From contig JALSKD010000139.1 of the NCBI GenBank assembly GCA_026989015.1, positions 1 to 56,491 on the forward strand: a stretch of 56,491 nucleotides of DNA, in the 5' to 3' direction. Of the stretch, positions 1 through 56,491 are shown piece by piece. The notes below the pieces were generated by a model. The model saw only the letters and a program-made list of their open reading frames with translations, searched no databases and was not told where the DNA came from. The position numbers and the translations under genes were made by a program. The DNA is from Gammaproteobacteria bacterium (GTDB lineage Bacteria; Pseudomonadota; Gammaproteobacteria; GCA-001735895). Position 1 is the first letter of the stretch, and the number at the start of each line of letters is the position of its first letter.

Positions 1-1
1 C

Positions 2-637
2 CGGCTGCAGCCGCTGGATGTCGAACGGGATTCCGAAGCCCTGTGGCGGGCCTTCGCACAAGATGCCGATGGAAAGGACTGGACCTGGCTGCCCTATGGG
101 CCGTTCGAAGATCCGGACGCCTTTCACCGCTGGCTTTCCGGACTGCAGGGGCAGCAGGATCCGCTGTTCATGACGCTGCGTTCGACGCAAGCCGTAGCCG
201 GATTGGGACTGGGCATGGCCGCCTGGATGCGTTGCCAACCGGCGCAGGGCGTGATCGAGATCGGCCATATCCATCTTGCGCCCGCCCTGCAACGCCGCCG
301 CGCGGCGACCGAGGCCTTGTACCTGATGATGCGGCGGGTGTTCGACGACTGGGGCTATCGGCGGCTGGAATGGAAGTGCGATGCCCTCAATGCGCCGTCA
401 CGACGGGCCGCGGAGCGGCTCGGTTTCCGCTTCGAAGGGATTTTCCGTCAGCACCTGGTCGTCAAGGGTCGCAACCGGGACACTGCCTGGTATTCGGTCA
501 TCGACCGCGAATGGCCGCAGCTGCGCCTTGCCTTCGGGCAATGGCTGGACGAGGCCAATTTTGATGACCACGGTCATCAAAAGCAGTCTCTGACGGACAT
601 ACGCCTCGCTCTGGAGAACGACCGGAAGACGCCCTAG
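2..637 (+). CDS. GNAT-family N-acetyltransferase (5' end missing)
   Basis: The frame is already open at the window edge, so the true start lies upstream; the first internal ATG (170) would cut away conserved sequence. The visible N-terminal part contains WTWLPYGPF, followed by a GNAT core with IEIGHIHLAP and a C-terminal RLGFRFEGIFRQH segment. This is the pattern of RimJ/RimL-like acetyltransferases of the 'GNAT family protein' type, which transfer acetyl from acetyl-CoA to an amine. The substrate cannot be read from the sequence. The gene ends in TAG and is followed by about 250 bases of regulatory DNA before the nir operon, so it is probably not part of that operon. Confidence 0.8.
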   Translation, partial: RLQPLDVERDSEALWRAFAQDADGKDWTWLPYGPFEDPDAFHRWLSGLQGQQDPLFMTLRSTQAVAGLGLGMAAWMRCQPAQGVIEIGHIHLAPALQRRRAATEALYLMMRRVFDDWGYRRLEWKCDALNAPSRRAAERLGFRFEGIFRQHLVVKGRNRDTAWYSVIDREWPQLRLAFGQWLDEANFDDHGHQKQSLTDIRLALENDRKTP

Positions 638-740
638 CGCACAGGTTTTCCGGGCCAGGGCTGCCCCCCGCCGGGTCCTTCACCGGCCTGCGGCTGACCG
701 GCCAGGCCGAAACATCCGCGGCAGCGATGCCGGGGCCGAG

Positions 741-754
741 TTGACCCAGATCAT
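741..754. promoter_or_regulatory. FNR/DNR-type binding site, distal, nir operon
   Basis: TTGACCCAGATCAT matches the FNR/DNR dyad TTGAY-N4-RTCAA at nine of ten defined positions. It lies 49 bp (centre to centre) upstream of a second such site, both ahead of nirC. The rest of 638-885 shows no credible gene. Confidence 0.6.
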
Positions 755-789
755 CTGACGACCGATTTCCGGTCGCAGCCACCGGGCAC

Positions 790-803
790 TTGATGATTGT
801 CAT
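790..803. promoter_or_regulatory. FNR/DNR-type binding site, proximal, nir operon
   Basis: TTGATGATTGTCAT matches TTGAY-N4-RTCAA at nine of ten positions. Placing its centre at -41.5 puts the transcription start near 838, with TAGTGT near 826 as a possible -10 hexamer. It is the likely activating site for nirCFDL(GH)J. Confidence 0.65.
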
Positions 804-885
804 CGCGGCGACACCGCCCAGCCAGTAGTGTGCTCAAAAAAGGGGGCGGTACAGCCCTCGCTCATCGCTACCCATGGGGGGACGG

Positions 886-1200
886 ATGAAACCACTGTCA
901 CGGCTGCTGCCGTTTCTGCTGATGTCGCTGTCATTGCATGCCGCCGAACCGGACAAGGCGCGCCAACAGGAGTTGATTTACCTGTTGAAGCAGGACTGCG
1001 GATCCTGCCACGGCCTGACCCTGAAGGGCGGGCTGGGTCCTGCGTTGCTGCCACAGCAGTTGCACGGCAAATCCCTGGACTACCTCACCACCACCATACT
1101 CGACGGCCACCCGGGCACGGCGATGCCGCCGTGGCGTGGACTGATGGCCGAGAACGAGGCCCGCTGGTTGGCGAAGGCACTGCAACGGGGGGTGAAATGA
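886..1200 (+). CDS. nirC: small c-type cytochrome NirC (cytochrome c55X-like)
   Basis: A 104-residue secreted monoheme cytochrome. It has a Sec signal peptide with a hydrophobic core (LLPFLLMSLS), one CGSCH heme site and a downstream Met in AMPPW as probable sixth ligand. Size and position directly before nirF match NirC, a small periplasmic cytochrome of nir clusters implicated in electron transfer during cd1 or heme d1 maturation. The ATG at 886 is preferred over that at 874 because a GGGGGGACGG Shine-Dalgarno-like run lies just before it. The stop overlaps the nirF start (ATGA). Confidence 0.8.
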   Translation: MKPLSRLLPFLLMSLSLHAAEPDKARQQELIYLLKQDCGSCHGLTLKGGLGPALLPQQLHGKSLDYLTTTILDGHPGTAMPPWRGLMAENEARWLAKALQRGVK

Positions 1201-2372
1201 GACCGCTGCTCATGTTGCTGTGGCTGGCGCTGTCGGGTTGTGCATCCCTGAACGGCGGCGCGGTCCGTGGCACCGGCGATCTGGGTGTCATCATCGAACG
1301 CGCCGACGGTGCGGTCAGCCTGCTCGAAACCACCGGCAACAGCCTGCTCGGCCGGGTCAGCGGACTGGGGGACCTCTCCCATGCCTCGGTCGTCTATTCC
1401 CGTGACGAGCGTTACGCCTTCGTGTTCGGCCGCGACGGCGGGCTGAGCAAGGTGGATCTGCTCACCGGCCGTCTGGCCGGGCGGGTGATGCAATCCGGCA
1501 ACAGTATCGGTGGCGCCATTTCCCAGGACGGCCGCTGGGTGGCCGTGTCCAACTACACGCCGGGCGGGGTGCGCATCTTCGATGCGGAGACGCTGGAGCT
1601 CAAGGCCGATATCCCGTCATTTTGGGGCGAGGGTGGCAAGCGTTCCAAGGTGGTGGGGCTGGTGGATGCGCCGGGAGAAAAATTCGTGTTCAGCCTGTGG
1701 GACGCGGGCGAAATCTGGGTGGTGGATGTCAGCGATATCGATGCGCCTTCGATCCGCCGCTTCCGCAACATCGGACGCAACCCCTATGACGCCCTGATCA
1801 CCCCCGATGGCCGTTACTACATCGCCGGGCTGTTCGGTGAAGACGGCATGGCGCTGCTCGATCTGTGGAACCTGGATGCCGGCGTGCGGCGCATCCTGCC
1901 CGATTACGGCAAGGGCGAGCGGAAACTGCCGGTGTACAAGATGCCTCACCTGGAGGGGTGGGCCATCGCCGGTCGCCTGGCTTTCGTGCCTGCGGTGGGC
2001 CGCCACGAGGTGCTGGTCATCGACACCGAAGACTGGAGCCTGAAACGGCGTATTCCGGTGCACGGTCAGCCGGTGTTCGTGATGGCGCGGCCCGATGGCC
2101 GTCAGGTCTGGGTGAATTTCGCCGTTCCGCGCAATGACACGGTGCAGGTCATCGACACGCAATCCCTGAGCGTCGTCAAGACCCTGAAACCGGGCAAGGG
2201 CGTGCTGCACATGGAATTCGAGCCGCGTGGCGAGCAGGTCTGGCTGTCGGTGCGCGACCGTTCGAAGGTCCAGATCTACGATACCGCGACCCTGAAACTG
2301 CTGCGGGAGCTGAGCGTGCGCACACCCAGCGGCATCTTTTTCACCGACCGTGCCCACCGGATCGGGTTGTGA
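1197..2372 (+). CDS. nirF: heme d1 biosynthesis protein NirF
   Basis: NirF is a d1-type beta-propeller protein needed for heme d1 formation; the family is periplasmic or membrane anchored and acts with NirN near the end of the pathway. The 391-residue product begins with a lipoprotein signal (lipobox LSGC, Cys15), followed by propeller repeats such as YSRDERYAFVFGRDGG and YITPDGRYYIAG-like blades. A MPHLEGWA segment matches the heme-pocket His region shared with NirN. The start is the ATG overlapping the nirC stop. The frame stays open upstream to 828, but that part is nirC read out of frame. No c-type heme site is present, which separates it from NirS and NirN. Confidence 0.9.
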   Translation: MRPLLMLLWLALSGCASLNGGAVRGTGDLGVIIERADGAVSLLETTGNSLLGRVSGLGDLSHASVVYSRDERYAFVFGRDGGLSKVDLLTGRLAGRVMQSGNSIGGAISQDGRWVAVSNYTPGGVRIFDAETLELKADIPSFWGEGGKRSKVVGLVDAPGEKFVFSLWDAGEIWVVDVSDIDAPSIRRFRNIGRNPYDALITPDGRYYIAGLFGEDGMALLDLWNLDAGVRRILPDYGKGERKLPVYKMPHLEGWAIAGRLAFVPAVGRHEVLVIDTEDWSLKRRIPVHGQPVFVMARPDGRQVWVNFAVPRNDTVQVIDTQSLSVVKTLKPGKGVLHMEFEPRGEQVWLSVRDRSKVQIYDTATLKLLRELSVRTPSGIFFTDRAHRIGL

Positions 2373-2379
2373 GGCAGGC

Positions 2380-2850
2380 ATGAGCGACACCGGCTACAGC
2401 GTCCTGGAAAAACGCCTCCTCAACGAGGTGCAACACGGCTTTCCACTGTCGACGCGGCCCTTCGCCGAACTGGCCGAGCGTTTCGACAGTGACGAACAGA
2501 CGGTGCTCAACGCTTACCGCCGCCTGCAGGACGAGGGCGTCGTCAGCCGCATCGGTCCGGTGTTCCGACCCAACCGCATCGGCGTCAGCACGCTGGCGGC
2601 TATGGCGGTACCGCCGCAAGACCTGGAACGTGTCGCCGCCTGCATCAGCGCTCGTCCGGAAGTCAATCACAACTACGAACGCCTGCATGAATTCAACCTC
2701 TGGTTCGTCGTCACCGCGCGCGATACGCAGGAACTTCAGGCCGCGTTGCAGGCCATCGAGCAGGAATGCGGCTATCCGCTGATGGATCTGCCGATGCTGG
2801 AAGACTACTACATCGATCTCGGTTTCGAGATCCACTGGGGCGACGACTGA
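2380..2850 (+). CDS. nirD: siroheme decarboxylase subunit, NirD-like (Lrp/AsnC fold)
   Basis: A 156-residue protein with an N-terminal winged-helix region (about 1-65) and an AsnC-like alpha/beta C-terminal domain, as in NirD/L/G/H. Together these convert siroheme to 12,18-didecarboxysiroheme in the cytoplasm for heme d1 synthesis. HNYERLHEFNLWFVV is the active-site-side motif typical of the D/G type. ATG at 2380 is chosen because it follows nirF by 7 bp and has a GGCAGGC ribosome-site-like stretch; an earlier ATG at 2350 lies inside nirF. The name follows the usual D-L-G-H gene order. A G-type assignment is possible. Confidence 0.82.
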   Translation: MSDTGYSVLEKRLLNEVQHGFPLSTRPFAELAERFDSDEQTVLNAYRRLQDEGVVSRIGPVFRPNRIGVSTLAAMAVPPQDLERVAACISARPEVNHNYERLHEFNLWFVVTARDTQELQAALQAIEQECGYPLMDLPMLEDYYIDLGFEIHWGDD

Positions 2851-2851
2851 G

Positions 2852-3385
2852 ATGGACATGCAGGCGATGACACCGGACCTCAGTCAGGCGCTGATCGCCG
2901 AGATCGAGCAGGGTCTGCCGCTCTGCGAACGCCCCTATGCCGAAATCGGCCGGCGTATCGGCTGCAGCGAGGAGGAGGTGATTGCCGCCATACAACGTCT
3001 GCAATGCGAGGGCGACATCAAGCGCTTCGGTGTGGTGGTGCGTCACCGCAAGCTGGGGTATCGGGCCAACGGCATGGTGGTATGGAACATCCCCGACGAA
3101 CGGGTGGCAGAACTGGGCCGCTGCATGGGTCGCTTTCCCTTCGTTACCCTCTGCTACCGCCGGCCCCGCCGCCTGCCGCACTGGCCCTACAACCTGTTCA
3201 CCATGGTGCACGGACGTGACCGCGAGGCGGTGGCCGAAAAAACCCGGCATCTGGCCGAATCCTGCGGCCTGCGAGACGCCGATTACCGCATCCTGTTCAG
3301 CGGCCGCTGCTTCAAGCAGCGTGGCGCCCGCTACCTGGGGCGCGCCCTGGAAGAGCCAACGGGGGACTGTAGCCGTGCTCGATGA
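2852..3385 (+). CDS. nirL: siroheme decarboxylase subunit, NirL-like
   Basis: A 177-residue partner of the preceding subunit, with an N-terminal winged helix (CERPYAEIGRRIGCSEEEV) and an AsnC-like domain. The motif CYRRPRRLPHWPYNLFTMVHG marks the L/H type rather than the D/G type. It starts one base after the nirD stop; an alternative ATG lies at 2858. Its 3' end overlaps the next gene by 11 bp, so translation is probably coupled. L versus H cannot be settled by reading alone. Confidence 0.82.
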   Translation: MDMQAMTPDLSQALIAEIEQGLPLCERPYAEIGRRIGCSEEEVIAAIQRLQCEGDIKRFGVVVRHRKLGYRANGMVVWNIPDERVAELGRCMGRFPFVTLCYRRPRRLPHWPYNLFTMVHGRDREAVAEKTRHLAESCGLRDADYRILFSGRCFKQRGARYLGRALEEPTGDCSRAR

Positions 3386-4361
3386 CCTGTCGCGCCGTTT
3401 CATCAACCGCTGGCAGGGCGGCATGCCGCTCGACCCGCGGCCCTATGCGGTCATGGCCGAACGTCTGGGCTGTGACGAGGACAGCTTGCTGCGCTGCATC
3501 CGCGCCCTGCTCGAGAACGGGTGGATCAGCCGTTTCGGACCCTTTTACGACGCCTCGGCCATGGGAGGCGGTCTGACGCTGGCCGCGCTGTCGGTACCCG
3601 AGGAACGCTTCGACGCAGTCACCGCCCGCGTCAATGCCCATCCCCAGGTGGCCCACAACTACCGCCGCGATCACCGCCTCAACATGTGGTTCGTGATCGC
3701 CACCGAACACCCGGAGGAAGTGGCCGATGTACTGCGGGCGATCGAGACGGACACCGGACTCAGGGTGTACGACTGCCCGAAACAGCGTGAATTCTACATC
3801 GGCCTGCAACTGCACATCGACGAACAGGGCCGAGTGGATACGGTAGCTCTGGATCAGCGTGCATTGCGTGTCGATACCGAAGCCACGGCGATCGATGCGG
3901 ACGAACGGCGGCTGATCGCCGCCACCCAGGGCGGCCTGCCGCTGGAAATCGATCCCTGGTCGGCGGTTGCCAGGTCGACCGGACTGGATGCCGGCGAGGT
4001 GCTGGAACGGCTGCGATCCCTGCTCGAACGGGGCATCATCCGCCGCATCGGCGCCGCGCCCAACCACTACCGCCTGGGCCTGCGCGGCAACGGCATGACG
4101 GTCTGGGATGTGCCGGACGATGAAGTCGAGGCCGTGGGCCGTATCCTCGGCCGGATGGATTGTGTGTCCCACTGCTACCAGCGGCCGCGGCACCGCCCCG
4201 ACTGGCCCTACAACCTGTTTGCGATGGTGCATGGCCCCGATCGTGACGCCGTGCGCCGACGGCTGGCCCGCATCGAGGCGGCGCTGGACCGCAGCTATCC
4301 CCATGAGGTGCTGTTCTCCAGCGCCATACTGAAAAAAACCGGCCTGCGCCTGGCCGCCTGA
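3375..4361 (+). CDS. nirGH: fused siroheme decarboxylase subunits (NirG-NirH-like)
   Basis: A 328-residue protein with two complete siroheme-decarboxylase units in tandem. Residues 1-155 are D/G-like (AHNYRRDHRLNMWFV) and about 170-328 are L/H-like (CYQRPRHRPDWPYNLFAMVHG). The start is a GTG at 3375 with GGGGGA upstream, overlapping nirL; no suitable ATG exists in this frame. Fused NirD-NirL proteins are known from Pseudomonas stutzeri and Paracoccus. Here the fusion is third in the row after separate D- and L-like genes, so by gene order it is G+H, but it could be DL with the order swapped. The linker is about 15 residues and no frameshift is involved. Confidence 0.85.
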   Translation: MLDDLSRRFINRWQGGMPLDPRPYAVMAERLGCDEDSLLRCIRALLENGWISRFGPFYDASAMGGGLTLAALSVPEERFDAVTARVNAHPQVAHNYRRDHRLNMWFVIATEHPEEVADVLRAIETDTGLRVYDCPKQREFYIGLQLHIDEQGRVDTVALDQRALRVDTEATAIDADERRLIAATQGGLPLEIDPWSAVARSTGLDAGEVLERLRSLLERGIIRRIGAAPNHYRLGLRGNGMTVWDVPDDEVEAVGRILGRMDCVSHCYQRPRHRPDWPYNLFAMVHGPDRDAVRRRLARIEAALDRSYPHEVLFSSAILKKTGLRLAA

Positions 4362-4369
4362 GGAGAACC

Positions 4370-5587
4370 ATGTTCCGATTGAGCCGATACCTGCACGCCC
4401 TGGTCCCCGGTGAAGCGCCGAGCGGCGAACGCCGGACTGCGCCGATACAGTCGATGAACGGGCCGGTGGTGATCTGGAACCTGATCCGCCGCTGCAACCT
4501 GACCTGCAAGCATTGCTATGCGACCTCGGCCGACAAGGATTTCGATGGAGAGCTGAGTACCGATGAAGTCTTCGAGGTGATGGACGACCTGTGGAAATAC
4601 GGCGTGCGGGTGTTGATCCTGTCCGGCGGCGAACCGCTGATGCGTCCGGACATCTTCGAGATTTCTCGCCACGCCAAGGCGATGGGGTTTTATGTCGGGC
4701 TGTCTTCCAACGGCACCCTGATCGATGAGGAACGCATCGCCGCGATCGCCGATGTGGATTACGACTATGTGGGCATCAGCATCGATGGCAGCCGCGCCGT
4801 CCATGACCGTTTCCGCCGTCGCATCGGTGCCTATGACGAGGCCCTGCGCGGCATACGCCTGTGCCGTGACGCCGGACTCAAGATCGGCCTGCGCTTCACG
4901 CTGACCCAGGACAACCGGCAGGACCTGCCGGAACTGTTGCGGCTGATGGACGATGAGGACATCGACAAGTTCTACCTCTCTCACCTCAACTATGCCGGAC
5001 GCGGCAACAAGCACCGCGGCAGCGACCTGCATCACCGCATGACCCGCGACGCCATGGATCTGCTGTTCCGGACCTGCTGGGACGATGCACAAGCCGGCAG
5101 GCGGCGGGAATTCGTCACCGGCAACAACGACGCCGACGGCGTCTATCTGCTGCTGTGGGCGCGCCGGCACCTGCCCGAGCATGCCGAAGCGCTGGAAGCC
5201 CGCCTGCGCCGCTGGGGCGGCAATGCCTCCGGAGTGATGATCGCCAATATCGACAACCTGGGGCGGGTGCATCCGGACACCATGTGGTGGGACTACAGCC
5301 TCGGCAGCGTCCGTGAACGGCCGTTCTCGGAAATCTGGGAAGACACCTCGGATCCGCTGATGGCCGGGCTCAAACAGCGCCCGCGTCCACTGCAAGGGCG
5401 CTGCGGCCGTTGCCGCTGGCTGGAGGTCTGCGGTGGCAATTCCCGCACCCGCGCCTGGCAGCTGACCGGCAACCCCTGGGCCGAGGATCCGGGCTGTTAC
5501 CTGGAAGATGGCGAAGTCGTGAATTACCTTGAAAACGGGCGACGATCTCAAGCTGACAGCGGGAAAGGTGAAGCCGTCGTACCCTGA
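4370..5587 (+). CDS. nirJ: radical SAM heme d1 biosynthesis protein NirJ
   Basis: A 405-residue cytoplasmic radical SAM enzyme that replaces the two propionate side chains of didecarboxysiroheme by oxo groups. The SAM [4Fe-4S] site is CNLTCKHC (Cys42, 46, 49), followed by LSGGEPL. The C-terminal quarter carries a SPASM-like cysteine cluster (CGRCRWLEVC and a later DPGCY) for an auxiliary cluster. The start has a GAGGAGAA ribosome site 8 bp after the previous gene. It is the last gene of the nir operon before the insertion element. Confidence 0.92.
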   Translation: MFRLSRYLHALVPGEAPSGERRTAPIQSMNGPVVIWNLIRRCNLTCKHCYATSADKDFDGELSTDEVFEVMDDLWKYGVRVLILSGGEPLMRPDIFEISRHAKAMGFYVGLSSNGTLIDEERIAAIADVDYDYVGISIDGSRAVHDRFRRRIGAYDEALRGIRLCRDAGLKIGLRFTLTQDNRQDLPELLRLMDDEDIDKFYLSHLNYAGRGNKHRGSDLHHRMTRDAMDLLFRTCWDDAQAGRRREFVTGNNDADGVYLLLWARRHLPEHAEALEARLRRWGGNASGVMIANIDNLGRVHPDTMWWDYSLGSVRERPFSEIWEDTSDPLMAGLKQRPRPLQGRCGRCRWLEVCGGNSRTRAWQLTGNPWAEDPGCYLEDGEVVNYLENGRRSQADSGKGEAVVP

Positions 5588-5679
5588 AACCAAGGAGAGT
5601 GCTCCTCCTTGATGTCATGGCTCATGACCGTGACACCGATCGGGCAGCAGGATGACCGCTGCTGGTTCAAATCCTGTAG
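5588..5679. other. nirJ 3' flank with small hairpins
   Basis: No gene is visible. The stretch has a CAAGGAG/CTCCTTG hairpin just after nirJ and a GTCATG/CATGAC hairpin behind it. Neither is followed by a T-run, so termination here is doubtful. The insertion element begins at 5680. Confidence 0.4.
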
Positions 5680-5706
5680 TGAACCGTCCCGGGTTTACCG
5701 GAGACT
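5680..5706 (+). repeat. IS3 element left terminal inverted repeat
   Basis: The repeat starts TGAACCGTCCCGGGT and ends CCGGAGACT. It matches the reverse complement of 6986-7012 at 23 of 27 positions. The TGAACCG outer end is typical of this IS3-type group. Confidence 0.9.
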
Positions 5707-5729
5707 CTATTTCTTGAGAGGATAGAGTC

Positions 5730-6973
<1,244 letters not shown>

Positions 6974-6985
6974 CTCAAACTAAAC

Positions 6986-7012
6986 GGTCTCCGGAATACC
7001 CGGGGCGGTTCA
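6986..7012 (-). repeat. IS3 element right terminal inverted repeat
   Basis: Read on the minus strand it starts TGAACCGCCCCGGGT and ends CCGGAGACC, pairing with 5680-5706. It lies 13 bp beyond the orfB stop. Confidence 0.9.
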
Positions 7013-7042
7013 ACGGGCCGAGTAAAGTAAGGAATTGAGAAA

Positions 7043-7066
7043 GAAGCGGCCCCTTGGGGCCGCTTC
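7043..7066 (-). terminator. nirS transcription terminator
   Basis: A perfect 11-bp GC-rich stem (GAAGCGGCCCC / GGGGCCGCTTC) with a tight TT centre starts 22 bp beyond the nirS stop. On the minus strand it is followed by TTTCTC, a modest pyrimidine tract. Confidence 0.75.
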
Positions 7067-7088
7067 AACAGTCAAGGATACTCAGGCT

Positions 7089-8729
7089 TCAATGACCGCC
7101 GGTTTCATGGCGACGGTGCACGGCGAAGATACCCGTGGGCGTTTTGATACCGGTGATGGTCTTCACCAGTTTCAGACTTTCGTCGTCATAGACCCTCACG
7201 ACATTCTCTTTCCAGTCAGAGACATAGACATAGTTGCCTTCTTTGTCGGGCTCCGGATGCACGGTGAGTGTGCCGTCGAAGATATGCTTGACGGCCTTGA
7301 ACGGAGGTTTGCGCTCGAAAACCGTGATCTCGTTGGGTTTCGGCGGGAAGATGGAGTCAGCCCAGACGTACTTCATGTTGTCGGTGGTACGAATGAACAG
7401 CCCCGGGGCCTCGGTCTTGACGGTGCCAACGATCTTGTTGGTATCGGTACGCCAGACAGTAACGATGCCGGCACCGATATGCGTGGTGGCGGCATACTCG
7501 ACACCGTCTTCCTTCCATACTGCGCCTTCGCCCGGGTGAGGCTTCTTGCCTGTCTTGATCTGCTTGACAATCTTCATGCTGGCAACATCGATTGCGGCAA
7601 CCCAGTCTGAACTCTGAGAAGCCAGATAGAAGGTCTTGTTGTCTTCATCGAGGAAGCCGTCATGAAGGATTTTGCCAACCTTGTCCACCTTGGTGATCGG
7701 AAAGTCGGGTTTGCTCCAGTCGATACGCCACACCTGACCTCCTTCCTTGAGTGCCATCAGGAAATAGGGGCCGACCTTTTTCGGATCCACATCGTTGACT
7801 GAGCAAATGCGGGAATCCACATAGTCGCCGTCCGGATCCTTGACATGGTGTGTGTCAATGATTTTAAGGGGTTTGAGTGTGATGGCGTCGACGATGACGG
7901 CCTGGGTGGGAATGTACATGCCAGTGAGCAGATATTTTCCGTTGTCGGATACGGCGATACCGCGTGCATCCAGACCCAGACGCACTTTCTTGGTGGCCTG
8001 CAGGGTCTTCAGATCGTACTGATACAACCATCCATCGCGGCCCAGGTTATAGGCGTATTTACCGTCCGGGCTGAACGTGTAGCCATGGGCCCGGGCTCCC
8101 GCAGGGAGGTGGGCGACCACATCCTGTTTCTGGGTGTCGATGACGGCCACGCTGAAATTCTCACGCTCGGTGACGAACAGCAGGTCGTCGACATCCTTGG
8201 CCGGGGTCACCTTGCCGTTCTCGGAAGGCTTGACATCCTGCAGTGTCTTCATCATGTCGGCCATGCCCCATTTGAAATCCTTGGGTGGGGGCACATTGTA
8301 AACATGCTGGGTAATGGCCTTGATTTCAGCGTCGGTCAGCGCTACACCGATGGGGTTGGAATCAGTACCCCAGGCAGGCATGGAGGTACCGGCACGACCG
8401 GCCTTGACGGTAGCGAAAATGGCTTCTTCAGGGAAGGGATAGGTAAAGCGACCGGCCTTCTTGGCAGCCGCCCCTTTGAGTCCGTTGCGCAGTCGATCCA
8501 TGGTGATGTTGGGTCCTGTCGCACCGGTCAGTTTCGGGTTGTGGCAACCGCCGCATTCGGAACTCACGAAATCGACGACGGAGCGGCCCTTGATGTTCTT
8601 GGCGGGAGTGATGTCCTTGTATTCAGCTGCCGAAGCAGACAACGCAGTGGTTGCCAACGCCACGGCGAAGGCGAGGCGCCCGAGGGTGCGCCGGCTCGGG
8701 TTTCGGGATGAGAGTTTGTGAGGCATCAT
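7089..8729 (-). CDS. nirS: cytochrome cd1 nitrite reductase NirS
   Basis: Periplasmic enzyme reducing nitrite to NO with hemes c and d1. The 546-residue protein has a Sec signal (AFAVALATTALSASA), an N-terminal cytochrome c domain with ECGGCH (Cys59, Cys62, His63) and probable Met117 ligand (SMPAW), then an eight-bladed d1 propeller. His215 (ARAHGYTFS) fits the proximal d1 ligand. His356 in LHDG and His398 in KPHPG fit the two active-site histidines of NirS, which are not both present in NirN or NirF. The end TPTGIF matches the NirS terminus, but the last residues (RRHETGGH) are unusual. ATG 8729 is chosen for its AAAGGAG site; 8768 lacks one. It is divergent from classical NirS, so a catalytic relative cannot be fully excluded. 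Confidence 0.86.
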   Translation of the reverse strand: MMPHKLSSRNPSRRTLGRLAFAVALATTALSASAAEYKDITPAKNIKGRSVVDFVSSECGGCHNPKLTGATGPNITMDRLRNGLKGAAAKKAGRFTYPFPEEAIFATVKAGRAGTSMPAWGTDSNPIGVALTDAEIKAITQHVYNVPPPKDFKWGMADMMKTLQDVKPSENGKVTPAKDVDDLLFVTERENFSVAVIDTQKQDVVAHLPAGARAHGYTFSPDGKYAYNLGRDGWLYQYDLKTLQATKKVRLGLDARGIAVSDNGKYLLTGMYIPTQAVIVDAITLKPLKIIDTHHVKDPDGDYVDSRICSVNDVDPKKVGPYFLMALKEGGQVWRIDWSKPDFPITKVDKVGKILHDGFLDEDNKTFYLASQSSDWVAAIDVASMKIVKQIKTGKKPHPGEGAVWKEDGVEYAATTHIGAGIVTVWRTDTNKIVGTVKTEAPGLFIRTTDNMKYVWADSIFPPKPNEITVFERKPPFKAVKHIFDGTLTVHPEPDKEGNYVYVSDWKENVVRVYDDESLKLVKTITGIKTPTGIFAVHRRHETGGH

Positions 8730-8827
8730 TGATCTCCTTTGTTTGAGGTGATGGTGAGTCTGGTTCAAGCCCGTACGGGGTCATGCTCCCCATGGCGCTA
8801 AAGTCCTATAACCAGTAGGTGAATTCC

Positions 8828-8841
8828 TTGATTTTGGTTAA
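8828..8841. promoter_or_regulatory. FNR/DNR-type site of the nirS promoter
   Basis: On the minus strand this reads TTAACCAAAATCAA, nine of ten matches to TTGAY-N4-RTCAA. Centred at -41.5 it predicts a start near 8793, with TATAGGA at 8804-8810 as -10. The rest of 8842-9023 has no visible gene. Confidence 0.65.
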
Positions 8842-9023
8842 GTCAGAGATTGACGGAACTTGATCTGGAGCAGGTAAACGGCATTGTCCGAAGCTCCTTC
8901 ATTCAGCCGGGCCGGGTATCTTTCTGTTTTGATGGACCGCAGACATTACTGGATACCGCAGCGAGCGTTGTCGGAGCGGTGCCATCCTTGGCAGAGGGAT
9001 GTCGAGGCGACATCTTTTGGACG

Positions 9024-9608
9024 CTATTTCACTTCTTTGCTGACCGAAAAAGCACCACGGATGTCACCGACATGAAACCCCCTTGCCTGGTCGAAGGGGT
9101 AGAGGCTGTCCAGTTGTTTCTCAACCTGAGAGTCTACCGACTCACCATGACATTTCAGGCAAATCTTGCCGGTGGGTATGGCTTTCATGTAACGGAAGAG
9201 GGTTTTGCCGTTCCGGGTCACGGTTTCGCTGTAATCCATGTGGTCGAGCGGTTCTCCAGCCTTGCGGCGTTGTTCGAACTGTTCCAGCACCCGAGTTTCC
9301 CAACGGTCAGGAGCATCCTCGAGGTTTCTTACCTTGAGGCTGGTGCGGCGTACCGTCCAGCCAGACTGGTCCGACAGGTCGGAAGCGATGTCCGGCGCTT
9401 TGAGGTGGCAGGTCTCAACAGCCTGGGCCACACCGCCTGACTTGATTGCCTGTTTCAATTCCTTTTTCAGATTTCCGCCATAGCGCTGGATCAACTGCCT
9501 CGCCTGGCCGATGGCCTCATCCTGGGTCGCGGCGTCCAATGCCAGAACCTGGGCCGAAGTAAACAAGCCACAAGCACACAGAATTGTAGAAAAGGTGGAG
9601 GTCTTCAT
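9024..9608 (-). CDS. periplasmic heme-binding protein, Tll0287-like (DUF3365)
   Basis: A 194-residue protein with a signal peptide (ILCACGLFTSAQVLA) and a Tll0287/DUF3365-type domain carrying one c-type heme site, CLKCH, near the C terminus. Family members are PAS-like heme c proteins thought to sense redox state or gases. Here the domain stands alone without kinase or cyclase output. The start at 9608 has an AAGGAG site. A perfect FNR/DNR box lies 65 bp upstream, shared with the divergent triheme cytochrome, so expression under low oxygen or NO is likely. Its role in denitrification is unknown. Confidence 0.8.
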   Translation of the reverse strand: MKTSTFSTILCACGLFTSAQVLALDAATQDEAIGQARQLIQRYGGNLKKELKQAIKSGGVAQAVETCHLKAPDIASDLSDQSGWTVRRTSLKVRNLEDAPDRWETRVLEQFEQRRKAGEPLDHMDYSETVTRNGKTLFRYMKAIPTGKICLKCHGESVDSQVEKQLDSLYPFDQARGFHVGDIRGAFSVSKEVK

Positions 9609-9672
9609 GGTGGCTCCTTGCGGTTGCTGACGGATAGGAATGAAATCATTCCATTTCGAATCCATCGAGTGA

Positions 9673-9686
9673 TTGATGTACATCAA
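9673..9686. promoter_or_regulatory. perfect FNR/DNR box between divergent genes
   Basis: TTGATGTACATCAA is a complete palindrome matching the consensus at all ten positions. Its centre is 71.5 bp from the minus gene start and 74.5 bp from the plus gene start. One site at -41.5 could therefore serve both, each with a leader of about 30 nt. Confidence 0.8.
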
Positions 9687-9753
9687 TCCGGATGCGAGTT
9701 GTCACCAACAGACGGGTGGTATGCTTCGAGCAGGCTAACAATCGGGAAAGGTC

Positions 9754-10611
9754 ATGGTGCGCTCGGGTTCAGTATCAGGGATACCTTGGAACATTCTGTT
9801 GTCGCTGCTGATGGTGCTGGCGGCATTTCCTGGGTGGGCTGGCAAACCTCAGCGGCTGGAAGCCGTCACATTGCCCGAAAGTCTGGCCCAGTGGTACAAG
9901 CCGCAGAACAAGCGCCAGGTCTGGCTGCACGGCATGTTTGCCATGCGCCGCGCACTGCAGGCCATCGATGAATACGCTGCTGACGGCGATCTGCCCCGGG
10001 TGCGCGACTGGGCGCGGAAACTCGACGACGAATACCGCAGGCTGGAAAAACGGGTGCCCGAATGGAAGGACTACCTGGACTATCCCCGGCTGGATGCCCT
10101 GAATCAGGCCCTGGCCAGTGGAGATGTCCGATCCATCGCCGACGCGGCAAGGCGCTTGTCCGAAAGCTGTCAGTCCTGCCATCAGGACAATCAGGCATTG
10201 GCGGCGCTGAAATACCGCACGCCCGATTTCAGCCGAATCGAACTGATCGAGGGAGATGCCGGCAGTCGTTATCCGTCCTTCATGAAATCACTCAGCCGGA
10301 CCGTTAACCGCATCCGCATCGCCGCAGAGGACGGTCTCTGGCCCAGAGCCGGCGAGGCGGGCTACCGGCTGGAAGACCAGTTGGGCCTGCTCAGCCATAG
10401 CTGCATCCAGTGCCACCAGGAGCGCGACCCCTACGAGCGCATTTTCGGCGGCAAGACCCGCAAGGCCTTCACCGACCTGCAGCGCGCCATCGCGCGCGAA
10501 GACCTCAAGTCATTGCGCATGAGCCTGGGGGAGGCGGCGGTGCTGGCCTGCGCCCGCTGTCACAGCGTACACAAGCTGAATGCGGATCTGAAGAAGCGGC
10601 TGTTCGACTGA
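9754..10611 (+). CDS. triheme c-type cytochrome, cytochrome c'-like
   Basis: A 285-residue secreted protein with an N-terminal hydrophobic signal (ILLSLLMVLAAFPGWAG). It has three c-heme sites: CQSCH (Cys139-His143), CIQCH (217-221) and CARCH (266-270). The helical layout with the first and last sites at the ends of roughly 120-residue units suggests two cytochrome c'-like four-helix bundles with an extra heme in the second. Expression is probably driven by the shared FNR/DNR box. It could carry electrons to NirS or NirN or bind NO, but no catalytic role can be read. It is not one of the named nir cytochromes. Confidence 0.75.
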   Translation: MVRSGSVSGIPWNILLSLLMVLAAFPGWAGKPQRLEAVTLPESLAQWYKPQNKRQVWLHGMFAMRRALQAIDEYAADGDLPRVRDWARKLDDEYRRLEKRVPEWKDYLDYPRLDALNQALASGDVRSIADAARRLSESCQSCHQDNQALAALKYRTPDFSRIELIEGDAGSRYPSFMKSLSRTVNRIRIAAEDGLWPRAGEAGYRLEDQLGLLSHSCIQCHQERDPYERIFGGKTRKAFTDLQRAIAREDLKSLRMSLGEAAVLACARCHSVHKLNADLKKRLFD

Positions 10612-10639
10612 ACGGAGCATCGTTCCGCGCGTTGCCGGC

Positions 10640-11188
10640 CTATTCTCCGACGCCGGCCCAGCGCCGGCTGTCTTCGGGATACAGACCCCAGAGCCCTTTG
10701 TCGTGTGTCCGTGCCTCACGGGCCAGGGCGCCGAGCAGGTGGATCAGCGAAGCCGGCATGTCGCGGGTGACGGGCATCGCATAGCCATTGGCGATCATCA
10801 TCGCCGCCAGTGAATTGCCCTCGGCATCAACCAGGTCCGCTGGCATCCGGCCGTAGCGGTCTTTCAATTGCCGGTCGAACTGCAGGGTCAGCGGAGCCCT
10901 GGAATCGATCAGGAACCTCAGCTGCTCGGTGGCCACCGAGCCCAGGCGGCGCAGGCGCTCGGCATCGAGTCCGGTGCGGCGGAGGTCGACGCGAAACTTG
11001 GGGTTGTCGGAATCCTCCGGCGCGTCGATGCCGATCAGTTGCACTCGCACCGGCGTGCCATCAAAATCAATGACCAGGGTGTCGCCATCTTCCACCTCGA
11101 TCGCATCGCGCTGCAACAGGCGTTCCTCGGCCTGGGCGGTACCCAGGGTCGTCAGCAGCAAAAGCAGTGTCAACGCGATGGGGTTCAT
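10640..11188 (-). CDS. secreted thermonuclease-like protein (SNase fold)
   Basis: A 182-residue protein with a signal peptide (TLLLLLTTLGTAQA) and an SNase domain. DGDTLVIDF, IGIDAPE and KDRYGRMPADL are the family's calcium/substrate and catalytic arginine regions. Micrococcal-nuclease relatives cleave DNA and RNA outside the cytoplasm. The gene lies 21 bp downstream of nirN on the same strand, so it is probably cotranscribed with it, an odd partner for heme d1 genes. Its 3' end is 28 bp from the convergent triheme cytochrome gene. Confidence 0.85.
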   Translation of the reverse strand: MNPIALTLLLLLTTLGTAQAEERLLQRDAIEVEDGDTLVIDFDGTPVRVQLIGIDAPEDSDNPKFRVDLRRTGLDAERLRRLGSVATEQLRFLIDSRAPLTLQFDRQLKDRYGRMPADLVDAEGNSLAAMMIANGYAMPVTRDMPASLIHLLGALAREARTHDKGLWGLYPEDSRRWAGVGE

Positions 11189-11209
11189 GGCGGCTCTCCG
11201 GGTCGGTGG

Positions 11210-12781
11210 TCAGTGGCTGGTGCCTGCGGAACGGTTGATCTTGTTATGGACATTGTATTTGCCGGAGGGTTTCTTCATCGGCAAGCGCTTGACCTCTTTC
11301 AGTGTTTTGGCGTCGTAGACCACGATGGCGCCATCCATGTCCCAGATGCTGACCAGCGCATGGCGTCCGTCGCGGGTGAACTCCACATGGGCCGAAGTCT
11401 TGCCGGGCTCCGGAATCAGCGTTTTCACGATCTTCAGACTCTGCTTGTCGATGACATGCATCTCGTCCCGCTTCGGGCCAAAAAACACATCGGTCCAGGC
11501 ATAGCGGCTGTTCTCGTGGCTGCGCATGAAGAAGCCGGGGCCATCGGTGGGGATGTGGCGAATAGGTTTCCAGCTTGCGGTATCGACCACGGTAATCTCG
11601 CTGTTACGGATGTTCGGTGTGGCCATCACCGTATGGCGTTGACCCTGTGCGTCAGTCCAGGGCCAGCTGATGGCGGAACTGAGGTGCGGCATGCCCGGCA
11701 ATTGCAGGGCCTTCACTGCGCGTCCCAGATCCAGGTCGATGACCTGTCCCTGGCCGTCGCGCGAGGTGCCGGCGATCTGGCTGTAGTCCTGGGTGATGAA
11801 GAAATCATCGAGAAAGCCCTGGGTGGCGATGCGGCGCACGGGGAATGGCTCGGCGGAATCGTCTTCGCCGGAGTATTCGCGGTAGTCGTGCATCCACTGG
11901 CCGAAACCGCGCGGTGGCGGATCGGCGTAGCTGACCTCCCAGACCTCGGGGATATCCTTGAGTGCGACGATGAAGCTGTCACGGGGCGGGGCGGCATAGA
12001 CCGCGCTGACCCGTGAGCTGTGTCCCTGCTCGTCGCGCACCGGAATCACTTTCAGCGGCAACAGGGTCTCGGCATCCAGCGCCACCAGCGTGTGCGGCAG
12101 GTAGTTGGCCACCATCACCACGCGGCCGTCTCCGGATACCGCCAGGTTGCGCGTATTGATGCCGGCGCGTACCTCCGCCACATAGGTCAGGTTGTAGAGG
12201 TCGTATTTGCTGATCCAGCCGTCACGGGATGCGAAATACACGAAGCGCCCGTCCGGGGAATACTTGGGACCGCCGTGCAACGCAAAGCGGGTCGGGAAGC
12301 GCCGAATGACCTCGAAGCGGTCGCCGTCGAGCAGACTGGCGTGGTGGTCGCCCAGCTCGACCACGATGAACAGGTTGTCCGGATCGGCATCGAAGATCGG
12401 CCGCTCGGACAGTCGGGCCGGATCGGCATGCCGTAGATGGCTGGCGCGGATTTCCTTGAAGCCCCATTCCGGCACCCGGTCCAGCGGGCTATAGATGTAG
12501 TTCACCAGAGCAGCGATGGCCGCCGCATCGAGCTTTTCACCAAAAGAGGGCATCTGTGTGGCCGCACGGCCGTCGCGGATCACCCGGCGCGCCGTTTCAG
12601 GGCGCAGGCGCTTGAGGTTTTGCAGCAGCAATGCCGGGCCCATGCCGCCCAGCCGGTCCGCTCCATGGCAGCTCGCGCAGTACTCGCGGTACAGTTCTGT
12701 GACATCGGGCGCGGGTGTGGCCACGGCAGGCGCAGACAAAGTAAACAGCAGCAATAGTAAGCAAGAAAGGGTGCGGAACAT
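11210..12781 (-). CDS. nirN: cytochrome NirN, dihydro-heme d1 dehydrogenase
   Basis: NirN resembles NirS but catalyses the last step of heme d1 synthesis, oxidising one propionate of dihydro-heme d1 in the periplasm. The 523-residue product has a signal peptide (SCLLLLLFTLSAPAVA), a monoheme c domain with CASCH (Cys35, Cys38, His39) and MPSF as Met ligand, and a C-terminal d1 propeller. It keeps the pocket His in GMPHLSSA but lacks the LHDG histidine of NirS. FTRDGRHALVSIWDMDG and KKPSGKYNVHNK are NirN hallmarks. The start at 12781 places the signal peptide correctly; upstream codons to 12928 look non-coding. The ribosome site is weak. Confidence 0.88.
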   Translation of the reverse strand: MFRTLSCLLLLLFTLSAPAVATPAPDVTELYREYCASCHGADRLGGMGPALLLQNLKRLRPETARRVIRDGRAATQMPSFGEKLDAAAIAALVNYIYSPLDRVPEWGFKEIRASHLRHADPARLSERPIFDADPDNLFIVVELGDHHASLLDGDRFEVIRRFPTRFALHGGPKYSPDGRFVYFASRDGWISKYDLYNLTYVAEVRAGINTRNLAVSGDGRVVMVANYLPHTLVALDAETLLPLKVIPVRDEQGHSSRVSAVYAAPPRDSFIVALKDIPEVWEVSYADPPPRGFGQWMHDYREYSGEDDSAEPFPVRRIATQGFLDDFFITQDYSQIAGTSRDGQGQVIDLDLGRAVKALQLPGMPHLSSAISWPWTDAQGQRHTVMATPNIRNSEITVVDTASWKPIRHIPTDGPGFFMRSHENSRYAWTDVFFGPKRDEMHVIDKQSLKIVKTLIPEPGKTSAHVEFTRDGRHALVSIWDMDGAIVVYDAKTLKEVKRLPMKKPSGKYNVHNKINRSAGTSH

Positions 12782-12838
12782 GGCATCAAAAGGCGGTGAG
12801 CAGGACCCAGACGCTAGCATGAAGTCCCGTGGCAGCCT

Positions 12839-12852
12839 CTGATCCAGATCAT
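12839..12852. promoter_or_regulatory. FNR/DNR-type site of the nirN promoter
   Basis: On the minus strand this reads ATGATCTGGATCAG: the core TGAT-N4-ATCA is intact and both outer bases differ, eight of ten matches. Its centre is 64.5 bp from the nirN start, giving a 23-nt leader for a site at -41.5. Confidence 0.5.
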
Positions 12853-12907
12853 GATCTTCGGTCGGAAAGACCGTTCGCACGCCCCTGGTGCGCGGCCGAT
12901 TAACATC

Positions 12908-12924
12908 TGCACTGTGTGGGTGCG
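12908..12924. promoter_or_regulatory. NtrC-like enhancer site of urtA
   Basis: TGCAC-N7-GTGCG matches the NtrC dyad TGCAC-N7-GTGCA at nine of ten positions. It lies about 80 bp upstream of the -24/-12 element, a normal enhancer distance. Confidence 0.55.
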
Positions 12925-12990
12925 CCATGCGGATGCCTGTCTGCGGGGTTCGGAAGGTAAATCAATGAAAAACAAAAGGTTTATGCGGCC

Positions 12991-13006
12991 GGGCACGGAT
13001 GCTGCT
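12991..13006 (+). promoter_or_regulatory. sigma54 (-24/-12) promoter of urtA
   Basis: GGGCACGGATGCTGCT matches TGGCACG-N4-TTGCW except at one base in each half. The invariant GG (12992) and GC (13004) are ten bases apart. Transcription would start near 13017, 23 nt before urtA. Confidence 0.7.
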
Positions 13007-13039
13007 CTTGTGCGGGCTCAACAATAATCCGGAGAGGAC

Positions 13040-14332
13040 ATGATGAACATGAAGCACTTACTGAAGGTTTCGGCCCTGGCGATGATGACCGCGGGGCTGT
13101 TCGGTACCGCCCATGCCGAGAGCGATACCATCAAGGTCGGCATCCTGCATTCGCTGTCGGGCACCATGGCGATCAGTGAAACCACGCTGAAGGACACCAT
13201 GCTGATGCTGATCGAGGAACAGAACAAGAAGGGCGGCCTGCTCGGCAAGAAGCTGGAGCCTGTGGTCGTCGATCCGGCCTCCAACTGGCCGCTGTTTGCC
13301 GAAAAGGCGCGTGAACTGCTGTCCAAGGACAAGGTGGCCGCCATCTTCGGCAACTGGACTTCGGTATCGCGCAAGTCCGTATTGCCGGTGGTCGAGGAGC
13401 TCAACGGCTTGTTGTTCTACCCGGTTCAGTACGAAGGCGAGGAATCTTCGAAGAATGTCTTCTACACCGGCGCCGCGCCGAACCAGCAGGCGATCCCGGC
13501 CGTCGATTACCTGATGAACGAAGTGGGCGTCAAGCGTTGGGTGCTGGCGGGTACCGACTATGTCTATCCGCGCACCACCAACAAGATCCTGGAAGCCTAC
13601 CTCAAGTCCAAGGGCGTCAAGTCCAGTGACATCATGATCAACTACACGCCCTTTGGCCATTCCGACTGGCAGAGCATCGTCTCCGACATCAAGAAATTCG
13701 GCTCGGCCGGCAAGAAGACCGCAGTGGTCTCCACCATCAACGGCGATGCCAATGTGCCCTTCTACAAGGAGTTGGCGAACCAGGGCATTTCCGCCGACGA
13801 CATCCCCGTGGTGGCCTTCTCGGTGGGTGAGGAAGAGCTGTCCGGTATCGACACCAAGCCGCTGGTGGGTCACCTCGCCGCATGGAACTATTTCATGAGC
13901 GTGGACGATCCGGCCAATGATGAATTCATCGAGAAATGGCACGCCTTCATCAAGAACGAGGACCGCGTGACCAACGACCCGATGGAGGCGCACTACATCG
14001 GCTTCAACATGTGGGTGAAGGCGGTCGAGAAGGCTGGCACCACCGACTCCGACGCGGTGCAGAAGGCGATCATCGGCATTGCCGTGCCCAATCTGACCGG
14101 CGGCTATTCCGCGATGATGCCGAACCACCACATCACCAAGCCGGTGCTGATCGGCGAGATCCAGGACGACGGCCAGTTCGAAGTGGTCTGGCAGACCAGC
14201 GGCCTGGTGGCTGGCGATGCCTGGTCCGACTACCTGCCGGGTTCCAAGGACATCATCTCCGACTGGAGGGCACCGCTGTCCTGCGGCAACTACAACGTCA
14301 AGACCGCCAAGTGCTCCGGCCAGAACTTCTGA
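13040..14332 (+). CDS. urtA: urea ABC transporter substrate-binding protein UrtA
   Basis: Periplasmic urea-binding protein of the UrtABCDE high-affinity system. The 430 residues start with a signal peptide (ALAMMTAGLFGTAHA) and a type I periplasmic fold of the amide/urea branch (VGILHSLSGTMAISE, LVFYPVQYEGEES-like, GTDYVYPRTTN). Strong GGAGAGG ribosome site and probable NtrC/sigma54 control. The closing part ACWSDY-like/NYNVKTAKCSGQ is as in UrtA proteins. A hairpin follows before urtB, which would raise UrtA over the membrane parts. The downstream urease genes support urea as ligand rather than branched-chain amino acids. Confidence 0.95.
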   Translation: MMNMKHLLKVSALAMMTAGLFGTAHAESDTIKVGILHSLSGTMAISETTLKDTMLMLIEEQNKKGGLLGKKLEPVVVDPASNWPLFAEKARELLSKDKVAAIFGNWTSVSRKSVLPVVEELNGLLFYPVQYEGEESSKNVFYTGAAPNQQAIPAVDYLMNEVGVKRWVLAGTDYVYPRTTNKILEAYLKSKGVKSSDIMINYTPFGHSDWQSIVSDIKKFGSAGKKTAVVSTINGDANVPFYKELANQGISADDIPVVAFSVGEEELSGIDTKPLVGHLAAWNYFMSVDDPANDEFIEKWHAFIKNEDRVTNDPMEAHYIGFNMWVKAVEKAGTTDSDAVQKAIIGIAVPNLTGGYSAMMPNHHITKPVLIGEIQDDGQFEVVWQTSGLVAGDAWSDYLPGSKDIISDWRAPLSCGNYNVKTAKCSGQNF

Positions 14333-14349
14333 TCTGAGCCGAACCGCAG

Positions 14350-14376
14350 CAGGCCGGGGGCGCTGCTCCCGGCCTG
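14350..14376 (+). terminator. urtA-urtB intergenic hairpin (attenuator or mRNA stabiliser)
   Basis: A perfect 9-bp stem CAGGCCGGG / CCCGGCCTG with a 9-nt loop. Only GTTC follows, not a T-run, so partial termination or 3'-end protection of the urtA transcript is likelier than full stop. Confidence 0.6.
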
Positions 14377-14409
14377 TTCACTTCCATTTTCCGAGACTGG
14401 AGTCTGTCC

Positions 14410-16020
14410 GTGATCCCACGCCTGTTTGTATTGCTGGCCGTACTGCTGTGGGCTGCCGTTCCGGCACCGGCGTTGGCCGCTTCCGATGCGGATCTCGGCC
14501 CTGCCTTTGATCTGTTGATGAAGCGCAGCTTCGACGACAAGGCCCGGGGCATCGAGGCGCTCGGTCAGAGCGGCCACCCCAGAGCGCCCGAAGTGTTACA
14601 GGCCATCCTCGATGGCCGCCTGTATTACATCAAGAAGACCCGACAACCCGTGTTCACCCAGAAACAGGACTCAAAACTGCTGGCGCGCGATGTGTTCAGC
14701 GGTGAGGAGCTGGGTCTGTTCAAGAAACGCAAGCTGAAGAAGATCAGCATCAACAACCGCTTGCGCCAGCAGCTGAAGATCGCGCTGGCGCGGGTGCAAC
14801 TGTCGGATCCGGATCCGGCGCAACGGCTGCAGGCCGTGCGCGGATTCATCGGTTCCGACGACCCCGCGCTGCTGGACAGCCTGCGCGCCCAGAAGGCGCA
14901 TGAGGACAGCGCGGAAGTGATCGCCGCCATCGACCAGGTGCTGGCCTTCGCCGACCTCGACAGCAAGGACGAGGCATTGCGCCTGGCCGCCATCGAACGC
15001 CTGAAGACGCAACTGGATCCTGTGGTCATCAACCGCCTCAAGCGCATCGTCAAGAGCGACGATACACCGCTGAAGGTGCGACTCGCAGCGGAAAAGGCGA
15101 TTGAGCGCATCGAATCGCGCATCGCCTTCTACGGCTACCTTGAAACCCTGTTCTTCGGCCTCAGCCTGGGCTCGATACTGGCGCTGGCGGCGATCGGTCT
15201 GGCCATTACCTTTGGCGTCATGGGCGTCATCAACATGGCCCATGGCGAGCTGATCATGATCGGCGCCTATACCACCTATGTGGTGCAGCAGCTGATGCCG
15301 GGGGCCATCGGTGCGTCGATCCTGGTGGCGATACCGGCCGCCTTCGTCGTCTCCGGGCTGGTGGGCATCGCCATCGAACGGGGCATCATCCGTTTTCTGT
15401 ATGGCCGGCCGCTGGAGACGCTTCTGGCCACCTTCGGCATCAGTCTGTTTCTGCAACAGACGGTGCGCAGTGTGTTTTCGCCGCTGAACCGCAGCGTGGA
15501 GACGCCGCAATGGATGGCCGGATCACTGGAGATCAATTCTCTGTTGTCGATCACCTACAACCGGCTCTACATCTTTTTCTTCTGCCTGATCGTGTTCGTG
15601 CTGCTGTACCTGGTGATGAAGAAGACCTCGCTGGGTCTGTATGTGCGCGCGGTGGCCCAAAACCGCAACATGGCGCGGGCCATGGGCATCCGTTCCGACT
15701 GGGTCGATGCGATGACCTTCGGCCTGGGCTCCGGTATTGCCGGCGTCGCCGGCGTGGCGCTCAGTCAGGTCACCAATGTCGGCCCCAATCTGGGACAGGC
15801 CTACATCGTCGATTCCTTCATGGTGGTGGTGTTCGGCGGCGTCGGCAATCTGTGGGGGACGCTGATTTCCGGCCTCTCGCTGGGTGTCGTCGGCAAGTTC
15901 CTGGAACCGGTCAGCGGCGCGGTGCTGGCCAAGATCCTGGTGCTGGTGTTCATCATCCTGTTCATCCAGAAGCGCCCGCGCGGGCTGTTTCCGCAGAAGG
16001 GGAGGGCCGCAGAATCATGA
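14410..16020 (+). CDS. urtB: urea ABC transporter permease UrtB
   Basis: A 536-residue inner-membrane permease of the LivH type, starting at a GTG with GGAG seven bases upstream. Residues 1-20 form a signal-like helix. About 25-240 form a soluble, alpha-helical, HEAT-like extension (repeats around VNPRLKRIVKSDDTPLKVRL-type helices), which is usual in proteobacterial UrtB. About 245-530 hold the 8-9 membrane helices (GSILALAAIGLAITFGVMG, NMAHGELIMIGAY). It partners UrtC and the UrtD/UrtE ATPases. Its stop overlaps the urtC start (ATGA). Confidence 0.94.
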   Translation: MIPRLFVLLAVLLWAAVPAPALAASDADLGPAFDLLMKRSFDDKARGIEALGQSGHPRAPEVLQAILDGRLYYIKKTRQPVFTQKQDSKLLARDVFSGEELGLFKKRKLKKISINNRLRQQLKIALARVQLSDPDPAQRLQAVRGFIGSDDPALLDSLRAQKAHEDSAEVIAAIDQVLAFADLDSKDEALRLAAIERLKTQLDPVVINRLKRIVKSDDTPLKVRLAAEKAIERIESRIAFYGYLETLFFGLSLGSILALAAIGLAITFGVMGVINMAHGELIMIGAYTTYVVQQLMPGAIGASILVAIPAAFVVSGLVGIAIERGIIRFLYGRPLETLLATFGISLFLQQTVRSVFSPLNRSVETPQWMAGSLEINSLLSITYNRLYIFFFCLIVFVLLYLVMKKTSLGLYVRAVAQNRNMARAMGIRSDWVDAMTFGLGSGIAGVAGVALSQVTNVGPNLGQAYIVDSFMVVVFGGVGNLWGTLISGLSLGVVGKFLEPVSGAVLAKILVLVFIILFIQKRPRGLFPQKGRAAES

Positions 16021-17123
16021 TCATAGCCCGTCTGTTGAAGAACGACCGCGGCGGCCGGATCTTCCTCGGCCTGCTGCTGCTCGGCAGCCTGTTCGTGCTG
16101 CTCTCCAACCGGCTGTTGCCCGAAGACAGCCTGCTGCATGTGCCCACCTATACGGTGACCCTGCTCGGCAAGTATCTGACCTATGCGCTGTTGGCCATCT
16201 CCGTGGATCTGGTATGGGGTTATCTGGGCATCCTGAGTCTTGGTCATGGTGCATTCTTTGCGCTGGGGGGTTATGCCATGGGCATGTACCTGATGCGCCA
16301 GATCGGTGATCGCGGTGTCTATGGCGATCCACTGCTGCCGGATTTCATGGTCTTCCTCAACTGGAAGGAACTGCCCTGGTTCTGGCTCGGCTTCGATCAT
16401 TTCGGTTTCGCCTTGCTGATGGTGTTGCTGGTGCCGGGGCTTCTGGCCTTCCTGTTCGGCTATCTGGCCTTCAAGTCGCGGGTTACCGGGGTGTATCTGT
16501 CGATCATCACCCAGGCCATGACCTACGCGCTGATGCTGGCCTTTTTCCGCAACGAGATGGGTTTCGGCGGCAACAATGGCCTGACCGATTTCAAGGATAT
16601 CCTTGGCTATTCGTTGCAGCAGGACGGCACCCGGCTGGCCCTGTTCGTTGCCTCGGCGCTGGCGCTGGCGCTGGGCTATCTGGTCAGCCGCTACATCGTC
16701 ACTTCCAAGCTGGGACGGGTGGCGGTGGCGATCCGCGACAGCGAGGACCGGGTGCGCTTCATGGGCTACCGGGTGGATCGCTTCAAGCTGTGGATCTTCA
16801 CCGTGTCGGCGGTGATGGCCGGCATCGCCGGGGCCTTGTATGTGCCGCAGGTGGGCATCATCAATCCCTCCGAGTTCTCGCCGATCAACTCCATCGAAAT
16901 CGTGGTCTGGGTGGCGGTGGGCGGCCGCGCGACCCTGTTTGGCGCGGTGCTGGGCGCCTTGCTGGTCAATTATGCAAAGACCTATTTCACCGGCGCCTTC
17001 CCCGAGATCTGGCTGTTTGCGCTGGGCGCCCTGTTCATACTGGTCACCCTGTTCGCGCCGCGGGGCATCGTCGGCTTTCTCGAGCGCCGCAAGGCGCGCG
17101 ATGAACGGGAGGAGAGCGCATGA
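16017..17123 (+). CDS. urtC: urea ABC transporter permease UrtC
   Basis: A 368-residue second permease (LivM type). The frame is open far upstream into urtB, but the ATG at 16017, overlapping the urtB stop, begins the typical product. Membrane helices start at about residue 14 (IFLGLLLLGSLFVLL). The family signature GYLGILSLGHGAFFALGGY and the cytoplasmic coupling region AIRDSEDRVRFMGY are present, with a carboxy end LFAPRGIVGFLERR. The stop overlaps urtD by four bases, so translation is coupled. Confidence 0.94.
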   Translation: MIIARLLKNDRGGRIFLGLLLLGSLFVLLSNRLLPEDSLLHVPTYTVTLLGKYLTYALLAISVDLVWGYLGILSLGHGAFFALGGYAMGMYLMRQIGDRGVYGDPLLPDFMVFLNWKELPWFWLGFDHFGFALLMVLLVPGLLAFLFGYLAFKSRVTGVYLSIITQAMTYALMLAFFRNEMGFGGNNGLTDFKDILGYSLQQDGTRLALFVASALALALGYLVSRYIVTSKLGRVAVAIRDSEDRVRFMGYRVDRFKLWIFTVSAVMAGIAGALYVPQVGIINPSEFSPINSIEIVVWVAVGGRATLFGAVLGALLVNYAKTYFTGAFPEIWLFALGALFILVTLFAPRGIVGFLERRKARDEREESA

Positions 17124-17950
17124 GCATCGTCGATCAACTGCGTCACGCCACCCGCCGTGACCGAGTCTTCAACTTCATGATCGAGGCCGACCGGTTGCAG
17201 CCCGATGTCAGCCACGGCACGATCCTCTATGTCGAGGACCTGTCGGTGAGCTTCGACGGCTTCAAGGCCATCGACAACCTCAACCTGTACATCCGCGACG
17301 GTGAATTGCGCTGCATCATCGGTCCCAATGGTGCCGGCAAAACCACGCTGATGGACATCATCACCGGCAAGACCCGGCCGGACACCGGCAGCGTGTATTT
17401 CGGGCAGAACATCGACCTGCTGCAGTTCACCGAGCCGGAAATCGCGCAGATCGGCATCGGCCGCAAGTTTCAGAAACCCACCGTGTTCGAGCAGCACAGC
17501 GTGTTCGAGAACCTGGAACTGGCGATGGCTGGCAACAAGCGGGTATGGCCGACCCTGTTCGCCCGCCTGACCGCGGAGCAGATCGACCGCATCGACGCCA
17601 TCCTGGAGCAGGCCGGACTGATCGATCTGAAATGCCAGCAGGCAGCCCTGCTGTCACACGGTCAGAAACAGTGGCTGGAAATCGCCATGCTGGTGGTCCA
17701 ACAGCCGCGCCTGCTGCTGGTGGACGAGCCGGTGGCCGGCATGACCCACCAGGAGATGGACAAGACCGCCGAACTGCTCACGGGCCTGGCCGGGGAGCAT
17801 TCGGTGGTGGTGGTTGAGCACGACATGGATTTCGTGCGTTCCATCGCCCGCGAGGTCACCGTGCTGCATCAGGGCACGGTCCTGGCCGAGGGCAGCATGG
17901 ACGAAGTCCAGGCCGACCCGGTGGTGCAACAGGTCTATCTTGGAGTCTGA
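17120..17950 (+). CDS. urtD: urea ABC transporter ATPase UrtD
   Basis: A 276-residue LivG-type ATPase, the longer of the two nucleotide-binding subunits. It has Walker A GPNGAGKT, a signature region LLSHGQKQWLEIAMLV (degenerate LSxGQ, normal in UrtD) and Walker B RLLLVDEPVAGM, then an H-loop VVEHDMDF. An N-terminal extension of about 35 residues precedes the ABC domain, as is common in UrtD. It energises urea uptake through UrtBC. The gene begins within the urtC stop and ends 2 bp before urtE. Confidence 0.95.
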   Translation: MSIVDQLRHATRRDRVFNFMIEADRLQPDVSHGTILYVEDLSVSFDGFKAIDNLNLYIRDGELRCIIGPNGAGKTTLMDIITGKTRPDTGSVYFGQNIDLLQFTEPEIAQIGIGRKFQKPTVFEQHSVFENLELAMAGNKRVWPTLFARLTAEQIDRIDAILEQAGLIDLKCQQAALLSHGQKQWLEIAMLVVQQPRLLLVDEPVAGMTHQEMDKTAELLTGLAGEHSVVVVEHDMDFVRSIAREVTVLHQGTVLAEGSMDEVQADPVVQQVYLGV

Positions 17951-17952
17951 AC

Positions 17953-18648
17953 ATGCTGACCATCGAAGCACTCAACCAGTACTACTCCGGCAGTCATACC
18001 CTGTGGGATATCGACTACCGGCTCGAAACCGGCAAATGCAACTGCCTGATGGGGCGAAACGGAGTGGGCAAGACCACGCTGCTCAACTGCATCATGGGCC
18101 TGCAGCCGGTGCGCAGCGGGCGCATCCTGTTCCGGGATCAGGATCTGCTCCGGCTCCCGGCGGAAAAGCGGGCGCCACTGGGCATCGGTTATGTGCCACA
18201 GGGGCGGCAGATCTTCCCGCTGTTGACGGTCCGCGAAAACCTGCAGACCGGGCTGGCCGCGCGCAGCGACGGACGCCGGGAGATTCCCGAATTCATCTTT
18301 GAACTGTTTCCGGTGCTCAGGGACATGCTGGGCCGCCGCGGTGGTGACCTCTCCGGCGGTCAGCAACAGCAGCTGGCGATCGGCCGCGCGCTGGTGGTGG
18401 ACCCTCAGCTGCTGATTCTCGACGAGCCGACCGAGGGTATCCAGCCCAACATCGTGCAGGAAATCGGTGACATCATCCGCCGGCTCAGCGAGGAGCGCGG
18501 CCTGACCGTATTGCTGGTCGAGCAGAAGCTGCCCATCGTGCGCCGCATCGCCGACAATTTCTGCATCCTCGATCGCGGCCGCAAGGTAGCGCAGGGTGAC
18601 ATCGCCGACCTCGACGACGATCTGATCCGTCAATACCTGACGGTGTAA
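17953..18648 (+). CDS. urtE: urea ABC transporter ATPase UrtE
   Basis: A 231-residue LivF-type ATPase and the last transporter subunit. Motifs in order: Walker A GRNGVGKT, Q-loop YVPQGRQIFPLLTV, signature LSGGQQQQLAIGRAL, Walker B LLILDEPTEGI and H-loop LLVEQKLP. UrtE uses the last motif with Gln in place of the usual His, as is common in LivF-type proteins. It is 2 bp from urtD and 29 bp from ureD, so transporter and urease genes probably form one transcript. Confidence 0.95.
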   Translation: MLTIEALNQYYSGSHTLWDIDYRLETGKCNCLMGRNGVGKTTLLNCIMGLQPVRSGRILFRDQDLLRLPAEKRAPLGIGYVPQGRQIFPLLTVRENLQTGLAARSDGRREIPEFIFELFPVLRDMLGRRGGDLSGGQQQQLAIGRALVVDPQLLILDEPTEGIQPNIVQEIGDIIRRLSEERGLTVLLVEQKLPIVRRIADNFCILDRGRKVAQGDIADLDDDLIRQYLTV

Positions 18649-18677
18649 CCGGAACGGTTTTGCGGTAGCCTGAAGCG

Positions 18678-19520
18678 ATGCATTCTCCGGCCCCCAAAGC
18701 GTCGAGCGCCGCTGGCTGGCAGGCACGTCTCGAGCTCTGCCTGCGACCGCTCTCCGGGCGCACCCGGCTGATACCCCAGCGCCGCCTGGGACCCTTGTCG
18801 GTGCAGCGGCCCTTCCATCCGGAAGGCGCGTGCTGCCATGTCTACCTGCTGCATCCTCCGGGCGGCGTGGTCGGCGGCGACCGTCTGAACCTTACAGTGA
18901 TCGCCGAACGCGGCAGCGAGGCGCTGCTGACCGCACCGGGCGCCACCAAGTTCTACCGCAGCGCCGGAGACGAGGCCCGCGTGGATCAGCACTTCATCGT
19001 GAATGATGGTGCGCGGCTGGAGGTCTTGCCGCAGGAGAACATCCATTTCCCTGGCGCTCGCCTGCGCATGCGTACGGAGCTGGAGCTGGAACCGGGCGCC
19101 CGGCTGCTGCTGTGGGAGAAACACTGCTTCGGCCGCCCCAGCATCGGCGAACGCTTCGACAGCGGCCGGGTGGACAGCGAACTGCGCCTGCTGCGTGACG
19201 GGCAATTGCTGTTTATCGACCGGCAACGCATCGATGCCTGTGAGATCGACCGCCCCAGCGGCTTGCGTGGGCTGCCGGTGATGGGTAGCCTGCTGCTGGT
19301 CGCCCCTGGCCTCGATGCCGCGCTGATCGACGCCTGCCGGGCCATTCCCCACAGCAATGGCTTGGGCGCGCTCAGCCGGCTCGACGACGATCTGCTGGTG
19401 GCACGCTGGCTGGGCGGCGACAGTGCCGCGATGAACCGCTGGTTCGTCGCCCTGTGGGCGCTGCTGCGGCCGGCGGCACTGGGCGCGGAGGCCTGTCCAC
19501 CGCGCATCTGGAACACCTGA
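18678..19520 (+). CDS. ureD: urease accessory protein UreD
   Basis: A 280-residue scaffold that, with UreF and UreG, delivers nickel and CO2 to apo-urease. Family markers are [22 protein letters not shown] and [15 protein letters not shown], with WEKHCFGRP in the middle. ATG at 18678 fits the usual length. It leads the urease genes, followed at 26 bp by the structural gene ureAB, the common D-A-B-C order. Confidence 0.93.
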
Positions 19521-19546
19521 ACTCCGACAACACCAAAGGTAGAACG

Positions 19547-20166
19547 ATGGAGCTGACACCCCGAGAAAAAGACAAACTGTTGCTGTTCACCGCCGCGCTG
19601 CTCGCCGAGCGGCGCAAGGCGCGCGGACTCAAGCTCAACTACCCGGAGGCGGTGGCCTACATCAGTGCAGCCATCCTCGAGGGCGCGCGCGAAGGCCGCA
19701 GCGTGGCCGAGCTGATGGACTACGGCCGCAGCCTGCTCAGCGGCGAGGATGTGATGGAAGGCGTGGCCGAGATGATCCACGATGTGCAGGTCGAGGCTAC
19801 CTTCCCGGACGGCACCAAGCTGGTGACGGTGCATGAACCGATCATCGCGCAGGCAGCATCGACGGTGGCCGGCGAGGTGATCACCGAAGACGGCGACATC
19901 GAGCTCAATGCCGGCCGCGAGACCATCGAGGTCGAGGTGGCCAATACCGGGGATCGCCCGATTCAGGTGGGTTCCCACTATCACTTCTACGAAGTCAACG
20001 CCGCCCTGTCCTTCGATCGCGAGGGGTTGCAGGGTTATCGCCTCGACATACCGGCAGGCACCGCGGTGCGCTTCGAACCGGGGCAGACCCGCCGCGTGAC
20101 CCTGGTGCGCTACGCCGGCGAGGGTCGGGTGTTCGGTTTCAATGGCAAGATCATGGGGGACCTGAA

Positions 20167-20170
<4 letters not shown>
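19547..20170 (+). CDS. ureAB: fused urease gamma-beta subunit UreAB
   Basis: A 207-residue single chain holding the gamma subunit (about 1-100, [20 protein letters not shown] through [25 protein letters not shown]) and the beta subunit (about 110-207, [38 protein letters not shown]). In most bacteria these are separate UreA and UreB. Fusion occurs in some taxa, notably Helicobacter, where the product is called UreA. The ATG at 19547 starts the canonical gamma N terminus, and upstream codons belong to ureD read in another frame. It assembles with UreC. The stop overlaps the ureC start. Confidence 0.94.
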
Positions 20171-21869
<1,699 letters not shown>

Positions 21870-21870
<1 letters not shown>

Positions 21871-22349
21871 TGCTGCGCCTGACCGAAGTCTGCACCGCCG
21901 TGCCGGAGGGTGTCAGTGGCGAACTGACCCTGACCCTCGATCAGCGCGTGCGCTCGCGTTTGCGGGTGCGGCTGGACGACGGTCGCGAGGCCGGTCTGTT
22001 CCTGCCACGCGGCCTGCAACTGCGCGACGGCGAATGCCTGCGCGCCGAAAGTGGCGAAATCGTTCGCGTTCGTGCCGCCCCTGAACCGGTGAGCAGCGTG
22101 TACTGTGACGATCCGCTGTTGCTGGCACGGGCCTGCTATCACCTCGGCAACCGGCATGTGCCGTTGCAGATCGGCCCCGGCCTGTTGCGCTATCAGCACG
22201 ATCATGTGCTCGACGACATGCTGCGCGGGCTGGGGCTGGAACCGGTATTCGAAGAGGCGGCCTTCGATCCGGAGCCCGGCGCCTACGGGGGTGGCCATGC
22301 CCACCAGCACGGTCATGATCATGGCCACGGACAGGATCATGCCCACTGA
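21870..22349 (+). CDS. ureE: urease nickel metallochaperone UreE
   Basis: A 159-residue nickel-binding chaperone. The N-terminal peptide-binding domain and the central metal-binding domain (GNRHVPLQI, with LRYQHDHVLDDMLRGLG) are followed by a histidine-rich tail (GGHAHQHGHDHGHGQDHAH) that binds extra nickel. The ATG shares one base with the ureC stop. The tail overlaps the ureF start by 11 bp. Confidence 0.95.
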
Positions 22350-23013
22350 CCCGGCGGCGCTGCCGCGCCTGTTTCAGCTGATCAGTCCATCGCTGCCGAT
22401 CGGTGCCTACAGCTATTCCCAGGGCATCGAGTGGGCCGCCGAAGCAGGCTGGATCCGCTGCGCTCAAGATCTCGAGTGCTGGCTCCAGGGGTTGCTTGAA
22501 AGCGGTCAGAAATACCTGGAACTGCCGCTGCTGCTGCGTCTGATGGCGGCCTGGCGCGGCCGGGACCTGGCGGCCGTTCATCGCTGGAATGCTTTCCTGC
22601 TGGCCAGCCGCGAAACCCGGGAGCTGCGCCTCGAGGAAGGCCGGCGCGCCCGCGCCCTGGCGCGCATACTGACATCGCTGGATGACGGGCTGGTGCCGGC
22701 CGATACCGGTCTGCTGGCCACTCAGCACGCGGCCTATGCGCTGGCCTGCGTCGGCTGGGGCATCGACGAGAACAGTGCCTGCCACGGCCTGGCCTGGAGC
22801 TGGCTGGAAAACCTGGTGCTGGCGGCGGTGAAGATCCTTCCGCTGGGTCAGACCGAAGGGCAGCAGGTGCTGATGCGGCTGGCCGACCGGCTGCCGGTGG
22901 TGATCGAGCAGGCACGGTCTGTCGCCGACGATGAGCTTGGGGCTTCCAGCCAGGCGCTGGCACTGGCCAGTTCGGCCCATGAAGCCCAGTACACCCGATT
23001 GTTCCGTTCCTGA
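22339..23013 (+). CDS. ureF: urease accessory protein UreF
   Basis: A 224-residue helical protein that binds UreD and acts on the UreG GTPase during nickel insertion. Typical segments are LFQLISPSLPIGAYSYSQGIE near the start and PLGQTEGQQVLMRL near the end. The ATG at 22339 with an ACAGGA site is taken. In-frame ATGs further upstream within ureE are less likely but cannot be ruled out. Confidence 0.93.
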   Translation: MPTDPAALPRLFQLISPSLPIGAYSYSQGIEWAAEAGWIRCAQDLECWLQGLLESGQKYLELPLLLRLMAAWRGRDLAAVHRWNAFLLASRETRELRLEEGRRARALARILTSLDDGLVPADTGLLATQHAAYALACVGWGIDENSACHGLAWSWLENLVLAAVKILPLGQTEGQQVLMRLADRLPVVIEQARSVADDELGASSQALALASSAHEAQYTRLFRS

Positions 23014-23022
23014 GAGGCAGAC

Positions 23023-23649
<627 letters not shown>

Positions 23650-23656
23650 AGCGCTT

Positions 23657-24214
23657 ATGGCGGAAACGCCCGCAGCACCGCTGACGCCGCGGCTGTTCTT
23701 CGCGCTCTGGCCCGACGACGCCCTGCGCCATCGGCTGCACGCACTGGTGCGAACCTTGAAATCTCGGCATCCGGCCCGCTGGGTGCCGCCAGAACGCCTG
23801 CACCTGACCCTGCATTACCTGGGGCGATTGCCCGTGGCGGACCTGGAGCATTGGATCGGGGCGGCAGAGGCGGTGCCTGTAATGCCGTTTGAGCTGAGGC
23901 TGGACCGGCTGGGCGTGTTCTCGCGACCCCGTGTGCTGTGGCTGGGGGCGGATCGGGCGCCACCGCCCTTGCAGGCGCTCCACGATGCCCTGACTGCCGG
24001 GCTGGAGCCGCTGGGCTACCGCCCACACCACGAACAGTATCGCCCTCATGTCACGCTGGCCCGCAAATGGCGTGGCGCTCCCCCACCGCAGCAGGAAGTC
24101 GAAGCCTGGCTCCCGGTCGACTGGTCGGTAACGGAGTTCGTGCTGGTTGAGTCGCGCGATACCCCGTCCGGCGTGGACTACAGGGTCATCCGGCGTTTTG
24201 GTGCGGGCCGCTAG
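23657..24214 (+). CDS. thpR: RNA 2',3'-cyclic phosphodiesterase ThpR
   Basis: A 185-residue 2H-phosphoesterase with the two HxT motifs HLTLHYLG and HVTLARK, and RLFFALWPDD at the N terminus as in ThpR/LigT. The family opens 2',3'-cyclic phosphates of RNA and was first described as a 2'-5' RNA ligase. It starts 7 bp after ureG, so it may ride on the urease transcript without a functional link. Its 3' end overlaps the convergent iron permease gene by 29 bp. Confidence 0.9.
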   Translation: MAETPAAPLTPRLFFALWPDDALRHRLHALVRTLKSRHPARWVPPERLHLTLHYLGRLPVADLEHWIGAAEAVPVMPFELRLDRLGVFSRPRVLWLGADRAPPPLQALHDALTAGLEPLGYRPHHEQYRPHVTLARKWRGAPPPQQEVEAWLPVDWSVTEFVLVESRDTPSGVDYRVIRRFGAGR

Positions 24215-26099
24215 AACGGCTGCGCCACAGCAGGAACACCGCCAACAGAATCATCCCCAGCTGCAGGCCGAGGCTTTCCAGATTGGGGTAGATGCCGAGC
24301 AGGTCGATGCGCGGGAAATGGATCAGGTTGACCGGCAGTTTGCCTGCCTCCTGCAGGGCGGCCACGCCCTTGCCGGCGAAGACCACGGCCAGCACGAACA
24401 TGAACAGAGCCGTCACCGCGAAGAACTGGCGCAGCGGCAGACGGGTGCTGTAGCGCAGGATCAGCCAGCCGAGCACCAGCAATGCCGCGAGGGCGACACC
24501 CAGCCCGGCCAGAATCATGCCCTGGCCCTGTTCGCCGGTTTGCAGCCACAGCGCCTGATAGAACAGCACCGACTCGAAGATCTCCCGGTACACCGCGATG
24601 AAGGCCAGGCTGGACAGACCCCACAGCGCACCGCTGCTCAGTGCTTTCTGGATGCTGCCCTGGATGAAGCCCTGCCACTGCGCGGCGCTGGTCTTGCTGT
24701 GCATCCAGAACCCCACATAGAACAGCATCAGTGCGGCGAACAGGGCGGCCAGGCCCTCGGTCAGTTCGCGGCCTGCGCCACTGATGTCGATCAATGATGA
24801 CGCCCACCAGGTCAGTCCGCCCAGAACCAAGGCGGCGGTGATGCCCAGACCGAGGTAACGCAATCCGTCGCGGCGATCGGTCTTGATCAGGAAGGCGGCC
24901 AGCGCGGCGATGACCAGAATCGCTTCCAGCCCCTCGCGCAGCAGGATGACCAGCGCGCTGGCGAAGGCGGTCATCGGTGACAGTCGGGTGCTGCTCAGCA
25001 GTTGCTCTGCCTGATCCAGCTGGGCGTCGATGCGTTGTTGCAGGGCGCTCAGAGCTTCGGCCGGTTGCCGCTTGGCGATGGCCTGACGGAAAGCGGTCAT
25101 GTCACCCTCGATGGCCAGCCGCAATTCACGGTCGACGGCATCGAGATTGCCCTCCACCAGTTCGAAGCCTTCCAGATAGGCGGTGACCGCGAGGCGGTGT
25201 GCCTCGCGCGGATCGCCCGCGGCATAGGCCTCCAGCGAAGCGCGCAGTTTCTCGCGGGCGAAGCCGAGCGCACTGGCCGTGCTCTTGCCTTCGAATACGG
25301 GGGACGGATCATGACGCAGCCAGGCCATGACCGCGGCGCCGTCCGCGCCGTCTTCGGCCTCGATCTCGGCGGGGGTGCGGGTGGTCAGGCGTTGCAGCGT
25401 CCAGCGTTCACGAAGCGCGGTATCCTCGGCCCACAGCGACTGGCCACGCGCGCGCAAGGCCTTGTCGGTGGCAAGGGAACCGACCAGAAACGCCAGTGAC
25501 CAGCGTTGATCGTCGGTCAGCTCGGTAAAGGGTTTCATGGCGGTGCCACCGACCCCCAGGCTGATGGTGCTGTAGAGTCCGTACAGGGTGCGTTGACGGT
25601 AGCGGTCGGGGTCGGTGAAGTCGGTGGGTGCAGGTTCCAGTGAGCGGGCGAGGGGGCCGTCACCACGGCCTTCAAGCCCGTGGCAGCTGCTGCACTGGTC
25701 GGCAAACAGTTGCCGGGCGGTATCGATGTCCGGCCGGCGTGCAGGGGTCACCGGCATGCGGTAGTGGCTGATCAGTTGCTGTCTGAGCGCGTTGGTCACT
25801 TCCTGTATGGCGCGGCCATCGGCCTTGTCATCGATCAGCGTGCCCAGGTGTCCCACCTGCTGCCGGATCGTGTCCAGACCATTGCTGTGCGGTAGTTTCT
25901 CGACCAGTTCGGCGATGGTGCCGGCAAAATCCTGCATTTCTTCGTATTCGGTGTCATTGACCACCTGGCCATCGCGTACCGCACCCGGGTAGTCGACAGC
26001 AATGTAGTCGACCATCTGTTGCAAACGCTGCAACGGGGTGGCGGCAAAGGTCGGGGTGAGGGTCAGCAACAGCAACAGTGCGGCGGTGATTCGGGGCAT
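24186..26099 (-). CDS. FTR1-family iron permease with cytochrome c domain
   Basis: A 637-residue protein: signal peptide (1-19), a periplasmic helical region, a c-type cytochrome domain (CSSCHGLEGRGDGP at about 135, GGTAMKPF as Met ligand), a helical linker to about 375, then a seven-helix FTR1/EfeU permease. The permease has REGLEAILV and, later, YREIFESVLFYQ, the two REGLE-type iron-translocation motifs. It probably oxidises ferrous iron through the heme domain and imports it. A Fur-like site lies ahead of the start. Its place next to dnr and nor suggests iron supply for heme-rich denitrification enzymes (inferred). Confidence 0.9.
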   Translation of the reverse strand: MPRITAALLLLLTLTPTFAATPLQRLQQMVDYIAVDYPGAVRDGQVVNDTEYEEMQDFAGTIAELVEKLPHSNGLDTIRQQVGHLGTLIDDKADGRAIQEVTNALRQQLISHYRMPVTPARRPDIDTARQLFADQCSSCHGLEGRGDGPLARSLEPAPTDFTDPDRYRQRTLYGLYSTISLGVGGTAMKPFTELTDDQRWSLAFLVGSLATDKALRARGQSLWAEDTALRERWTLQRLTTRTPAEIEAEDGADGAAVMAWLRHDPSPVFEGKSTASALGFAREKLRASLEAYAAGDPREAHRLAVTAYLEGFELVEGNLDAVDRELRLAIEGDMTAFRQAIAKRQPAEALSALQQRIDAQLDQAEQLLSSTRLSPMTAFASALVILLREGLEAILVIAALAAFLIKTDRRDGLRYLGLGITAALVLGGLTWWASSLIDISGAGRELTEGLAALFAALMLFYVGFWMHSKTSAAQWQGFIQGSIQKALSSGALWGLSSLAFIAVYREIFESVLFYQALWLQTGEQGQGMILAGLGVALAALLVLGWLILRYSTRLPLRQFFAVTALFMFVLAVVFAGKGVAALQEAGKLPVNLIHFPRIDLLGIYPNLESLGLQLGMILLAVFLLWRSRSSGPHQNAG

Positions 26100-26130
26100 G
26101 ATACAGCTCTATAAGGAATGGGTGATATGC

Positions 26131-26151
26131 AAATGATAATGGTTAACATTT
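26131..26151. promoter_or_regulatory. Fur-like operator of the iron permease gene
   Basis: AAATGATAATGGTTAACATTT is a dyad resembling the Fur box (AATGATAAT-type arms), 32 bp upstream of the permease start. The surrounding 26100-26191 holds no gene. Confidence 0.55.
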
Positions 26152-26191
26152 GAGAATCAAGTGCCGATTCGGGTTTTTGTGCTGGCCCGGA

Positions 26192-26887
26192 TCAGATGAT
26201 GCCGGCCGCGCGGCGCAGTTCGTCCTGGTCGAGGATGCGGATGTGGCTGTCCTGGATGTCGATGGCACCGCGTTTGGCCAGCTCCTTGAGCAGACGCGAG
26301 AAGGATTCAGGCTGCAGCGACAGCATCGAGGCGATGGCGTGTTTGGGGATGTCGAGATGGAAGTCATCACCCTTGAGCGCGGCCTGATCGAGAAAGTAGG
26401 CGGCGACGCGGTTGCGTCCGGTCATCAGGCTGAGGTGGTCGATCTCCTTGATCAGGTCGTGCAGGCGCAGGCTCAGTTCGCCCATGATGCGAAAGCTCAG
26501 CTCCGGGAAGCGGGCCAGTACCTCGCGAAAGTGGCGGGTGCTGATGGATATCACGCGGGAGGGTTTCATGGCGATGGCGCTGACCGGGTAGACCGGCTGG
26601 TCATTGAACATCAGGGCCTCGGCAAAGGTCTGGCCGGGGTTTTCCAGTTCGATGATCTTCTCCTGGCCGCTGGGTGACTGCCGGTAGAGCTTGATCAGTC
26701 CGTCGACGACGAAATAGAAATGATGCACCGGCTCGCCATGGTCGAAGAGGCTCTGGCCTTCCTGCAGATCGAGCAGGTGCGCGCGCTGGACGATTTCATC
26801 CAGTTCCTTGTCATCGAGGCCGCTGAACAGGGGGCTGTGCAGCAGTTGATTGCGGATTTCGGTGGCGGTGCTGGGGGTGTCGGACAT
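26192..26887 (-). CDS. dnr: Crp/Fnr-family NO-responsive regulator DNR
   Basis: A 231-residue regulator with an N-terminal cyclic-nucleotide-like sensor (about 15-130), a long dimer helix (HDLIKEIDHLSLM) and a C-terminal winged helix. LSLQPESFSRLLKELAKRGAI carries the E-SR recognition pattern that reads TTGAT half-sites. It lacks the cysteine cluster of Fnr and resembles DNR of Pseudomonas, which uses heme to sense NO and activates nir and nor genes. It is divergent from norCB, with two DNR boxes between. The nearer box is too close to the ATG for class II activation of dnr, so it may mediate autoregulation. Confidence 0.88.
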   Translation of the reverse strand: MSDTPSTATEIRNQLLHSPLFSGLDDKELDEIVQRAHLLDLQEGQSLFDHGEPVHHFYFVVDGLIKLYRQSPSGQEKIIELENPGQTFAEALMFNDQPVYPVSAIAMKPSRVISISTRHFREVLARFPELSFRIMGELSLRLHDLIKEIDHLSLMTGRNRVAAYFLDQAALKGDDFHLDIPKHAIASMLSLQPESFSRLLKELAKRGAIDIQDSHIRILDQDELRRAAGII

Positions 26888-26925
26888 GTAATGCGGTCGA
26901 GTTCCAGGCCATGTTCGGTTCCGGC

Positions 26926-26939
26926 TTGACTTGGGTCAA
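26926..26939. promoter_or_regulatory. FNR/DNR box near dnr
   Basis: TTGACTTGGGTCAA fits TTGAY-N4-RTCAA at all ten positions and is a full dyad. Its centre is 45.5 bp from the dnr start and 39 bp from the next box toward norC. Confidence 0.75.
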
Positions 26940-26964
26940 GTACGCGACCGATTCACTGCCATTG

Positions 26965-26978
26965 TTGATAAAAGTCAT
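26965..26978. promoter_or_regulatory. FNR/DNR box of the norCB promoter
   Basis: TTGATAAAAGTCAT matches at nine of ten positions. Centred at -41.5 it predicts a norC start near 27013 and a -10 at 27001 (TAGGTT), consistent with class II activation. Confidence 0.7.
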
Positions 26979-27069
26979 GTGCCCCGTTTTCGGGTTGCCT
27001 TAGGTTAATGTCATGTCCGAGCCTGGGCAACCACGAGCGTTCATTCATCAACAATAAAGGGGCACGATC

Positions 27070-28918
<1,849 letters not shown>

Positions 28919-28941
28919 CATTGGTGCGGATCCACGGCAGG

Positions 28942-28969
28942 ATGGCGGGCTTCGGCCCGCCATTTTTTT
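28942..28969 (+). terminator. norCB rho-independent terminator
   Basis: A stem ATGGCGGGC / GCCCGCCAT around TTCG is followed directly by seven T residues. Genes downstream (norE onward) therefore need read-through or their own promoter. Confidence 0.9.
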
Positions 28970-29012
28970 GCACGGACAAAAACCCCAATTTTGACATTAG
29001 AAAACAACCGAC

Positions 29013-29594
29013 ATGACGCACGCTGATTCTGACATCGGGCACGAACGGCCGCCAGGTGACCTGGCGATCTGGATATTCATCTGCGCCGAGCTGCTGGTGT
29101 TCGCGGTGTTCTTCGCCAGCTATGCCTTCACCCGCGCCAATCATGTGGAGCTGTTCAACCAGTGGCAATCCACGCTCAACCGCAACTACGCACTGGTCAA
29201 TACCCTGGCGCTGATCACCAGCAGCTATTTCGTGGTGCGGGCGATTGCCGCGATCCGCATCGACCACCGATCCGCCAGCCTGCGCTGGCTGCTGGGCGCG
29301 CTGGCGATGGGGGCATTGTTTCTCGTCGTCAAATCGATGGAATACGCGGATCACTACAGCCACGGCGTCAACCTGCGGACCAACCTGTTCTTCATGTTCT
29401 ATTTCTCGCTGACCTTCTTTCATTTCATGCATGTGCTGATGGGCATGGTGATCCTCGGCGTCAATGCCGCCGTGTTGCGCAAGGGCGGATACAGCGCGGA
29501 GAACCACCGCGGCATGGAAACCGGAGGCAGCTACTGGCACATGGTGGACATGGTGTGGCTGATCCTGTTCCCGCTGGTCTATGTGATGAGGTGA
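29013..29594 (+). CDS. norE: NorE, cytochrome c oxidase subunit III-like protein
   Basis: A 193-residue, five-helix membrane protein of the COX3 family (LAIWIFICAELLVFAVFF, YFSLTFFHFMHVLMGM). Such NorE proteins accompany norCB in many denitrifiers and raise NO reductase activity, but are not part of the purified enzyme. The gene begins about 45 bp after the norCB terminator and leads a tight cluster through norD. Confidence 0.88.
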   Translation: MTHADSDIGHERPPGDLAIWIFICAELLVFAVFFASYAFTRANHVELFNQWQSTLNRNYALVNTLALITSSYFVVRAIAAIRIDHRSASLRWLLGALAMGALFLVVKSMEYADHYSHGVNLRTNLFFMFYFSLTFFHFMHVLMGMVILGVNAAVLRKGGYSAENHRGMETGGSYWHMVDMVWLILFPLVYVMR

Positions 29595-29598
29595 CCCG

Positions 29599-29877
29599 AT
29601 GAATGCCCCGACATCCTCCCTGCTGCGTCCCTGTACCTGGGTCTACCTGCTGCTGATGCTGCTGACCTTCTTCACCTGGCTGGTGGGCATCACCGGTCAG
29701 AGCGGCTTTGGCATCTCGATGCTGGTGCTCGGCCTGTCGCTGCTCAAGGGGCAGCTGATTGGCGATTACTACATGGGGCTCAAGCGAGTGACATCCTTCT
29801 GGCGCTGGGTTATCGTCATCTGGCTGACCCTTCCGGGCAGTCTGATCGGCCTGGCCTTCTACCTGACCTATTCCTGA
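29599..29877 (+). CDS. norF: NorF-like small membrane protein
   Basis: A 92-residue protein with three membrane helices (WVYLLLMLLTFFTWLVGI, GISMLVLGLSLLKGQLIGDYYMG and the final WVIVIWLTLPG), resembling the COX4-like NorF family. Located 4 bp after norE, as NorE and NorF pair in Paracoccus-type nor clusters. Probably assists maturation or assembly of NorCB. Confidence 0.78.
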   Translation: MNAPTSSLLRPCTWVYLLLMLLTFFTWLVGITGQSGFGISMLVLGLSLLKGQLIGDYYMGLKRVTSFWRWVIVIWLTLPGSLIGLAFYLTYS

Positions 29878-29881
29878 CACC

Positions 29882-30691
29882 ATGGACATGCCCACCGAAA
29901 CACCCACTGCCGAACTTCCGTTCTACAAGCCTCAGGGCAACGAAATCGAACTGTTCGAATACGCCTGGCGCAACCGCCTGCCGGTGCTGATCAAGGGTCC
30001 CACCGGTTGCGGCAAGACGCGATTCATCCAGTACATGGCGGCGCGACTGGCGCAGAACCTGTACACCGTGGCCTGCCATGACGACCTGACCGCCGCCGAT
30101 CTGGTCGGCCGCCACCTGATCGGGGCCGAGGGCACCTTCTGGAACGACGGCCCGCTGACCCGTGCGGTGCGCGAGGGAGCAATCTGTTACCTCGACGAGG
30201 TGGTCGAGGCCCGCAAGGACACCACCGTGGTGTTGCATCCCTTGACCGACGACCGCCGCATCCTGCCGCTGGAACGCACCGGAGAGACCCTGCAGGCGCC
30301 CGATAGCTTCATGCTGGTGGTGTCCTACAACCCCGGTTACCAGAACCTGCTCAAGGGCATGAAGCCCTCCACCCGGCAGCGCTTCGTGGCCATGACCTTC
30401 GATTTTCCACCGCCGCAACTGGAGCAGGAGATCCTCATCGGCGAGACCGGCATCGATGCGGGGCTTGCCGAAAGTCTGGTACGCCTGGCGGATTCACTGC
30501 GTGCGCTGAAGGACCATGACCTCGAAGAGGCCGCTTCCACCCGCTTGCTGGTGTATGCCGCCACGCTGATCAAGGATGGCTTCCCGCTGCTCGATGCCTG
30601 CCGCGCCGCGCTGGTGGAACCGCTGACCGATGATGATGAAACCATCGAAGCCCTGATGGAGGTGGTTCATGCCTGCTTCCCCGAAAACTGA
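29882..30691 (+). CDS. norQ: NorQ, MoxR-type AAA+ ATPase
   Basis: A 269-residue AAA+ protein with Walker A GPTGCGKTRF, Walker B ICYLDEVVEA, sensor 1 VSYNPGYQN and an arginine-finger-like KPSTRQRF. With NorD it forms a chaperone that inserts non-heme iron into NorB (established for NorQ/NorD and the related CbbQ/CbbO). It precedes two unusual genes before norD. Its 3' end overlaps the next gene by 23 bp. Confidence 0.93.
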   Translation: MDMPTETPTAELPFYKPQGNEIELFEYAWRNRLPVLIKGPTGCGKTRFIQYMAARLAQNLYTVACHDDLTAADLVGRHLIGAEGTFWNDGPLTRAVREGAICYLDEVVEARKDTTVVLHPLTDDRRILPLERTGETLQAPDSFMLVVSYNPGYQNLLKGMKPSTRQRFVAMTFDFPPPQLEQEILIGETGIDAGLAESLVRLADSLRALKDHDLEEAASTRLLVYAATLIKDGFPLLDACRAALVEPLTDDDETIEALMEVVHACFPEN

Positions 30692-31073
30692 AGACGCCAC
30701 CGATACGCGCCTGGCGATCACCGCCGAGACGCTGTATCTGGTCAATCTGCTGGTGTTGCCGGGGCTGGGTTTCCTGGTGTTGCTGTGGCTGTACTGGAAA
30801 CGGCTGCCGGAGGCAGGTCCGGTGGCGCGCTGCCATCTGCGGCAGACGGTTTCGGCCAGCCTGTGGGGTGGGTTTTTGCTGGTGGTCATCAACGCGGCCA
30901 TCATCCTTCTGGGCGGATACGATGGTGCCTGGACCTGGCTCATCGTCATCATCTACTTCACGATGGTGCATTCCACCTTCATCATTCTCGGCATGATCGG
31001 TCTGATCAAGGCCATGGCCGGTCAATGCTGGCGGTACCCGCTGGTCGGGCGGGCCATCGACAGCCGGTTATGA
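30669..31073 (+). CDS. unknown membrane protein in nor cluster
   Basis: A 134-residue protein with three predicted helices: about 20-42 (LYLVNLLVLPGLGFLVLLWL), 60-85 (SLWGGFLLVVINAAIILLG) and 92-115 (AWTWLIVIIYFTMVHSTFII). It looks like a DUF4870-type small membrane protein. It overlaps norQ by 23 bp and the polyferredoxin gene by 4 bp, so translation is coupled within the nor operon. No catalytic motif is seen. I do not recognise a precise function; a role in NO reductase assembly is inferred from position alone. Confidence 0.65.
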   Translation: MPASPKTEDATDTRLAITAETLYLVNLLVLPGLGFLVLLWLYWKRLPEAGPVARCHLRQTVSASLWGGFLLVVINAAIILLGGYDGAWTWLIVIIYFTMVHSTFIILGMIGLIKAMAGQCWRYPLVGRAIDSRL

Positions 31074-32014
31074 ACACCCGCCTGCAGCACAGGCGCCGGA
31101 TCCTGCAGAGCGCCTTTTTCCTGCTGTTCGTGCTGGCGCCGGTATTCGATGTGTTCCGTTATGACTTGCAGGCAGGCCATTTCTGGCTGTTCGGACAGCC
31201 CTGGACGCTGGGCCTGGACGCTTTCCGCCGCGGGGAGATCAATGGCAGCGAGGCGGCCTTGCGCCTGCTGCTGCGCGGTTTTCTTCCGCTGGCGCTGCTG
31301 GCCGGAGGGTTTATCTACACGGCCTGGCGCTGGGGTCGGCTCTATTGCGGCTGGCTGTGCCCCCATTACTCGGTGCTGGAAACCGTCAACCGCCTGATGA
31401 TGCATGCCTTTGGCCGGCCCAGCCTGTGGGAGCGCAAGCCCTTGCCGCAACGCCAGCCAGACGGCAGTCTCCTGCAGCCCCACAGGCTGTACTGGCTTCC
31501 GACGGTGCTTGCCATTGCCGGTTTTTCCTTTCTGTGGGCGGTGGTATTGCTGACCTACCTGCTGCCGCCGCAAGAAGTGTACGGCAATCTGCTGGGGGGT
31601 TCATTGACGCGCAATCAATTCATCTTCATTGCCGCGGCCACTGCGGTCTTCATCGTCGAGTTCACCCTGGCGCGGCATTTTTTCTGCCGCTACGGTTGCG
31701 CGGTCGGTTTTTTTCAGAGTCTGGCGTGGATGGCCAATCGCCGGGCGATGGTGGTGGCCTTCGACCGGGACCGTGCCCGCCTGTGCAAGGACTGCAACAA
31801 TGCCTGTGACAATGCCTGTCCGATGCGCCTCAAGCCGCGCGACAAGAAGCGGCGCATGTTTGCCTGCACCCAATGCGGGGAATGCATTGCCGCCTGCAAC
31901 CTGCTGCAGGGGGATGACGGCCTGACGCTGATCGACTGGGTGCAGGGCGCAGCCGCGCAGCATCAATCGGAACCACCGGTGGGTGTTCCTTTGCGGAAGG
32001 GCAGGGGGCATTGA
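31070..32014 (+). CDS. membrane-bound 4Fe-4S polyferredoxin (NapH/CcoG-like)
   Basis: A 314-residue membrane protein with helices at about 12-30, 65-85, 140-165 and 180-200. Cysteine motifs are CGWLCPHY and CRYGCAVGFFQ at the membrane, then two ferredoxin-like clusters CKDCNNACDNACPM and CTQCGECIAACN. This is the NapH/NosR/CcoG layout of proteins moving electrons across the membrane. The gene overlaps its neighbour and ends 1 bp before norD. It is not a standard nor gene; CcoG relatives reduce metals for oxidase assembly, so a metal or electron delivery role for NorB is possible. The frame upstream to 30785 is a shadow. Confidence 0.8.
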   Translation: MNTRLQHRRRILQSAFFLLFVLAPVFDVFRYDLQAGHFWLFGQPWTLGLDAFRRGEINGSEAALRLLLRGFLPLALLAGGFIYTAWRWGRLYCGWLCPHYSVLETVNRLMMHAFGRPSLWERKPLPQRQPDGSLLQPHRLYWLPTVLAIAGFSFLWAVVLLTYLLPPQEVYGNLLGGSLTRNQFIFIAAATAVFIVEFTLARHFFCRYGCAVGFFQSLAWMANRRAMVVAFDRDRARLCKDCNNACDNACPMRLKPRDKKRRMFACTQCGECIAACNLLQGDDGLTLIDWVQGAAAQHQSEPPVGVPLRKGRGH

Positions 32015-32015
32015 G

Positions 32016-33857
32016 ATGGAAGAAAAGGTCGGCGAGCTCTGGCACCGGTTCATTACCCGCGCAGCGGACCGCCGTCATCTGCAGGCAGCGGTAGAGCTGA
32101 AGGAAGTGCGCCCCGGCCTGAGCCTGTTCTTCCGCGCACTCGGTGGAGACGGCGGCCTGCAGATCGAGGTGGTGGACAAGACCACCTTCAATCTTCGCAA
32201 GAACTGGTTGCAGCGTATCGCGGGCATCGGCGATCAGGTGGAGCTGGCCTGGCGGGATCACAATGCGCTCAAATTGCCGGCCCGGATCGCCGGCTTTGCA
32301 GAGCGTGAACTCAACCGTGATCTCTATTTCTGGCTGGCCGCCATGGCGGCCAATGAGGCGCGGTTCGCTCGAGAACTGGCCGGCGACTGGCTGGCGCGCA
32401 ATCAGGTGACGGTGCTGCTGACCCTGCAGCGTTTTCCCGGATTGTTGGGGCGTTATACCCGGTTGGTGCGGGCGCATCTGGATCAGCGGCCCGACCCGCA
32501 GGCACTCAAGGGGGCTGAAGCCGAGGCCGAGCGTCTGCTGCGCCAGGCCTTGTGCGAACCGGGTTCGGTGCGGCGCCTGCCGACCGCCAGGCTTGATCCA
32601 ATGCCAGTGCCCCTTTGGTTGCACCCTGATCCGGCCTCCTCGGAGGCAGCTGCCCGTGATGACCCGGACGAAGTGGCAGGGGACGATGGCGAGAGCCGTG
32701 AACTGGATGACATCGGGCGGCGCAAGGCAGAGCAGACCGATGAGCCAGAAGCCGACCGCGGACTGATCACCATCCGCATGGAGAACATCTTCACCTGGGG
32801 GGAATTCATCAATCTGGATCGCGGCAGCGAGGACGAGGAGGACCTGGACAAGGCGGAGGCAGTGGCCCGCGATCTGGATACCCTGGCCATTTCCCGTGAA
32901 CAGAAGTCCAGCGGCCTGCGCCTCAAGTTCGATCTCGATCTGCCGGGCAGTGAGGCGGACGACGAGATCGTCCGCGAGGGCATGCTGCTGCCCGAGTGGG
33001 ACTGGAAAAAACAGCGCCTGCTCGAGAACCGCTGCCGCGTGGTGGAAATGACCGCGCGCGACGCGGAAGCGATTCCCTTGCCACAACGACTGGCCCGTAC
33101 CGCAAAGAAACTGCGCAATCAGTTCCAGTTGCTGGCACCGGCACGGATCTGGCTACGCCACCAGGACGACGGACAGGACATCGATCTGGATGCCTATCTG
33201 AATTACCATTGCGAGCGCCGCGCCGGCAGCCCGGTGGGCGCCGATGGCCTCTACCGTGAACTGAACAGCGGCGCGCGTGATCTGGCCTGCCTGCTGGTGG
33301 CGGATCTGTCGCTGTCCACCGATACCTGGGTCAATGATACGCAACGGGTCATCGACGTGATCCGTGACAGCCTCTACCTGTTTGCCGAAAGCCTGCATGC
33401 GACCGGTGATGCATTTTCGATGGTGGGGTTTTCGTCGCGCAAGCGCGATCCCATCCGCATTCACCGTCTGAAGCGTTTCGAGGAACCCTATTCGGCGTCG
33501 GTGCGCGGGCGCATCCAGCAGATCAAGCCGGGTTATTACACGCGGCTCGGTGCCGCCATCCGCTATGCCAGCCTGCAACTTCAGAAACAGCCCAGCGGCC
33601 GCCGTCTGCTGTTGATCCTCTCCGACGGCAAGCCCAATGACCTCGACCAGTACGAGGGCCGTTACGGTATCGAGGATACTCGCCAGGCGATCATCGAAGT
33701 GAAGCGTCTGGGCCTGCAGCCATTTTGTGTCACCATCGACCGCAAGGGCAGCGAATACCTGCCGCATCTGTTTGGCAGCAATGGCTATGCGGTCATCCGC
33801 AACCCGCTGGAGATGCCCCGTCTGTTGCCCCGGCTGTACGCCCGCCTGACGGCCTGA
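32016..33857 (+). CDS. norD: NorD, VWA-domain activator of NO reductase
   Basis: A 613-residue protein with a variable charged N-terminal half and a C-terminal von Willebrand factor A domain (about 415-613). The MIDAS site is DLSLSTD, followed by SMVGFSSRKRD and LILSDGKPNDLDQYEGRYG. NorD works with the NorQ ATPase to activate NorCB. The ATG at 32016, 1 bp after the polyferredoxin stop, is preferred; the frame extends a few codons upstream. It closes the nor cluster and ends 1 bp before a convergent gene. Confidence 0.93.
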   Translation: MEEKVGELWHRFITRAADRRHLQAAVELKEVRPGLSLFFRALGGDGGLQIEVVDKTTFNLRKNWLQRIAGIGDQVELAWRDHNALKLPARIAGFAERELNRDLYFWLAAMAANEARFARELAGDWLARNQVTVLLTLQRFPGLLGRYTRLVRAHLDQRPDPQALKGAEAEAERLLRQALCEPGSVRRLPTARLDPMPVPLWLHPDPASSEAAARDDPDEVAGDDGESRELDDIGRRKAEQTDEPEADRGLITIRMENIFTWGEFINLDRGSEDEEDLDKAEAVARDLDTLAISREQKSSGLRLKFDLDLPGSEADDEIVREGMLLPEWDWKKQRLLENRCRVVEMTARDAEAIPLPQRLARTAKKLRNQFQLLAPARIWLRHQDDGQDIDLDAYLNYHCERRAGSPVGADGLYRELNSGARDLACLLVADLSLSTDTWVNDTQRVIDVIRDSLYLFAESLHATGDAFSMVGFSSRKRDPIRIHRLKRFEEPYSASVRGRIQQIKPGYYTRLGAAIRYASLQLQKQPSGRRLLLILSDGKPNDLDQYEGRYGIEDTRQAIIEVKRLGLQPFCVTIDRKGSEYLPHLFGSNGYAVIRNPLEMPRLLPRLYARLTA

Positions 33858-33858
33858 A

Positions 33859-34629
33859 TCATCGTGACTCGTGGTAGTCGAGCAGCGTTGCGATGGCCTT
33901 GTCGAGGTAGTCGGTAGAGACGAAGACGATCAGCGGAAGGTCATTCTTTTCGAGGCCCAGGTAGAATTTTCTGGCGATGGGCCAATACTTGAGCAGCTTG
34001 CGTTGCGCCGTTTGCTGCGTGGGCGGGTAGTGGTAGGCCTTGATTTTCCCGATGCGCGCATCGAAATCGGCAACCGCCTTCCTCGCCTGTTGTACTGCGG
34101 TGTGATCCCTGAACCCGGCGCGAAAGGCAATGTAATACTTGCTGAGGCGTTCGAGCAGAAAGTCCATGTGTTCGAGGGTGGTGACCATGGCCTGTTTTTT
34201 TGTGTCCCTGGTTTCGACACTCTTGAGCAGGGTTTCCGAACCCTCGAGCAGGGTTTCGCTGTAATCGAGGATCAGGGCACCGTTCTCCTTGCTGTATTTC
34301 TCAGACAGAATGCTACGGATCTCGTCGAGGGCGAACCGCAGGTATTCGATCACAGCCTGTTGGTCATCGCCGGTTTGCTTTTCCAGAAGAGCGATGGCGG
34401 ATTCGAGCTTCTGCAGGTTTTTCCCGAGATCCTTGCGCGCCTGTTCCTCACGGATGTGCTGGTGGATGTAGAAATAATCCTTGGCCAATGCCTGACTGGT
34501 GATCTCTATTTCTTCGGCCGCGATGATCGCCTTCAGCGGATCACTCCCAGCGGCCTGCGCGGTTGGACCGGTCATCAGTGCCAGAGCCAACAAGAATGTG
34601 ACGAGGATGATCAAGCGCCTGTGGTTCAT
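33859..34629 (-). CDS. secreted PilJ-type helical sensor domain protein
   Basis: A 256-residue protein with a signal peptide (IILVTFLLALALMTGPTAQA) and an otherwise fully helical periplasmic body, resembling the PilJ N-terminal domain found in nitrate sensors and PilJ. Recognisable stretches are SQALAKDYFYIHQH and ERLSKYYIAFRAG. No transmembrane output, HAMP or kinase region follows, so it is a stand-alone sensor-like domain. It is translationally coupled (ATGA overlap) to the gene before it and abuts norD convergently. The ligand is unknown. Confidence 0.65.
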   Translation of the reverse strand: MNHRRLIILVTFLLALALMTGPTAQAAGSDPLKAIIAAEEIEITSQALAKDYFYIHQHIREEQARKDLGKNLQKLESAIALLEKQTGDDQQAVIEYLRFALDEIRSILSEKYSKENGALILDYSETLLEGSETLLKSVETRDTKKQAMVTTLEHMDFLLERLSKYYIAFRAGFRDHTAVQQARKAVADFDARIGKIKAYHYPPTQQTAQRKLLKYWPIARKFYLGLEKNDLPLIVFVSTDYLDKAIATLLDYHESR

Positions 34630-35453
34630 TTCAAATGATCCTCTTCCAGTTTCAGTATTCTGCGCACCGTCTGGTGGATCCGGGTGGCGTTTCTCTCAGC
34701 CAGGCTGGGCACGAAACGGCCGCTCGATCGGGTGGCCATGAATGCAAAGGTTTTAAAGGGCTTCTCCAGATTTGTCAGCTGGGTGCGGACGGCAGAAGGC
34801 AGCACCCTGTCGGGCTCGTCGAGCAGGTGTTGAAGCCGTGCGTCGAAGGCCTTGATGGTGTCTGTGGCCTGACGATCGTAGTCGTTCACATCCACGCCCC
34901 AGGCGCGGAGCATGTAACGCGCGGCCAGCCGTTGTGACAGCATGCCCAGTTCGGCAATCAGTACGACCTGGTCTTCGTTGCGAATACCGGTGCTGGCCGC
35001 AAGATCCAGGGCAATGCGTTCGCATCGTCGGCTCAGCGCATCGACCCGTCTGTGCAGATCACTGGCTGCCTTGGTATCGGGCTGTTCTTGCAGCAGGGGG
35101 CGTATGCCTTCCCAGGCCCGGACGATCTCGCCGATTTCTTTTTTCAGGCGTGTGTCGAGCGGGCGTTTGCGTAATTCTCCGAGGTAACGCTCGAAGCGTT
35201 GCAGGTTGTCTTCAAGGTCCTTTTCGGGATTGTGATAGTGGACGCCCATGCCAATCAGGGCATAGTCCTTGAGGAGCCGTTCGGAGAGCATGCACAGATC
35301 GGCCATTTCTTCCACATCGCGTGCCGAGGCGGGCAAGGCCCGCACCTCGAATCCGGGCGTGACCAGCGCCAGAACGACCAGGCCAGCCAACAAGTAGCCT
35401 GTGAAGTCGACGAGGCGGCGCCATGCCTCGCGGGCTGTTTTCAGTGATGTCAT
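34626..35453 (-). CDS. second PilJ-type helical sensor domain protein
   Basis: A 275-residue protein beginning with a membrane helix (YLLAGLVVLALVTPGF) and continuing as a long helical domain. LCMLSERLLKDYALIGMGVHYHN and LIAELGMLSQRLAARYMLRAWGVD are two similar blocks, as in tandem PilJ-domain units. These are like the nitrate-binding P-box type helices of NarX relatives. ATG 35453 is chosen for its GGAG site seven bases before; 35477 has none. It overlaps the next gene, giving a two-gene operon divergent from a binding-protein gene. Confidence 0.65.
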   Translation of the reverse strand: MTSLKTAREAWRRLVDFTGYLLAGLVVLALVTPGFEVRALPASARDVEEMADLCMLSERLLKDYALIGMGVHYHNPEKDLEDNLQRFERYLGELRKRPLDTRLKKEIGEIVRAWEGIRPLLQEQPDTKAASDLHRRVDALSRRCERIALDLAASTGIRNEDQVVLIAELGMLSQRLAARYMLRAWGVDVNDYDRQATDTIKAFDARLQHLLDEPDRVLPSAVRTQLTNLEKPFKTFAFMATRSSGRFVPSLAERNATRIHQTVRRILKLEEDHLK

Positions 35454-35690
35454 CGGAGCACTCCAGAAAAACAGCATGCAGTGTACGGATACGAATACTG
35501 ACGATCAATGGTTCAGTATGGAGGCATGTTGGCAGAAATGTTGGGGCCACAATCCCAATAACCTTTGGCACTGTACAGGAATGGCAACGCGCGGATGTTG
35601 CTGGCATACTTCGCGATCCAGCGCCCGTCGCCGGCGATAGATCGGGCTAAAAAAGAGGCGCTCTTACACCACCATATTGAGGAGTTGTTC

Positions 35691-36482
35691 ATGAGGCTGC
35701 ATTACCTGCTGTTTGGTGCCACGCTGATTCTCTCACCCATGTTGCAGGCCGCCGAATGGTGGCTTTCGATACAACCCGTGCTTTCTCCGGAGCGCATCAA
35801 AAAGGCCTACGCGCCGCTGGCGGAGTACCTGAGCCGACAGACCGGTGAAACCATACGGATCAAGACCCATCGCAATTTCCTCACCTATTGGGCAAGCATG
35901 CAGAAGATGGATGGCTTCGATTTCGTGCTCGATGCCGCGCATTTCACCGATTTTCGGCTGCAACACATGAATTACCACCTGCTGGCGCGTCTTCCGGATA
36001 CGGTAAGCTTTTCGCTGGTGACCCGGGATGACAACCTGGTCTTCGATACGCAAGAACTCCTGCTGAAGAAGATCGCCACTCTGGCACCGCCCAGCGTGGG
36101 CGCGTTGCGGATGCTGCAGCTGTTCCCGGATCCGATGCGCCAACCGCGCATAGTCTATGCGCGTGATTCGGAGGATGCCGCGGAAAAGGTGATACAGGGC
36201 AAGGCCTTCGCCGCGATGATCCCTTCGGCTCTGGTATCCCGTTATGACCGGCTGAACACGGTGTTGACCACCGCCCCCCTGCCGCACATGGGGTTCTCTG
36301 CGTCACCCGAGGTGCCCCAGAAACTGCGTCTGAGCGTCGGTCAGGCGCTGTTGCGGGCGAGCCTGACGCCGGCCGGGCAGAAGATGCTGAATCGGCTGAA
36401 CCTGCCCCCCTTCATGCCGGCCAAGGCTTCGGACTATCGTGGCTATGCGCGACTGCTGGACATCATGCCCCGGTTCTATTAA
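35691..36482 (+). CDS. PhnD-like periplasmic substrate-binding protein
   Basis: A 263-residue secreted protein (signal LLFGATLILSPMLQA, cut near AAEWW) with a PhnD/phosphonate-binding type fold: QPVLSPERIKKAYAPLAEYLS at the start and MLQLFPDPMRQPRIVYARDSEDA in the second lobe. Start at 35691 has a GAGGAG site; upstream codons to 35565 look non-coding. No permease or ATPase genes accompany it, so it probably acts as a sensor component rather than a transporter part, perhaps with the divergent PilJ-type proteins. The stop codon lies within an inverted repeat arm. 35454-35690 holds no other gene. Confidence 0.7.
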   Translation: MRLHYLLFGATLILSPMLQAAEWWLSIQPVLSPERIKKAYAPLAEYLSRQTGETIRIKTHRNFLTYWASMQKMDGFDFVLDAAHFTDFRLQHMNYHLLARLPDTVSFSLVTRDDNLVFDTQELLLKKIATLAPPSVGALRMLQLFPDPMRQPRIVYARDSEDAAEKVIQGKAFAAMIPSALVSRYDRLNTVLTTAPLPHMGFSASPEVPQKLRLSVGQALLRASLTPAGQKMLNRLNLPPFMPAKASDYRGYARLLDIMPRFY

Positions 36483-36808
36483 CCCGGCAAGTATCTACAT
36501 CGTGTTCAGCCCGCTCGCGCTCGTTCGCGGCAAGGCATCGGTGCGCCGCTGCAGTCATTCTGCAGCCAGCGCCGATAACGCCGTCCGCGGGCAAGCACGA
36601 GCGGGCCTCGCTCTTGTGTTTTCAATAGGTTAGGGGCTTCAAGAATGAACCGGCTCGGTGTTGCCCGCAGGGATGCGGGCAAGGGGCGAGAGCAGGATGC
36701 GTTAAGCTTTGCGGCGCTTGCCAAGGGAATGACCCTTGCCTGCACGCCGTGCCTTGATCCGGCCCATTCTTGAAGCCCTGAATACGACGTAGATACTTGC
36801 CGGGTTAA
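36479..36808. repeat. nested palindromic non-coding element (about 330 bp)
   Basis: Outer arms 36479-36509 and 36778-36808 are inverted repeats of 31 nt with two mismatches (TTAACCCGGCAAGTATCTAC core, 20 nt perfect). Inside, GGGCTTCAAGAATG (36630-36643) pairs with CATTCTTGAAGCCC (36765-36778), and an imperfect hairpin around CTGCAG / CTGCAG lies near 36550-36580. No open frame of credible coding appears. The left arm covers the stop codon of the PhnD-like gene. It could be a MITE-like or REP-type mobile element, or a structured RNA. Confidence 0.75.
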
Positions 36809-36885
36809 TATGTCTTTGCGGGAGCGTGGGAATATCTGGCTATCGATGGATAGAATGCGGCCCAATCAACAGACGGAGGCAGGCC

Positions 36886-37491
36886 ATGAGCACTGAACAG
36901 CTGAAGCGGGTGATCGCGATGATCGATGACATCAACCGCGAGGACCCAAACATCGAAACCGATGAAAGCGGCAAGGAATGGCCGAAGGAGCTGCTGTATT
37001 CCGAGCGCATGACCGACATGCTGCACCGCTATGTCGAAAACCCGGATGAAGTGGCGGAGATCGCCATGCGTGGCCAGCATGTGGCCCGCTGGGAATCACC
37101 GCGCAGTGAGTACCCTGAAGGCCGGCAGGGCTATCTTCAATGGCGCAGCCATCTCTACAAGTTCCACGCCAACACGGTCGGCGAACTGATGGAGCAGGCA
37201 GGTTACGACGCGGAAAGCATCGATCGGGTAAAGAAGGCCGTGGGCAAGCGCGGCATCAAGGTCAACCCCGACACCCAGCTGCTCGAAGACGTGACCGATC
37301 TGGTGTTCATTGAGCACTACATGCTGCCCTTTGCGGAAAAACACCCGGAGTATTCGGAAGAAAAGTGGATCGACATCATCCAGAAGACCTGGAAAAAGAT
37401 GTCGGAGCAGGGGCAGCAGTTTGCCCTGTCCGGCAAGATCCGCCTCCCCGAGCCGTTGGTGCCGCTGATTCAAAAGGCGCTGGGTGGCTGA
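36886..37491 (+). CDS. DUF4202 family protein
   Basis: A 201-residue cytoplasmic protein without a signal or membrane segment. Family-like segments are DINREDPNIETDESGKEWPKE-type N terminus and LVFIEHYMLPFAEKHPEYSE in the C-terminal half. DUF4202 proteins occur in many proteobacteria and have no established function. ATG 36886 has an ACGGAGG site. It is followed immediately by a convergent gene end at 37492 and does not belong to an obvious operon. Confidence 0.75.
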   Translation: MSTEQLKRVIAMIDDINREDPNIETDESGKEWPKELLYSERMTDMLHRYVENPDEVAEIAMRGQHVARWESPRSEYPEGRQGYLQWRSHLYKFHANTVGELMEQAGYDAESIDRVKKAVGKRGIKVNPDTQLLEDVTDLVFIEHYMLPFAEKHPEYSEEKWIDIIQKTWKKMSEQGQQFALSGKIRLPEPLVPLIQKALGG

Positions 37492-37932
37492 TCACGCGCT
37501 CCTGTGGCGAGGTCGGTAATACGCGGCCAGACTGAGTTCGTATTCGGCAAAGGGGCCTTGCACCGGGGTATCCCGTGGCAGCGAGTCCAGGGCGTCCGCT
37601 GGCTTGAGCCAGGCCCAGACCTCCAGCTCCTGCTGGCTTTCGCTGTCCGCGACGCGAATGCGCTGGCGCCGGTAGCCATCCGGTTCATGGGTGCGTTCCA
37701 GCCGGTCCAGTGCCTGCAGTGCAGCGTCGTCCAGTTCATGGACTTCACCCAGCACCCGTTCACCGTCACCGGCGGCATCGATGAGCCAGGGCGAAGCGCG
37801 TTCCCCAACCAGGTAAAGGGGATAGCGCAGGCGTGTCTGCCAACGACCCGGCAAGGCATGCCCGCGGCTCAGGTGGTGGTTGGGGAAACCGTGTTTCAGA
37901 GTGCCATAGACGAAGACGCGGTGCCGAATCAT
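37492..37932 (-). CDS. gamma-glutamylcyclotransferase (AIG2/GGACT-like)
   Basis: A 146-residue protein with the cyclotransferase signature VYGTLKHG and a probable catalytic Glu in GEVHELDDAALQALDRLE. Family members release 5-oxoproline from gamma-glutamyl compounds, and the GGACT type acts on gamma-glutamyl amines. It is the last gene of an eight-gene operon and its ATG overlaps the upstream amidotransferase stop (ATGA). With a glutamine-synthetase-like ligase in the same operon, a role in removing the gamma-glutamyl group from an amine is an inference. Confidence 0.78.
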   Translation of the reverse strand: MIRHRVFVYGTLKHGFPNHHLSRGHALPGRWQTRLRYPLYLVGERASPWLIDAAGDGERVLGEVHELDDAALQALDRLERTHEPDGYRRQRIRVADSESQQELEVWAWLKPADALDSLPRDTPVQGPFAEYELSLAAYYRPRHRSA

Positions 37933-38639
37933 GAACCGATGAACGCCATCATCCACTGCACGAACAGGCCGTTGTCAGGAGTGCTATGCTGCAGTTCCTG
38001 CAGGGCCTGTTCGATACGATCTTCCTCGATCACCCCACGACGCTCCTCCAGCAGGGCCTGTGCGTAGGCAGGCTGCCATTCCGGGTGACCCTGCACGCTG
38101 AGAAAGCGGTCGTTCCACTGCAGCATGAAAAAGGGGCAGAAGTCGCTGCCGGCAAGCACGCGTTCATCTTCTCCCGGCAGGCGGGTGACCTGATCCTGAT
38201 GGCTGACGATCAGATCCAGCTGCGGCGGGCAGGGTTGCATCCAGGGGGGACAGTCGAGCACCCGATTGTGGGCGATGCCAATGCCCCAGCCCTTGTCGGA
38301 GCGCTCCACACAACCACCCAGTGCCCGGGCGATGATCTGATGGCCGAAGCAGATGCCGATCAGGTGTCGCCTGTCCTCATCCAGTTGGCGGACGAAACGA
38401 AGCAGTTGATGCACCCAGGGATCATCGCCCCAGGCATCCGCCTTGCTGCCGGTGGTAATGAAGAAATCATAGACCGCCGGGTCGGGCGGATACTGCCCCT
38501 GTTCGCAGTCCCAGACATCGAACTCGATGTTTCGATGACCGGCATCCTCGAACATGGCCTCGATCATTCCCGGGTAATCACCGAAACGGGGCTGCAGGTG
38601 TTCCAGTACCCGGTCGCATTGGAGGATGGCGGCTTTCAT
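37929..38639 (-). CDS. class I glutamine amidotransferase-like hydrolase
   Basis: A 236-residue GATase1 domain protein without a synthase part. It has the nucleophile motif GICFGHQ (Cys97) and a probable catalytic His in VQGHPEW. Stand-alone members include gamma-glutamyl-GABA hydrolase PuuD relatives and other gamma-glutamyl hydrolases. It lies 5 bp after an iron alcohol dehydrogenase gene and overlaps the cyclotransferase gene. In this context it may hydrolyse a gamma-glutamyl product and return glutamate. Confidence 0.82.
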   Translation of the reverse strand: MKAAILQCDRVLEHLQPRFGDYPGMIEAMFEDAGHRNIEFDVWDCEQGQYPPDPAVYDFFITTGSKADAWGDDPWVHQLLRFVRQLDEDRRHLIGICFGHQIIARALGGCVERSDKGWGIGIAHNRVLDCPPWMQPCPPQLDLIVSHQDQVTRLPGEDERVLAGSDFCPFFMLQWNDRFLSVQGHPEWQPAYAQALLEERRGVIEEDRIEQALQELQHSTPDNGLFVQWMMAFIGS

Positions 38640-38644
38640 CTGTG

Positions 38645-39811
38645 TCAGCGTTCCAGTGTGCCGCTGACCGCATCCAGGAAGATGCGGCGGTAGGCGCTTG
38701 CATCGAAGCGGTTGGGGTTGCCGCCGGCTGACGGGTCCTGCTCCGCCATTGTTGCCACGGTGTCGGCCTGACGGTCATCGATGCCGATGGCCGACAAGCT
38801 GTGTGGAATCTCCAGTTGCTGCCTCAGGCCGAGAATCCAGTCGAGAAACCCGTCGAAACCGGGCGTGTCGAGTTCGAGGTAGCGTGCGGCTCGGGATAGA
38901 GAGGTTTCGATGGCCGCCCGGTTGGCCAGCAGTACATAGGGCATCAGTATGGCGTTGAGCAGTCCATGATGTGCGTCGTAAAGGGCCCCCAGTGGATGCG
39001 CCAGCGCGTGCATGGCTCCCAGTCCCTTCTGGAAAGCGGTGGCCCCCATGCTGGAAGCGACCAGCATCTGGGTGCGTGCCTCGATGTTTTCGCCATCGGC
39101 AAAGGCGCGGGGCAGGTATTCCTTCACCAGGCGCATGCCTTCCAGCGCAATGCCTTCGGCCATCGGATGGTAAAAGGGGGCGCACCAGGCCTCCAGGTTG
39201 TGCGACAGGGCGTCCATACCGGTGGCGGCGGTGACGCCAGGCGGCAGGCCGATGGTCAGTTGCGGGTCGAGAATCACGCGTGCCGGCATCATGCCGGGAT
39301 GGAAGATGATTTTCTTCACATGCCGTTGCGTATCGGTGATGACCGAGGCGCGGCCCACCTCCGAACCGGTACCGGCGGTGGTCGGCACGGCGATCACCGG
39401 TACCATTCCTTGGGGATCGACACGGGTCCAGTTGTCGCCCACATCCTCGAAATCCCACAGCGGACGGGTCTGCCCCACCATCAATGCGATGGCCTTGGCG
39501 GCATCCAGCGCGGAGCCGCCGCCGAAGGCAATGATGCCGTCATGCGTGCCTGAACGGCAGGCGGTGACGCCGGCCTCGACATTCTCCCCGGTCGGGTTGG
39601 CCTTGATATCGCTGAACAGGCCGCAGGGCAGGCCTTCCTGCTGCAGAACCCCGAGTGCCTGTTCGACCATCGGCAAGGCGGCCAGGCCGGGATCGGTGAC
39701 CAGCAGCGGATGGTTGAGGCCCAGTTCTCGGCAGAGTTCCGGCAGCTCGGCGATGCGGCCCGCACCGACGCGGATGGCGGTCGGATAATTCCAGTTGGCG
39801 TTCAGGTTCAC
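38645..39811 (-). CDS. iron-containing alcohol dehydrogenase
   Basis: A 388-residue group III dehydrogenase. It has an NAD-binding glycine region FGGGSALDAAK, PTTAGTGSEVG, and metal-ligand motifs GMDALSHNLEAW and GAMHALAHPLGALYDAHHG. The start is a GTG at 39811 overlapping the aldehyde dehydrogenase stop, with GAGGAGG four bases upstream; the frame stays open further but lacks a site. In the operon it would oxidise an alcohol group to an aldehyde for the next enzyme. The substrate is not known; alternatives are 4-hydroxybutyrate-type dehydrogenases. Confidence 0.88.
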   Translation of the reverse strand: MNLNANWNYPTAIRVGAGRIAELPELCRELGLNHPLLVTDPGLAALPMVEQALGVLQQEGLPCGLFSDIKANPTGENVEAGVTACRSGTHDGIIAFGGGSALDAAKAIALMVGQTRPLWDFEDVGDNWTRVDPQGMVPVIAVPTTAGTGSEVGRASVITDTQRHVKKIIFHPGMMPARVILDPQLTIGLPPGVTAATGMDALSHNLEAWCAPFYHPMAEGIALEGMRLVKEYLPRAFADGENIEARTQMLVASSMGATAFQKGLGAMHALAHPLGALYDAHHGLLNAILMPYVLLANRAAIETSLSRAARYLELDTPGFDGFLDWILGLRQQLEIPHSLSAIGIDDRQADTVATMAEQDPSAGGNPNRFDASAYRRIFLDAVSGTLER

Positions 39812-41208
39812 GATGCCTCCTCGATGTGCTTGATGTGAAAGGACTTGGGCCGTGTCAGTTGCTCGTAGCCGATGACCGACAGGGTGCAGCCGCGCCCGGA
39901 ATCCTTGACTCCGACCCAGGCCAGCTCCGGATCGAGGTAGTCGCAACGGTTGACGAAAAAGGTACCGACATCCAGTTGCTGACCCAGTGCCACACCGCGG
40001 TCGTAATCGCGGGTGAAGATGGCTCCGGTCAGGCCGTAACGGCTGTCGTTCATCAGGGCCACGGCTTCCTCGTCCGATTCCACGCGCTGGATGCCGACGA
40101 TGGGACCGAAACTTTCCTCGGTCATGACCCGCATGGAGTGATCCACATCCAGCAATACCTGTGGCGCCAGGTAGGGTGAACCCCGCCGGTCGAGAGGATA
40201 GGTGGTGGCGTCGATCATCGGTGTCGCACCCTGCGCAATGGCTTCGGCGGCCTGATCACGGACAAAATCGGCGGCGCTTGCGCGGACCACCGGCCCTAGT
40301 GTGGTTTCCGTATCGTTCGGGCGCCCCAGCCGCAGCTGGCGGACCCATTCGACGGCCCTGGGCACAAAGTCATCGTAGATGTCGCGGTGCAGGTAGATGC
40401 GTTCGATGCCGCAGCAGGACTGGCCGGAATTGAAGAAGGCACCGTCCATGACGGTTTCGACGGCCTGGTCGATGTCCGCATCGGCCCGCACATAGGCGGG
40501 GTCCTTGCCGCCCAGTTCCAGGCCGACTCCGATGAAGCGGCCGGCGGCGGCCTGCTCGACGGCATGACCGCCTTCTACCGAGCCGGTAAAGGCCAGCAGA
40601 TCGATGCGCGGGTCGGCGATGATGCGTTCGGCATCGGCATGGCTCAAATGCAGGTACTGGAACACGCCTTCCGGCAGGCCCGCTTCCCCGAAGGCCTGGG
40701 CGAAGCGCTCGGCGCACAACGGAGTTTGCGCGGAATGCTTGAGAATGACCGTATTGCCGGCGAGCAGGGCGGGCACCACGGTGTTGACGGCGGTCAGATA
40801 GGGGTAGTTCCAGGGGGCGATCACGAACACCACGCCATGGGGTTCACGCTGGATCCAGCGGTCGAAACCCGGTTTGTCGCGGGTTCGGATCGGGGCAAGA
40901 CCCTCATCGGCCAGTTCGATCATGGTACGTGCGCGTTCCTCAAGCCCCGCCACCTCGCCGGCGGCAAAACGGATCGGACGCCCCATCTGCCAGGTCAGCT
41001 CCTCGGCAATGGCGTCACGCTGCGCGACAAAGGCATCGACGAAGGCGCTGGCCAGTTGCTTGCGCTCTGCCAGTGGACGGCGCTGCCAATCGGACTGGGC
41101 ACGGCGTGCCCGCTCCAGCGTGGCATCGATCAGTGCATCATCGGCAAGCGGGCGTTCGACGAAGACGGACCCGTCCACCGGGCTGACGGTTTTCTGTATA
41201 CGGCTCAT
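39808..41208 (-). CDS. NAD(P)-dependent aldehyde dehydrogenase
   Basis: A 466-residue aldehyde dehydrogenase. It has the motif APWNYP, cofactor region FTGSVEGG, general base Glu231 in LELGGKDP and nucleophile Cys265 in FFNSGQSCCG. It oxidises an aldehyde to an acid. Its position between a ligase and an alcohol dehydrogenase suggests a gamma-glutamyl-aminoaldehyde, as for PuuC in putrescine breakdown. It resembles succinate-semialdehyde-type dehydrogenases, so the exact aldehyde is open. Confidence 0.9.
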   Translation of the reverse strand: MSRIQKTVSPVDGSVFVERPLADDALIDATLERARRAQSDWQRRPLAERKQLASAFVDAFVAQRDAIAEELTWQMGRPIRFAAGEVAGLEERARTMIELADEGLAPIRTRDKPGFDRWIQREPHGVVFVIAPWNYPYLTAVNTVVPALLAGNTVILKHSAQTPLCAERFAQAFGEAGLPEGVFQYLHLSHADAERIIADPRIDLLAFTGSVEGGHAVEQAAAGRFIGVGLELGGKDPAYVRADADIDQAVETVMDGAFFNSGQSCCGIERIYLHRDIYDDFVPRAVEWVRQLRLGRPNDTETTLGPVVRASAADFVRDQAAEAIAQGATPMIDATTYPLDRRGSPYLAPQVLLDVDHSMRVMTEESFGPIVGIQRVESDEEAVALMNDSRYGLTGAIFTRDYDRGVALGQQLDVGTFFVNRCDYLDPELAWVGVKDSGRGCTLSVIGYEQLTRPKSFHIKHIEEAS

Positions 41209-41232
41209 GTTTGCTCTGCAAGGTTGAAAAAA

Positions 41233-42603
41233 TCAGATGATTTCGAAATAGCGTTCCAGCTCCCAGTCGCTGATGTGACGGCGGTATTCCTTTTCCTCCC
41301 ATTCGCGGGACGCAGCGAAGTGTTCGACAAAGGCATCGCCGAACAGCTGCCGGGCGGCTTCGGACTGTTTCAGTCGCTGGGCGGCTTCCCACAGGCTGCG
41401 TGGCAGGGCCTGGTGGGCAGGGTGTTGCTGCTCGTAGGCGTTGCCGGTGACACGGGGTTCCGGTTCCCACCCCTCTTCGATGCCGATCAGTCCGGAGCCG
41501 AGGGCGGCAGCCAGTGCCAGATAGGGATTGGCATCGGCCGAGCCGACCCGATATTCGATGCGCTGAGACGTGGCCGATCCGGGGATTACGCGCAACGCCG
41601 TGGTGCGGTTTTCCACGCCCCAGGTGGCGTCGGTGGGCGCCCAGAATCCGGGAATCAGCCGTGTGTAGGCGTTGACGGTCGGGGCGATCAGGGCCAGCAG
41701 TTCCGGCATCAGCCGCTGCTGTCCGGCCAGGAAGTGACGCTGGATGCGGCTCATGTGAAAGGGTTGGTCTGAATCATGGAATACCGGCTGGCCGTTGCTG
41801 GCGTCACGCAGCGATATATGGATGTGACCGCTCTGGCCCGGATAGTCCGGCGACCATTTGGCCATGAAGGTGGCCATCAGGCCGTTGCGCTGCGCCAGCA
41901 CCTTGATGAAGGTCTTGAACAATGCGGCCTTGTCGGCGGAAGCCAGCGATTCGTCCACCGCGATGGCAGCCTCGATCACGCCCGGCCCGGTTTCGGTGTG
42001 TATGCCCTCGATCGGGAAATCCATGCGTTCTGCCGTATCGAGAATCTGATGATACAGCTCGGCATGCACCGAATTGCGGATCATCGAATAGCCGAACCAT
42101 CCGGGGGACAGGGGTTTGAGGTCACGGAAGCCTTTTTCGCGGATGCTGTGAGGGGTTTCGTCAAACAGAAAGAACTCGTATTCGAGTGCGGAAAACGGGG
42201 TGAACCCCATGGCATGCGCCTTGTCCACGACACGCCGCAGCGCCGCGCGCGGGCACACCGCCTCGGCCTGGTCGGCAAATTCGGCAAGGAACAGCAGCAT
42301 GCCGTCCTCGAAGGGAATCTCGCGACAGGAATCGGGCAGGATGCGCACCGGCGCGTCCGGGTAGCCGGTGTGCCAGCCGGTATAGTCCACATGGTCGTAG
42401 AGCTGGTCCTTCACATCCCAGCCCAACACCACATCACAGAAGGCGAAGCCCTTTTCCAGGGATGAAAAGAACTTTTCACGGCTCATGTACTTGCCGCGCA
42501 TCACGCCGTCGTTGTCGAACAGGCCAACCTTGACATGGCTCAGTCCGCGCTCTTCGACGATGGCCCTGGCGTCCTCGATGGTTTTGATTTCTCTCGGGTT
42601 CAT
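41233..42603 (-). CDS. glutamine synthetase-like gamma-glutamyl-amine ligase
   Basis: A 456-residue type III glutamine synthetase-like ligase of the PuuA/IpuC group. The N-terminal beta-grasp part (KVGLFDNDGVMRGKYM) is followed by the catalytic domain with ALEYEFFLF, ETGPGVIEAAI, SGHIHISL and NRTTALRVIPGS metal- and ATP-binding motifs. Such enzymes join glutamate to an amine with ATP, unlike true GlnA. The surrounding transporter and dehydrogenases fit catabolism of an amine or amino alcohol. It starts 12 bp after dctM. Confidence 0.88.
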   Translation of the reverse strand: MNPREIKTIEDARAIVEERGLSHVKVGLFDNDGVMRGKYMSREKFFSSLEKGFAFCDVVLGWDVKDQLYDHVDYTGWHTGYPDAPVRILPDSCREIPFEDGMLLFLAEFADQAEAVCPRAALRRVVDKAHAMGFTPFSALEYEFFLFDETPHSIREKGFRDLKPLSPGWFGYSMIRNSVHAELYHQILDTAERMDFPIEGIHTETGPGVIEAAIAVDESLASADKAALFKTFIKVLAQRNGLMATFMAKWSPDYPGQSGHIHISLRDASNGQPVFHDSDQPFHMSRIQRHFLAGQQRLMPELLALIAPTVNAYTRLIPGFWAPTDATWGVENRTTALRVIPGSATSQRIEYRVGSADANPYLALAAALGSGLIGIEEGWEPEPRVTGNAYEQQHPAHQALPRSLWEAAQRLKQSEAARQLFGDAFVEHFAASREWEEKEYRRHISDWELERYFEII

Positions 42604-42615
42604 GGTGTGTTTGTC

Positions 42616-43938
42616 TCAGTCGGCAAAAACGGTTTTGGGCAGCCACAAAGCGATGTCCGGGTAGCTCATGACCAGCGCCAAACCGGAGATCATCAGCAGA
42701 GCGAATGGAGCAATGGAGGCGTAGATATCGCGCAGGGTGATTTCCGGTGGAGCCATGGCTTTCATGAGAAACAGGTTGTAACCGAACGGTGGGGTCATAT
42801 AGGCGATCTGGCAGGTGATGGTATAGAGCACGCCATACCAGATCGGATCGAACCCCAGTTTCACGACGAGGGGGATGTATAAGGGGGCCACGATCACCAG
42901 CATGGCGGTATCGTCGAGGAACATGCCCATGACGATGAAGGAAAGCTGCATGAGGATAAGCACTTCCCAGGGTGTCAGCCCCCACTTGTCGAGAAAGATG
43001 TACTCGATGGCCTTGACAGCACCGAGACCGTCGAATACCGCGCCAAAAGCGAGGGCAGCGAGGATGATCCACATGAACATGGCGCTGACATCGAGGGACT
43101 TCTTGAGCGTTCGGTGCATCATCTTGCGGTTGATACGCCCCTTGACTGCCGCGGCCAGCATGGAAGCGGCCGCGCCCACTGCGGCACTCTCCACCAGGCT
43201 GGTGATCCCCATGATGAACAGCCCGATGACAGAGAAGATGATCAGGATCGTCAGCAGTCCGGAGCGAACGATACGCCAGAAATGTCTGGGTTCTATCTGA
43301 CGTTCCTCTCGTGGCAGAACCGGACCAAGTTCGGGTTGCAGATAGCATCGAATGACGATATAGCCTATGAACAACGAAGCCAGCAGCAGACCGGGGAGTA
43401 CCCCCGCGAGCCAAAGCTGTGAAATCGGTTGGCGAGCGATCATGCCGTAGAGTACGAGAACGATGCTTGGCGGAACAAGAATACCCAGGGAGCTTCCGGC
43501 CTGTATGACACCGGTAACCATGCGCTTGTCGTAGTTGCGTTTGAGCATCTCGGGCAGGGCAATGGTGTTGCCTATGGCCATGCCGGCAACACTCAGCCCG
43601 TTCATTGCCGAGATGGCGACCATCAGCAATGTGGTTCCAACCGCCAATCCGCCTCTGAGCGAGCCGGCCAGGACATGCAGCATTTCGTACAGGTCGCTGG
43701 CAATGCCGGATTCACTGAGCATATAGCCCATGAATATAAACAGGGGGAGGGTGAGCAGAGGGTACCAGTTGAGCAGTTTGATGCTGGCCGAAAACGCCAT
43801 TTCGACACCGCCATCCCCCCACAGCAACAGGGAAGCGACGGCTGCCACAAACCCAATCGCACCGAATACCCGCTGTCCGGTCAGCAGCATTGCCATCATG
43901 CCGCCGAACATGACCAGGGCGATCATTTCATGGCTCAT
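42616..43938 (-). CDS. dctM: TRAP transporter large permease DctM
   Basis: A 440-residue, about twelve-helix permease of the TRAP family (FMGYMLSESGIASDLY, GTTLLMVAISAMNGLSVAGMAIGN, LILMQLSFIVMGMFLDDTAMLVI). It translocates the ligand supplied by DctP using a sodium gradient. Overlaps dctQ by 11 bp. The family does not reveal the ligand. Confidence 0.92.
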   Translation of the reverse strand: MSHEMIALVMFGGMMAMLLTGQRVFGAIGFVAAVASLLLWGDGGVEMAFSASIKLLNWYPLLTLPLFIFMGYMLSESGIASDLYEMLHVLAGSLRGGLAVGTTLLMVAISAMNGLSVAGMAIGNTIALPEMLKRNYDKRMVTGVIQAGSSLGILVPPSIVLVLYGMIARQPISQLWLAGVLPGLLLASLFIGYIVIRCYLQPELGPVLPREERQIEPRHFWRIVRSGLLTILIIFSVIGLFIMGITSLVESAAVGAAASMLAAAVKGRINRKMMHRTLKKSLDVSAMFMWIILAALAFGAVFDGLGAVKAIEYIFLDKWGLTPWEVLILMQLSFIVMGMFLDDTAMLVIVAPLYIPLVVKLGFDPIWYGVLYTITCQIAYMTPPFGYNLFLMKAMAPPEITLRDIYASIAPFALLMISGLALVMSYPDIALWLPKTVFAD

Positions 43939-44446
43939 CGATTCTTCTCCCCAGAACGGTGGCGAGATCGCGGAAGAAAATGGCGATCGCCTGCAGCAGC
44001 ATGAGGAAGATGCCGAAAGTCATGATGATCTTGATCGGCGCCATGGGTGGGCCCCAGGCCGAGTAGTTTTTCTGTCCGTACTTGAGCGCGTACTCCGTAC
44101 TCGATACCCCACCGTAGAACAGTACGATCAGGTAGGTGATCAGGCAGAAAGCGGTGAGGGTATCCATGAAGGCGCGCTTGCGCAGTGTCCAGCGCTCGTA
44201 GAACAGATCCATGCGGACATGAGCGCCGTTTTTCAGTGTCCAGCCTCCGCCCAGCAGGTAGTAGGCGGCCATGGTGAACTGAGCCATTTCGATGGTCCAC
44301 AGCTGTGGGCTGTTGAAAAAGGAGCGGGTCACTGCCGAATACAGCAGAATGCCAAGCATGACGAAGATACCGTACATGGCGATATGCCCGAAAAACCGGT
44401 TGATCGCTTCGACATAGTGGACATACAGCTTGATGAATCTGGGCAC
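43928..44446 (-). CDS. dctQ: TRAP transporter small permease DctQ
   Basis: A 172-residue four-helix membrane protein between dctP and dctM (MYGIFVMLGILLYSAVTRSFF, LWTIEMAQFTMAAYYLLGGGW). No ATG fits; a GTG at 44446 (VPRFIKLYVHYVEA) is the best start, without a clear ribosome site. The frame is open back to 44647, but that part runs through the hairpin and the dctP end and is not protein-like. Confidence 0.82.
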   Translation of the reverse strand: MPRFIKLYVHYVEAINRFFGHIAMYGIFVMLGILLYSAVTRSFFNSPQLWTIEMAQFTMAAYYLLGGGWTLKNGAHVRMDLFYERWTLRKRAFMDTLTAFCLITYLIVLFYGGVSSTEYALKYGQKNYSAWGPPMAPIKIIMTFGIFLMLLQAIAIFFRDLATVLGRRIDEP

Positions 44447-44475
44447 GACGATAAAACCGATGGAGGTGAAAGCAA

Positions 44476-44495
44476 GGGACGCGCAAGCGCGTCCC
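44476..44495 (-). terminator. dctP-dctQ intergenic hairpin
   Basis: A perfect 9-bp stem GGGACGCGC / GCGCGTCCC with a two-base centre, 10 bp after the dctP stop. No T-run follows on the minus strand (TTGCTT), so partial termination or protection of a dctP transcript is likely, giving excess binding protein. Confidence 0.7.
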
Positions 44496-44505
44496 CCCGC
44501 GGATC

Positions 44506-45558
44506 TCAGCTGCAGCGATAGGGCGGTCCGGCTTGCTCCATGATGGCATTGTAATCCTTGAAGATCTGGACCACTCGAGCGGCCCTTGGGCTGGTCTTGG
44601 CGATCTCGTCCCAGAATTTGGCGGCTTCGGCCTCGACCTTCTTCCATTCGCTGTCGGGGATGCTGGTCAGCTTCATCTTGGTGCCCTTGACGCGAAGGCG
44701 GGCTTCACCTGCCCAGTACCAGTACTGGCGGTGGTAATGGGAACTGTCCATGCACAGCTTGAACAGGGTTTTCAGGTGTTCGGGGACTTTTGCCCATGCA
44801 TCCTCGTTGGCAAAATAGGAGCCGCACCAGGCGCCCGAGATATTGTTGGTCAGAAAATAGTTGGTCACATCGGCCCAGCCCACGGTGTAGTCTTCGGTAA
44901 TACCCGACCAGGCGATTCCGTCGAGCTCCCCGGTCTGAACGGCAACCTCGATATCTTCCCAGGGCAGGGTGACCGGTATGACGCCGAAGCGCGAGAGGAA
45001 CTTTCCTGCCGTCGGGAAGGTAAAGACGCGCAGCCCCTTCAGATCGTCGAGACTGCGAATGGGTTTCTTGGTGGCAAAGTGACAGGGATCCCAGGCCCCG
45101 GCAGACAACCAGGTCACACCCTCCACTTCGTCGTAGGCCTCTTTCCAGATCTTGTTCAATCCGTATTCGTGGAATAATGCGGGTACATCCAGGCTGTAGC
45201 GGGTAGCGAAGGGGAAGTAACCGCCAAACACGGCGATGTCCACCGGAGAGGACATGGAGTCATCATCGCTCTGTACGGCGTCGATGGTGCCTCTTTGCAT
45301 CGCGCGGAACAGCTCTCCGGTAGGTACCAGCGAATCGGAGGTGTAGAGTTCGATCACCATTTCACCGTTGGCCACCTTGTTGAATGCTTCAATGGACGGC
45401 TTGATGACATGTTCGGCCAGGGCGGGCCCCGCATAGGTTTGCAGTCGCCACTTGATGGTGGTTTTTTTGGCGGCGTGAACATAAGGTGCAGACAGGCCGG
45501 CAGCGGTTGCAGCCACTCCGGCCCCGGCCTTTTTCAGGAAATCACGACGGTTGCTCAT
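44506..45558 (-). CDS. dctP: TRAP transporter substrate-binding protein DctP
   Basis: A 350-residue periplasmic receptor with a Tat signal (RRDFLKKAGAGVAATAAG) cut near VHAAKK. The TRAP-type fold shows LQTYAGPALAEHV, TSDSLVPTGELFRAMQRG and GLRVFTFPTAGKF. ATG 45558 has an AGAGG site. It is the first gene of the eight-gene operon, divergent from the RpiR-type regulator. The ligand class is not clear from the sequence. Confidence 0.92.
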   Translation of the reverse strand: MSNRRDFLKKAGAGVAATAAGLSAPYVHAAKKTTIKWRLQTYAGPALAEHVIKPSIEAFNKVANGEMVIELYTSDSLVPTGELFRAMQRGTIDAVQSDDDSMSSPVDIAVFGGYFPFATRYSLDVPALFHEYGLNKIWKEAYDEVEGVTWLSAGAWDPCHFATKKPIRSLDDLKGLRVFTFPTAGKFLSRFGVIPVTLPWEDIEVAVQTGELDGIAWSGITEDYTVGWADVTNYFLTNNISGAWCGSYFANEDAWAKVPEHLKTLFKLCMDSSHYHRQYWYWAGEARLRVKGTKMKLTSIPDSEWKKVEAEAAKFWDEIAKTSPRAARVVQIFKDYNAIMEQAGPPYRCS

Positions 45559-45609
45559 GGTTCGATCCTCTTTGGTGGTGTTGTAAGTCACGGTTCCGGA
45601 CCGTGTTGC

Positions 45610-45623
45610 GTAAATATATTTAC
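45610..45623. promoter_or_regulatory. 14-bp palindrome, candidate RpiR operator
   Basis: GTAAATATATTTAC is a perfect palindrome between the divergent dctP and rpiR genes, 51 bp from the dctP start. An arm pair TCAA-N4-TTGA lies at about 45641-45652. The stretch is AT-rich, unlike its surroundings. Confidence 0.5.
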
Positions 45624-45733
45624 ATGCAGATAATAATCAGTCAAATAATTGATATCATGGTCCGCAGCGTCACAGGCAGGGGCAATGACGGCCCCGCCGA
45701 ACGACGGCGTCTGTTCGGGACCGGAGAAAGTGA

Positions 45734-46615
45734 ATGAAACCCACAAACACCAGCATTGCCGACCGCCTGCGTCAGCAGTTTGCGCAGTTCAAGCCGGCGG
45801 AGCGCAAGATTGCCAATCACCTGCTGGCCGACTACCCGATGTCGGGTCTGGTATCGATTACGGAGCTGTCGAAGGCCAGCAAGGTGTCCACGCCGACGGT
45901 GATGCGGACTTTGAAGCGCATCGGCTTCACCAGCTTTGTCGATTTTCAGAAGGCGCTGAAGCAGGAGTTGTCGCAGACCCTGGCCGACCCGGTGGCGCGG
46001 CACGGCCAGTGGGCGAGCGGTGCGCCGCGCGAACATGTGCTCAACCGTCATGCCGAAGCGGTGCTAGCCAATCTGCAGGACACGATGAAGCAGATCAGCC
46101 ACCGCGATTTCAATGCAGTGGTGGATCTGCTCGCCGATCCCGAACGGTCGGTGCACCTGGTCGGCGGGCGCATCACCCATGCCTTCTCCGATTATCTGGC
46201 GACGCATCTGGAGGTCATCCGCCGCGGGGTGTTCACCTTGCCCCAGGCGGTCAGCCTCTGGTCGCATCATCTGCTCGACATGGATGACGGGGATGTGCTG
46301 GTGATTTTCGATGTGCGCCGGTATGAGGCCGACCTGCTGACCCTGGCTGGCCAGGCGGCGGACAAGGGACTCAGGGTCGTCCTGTTCAGCGACCAGTGGC
46401 TGTCGCCGATTGCACGGAGGGCCGATTTCTGCTTCCCGGTGCGCATCGAAGCGCCTTCCGGTTGGGATTCCGGGGTGGCCACGCTGTTCCTCGTCGAAGC
46501 GCTGATCAATGCGGTGGAGTGCAAGGTCTGGCCACAGGCCGAACAGCGGATCAAGGCGCTCGAGGAGACCTTCAACCGAACCGGGCGCTTTCGCCCCAGT
46601 GAGCCAAGCCGATGA
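45734..46615 (+). CDS. RpiR-family transcriptional regulator (HTH-SIS)
   Basis: A 293-residue regulator with an N-terminal HTH_6 domain (ADRLRQQFAQFKPAERKIANHLL, ASKVSTPTVMRTLKRIGFTSF) and a C-terminal SIS domain (about 120-285, VHLVGGRITHAFSDYLATHL). SIS domains bind phosphosugars or related ligands. It is divergent from the TRAP/dehydrogenase operon and is the probable controller of it. ATG 45734 follows GGAGAAAG. The stop overlaps the small gene behind. Confidence 0.88.
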   Translation: MKPTNTSIADRLRQQFAQFKPAERKIANHLLADYPMSGLVSITELSKASKVSTPTVMRTLKRIGFTSFVDFQKALKQELSQTLADPVARHGQWASGAPREHVLNRHAEAVLANLQDTMKQISHRDFNAVVDLLADPERSVHLVGGRITHAFSDYLATHLEVIRRGVFTLPQAVSLWSHHLLDMDDGDVLVIFDVRRYEADLLTLAGQAADKGLRVVLFSDQWLSPIARRADFCFPVRIEAPSGWDSGVATLFLVEALINAVECKVWPQAEQRIKALEETFNRTGRFRPSEPSR

Positions 46616-46833
46616 CTGAGGGTGACCGAAGACCCGGGGACAGGAAGCCGGAAGATGACCGGGGACCGAGCATCAGCACCCGCTTTCTGTGGGTGTTGCT
46701 GGCGGTGATGATCCTGATGGTGGCCATTCCGTTGTTGCCCGACCTGCTGCGCCGGGTGGTGGCCGGGCTGATGATGCTGTGGCTGACCTACGAGCTGTGG
46801 CGGGTGGTCTACCGCGGCCGCGGCTCAGGCTGA
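46612..46833 (+). CDS. small membrane protein, unknown
   Basis: A 73-residue protein: a charged, proline-rich N terminus (GDRRPGDRKPEDDRGP) and two likely membrane helices (FLWVLLAVMILMVAIPLL, VVAGLMMLWLTYELWRVVY). It is translationally coupled to the RpiR gene (ATGA) and overlaps the convergent phosphoribosyltransferase gene by 9 bp. I do not recognise it. Confidence 0.6.
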   Translation: MTEGDRRPGDRKPEDDRGPSISTRFLWVLLAVMILMVAIPLLPDLLRRVVAGLMMLWLTYELWRVVYRGRGSG

Positions 46834-47406
46834 GCCGTTTGTTCCGGTCACTGCTTCGAGGATCGCGTGGATCGCCGGCCGATGTTCGCGGACTTCCTCA
46901 TCGGTCAGGCCTTCCAGGGAGTAGGGAAACTTGAGCCAGCGGTCGGTTTCATGGATGAAGTAGTCCGGCGCACGGCCGGTTTCGTTGCGCGAAGGTTTGT
47001 ACCAGGGCACGGCGATGCGGATGTCCTCGGGTGTGTTCCTTCGGCATTCCAGTTTCAGTCTGGCCAGCAGGGCTTCGATGGTCCGGCCGCTGTCGTATAC
47101 ATCGTCGACGATCAGCAAGGGGTCGTCGCGGTTGAGGTGCTTGATCAGGTAGCCCAGGCCGTGGATGCGGATCTCGCGTGATGACTGGTCGATGCCGTGG
47201 TAGGACGAAGTACGAATGGCAATATGGTCAGCGCGGATGCCCCCGTAATGGGCGAGGAATTCCTGCACCGCGATGCCCACCGGCGCGCCGCCACGCCACA
47301 GCGCAATGATGGCGTTGGGACGGAAACCGCTGCGCAGAATGCGCGCGGCCAGCCGCCAGGCATCCTTCTGCAGATCGTCAGAACTGATGTAGTGTTTTTC
47401 GGACAT
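46825..47406 (-). CDS. phosphoribosyltransferase (hypoxanthine-type)
   Basis: A 193-residue type I phosphoribosyltransferase. The PRPP loop is LLIVDDVYDSGRTIEALL and an early motif is ALWRGGAPVG. The fold is that of hypoxanthine/xanthine-guanine enzymes that turn purine bases into nucleotides, but the base is unknown. It starts at 47406; the longer frame to 47931 is a shadow of the next gene. It shares sequence throughout with the divergent neighbour (RLAARILRSGFRPNAI against RLAVRIWQSGFRPDYI), so the two arose by duplication. Confidence 0.85.
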   Translation of the reverse strand: MSEKHYISSDDLQKDAWRLAARILRSGFRPNAIIALWRGGAPVGIAVQEFLAHYGGIRADHIAIRTSSYHGIDQSSREIRIHGLGYLIKHLNRDDPLLIVDDVYDSGRTIEALLARLKLECRRNTPEDIRIAVPWYKPSRNETGRAPDYFIHETDRWLKFPYSLEGLTDEEVREHRPAIHAILEAVTGTNGSA

Positions 47407-47474
47407 AGCCCGTTTTACCGTTGGTGCTTGCGAGCGTCGATTATATACTGCGCATTTTGCGGATGTCGGTTTGT

Positions 47475-48080
47475 ATGCATCACTCCCTGCCCAGACGCTA
47501 CATAGACCCCGAGCAGCAGTTGCTGGACGCTTATCGCCTTGCGGTGCGCATCTGGCAGAGCGGCTTTCGGCCCGACTATATCGTCGGCCTGTGGCGTGGC
47601 GGCGCGCCGGTGGGCATTGTGGTGCAGGACTGTTTCGACTGGCTGGGCCACAAGACCGACCATATCGCGCTGCGCACGAGTTACAACGGGTTGTCGAGTT
47701 ACACGCGCATGATCGAGCGCGCCGAGGAGATCCGGGTCCATGGCACCCAGTACCTGTGGGAACACATGAATGCCGGCGACCGCCTGCTGATCGTCGACGA
47801 TGTCCAGGGCAGTGGCCACAGCCTGCGCGCGGTCGTCCGCCGTCTGCAGCAGAAATTGCGCCGCAACATGCCGCAGGATGTGCGCAGCGCGGTGATCTGG
47901 TATCGCCCGGGTGGCGGTGATGGCCCGGCACCCGATTACTTCGTGCACCGTACCGATGACTGGCTGGCGCTGCCCTATGAACTGGACGGTCTCGACGAGC
48001 GAGAGATCATCGAACACAAACCGTTCGTTCATGAGCTTGCCGAATGGGCGCTGGGACGAACCGATGAGGAACCGCAGTGA
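47475..48080 (+). CDS. divergent paralogous phosphoribosyltransferase
   Basis: A 201-residue paralog of the preceding protein. It keeps GLWRGGAPVG and the fold, but its PRPP loop reads LLIVDDVQGSGHSLRAVV, with the usual acidic/threonine-like positions changed. Reduced or altered activity is therefore possible. ATG 47475 aligns with the paralog start; another ATG at 47463 is possible and neither has a strong ribosome site. Its stop overlaps the GTG of the next gene, coupling it to a P-loop protein and a MetA-like enzyme. Confidence 0.82.
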   Translation: MHHSLPRRYIDPEQQLLDAYRLAVRIWQSGFRPDYIVGLWRGGAPVGIVVQDCFDWLGHKTDHIALRTSYNGLSSYTRMIERAEEIRVHGTQYLWEHMNAGDRLLIVDDVQGSGHSLRAVVRRLQQKLRRNMPQDVRSAVIWYRPGGGDGPAPDYFVHRTDDWLALPYELDGLDEREIIEHKPFVHELAEWALGRTDEEPQ

Positions 48081-48928
48081 AGTTTACACCCGAATCCTTC
48101 CGCAACTGGGAGCACAAGAAGGTGACGCTGGTCGGCATGTCCGGCGTCGGCAAATCCTATCTGTCCACACTGCTGCGCCAGAGCGGCAGCGGCTGGTTCC
48201 ATTACTCCGGTGACTACCGCATCGGCACCCGTTACCTGGACGAACACATTCTCGACATGATCAAACAGCAGGCCATGCAGGTGCCCTTCCTGCGCGAGCT
48301 GTTGCGCAAGGACTGGATCTACATCCGCAACAACATCAAGGTGGACGACCTGGGTCCGGTGCTCAGTTTTGTGGGCAAGCTCGGCAATCCGGAACTGGGC
48401 GGGGTGGAACTGGAGGATTTCATTCAGCGCCAGGCGCTGTACCGGGAAGCCGAGGTCGCCACCATGCGCGATGTGCCTGAGTTCATCCGCAAGGCGCAGG
48501 AAATCTACGGCTACCCCCACTTCGTCAATGATGTCGGCGGCAGTCTTTGCGAACTGGACGAACCGGGGCTGGTCGAGGAACTGGCGGAGCACACACTGAT
48601 CCTCTATATCAAGGTGAGCCACGAGGAAGAGGAACAGAAACTCATCCGGCGCGCGGTCAGCGCCCCAAAGCCGCTGTACTACCGTCCCGAATTTCTCACC
48701 GAGCACCTGGCCTTGTACCTGGCCGAGAAGGGACTGGAGTATGCGGCGGAGATGGACCCCGACGACTTTGCCCGCTGGGTGTTTCCCCGCCTGTTCCATT
48801 CCCGTGTTCCTCGCTATGAGGCGATCGCCCGACTGGGCTATACCGTGACTTCCGAAGAAGTGGCACGGGTGCGTGACGAGGCCGATTTCCTGCGCCTCAT
48901 CGAAACCGCGATCGGGAGGGCCGGCTGA
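48077..48928 (+). CDS. P-loop NTPase/kinase-like protein, unknown function
   Basis: A 283-residue protein starting at GTG within the upstream stop. Walker A is LVGMSGVGKSYL at residues 16-27; the following FHYSGDYRIGTRYLDEHILDM looks like a substrate-side lid seen in small-molecule kinases. No clear Walker B or AAA second region is visible. It overlaps the MetA gene by one base. Function is not known; a phosphate-transfer role on a nucleotide or homoserine-type substrate is conjecture. Confidence 0.7.
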   Translation: MKFTPESFRNWEHKKVTLVGMSGVGKSYLSTLLRQSGSGWFHYSGDYRIGTRYLDEHILDMIKQQAMQVPFLRELLRKDWIYIRNNIKVDDLGPVLSFVGKLGNPELGGVELEDFIQRQALYREAEVATMRDVPEFIRKAQEIYGYPHFVNDVGGSLCELDEPGLVEELAEHTLILYIKVSHEEEEQKLIRRAVSAPKPLYYRPEFLTEHLALYLAEKGLEYAAEMDPDDFARWVFPRLFHSRVPRYEAIARLGYTVTSEEVARVRDEADFLRLIETAIGRAG

Positions 48929-50001
48929 TGCCTATCGTTGCCCACAATGATCTGCCGGTCTTCGACAAGCTGCGCGGGGAGGGTATCCGCATCCTCGATC
49001 CGGACCGGGCGATGAGTCAGCACATCCGTGACCTGCACATCGGCCTGCTCAACATGATGCCGGATGCCGCGCTCAAGGCCACCGAACTGCAGTTTTTTCG
49101 CCTGATCGGCGACAGCAACCCCATCGCCCAGTTCTACATGCATCCGTTCACCCTCGACAGCATCCCGCGCGGGGAAGAGGCGCGGGCGCACATTGATAGC
49201 TATTACGAATCCTTCGATGCGATCCGGGCGCAGGGTCTGGATGCCCTGATCATCACCGGCGCCAATGTGGTCGGCCCGGACCTGTCGACCCAGCCCTTCT
49301 GGGAGCCCCTGAAAGAGGTCGTGGACTGGGCCTGGGACAACGTCACTTCCACCCTCTGCTCCTGCCTGGCCTCCCATGCGGTGATCGAATTCCGCTATGG
49401 TCAGAAACGCCGCCACCAGCCGCGCAAGAAATGGGGCGTGTTCGAGCACCGGGTCGCCGACCGCCATCATCCGCTCACCGCCGATATCAACACCCGTTTC
49501 GTGGTGCCCCATTCGCGCTGGAACGCGATCACTCCCGAGCAGTTCGAGGCCGCGGGCCTGCGTGTACTGGTCAACGAAGTGGACGATGGCTGTGTGCACC
49601 TGGCCACCAGCCCGGACGGTATCCGGCTGGTCTTCTTCCAGGGGCACCCGGAATTCGACACCATCTCCCTGCTCAAGGAATTCAAACGGGAGGTGATGCG
49701 CTTCATCGCCGGCGAGATCAAGGATTTCCCCCCCTTTCCCGACAACTACTTCGGCGCTTTCGAGCGTGCGGTGCTGGGGGAGTACCGCTACTATCTGCAG
49801 CGTGCCATGGCACGGGGCAAGCCGTTGCCCGAGTTCCCGGAAGCGAAGATTGCCGCCCACCTCGACAATGCCTGGTGCGATACCGCGGATGCGGTGGTTG
49901 GCAACTGGATGGGGCTGTTCTACCAGCTCACCCACCGCGACCGCGACAAGCCGTTCATGGATTCGGTGGATCCGGACAACCCGCTCGGCCTGTTGAAATG
50001 A
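48928..50001 (+). CDS. metA: homoserine O-succinyltransferase-family enzyme (MetA fold)
   Basis: A 357-residue MetA/MetX-type acyltransferase. It activates homoserine by acylation for methionine synthesis, using the catalytic triad Cys in TLCSCLASH, His in FQGHPEFD and the nearby Glu. HIGLLNMMPDAALKATELQFFRLIG at the start is the family N terminus. Whether it uses succinyl- or acetyl-CoA cannot be read here. It is longer than Escherichia coli MetA by about 50 residues, mostly at the C terminus. It is coupled to the P-loop gene. Confidence 0.88.
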   Translation: MPIVAHNDLPVFDKLRGEGIRILDPDRAMSQHIRDLHIGLLNMMPDAALKATELQFFRLIGDSNPIAQFYMHPFTLDSIPRGEEARAHIDSYYESFDAIRAQGLDALIITGANVVGPDLSTQPFWEPLKEVVDWAWDNVTSTLCSCLASHAVIEFRYGQKRRHQPRKKWGVFEHRVADRHHPLTADINTRFVVPHSRWNAITPEQFEAAGLRVLVNEVDDGCVHLATSPDGIRLVFFQGHPEFDTISLLKEFKREVMRFIAGEIKDFPPFPDNYFGAFERAVLGEYRYYLQRAMARGKPLPEFPEAKIAAHLDNAWCDTADAVVGNWMGLFYQLTHRDRDKPFMDSVDPDNPLGLLK

Positions 50002-50015
50002 CTTGCCTTGCCCGG

Positions 50016-50059
50016 CTTCTCGTTCTATTCTCGCCCGGTCGCGAGAAGATAACGAGAAG
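50016..50059. promoter_or_regulatory. 19-nt dyad ahead of lexA, candidate LexA operator
   Basis: Arms 50016-50034 and 50041-50059 pair at 17 of 19 positions with six bases between. Each arm holds two TTCTCG (CGAGAA) cores. The right arm ends 3 bp before the lexA ATG and covers its ribosome site. The canonical CTGT-N8-ACAG box is absent. Confidence 0.55.
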
Positions 50060-50062
50060 AAG

Positions 50063-50662
50063 ATGCTGACCACCCAGGAACAGAATACCCTCCAGTTCAT
50101 CCGCAACTACATCGCCCAGTTCGGCTATGCGCCGCGCCTCAAGGAGATCGGCCAGGCCATTGGGGTCAAATCCCAGGGCACCATCCACCGCTATGTGAAG
50201 GCACTGGAGGACAAGGGCTATATCGAACGCAGCAAGAACAACTCGCGCGGCATCCATCTGGTCGATCTGCCACTGGTGGCGCCGCCGGTGATTCCGCTGG
50301 TGGGCAAGATCGCCGCTGGCCTGCCCATCGAAGCGGTGGAAGACCAGCAGGAATTGAATCTGGCGGAGATGTTCATGGGGCCGGACCTGTTTGCGCTGCG
50401 CGTAAGCGGTGACTCGATGATCGATGCCGGCATCCTCGACGGCGACTATGTGGTCATCAGGAAACAGCCGGTGGCCCATGATGGTGATATCGTGGTGGCG
50501 CTGATCGACCGCGTCGAGGCCACCCTCAAGCGTTTCCGCCGCATCAGCAACTCCGAGGTCAGGCTGATACCCGAAAATCCGGACATGGAGCCGATGACCT
50601 ACCGCGCAGACCGGGTCACCATTCACGGCGTGCTGGTCGGCCAGATGCGCAGCTACCGATGA
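50063..50662 (+). CDS. lexA: LexA SOS repressor
   Basis: A 199-residue repressor/autoprotease. The winged helix (about 1-65, RLKEIGQAIGVKSQGTIHRYVKALEDKGYI) is followed by a peptidase S24 domain with an Ala-Gly cleavage bond in KIAAGLPIEA, Ser in GDSMIDAG and Lys in ATLKRF. RecA filaments trigger its self-cleavage. ATG 50063 with GAGAAGA fits. Its HTH differs from the E. coli type, in line with an unusual operator. Confidence 0.92.
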   Translation: MLTTQEQNTLQFIRNYIAQFGYAPRLKEIGQAIGVKSQGTIHRYVKALEDKGYIERSKNNSRGIHLVDLPLVAPPVIPLVGKIAAGLPIEAVEDQQELNLAEMFMGPDLFALRVSGDSMIDAGILDGDYVVIRKQPVAHDGDIVVALIDRVEATLKRFRRISNSEVRLIPENPDMEPMTYRADRVTIHGVLVGQMRSYR

Positions 50663-50725
50663 CCGATCAAGACCCGCGGAGCCCGGGTCGTGCTAGTATT
50701 ACGGATCGCTTTACGGATCCGTATC

Positions 50726-51985
<1,260 letters not shown>

Positions 51986-52015
51986 GTCATGGGTCATGCC
52001 AATGGCATTTACAGC

Positions 52016-52043
52016 TTGATTTTTAAGAAGAAGGGAATAATAT
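52016..52043 (+). promoter_or_regulatory. sigma70-like promoter of the DUF6502/DUF5666 pair
   Basis: TTGATT (52016-52021) and TAATAT (52038-52043) are 16 bp apart, 25 bp before the start at 52068. The stretch is unusually AT-rich. Confidence 0.45.
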
Positions 52044-52067
52044 CCCATTAAGTAGCGGAGATACTCC

Positions 52068-52892
52068 ATGAGCCTGGTACCCGAGTCCCTGCAGCAGGTT
52101 GCGATTCGCATCCTGACGCCATTGATACGCATTTTGCTGCGCAATGGCGTGTCCTATGGAAATTTTGCGGACATTGCACGCAAGATCTATGTGGATGTCG
52201 GCTTTGAGGAGGCGGCCCGTCAGGGACAGAAAACGACCATTTCGAATGTGTCCATCATCACTGGCATCACCCGCAAGGAAGTCAAGCGCCTGAAAGATGC
52301 GCTGGGCTTTGATACGGACCGATCGCTCAAGAAATTCAACCGCATCGTACGCGTGCTCTCGGGCTGGCAGCATGACGAGGAGTTTCTCGATCCGGACCAC
52401 GAACCGCTGGATCTGATGCTCGAAGGAGAAGCGGCTTCCTTCACGCGGCTGGTACGCCGCTACAGCGGGGACATGCCTGTAGTGGCGATGCTCAACGCTT
52501 TGCGTGACAGTGGCAACATACGCATTCTCGACAATGGCCTGATTCAGCTGGTCAACCCGAACTATCTGCCGGAGACCGACTCGGAACAGAAGTTGAACAT
52601 ATTGGGCATCGATACCGCCGAATTCATCGAAACCATTGATCATAACCTTTCAGTCAGCGATCCCGACGAAGCCTGGTTCCAGCGCAAAGCCTCCAATATC
52701 AATGTCAGTTGCAGCGCGCTGCCAAAACTGAAGAAAAGCCTGAACAAGAAGGCTCAGCTGCTGCTCGAGGATATCGACGCGGATTTTTCCGATCATGAGA
52801 CCGATGATGAAAATGATCGATGCATGGTGAGTTTTGGCATCTATTTTCATCAGAAGCGCACAGAAACGAATGAGGAAACACCCGATGAGTAA
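52068..52892 (+). CDS. DUF6502 family protein
   Basis: A 274-residue cytoplasmic protein. The N-terminal part has a segment NFADIARKIYVDVGFEEA and a helix-turn-helix-like region TISNVSIITGITRKEVKRL at about 57-75, so DNA binding is possible. The middle is all alpha-helical. The family is uncharacterised and often stands just before a DUF5666 lipoprotein gene, as here. The two overlap by 8 bp. GGAGATACTCC precedes the start. Confidence 0.78.
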   Translation: MSLVPESLQQVAIRILTPLIRILLRNGVSYGNFADIARKIYVDVGFEEAARQGQKTTISNVSIITGITRKEVKRLKDALGFDTDRSLKKFNRIVRVLSGWQHDEEFLDPDHEPLDLMLEGEAASFTRLVRRYSGDMPVVAMLNALRDSGNIRILDNGLIQLVNPNYLPETDSEQKLNILGIDTAEFIETIDHNLSVSDPDEAWFQRKASNINVSCSALPKLKKSLNKKAQLLLEDIDADFSDHETDDENDRCMVSFGIYFHQKRTETNEETPDE

Positions 52893-54312
52893 ATTTTCCG
52901 GCAGGATCAGGCGACCGTTGGCGGTTGCATTCTTGTCCTCTGTATTGCTGTCCTGTGGCGGCGCCCTGGTTACCGCCGGGATCAGCGGAACGGGTATTGT
53001 CGTCGGTGTATTGACAGGCTTCGGCAGTATCTATGTCAATGGTGTCGAGTACGATATCGAAAACGCCACCTTCGATATCGATGGTGTCCAGTATGATTCG
53101 GCGGCCGAAGCGCAGCAAAACATGTCACTGGGCATGGTGGTCCGTCTCGAGGCCGAGGACAAGGGCGACGGCACCGGTATCGCCTACCGTGTCGTCTATG
53201 ACGATTCGGTCGAAGGGCCGATCGAACAGACACCGGTGACGGTCAACGGCGATCCGAACCGACTGAGCTTTACGGTACTGAGCCGAGAAGTGCAGGTCGA
53301 TGCCGTGGGTACCACTTTCGATGGCATCGATTTTGCGGGCCTCGATCAGTCCGTGGTCGTGGAGGTCAGCGGTTTCACCGATGGAGACGGTGTGATCCAT
53401 GCCACCCGCGTGGAAGGCAAGGGTGAGGTGGTGCCGGGTACAACACCCGTTGAGCTGCACGGGCGTGTGGCTACGCTTGCCTCCGACAGTTTCATGCTGG
53501 ACGGGGTACTGGTGCACTTCGACGACCAGACCCGCTTCGAGGACATGCAACCCGGCGATCTTGCCAACGGATTGCGTGTCGAGGTGAAAGGCGTCTATCA
53601 GAGCGATGGCAGCGTCAGTGCCCGCAAGATCGAAGGTGAAACGGACGATGACAATGAAGTGCCGACCTCCGATGGCACGGTCGAACTGCAAGGCATCGTC
53701 TACGGTTTCGTATCCGTCTCCGAGTTCCGCCTCGGCGATGTCACAGTGGATGCCTCCGCTCTCGACGCCAGCGTCACCGCGCGCCTCGCCAATGGTGTGC
53801 AGGTCGAGATCAAGGGCCAGATGGACAACGGCACCCTGATCGCCGAATCCATCAAATACCGTGGCGCCGAGGCCGAACTGAAGGCCGATGTGATGGATGT
53901 GAATCCGAATGCATCGACGATCACCGTCTCGCTGGGTGCAGGCAATGAATTGACGCTTCAGGTCACCGCAGAAAGCCTACTCAAGGACGACCTCGACGGC
54001 TCCGGGGATGCCGCGCTGACCCTTGCGGACCTGGCTGCGCAAATCCCCCCCCCGCTGGCGGCCGAGTTGTCGATGCGTCAGCAGGGAGACGACTGGCTTC
54101 TGGTCGTGCTCAAGTTGAAGAACGGCATCGACAAGTACGAAGTCGAAGGCACTCTGGAAGCCGTGGGCACCGATACCGTGACCCTGTTCGGTCTGACCCT
54201 TCCACTCGATCCGTCGGTATCCGTACCGGCCGGTCTGCAGGCTGGTGACTCGATCGAGGCCAAGGATAACGACAAGGACGGTGACATCGACGAGATCGAG
54301 GCCGATGACTGA
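52885..54312 (+). CDS. DUF5666 lipoprotein with repeated beta domains
   Basis: A 475-residue acidic protein with a lipoprotein signal (AVAFLSSVLLSCGG) and at least four DUF5666-type OB-like units. Recurring motifs are GFGSIYVNGVEYD, VVVEVSGFTDGDGVIHATRVEGKG and VELQGIVYGFVSVSEFRLGD. Glycine/aspartate-rich linkers join the units. It is probably outer-membrane or periplasmic. The family has no established function. A canonical terminator follows. Confidence 0.82.
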   Translation: MSKFSGRIRRPLAVAFLSSVLLSCGGALVTAGISGTGIVVGVLTGFGSIYVNGVEYDIENATFDIDGVQYDSAAEAQQNMSLGMVVRLEAEDKGDGTGIAYRVVYDDSVEGPIEQTPVTVNGDPNRLSFTVLSREVQVDAVGTTFDGIDFAGLDQSVVVEVSGFTDGDGVIHATRVEGKGEVVPGTTPVELHGRVATLASDSFMLDGVLVHFDDQTRFEDMQPGDLANGLRVEVKGVYQSDGSVSARKIEGETDDDNEVPTSDGTVELQGIVYGFVSVSEFRLGDVTVDASALDASVTARLANGVQVEIKGQMDNGTLIAESIKYRGAEAELKADVMDVNPNASTITVSLGAGNELTLQVTAESLLKDDLDGSGDAALTLADLAAQIPPPLAAELSMRQQGDDWLLVVLKLKNGIDKYEVEGTLEAVGTDTVTLFGLTLPLDPSVSVPAGLQAGDSIEAKDNDKDGDIDEIEADD

Positions 54313-54336
54313 TCCGCGGTGACCGGATCGCAACGC

Positions 54337-54363
54337 AAAAGGGCGCCATCGGCGCCCTTTTTT
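54337..54363. terminator. bidirectional rho-independent terminator
   Basis: AAAAGGGCGCC / GGCGCCCTTTT around ATC, with T-runs on the plus strand and A-runs giving T on the minus strand. It serves the DUF5666 gene and the convergent phosphoesterase gene. Confidence 0.9.
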
Positions 54364-54375
54364 CATCTGTCGGGT

Positions 54376-54417
54376 CTGGGTTCAGGCAGCGGTGACCTGG
54401 GTTCAGGCAGCGGTGAC
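54376..54417. repeat. 21-bp tandem duplication across a stop codon
   Basis: CTGGGTTCAGGCAGCGGTGAC occurs twice in a row (54376-54396 and 54397-54417). On the minus strand the unit includes the last codons and TGA stop of the phosphoesterase gene, so a second copy of the stop context follows the first. Confidence 0.95.
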
Positions 54418-54978
54418 CACCGGCTGTCGGCGTGCCGACCACGGTTCCGCGAAGCGGTAGCTGTCGATGCGCCAGAGTTGGGGGCCCGCGTGCAGCACCA
54501 TGCAGGACGGGCCGCCGTGGGTGCGGGTATCGCCTGCCGCACCGGGATTGATCACCCAGGGGAGCCGGTAGTCGTCGATGACCTTGCGGTGGGTGTGGCC
54601 GTAGACGATCACCCGTGCTTCCGGATGGGCGGCGCGCAGGTCGTCATGGGACGGCTGCTTCCAGTCATGCACATGCCCGTGCTCGACCTCGACGGTACCG
54701 CCGGGAAGATCCAGCCGGGCGACGGCGGGCAGGGCGCGCACCCGCTCGTGCTGATGCTCCGGCCACACCCCTTCGTGATCGTTGTTGCCGGCCACGGCGA
54801 TGACCCGGCCGCTTTTCGGCTGCAGGCGATCGAGGATGTCACCATGGAAGATGTCTCCGGCATGTATCGCAATGTCGCAATCGCGCACCAGCGCTTCGAT
54901 CTGCGGATGCAGGACGCCGTGGGTATCCGAGAGGATGGCCACCGTGACGCTGGCCTCGGGGGTTTTCTGCTGTTCCAT
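54403..54978 (-). CDS. YfcE/MJ0936-type metallophosphoesterase
   Basis: A 191-residue calcineurin-like phosphodiesterase. All five metal motifs are present: LSDTHG, HAGDIFHGD, AGNNDHEG, HGHVHDW and YGHTHRK, then NPGAAGD. Family members cleave phosphodiesters with manganese; the natural substrate is unknown. A perfect 10-bp inverted repeat with a TATAAT sequence lies 16 bp upstream. The last codons are inside the 21-bp duplication. Confidence 0.87.
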   Translation of the reverse strand: MEQQKTPEASVTVAILSDTHGVLHPQIEALVRDCDIAIHAGDIFHGDILDRLQPKSGRVIAVAGNNDHEGVWPEHQHERVRALPAVARLDLPGGTVEVEHGHVHDWKQPSHDDLRAAHPEARVIVYGHTHRKVIDDYRLPWVINPGAAGDTRTHGGPSCMVLHAGPQLWRIDSYRFAEPWSARRQPVVTAA

Positions 54979-54993
54979 TGAACGCTGACCGGG

Positions 54994-55021
54994 TGCTATA
55001 TAAGCGACCGATTATATAGCA
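54994..55021. promoter_or_regulatory. AT-rich dyad with -10 hexamer
   Basis: TGCTATATAA and TTATATAGCA are perfect 10-bp arms around eight bases. On the minus strand TATAAT appears within the arm nearer suhB, so this may be both the promoter and operator of the phosphoesterase gene. Confidence 0.5.
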
Positions 55022-55052
55022 AAATGCGGACCGGTGCAGTCGGGTCGGATAC

Positions 55053-55853
55053 TCAGCGCTTCAGCGGCTCGGTCAGGTGAGGCTGCAGGCGGCGTACCAG
55101 GTCGCTGAACAGGCGCGGGTTGCCCGCCACCACATTGCCGGTCTGCAGGTAGTCGCCTTCCCCTGAAAAATCACCGATCAGCCCGCCAGCCTCGCGGATC
55201 AGCAGGGCGCCGGCGGCCATGTCCCAGGGCTTGAGCCCGATCTCCCAGAAGCCGTCGAGCCGGCCTGCCGCCACATAGGCCAGGTCCAGCGCGGCGGAGC
55301 CGGCGCGGCGAATGTCCGAGGCATCGGCAAAGAAATCGGCGAACATCGCCTGGTAGGCCGGGAAGTGCTCCTTGGCCCGGAAAGGAAAGCCGGTGCCCAG
55401 CAATGCACCTTCGACGGACTTGCGTTTGGTGACGCGGATGCGCCGGTTGTTGACGGTGGCTCCAGCGCCCTTGCTGGCGGTGAAGAGCTCCTGCTTCATC
55501 GGGTCGTAGATCACGGCCTGCTGCAATTTGCCGCCCTGACGCAGGGCGATGGATACCGCGAAATGGGGAAAGCCGTGAAGGAAATTGGCGGTGCCGTCCA
55601 GCGGGTCGATGATCCATTCGAACTCGCCGCTGCCGCTGTGTTGTCCGGATTCCTCGGCGAGGATGCCGTGATCCGGGTAGGCCTTGAGCAGGGTATCGAT
55701 GATGCGGGCTTCGGCCTGCCGGTCCACCTCGCTGACGAAATCGTTGCCGGCCTTGGCCTCGATCAGCAGGTTGGGGATGTTGCCGACCTGACGGGCGATG
55801 AAATCGCCAGCGGAGCGGGCAGCGCGGATGGCGATGTTGAGCATGGGTTGCAT
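55053..55853 (-). CDS. suhB: inositol-1-monophosphatase family protein SuhB
   Basis: A 266-residue magnesium-dependent phosphatase. Metal-site motifs are EESG, WIIDPLDGTANFLHGFPHF and, near the end, PWDMAAGALLIREAGG. In E. coli SuhB also joins the ribosomal antitermination complex. The ATG at 55853 fits the family start (MQPMLNIAIRAAR); the frame beyond is non-coding. Divergent from trmJ, as in many Gammaproteobacteria. Confidence 0.94.
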   Translation of the reverse strand: MQPMLNIAIRAARSAGDFIARQVGNIPNLLIEAKAGNDFVSEVDRQAEARIIDTLLKAYPDHGILAEESGQHSGSGEFEWIIDPLDGTANFLHGFPHFAVSIALRQGGKLQQAVIYDPMKQELFTASKGAGATVNNRRIRVTKRKSVEGALLGTGFPFRAKEHFPAYQAMFADFFADASDIRRAGSAALDLAYVAAGRLDGFWEIGLKPWDMAAGALLIREAGGLIGDFSGEGDYLQTGNVVAGNPRLFSDLVRRLQPHLTEPLKR

Positions 55854-55987
55854 CGAAGAGACCTGACTGTGGGTGAACCGAAAACAGCGGCGCAGTCTAG
55901 CAAATTGCGGCACCCGTTTCAGCGCTTTCCGGTGGTACTGCGCACCGGGCGCTGGCATATTGCGGCGGCTGCCGCTACCCTCGCGCC

Positions 55988-56491
55988 ATGAAATGCGACG
56001 ACATCCAGGTCCTGCTGGTGGAGACCAGCCATCCCGGCAACATCGGGGCCACCGCGCGCGCCATGAAGAACATGGGGCTTTCCCGGCTCGGCCTGGTCAG
56101 CCCCCGTTGCGGCATCGATGAAGTGGCCATCGCCCGTGCCTCCGGTGCGCTGGATATCCTCGATACCTGCCAGCGCTACGCCGATCTGCCCAGCGCCGTG
56201 GCCGACAGTGAACTGGTGATCGGCTCCAGCGCACGGCCGCGCAGCCTCAGTTGGCCGGAGCTGACGCCGCGCGCGATGGCGCAACGGGTCGCCGGCCTGG
56301 CGGGTGGCCAGCGGGTGTCATTGCTGTTTGGCCGCGAGCGCAGCGGCCTGACCAATGAGGAACTGCAGTTCTGTCATTTCACGGTCAAAATTCCCACCCA
56401 TCCCGAATACAGCTCGCTGAATGTGGCGATGGCGGTGCAGCTGCTGGCCTACGAACTGTTCGTTGCCCTCGGGGATGGCAGCTCTTCCGAG
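55988..56491 (+). CDS. trmJ: tRNA (cytidine/uridine-2'-O)-methyltransferase TrmJ (3' end missing)
   Basis: The first 168 residues of a SPOUT methyltransferase that modifies the ribose of tRNA position 32. VLLVETSHPGNIGATARAMKN, LLFGRERSGLTNEEL and IPTHPEYSSLNVAMAVQ form the knot and SAM site. It runs off the window. Divergent from suhB; in Gammaproteobacteria cysE and iscR usually follow. Confidence 0.93.
   Translation, partial: MKCDDIQVLLVETSHPGNIGATARAMKNMGLSRLGLVSPRCGIDEVAIARASGALDILDTCQRYADLPSAVADSELVIGSSARPRSLSWPELTPRAMAQRVAGLAGGQRVSLLFGRERSGLTNEELQFCHFTVKIPTHPEYSSLNVAMAVQLLAYELFVALGDGSSSE

Follow-up and report, generated by a model that had tools for sequence, protein, structure and literature searches.

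At positions 36479 to 36808 of the window, by which we mean the whole 56,491-nucleotide stretch of DNA analyzed here, a palindromic element of 330 bp lies at the 3' end of a PhnD-like gene. An earlier note, made from the letters of this DNA alone, had offered two readings of the element, as a MITE-like insertion or as a structured RNA, and had named a single copy without covariation as the outcome that would refute it. The locus raises the question of which reading applies. Our analysis supports both together. The best explanation, to which we assign a probability of roughly 70%, is that a TA-targeting, nonautonomous MITE-like element carries an inverted pair of RNA hairpins; the binding of a host factor by these hairpins, which forms part of this explanation, is inferred.

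Results

Architecture of the element

The features of the element and its surroundings are collected in Table 1. The nested arms that had been described by eye were confirmed: the outer 31-nt inverted arms are complementary at 29 of 31 positions, and the inner 14-nt arms (36634-36647 and 36765-36778) are complementary at all 14. The nested fold of the 330 nt has a predicted energy of -200.2 kcal/mol, compared with a mean of -132.6 kcal/mol for shuffled sequences (standard deviation, 5.0; z, -13.5), and none of 100 shuffles folded equally well. The single central hairpin of the earlier description had to be replaced by two main hairpins. Hairpin 2 holds a 48-nt block (TTGCCCGC-AGGGAT-GCGGGCAA...), which the outermost part of K core 2 overlaps, and in other lineages blocks of 36 and 51 to 52 nt are found at different places of the same half. 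Stretches in three genomes (G044, G016, and G036) align to the block part of the element only, and the 48-nt block may therefore be a second small mobile repeat.

Table 1. Coordinates of the element, its parts, and the flanking genes in the window
Feature	Position	Strand	Basis
PhnD-like (phosphonate-binding family) gene; present stop from insertion	35691..36482	+	Pfam PF12974, E 1.4e-22
TA flank, left (putative target duplication)	36477..36478		TA flanks of own copies
Left terminal inverted repeat; TTAA supplies the stop codon of the PhnD-like gene	36479..36509	+	
Hairpin 1 (outer stem 36509-36531 / 36583-36606)	36509..36606	+	Consensus fold of alignment A1
K core 1, sense on + strand	36523..36592	+	A3 covariation; R2 match, E 1e-15
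Linker joining hairpins 1 and 2	36607..36632		
Hairpin 2 (outer stem 36633-36656 / 36756-36779)	36633..36779	-	Consensus fold of alignment A1
48-nt hairpin block	36661..36708		Alignment of own copies; in 5 of 13 full copies
K core 2, inverted copy of K, sense on - strand	36695..36764	-	R2 match, E 7.1e-9
Right terminal inverted repeat	36778..36808	-	
TA flank, right	36809..36810		15 of 15 own copies having the right end
Downstream gene, syntenic in G004 without an intervening element	36886..37491	+	

Copies and target sites

The search for further copies that the earlier note had proposed recovered 13 copies of full length, together with 5 fragments, in the genome. Five full-length copies measure 329 to 330 bp (contigs C139, C110, C33, C105, and C88), and the other eight, which are without the 48-nt block, measure 281 to 282 bp. 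TA accounts for 1.75% of the dinucleotides of the window; it follows the right end in all 15 own copies that have one and lies before the left end in 12 of 14 copies. Among the 13 full copies, TA flanks both ends in 11 and one end only in the remaining 2. No base-exact empty insertion site was found.

Matches to the element were obtained in 20 of 57 genomes searched, the genome of the window included, and a pattern scan of named genomes gave at least 115 stretches, the matches listed being from Sedimenticola, Candidatus Thiodiazotropha, Thiohalobacter, the Olavius algarvensis Gamma 3 endosymbiont, Thiotrichales, Chromatiales, and Gammaproteobacteria. TA was present on both sides of 60 of the 82 distinct elements of 130 to 446 bp and missing from at least one side of the other 22. 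Among the fetched loci, 100 distinct stretches with paired ends were counted, with size clusters at 30 to 36, 208, 241 to 242, 279 to 282, and 329 to 332 bp; a few longer stretches (740, 964, and 1,053 bp) may have been paired by chance. The element is short and multicopy, has terminal inverted repeats, and holds no transposase gene, and in these respects it fits a bacterial MITE; the TA flanks are a putative target-site duplication.

Micro-palindromes of about 30 to 36 bp, formed by two terminal repeats back to back, were also observed, several of them in G021 and others elsewhere (L055 513-545, L056 479-511 and 550-581, L059 497-529, and L062 481-513). Of 14 distinct paired-end stretches shorter than 60 bp, 11 have TA on both sides.

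The insertion and its neighborhood

The left arm includes, as had been claimed, the TAA of the PhnD-like gene, and this TAA closes the reading frame. Both genes flanking the element are on the + strand. An orthologue of the PhnD-like gene with a similar C terminus is present in G004, a genome without an element match in the 57-genome search, and the stop-to-start distance of the gene pair is 130 nt there versus 403 nt in the window. Inspection by eye leads us to infer that the PhnD-like frame would be 13 codons longer without the insertion, if one TA is kept.

Other own copies also lie close to genes. The first TTAA of the copy on contig C33 (G000:C33:3761-4089) closes a 328-codon open reading frame, as in the window (only stop-to-stop open reading frames were considered). 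The copy on contig C110 (L009 1296-1625) lies next to a tRNA-Thr gene (1631-1706, - strand), five bases beyond its 3' end. A promoter scan of window positions 36300 to 37000 gave no promoter-like site, and a terminator scan of the same interval gave one terminator-like site, with 0.6 expected.

A putative partner transposon with the same ends

A relative, G021, contains a complete 1,100-bp transposon bounded by TA-TTAACCCGGCAAT...ATTGCCGGGTTAA-TA. Its 344-residue product has DDE_3 and helix-turn-helix domains (Pfam E 1.7e-38); from these domains we take the transposase to be of the IS630 type. The terminal 14 bases, TATTAACCCGGCAA, are common to element and transposon, and the ends that the two have in common read TA-TTAACCCGGCAA. 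Of 40 genomes, 7 gave protein matches to the transposase, several of these matches being partial or distant. In the genome of the window, the right end of the transposon occurs twice, both times at a contig end and each time with the last 32 transposase codons, which encode residues 78% identical to the G021 protein. The assembly thus holds right ends only of the putative partner, the transposon body being unassembled; contig breaks at both right ends are as expected of a multicopy transposon. The further, RUP-like criterion of ends in common with an IS630-type transposon in the genome is met, with this restriction to right ends in the own genome.

No twin core of the kind described below was seen in the transposon ends read (the whole transposon was not aligned). 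Because only about the outer 12 nt plus the TA are shared, the element does not look, from the transposon parts read, like a simple deletion derivative. Taken together, the copies, the 31-nt terminal repeats, the mostly TA flanks, and a transposon with the same ends identify a MITE-like element, in agreement with the first of the two readings. That this IS630-type transposase mobilizes the element in trans is an inference made without transposition data, and we consider it likely.

A covarying hairpin, K, in both halves

Both inner hairpins contain, in inverted orientation, a motif of about 70 nt that we call K. Its parts follow in the order outer stem, CAAGGC, stem A of 7 to 8 bp, GC(C/A), stem B with a 5-nt loop, AA, stem A', AAC(G/A)C, and outer stem; the left core has this order, and so does the right core when it is read on the other strand. 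K is predicted to fold into an outer stem, an unpaired CAAG with a short GC/GC helix and an AAC bulge, the 7- to 8-bp stem A, a 3x2 internal loop, and stem B with its 5-nt loop. The unpaired bases of CAAGGC and AACGC are nearly invariant.

Four of the alignments were composed as follows: A1, 21 of 25 representatives of 54 elements of 270 to 350 bp (L037, L168, L171, and L115 were excluded as rearranged or divergent); A3, 20 of the 21 left cores (L051 was left out for an insertion); A4, 13 of the 21 right cores (7 with blocks and L073 were left out); and A5, 37 hand-picked cores. The covariance check that had been suggested, made on 21 full-length elements from several genomes, found compensatory changes in 57 of 94 predicted pairs. 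The element is both multicopy and covarying, and the refuting outcome did not arise.

In the left core (A3; 20 sequences, 70 nt), 97.3% of cells are paired, 14 of 25 pairs of K core 1 show two-sided change, and none of 500 shuffles was as good on both paired cells and two-sided pair changes. Stem A of the right core (A4) is 100% paired with two-sided change in 6 of 7 pairs; the right structure as a whole is less convincing (76.9% paired), its outer stem having been placed one column off, and the 36% pairing of that stem reflects the misplacement only. In A3, A5, and A6, K cores are 92 to 97% paired with covariation of 0.45 to 0.77 versus 0.18 to 0.22 in shuffles, and sliding the partners by 1 to 3 columns lowers pairing to 25 to 52%. 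In the model R2, which was built from 37 cores of two element families, 93.8% of cells pair, with a covariation of 0.772 versus 0.219 shuffled. Shuffles were not beaten on every measure: 90, 67, and 141 of 500 had as many pairs with two-sided change in A4, A5, and A6, respectively, and 247 of 500 had as many pair types in A4.

Pairwise alignment of the left and right halves was mostly not significant (no more than 15 of 300 shuffles were as good in 3 of 14 elements), and models and conserved loops were therefore used to assess homology. A model of the left half only found the right half in 4 of 15 same-family elements at E ≤ 1 (E 1.7e-6 to 6.7e-5) and gave weak matches to the reverse complement of 4 left halves. 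As this result is modest, the homology of the halves rests mainly on the shared unpaired bases and on the second family described below. The R2 match to K core 2 was obtained with a model whose training included right halves of other elements.

The regular spacing of these conserved bases could also be taken as a sign of coding for short basic peptides. From the start of the AAG in CAAGGC to the start of the AAC in AACGC, the distance is 45 nt, which is divisible by 3, in 18 of the 20 left cores and in all 13 right cores, and the block types, judged by core lengths, are of 48, 36, and 51 nt, with one of 52 nt (L119). However, one-base insertions or deletions occur between the AAG and AAC points (L203 and L119 in A3; L051), and an in-frame stop lies within the window's own block. 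Translations of the window element and related elements were without a Pfam match at E ≤ 10 in nine of ten cases, and the tenth had only a sub-threshold match (E 0.14). Mechanically called open reading frames span the window element, and none is transposase sized. A coding role was rejected on the indels, the stop, and the lack of a Pfam match above the cutoff; the absence of a credible coding frame asserted in the earlier note is borne out, and we regard a peptide product as very improbable.

Selection on RNA or on DNA

Every G.T mismatch in a double-stranded palindrome reads as A.C on the opposite strand, and selection at the DNA level predicts equal numbers of the two. On the K-sense strand, stems A and B of 124 cores have 113 G.U and 11 A.C cells, and the excess is similar in the 72 rows of less than 85% identity (68 G.U versus 6 A.C). 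Mismatches of other kinds number 120 in 1,736 cells; a single position of stem B accounts for 55 of them, all T.C. The excess is present in both halves of 52 twin elements, each on its own strand, with 50 G.U versus 4 A.C for the 5' K (+ strand) and 47 versus 4 for the 3' K (- strand), and a MAFFT alignment that was not fitted to the model gave 32 versus 3. The terminal repeats of 52 elements are symmetric (41:44). These counts are not phylogenetically independent, and the main point is the contrast inside the same elements. The outer arms adjoining K (122 hairpins) give 200:42, of which constant U.G pairs make up part. When mostly-G.U pairs were omitted from the 21-row alignment, the counts were 11:11 for the left outer stem, 14:11 for the right outer stem (K-sense), 11:4 for the left inner stems, and 14:8 for the terminal repeats. 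As the outer stem shows no clear bias in this alignment, selection on RNA is less well supported there than in stems A and B. Folding of single cores was stronger in the K sense than in the complement for the window left core (z -5.7 versus -3.6), the window right core (-2.4 versus -1.2), and the right core of L264 (-3.2 versus -0.6).

The G.U excess in the K stems, set against the symmetric terminal repeats, points to selection on single-stranded RNA, from opposite strands in the two halves. The second reading of the earlier note, a structured RNA, is upheld by compensatory change together with this strand asymmetry, and although there are no transcript data we infer that K probably has a function at the RNA level.

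Two other explanations of the hairpins have to be weighed against these numbers. In an ordinary fold-back MITE, the hairpins would merely have arisen through inverted duplication and would serve no function. MITEs typically have inverted repeats, the element is multicopy with mostly TA flanks, and the terminal repeats, without strand bias, behave as this explanation requires. The inner stems do not: they show compensatory change, G.U exceeds A.C by 10:1 in the K stems, the unpaired bases are invariant, and the same core is found inside elements with unlike ends. This explanation is already disfavored, and we consider it improbable. Alternatively, the hairpins might act as DNA, in cruciform or single-stranded form, and be recognized in transposition or by a structure-binding protein; long palindromes can extrude, and the core travels with mobile ends. 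A cruciform should show no G.T/A.C bias because both strands are present, yet the K stems stand at 113:11 and the terminal repeats at 41:44. We find a DNA-level role no more probable than the fold-back explanation, although a strand-specific mechanism acting on single-stranded DNA is not excluded.

One core, many ends

The left-only model matched 15 of 40 genomes, the own genome included, and it found both members of seven inverted pairs in G001, G013, G014, G019, and G024, spaced 98 to 106 nt start to start (E 7e-9 to 0.01). These pairs form the second family, whose elements are mostly 268 to 270 bp where both ends were found and whose ends, TAGTGCTCTTTCAA..., are unlike TTAACCCGGC. The second end of the G019 element was not seen, the locus stopping at a contig end. 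A search for a partner of the second family gave no end pair at transposon spacing among 28 sites in two genomes and no sites in a third.

At E ≤ 1e-4, R2 matched 110 of the 369 genomes sampled from the class, in 87 of 272 genera, and, at the level of the phylum, 62 of 299 genomes; 35 of these 62 lie outside the class, 33 of the 35 within a single family. The class and phylum samples overlap, with the own genome counted in both. Since scoring was limited to 13 or 16 candidates per genome, copy numbers are at least those counted; the weakest matches may be false, and the E values of the model are rough, having had a short calibration. The ends of twin-K elements differ widely (for example, TTACTAAGACAAACG, TAGGGAAGCGTTGAGCG, and TAGTGTACTGCGCC). 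Among neighboring K pairs from 66 sources, 52 of 55 are convergent, and 45 of these 52 are spaced 103 to 105 or 122 to 125 nt start to start. Two divergent pairs are grouping errors at three-hit loci (L276 and L153), where the next hit gives a convergent pair; one pair lies on the same strand, and 14 K hits are unpaired. One of the unpaired hits, in L284 (around 1501-1570), is the single K hairpin of a long and nearly perfect palindrome whose ends are TAGTAC, possibly a monomer form of the twin element.

Twin-K elements of other genomes have partial plasmid matches (21 to 60% of the query) in Azotobacter, Pseudomonas, Halomonas, and Burkholderia, and one matches a Variovorax plasmid record over 94% of the query. 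R2 detected paired K motifs in Variovorax (E 3e-10 and 4e-5) and in Halomonas (E 1e-10 and 0.002) and a single K in Azotobacter (E 1e-14). The lack of an annotated feature at such sites says little because the records of two of the three extracted plasmid stretches hardly have gene tables. In searches with other queries, blastn of the window element against plasmids was negative, as were searches with a second-family element against plasmids and phages and with another twin-K element against phages.

Comparison with known RNA and element families

Rfam searches at the gathering score over 20 loci returned only a tRNA and an SRP RNA, neither of which lies in an element; at E ≤ 1, five loci yielded a single match, outside the element, and the window element and two related elements at E ≤ 10 gave weak matches only (best E 0.16). 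Rfam 15 has no relevant match for the K elements. These results bear on the possibility that K is a self-cleaving ribozyme or other catalytic RNA, which two internal loops with invariant bases beside a short covarying helix, and occurrence in mobile elements, would suit. However, no ribozyme family is among the matches of the three elements at E ≤ 10, and the matches of the twister-sister model are below threshold and outside the element copies; a catalytic K seems to us quite unlikely. A resemblance to the twister-sister ribozyme (RF02681) was not supported: the four sub-threshold matches in the genome (E 3 to 6) include none in element copies, and sub-threshold matches occurred in 8 of 14 genomes in a control. 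A literature search limited to titles and the beginnings of abstracts, with subscription journals mostly outside its scope, gave no description of the K motif.

Several published elements resemble the present one in part, as far as can be judged from sources of which only portions were available. RUP, the repeat unit of pneumococcus, is with IS630-Spn1 similarly small, nonautonomous, and TA targeting with IS630-family ends; it is 107 bp long with a 9-bp terminal inverted repeat and, in the available part of the review, is without any other signature of structure or function (PMC2229807), whereas the window element has a conserved twin RNA motif across many genera. The Correia or nemis elements of Neisseria likewise have TA termini, terminal inverted repeats, and folded transcripts (PMC2229807, PMC10969869), which are reported to be cleaved by RNase III, at the terminal repeats according to PMC10969869; in the window element, by contrast, the selected RNA part is the inner hairpin pair with its internal loops. 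CIR of Caulobacter and Brucella also has two long hairpin arms with a linker and a conserved RNA structure but is about 110 bp long, has GANTC at a loop, and has no terminal inverted repeat recorded in the table consulted (PMC2229807). QMITE1 of Coxiella burnetii, a palindromic gammaproteobacterial MITE of 300 to 400 bp that overlaps several gene 3' ends and is described as a source of small RNAs detected by RNA-seq, differs in its variable 2- to 4-bp direct repeats and an IHF site (PMC5896051). The MITEs of Candidatus Thiomargarita nelsonii, multicopy with large hairpins in a sulfur-oxidizing host, have TATA ends that were compared with IS630, but one lies inside a group I intron, and the portion of the article available mentions no motif conserved across genera (PMC4853749). 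By these partial sources, the RUP-like mode (TA flanks and IS630 ends) and a part for MITE hairpins in RNA processing, as in Correia/nemis, are known already. Distinct here is a covarying inverted RNA pair common to elements with unlike ends in many genera.

Discussion

We propose that an IS630-type transposase would recognize the shared ends TA-TTAACCCGGCAA and move the element in trans, and that the core would be an inverted pair of one conserved RNA hairpin, K. Since the K sense lies on opposite strands of the two halves, read-through either way would expose one K; when a neighboring gene is read through the element in either direction, that K may fold in the transcript. The folded K would then bind a conserved host RNA-binding or processing factor, with the invariant CAAGGC and AACGC making contact. 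Such binding might make the insertion tolerable, or the transcript might be stabilized or processed, and the element would persist. The binding of a host factor by K on read-through transcripts, although the role that we favor for K over the alternatives, is the weakest part of this scheme; it is inferred without transcript or binding data, and we hold it to be doubtful though possible. Somewhat less doubtful, although still short of an even chance, is our proposal that K is an undescribed and widespread RNA class of Pseudomonadota, spread by transposable elements mostly as an inverted pair, with a core that outlives the ends.

MITE hairpins are easily dismissed as by-products of inverted repeats, and the elements described here hold their own control in the symmetric terminal repeats. 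K matches are common and include named replicons of Variovorax, Halomonas, and Azotobacter, so that cultured species can be used to test directly whether an RNA device indifferent to orientation is carried by a transposable element, and which host factor is involved. If the proposal is true, the inverted pair would let K work in either landing orientation. Lineages would swap their terminal repeats, or let them drift, so as to match different transposases, and would retain the RNA pair, through a conserved factor acting in processing, antitermination, or translation, or through catalysis.
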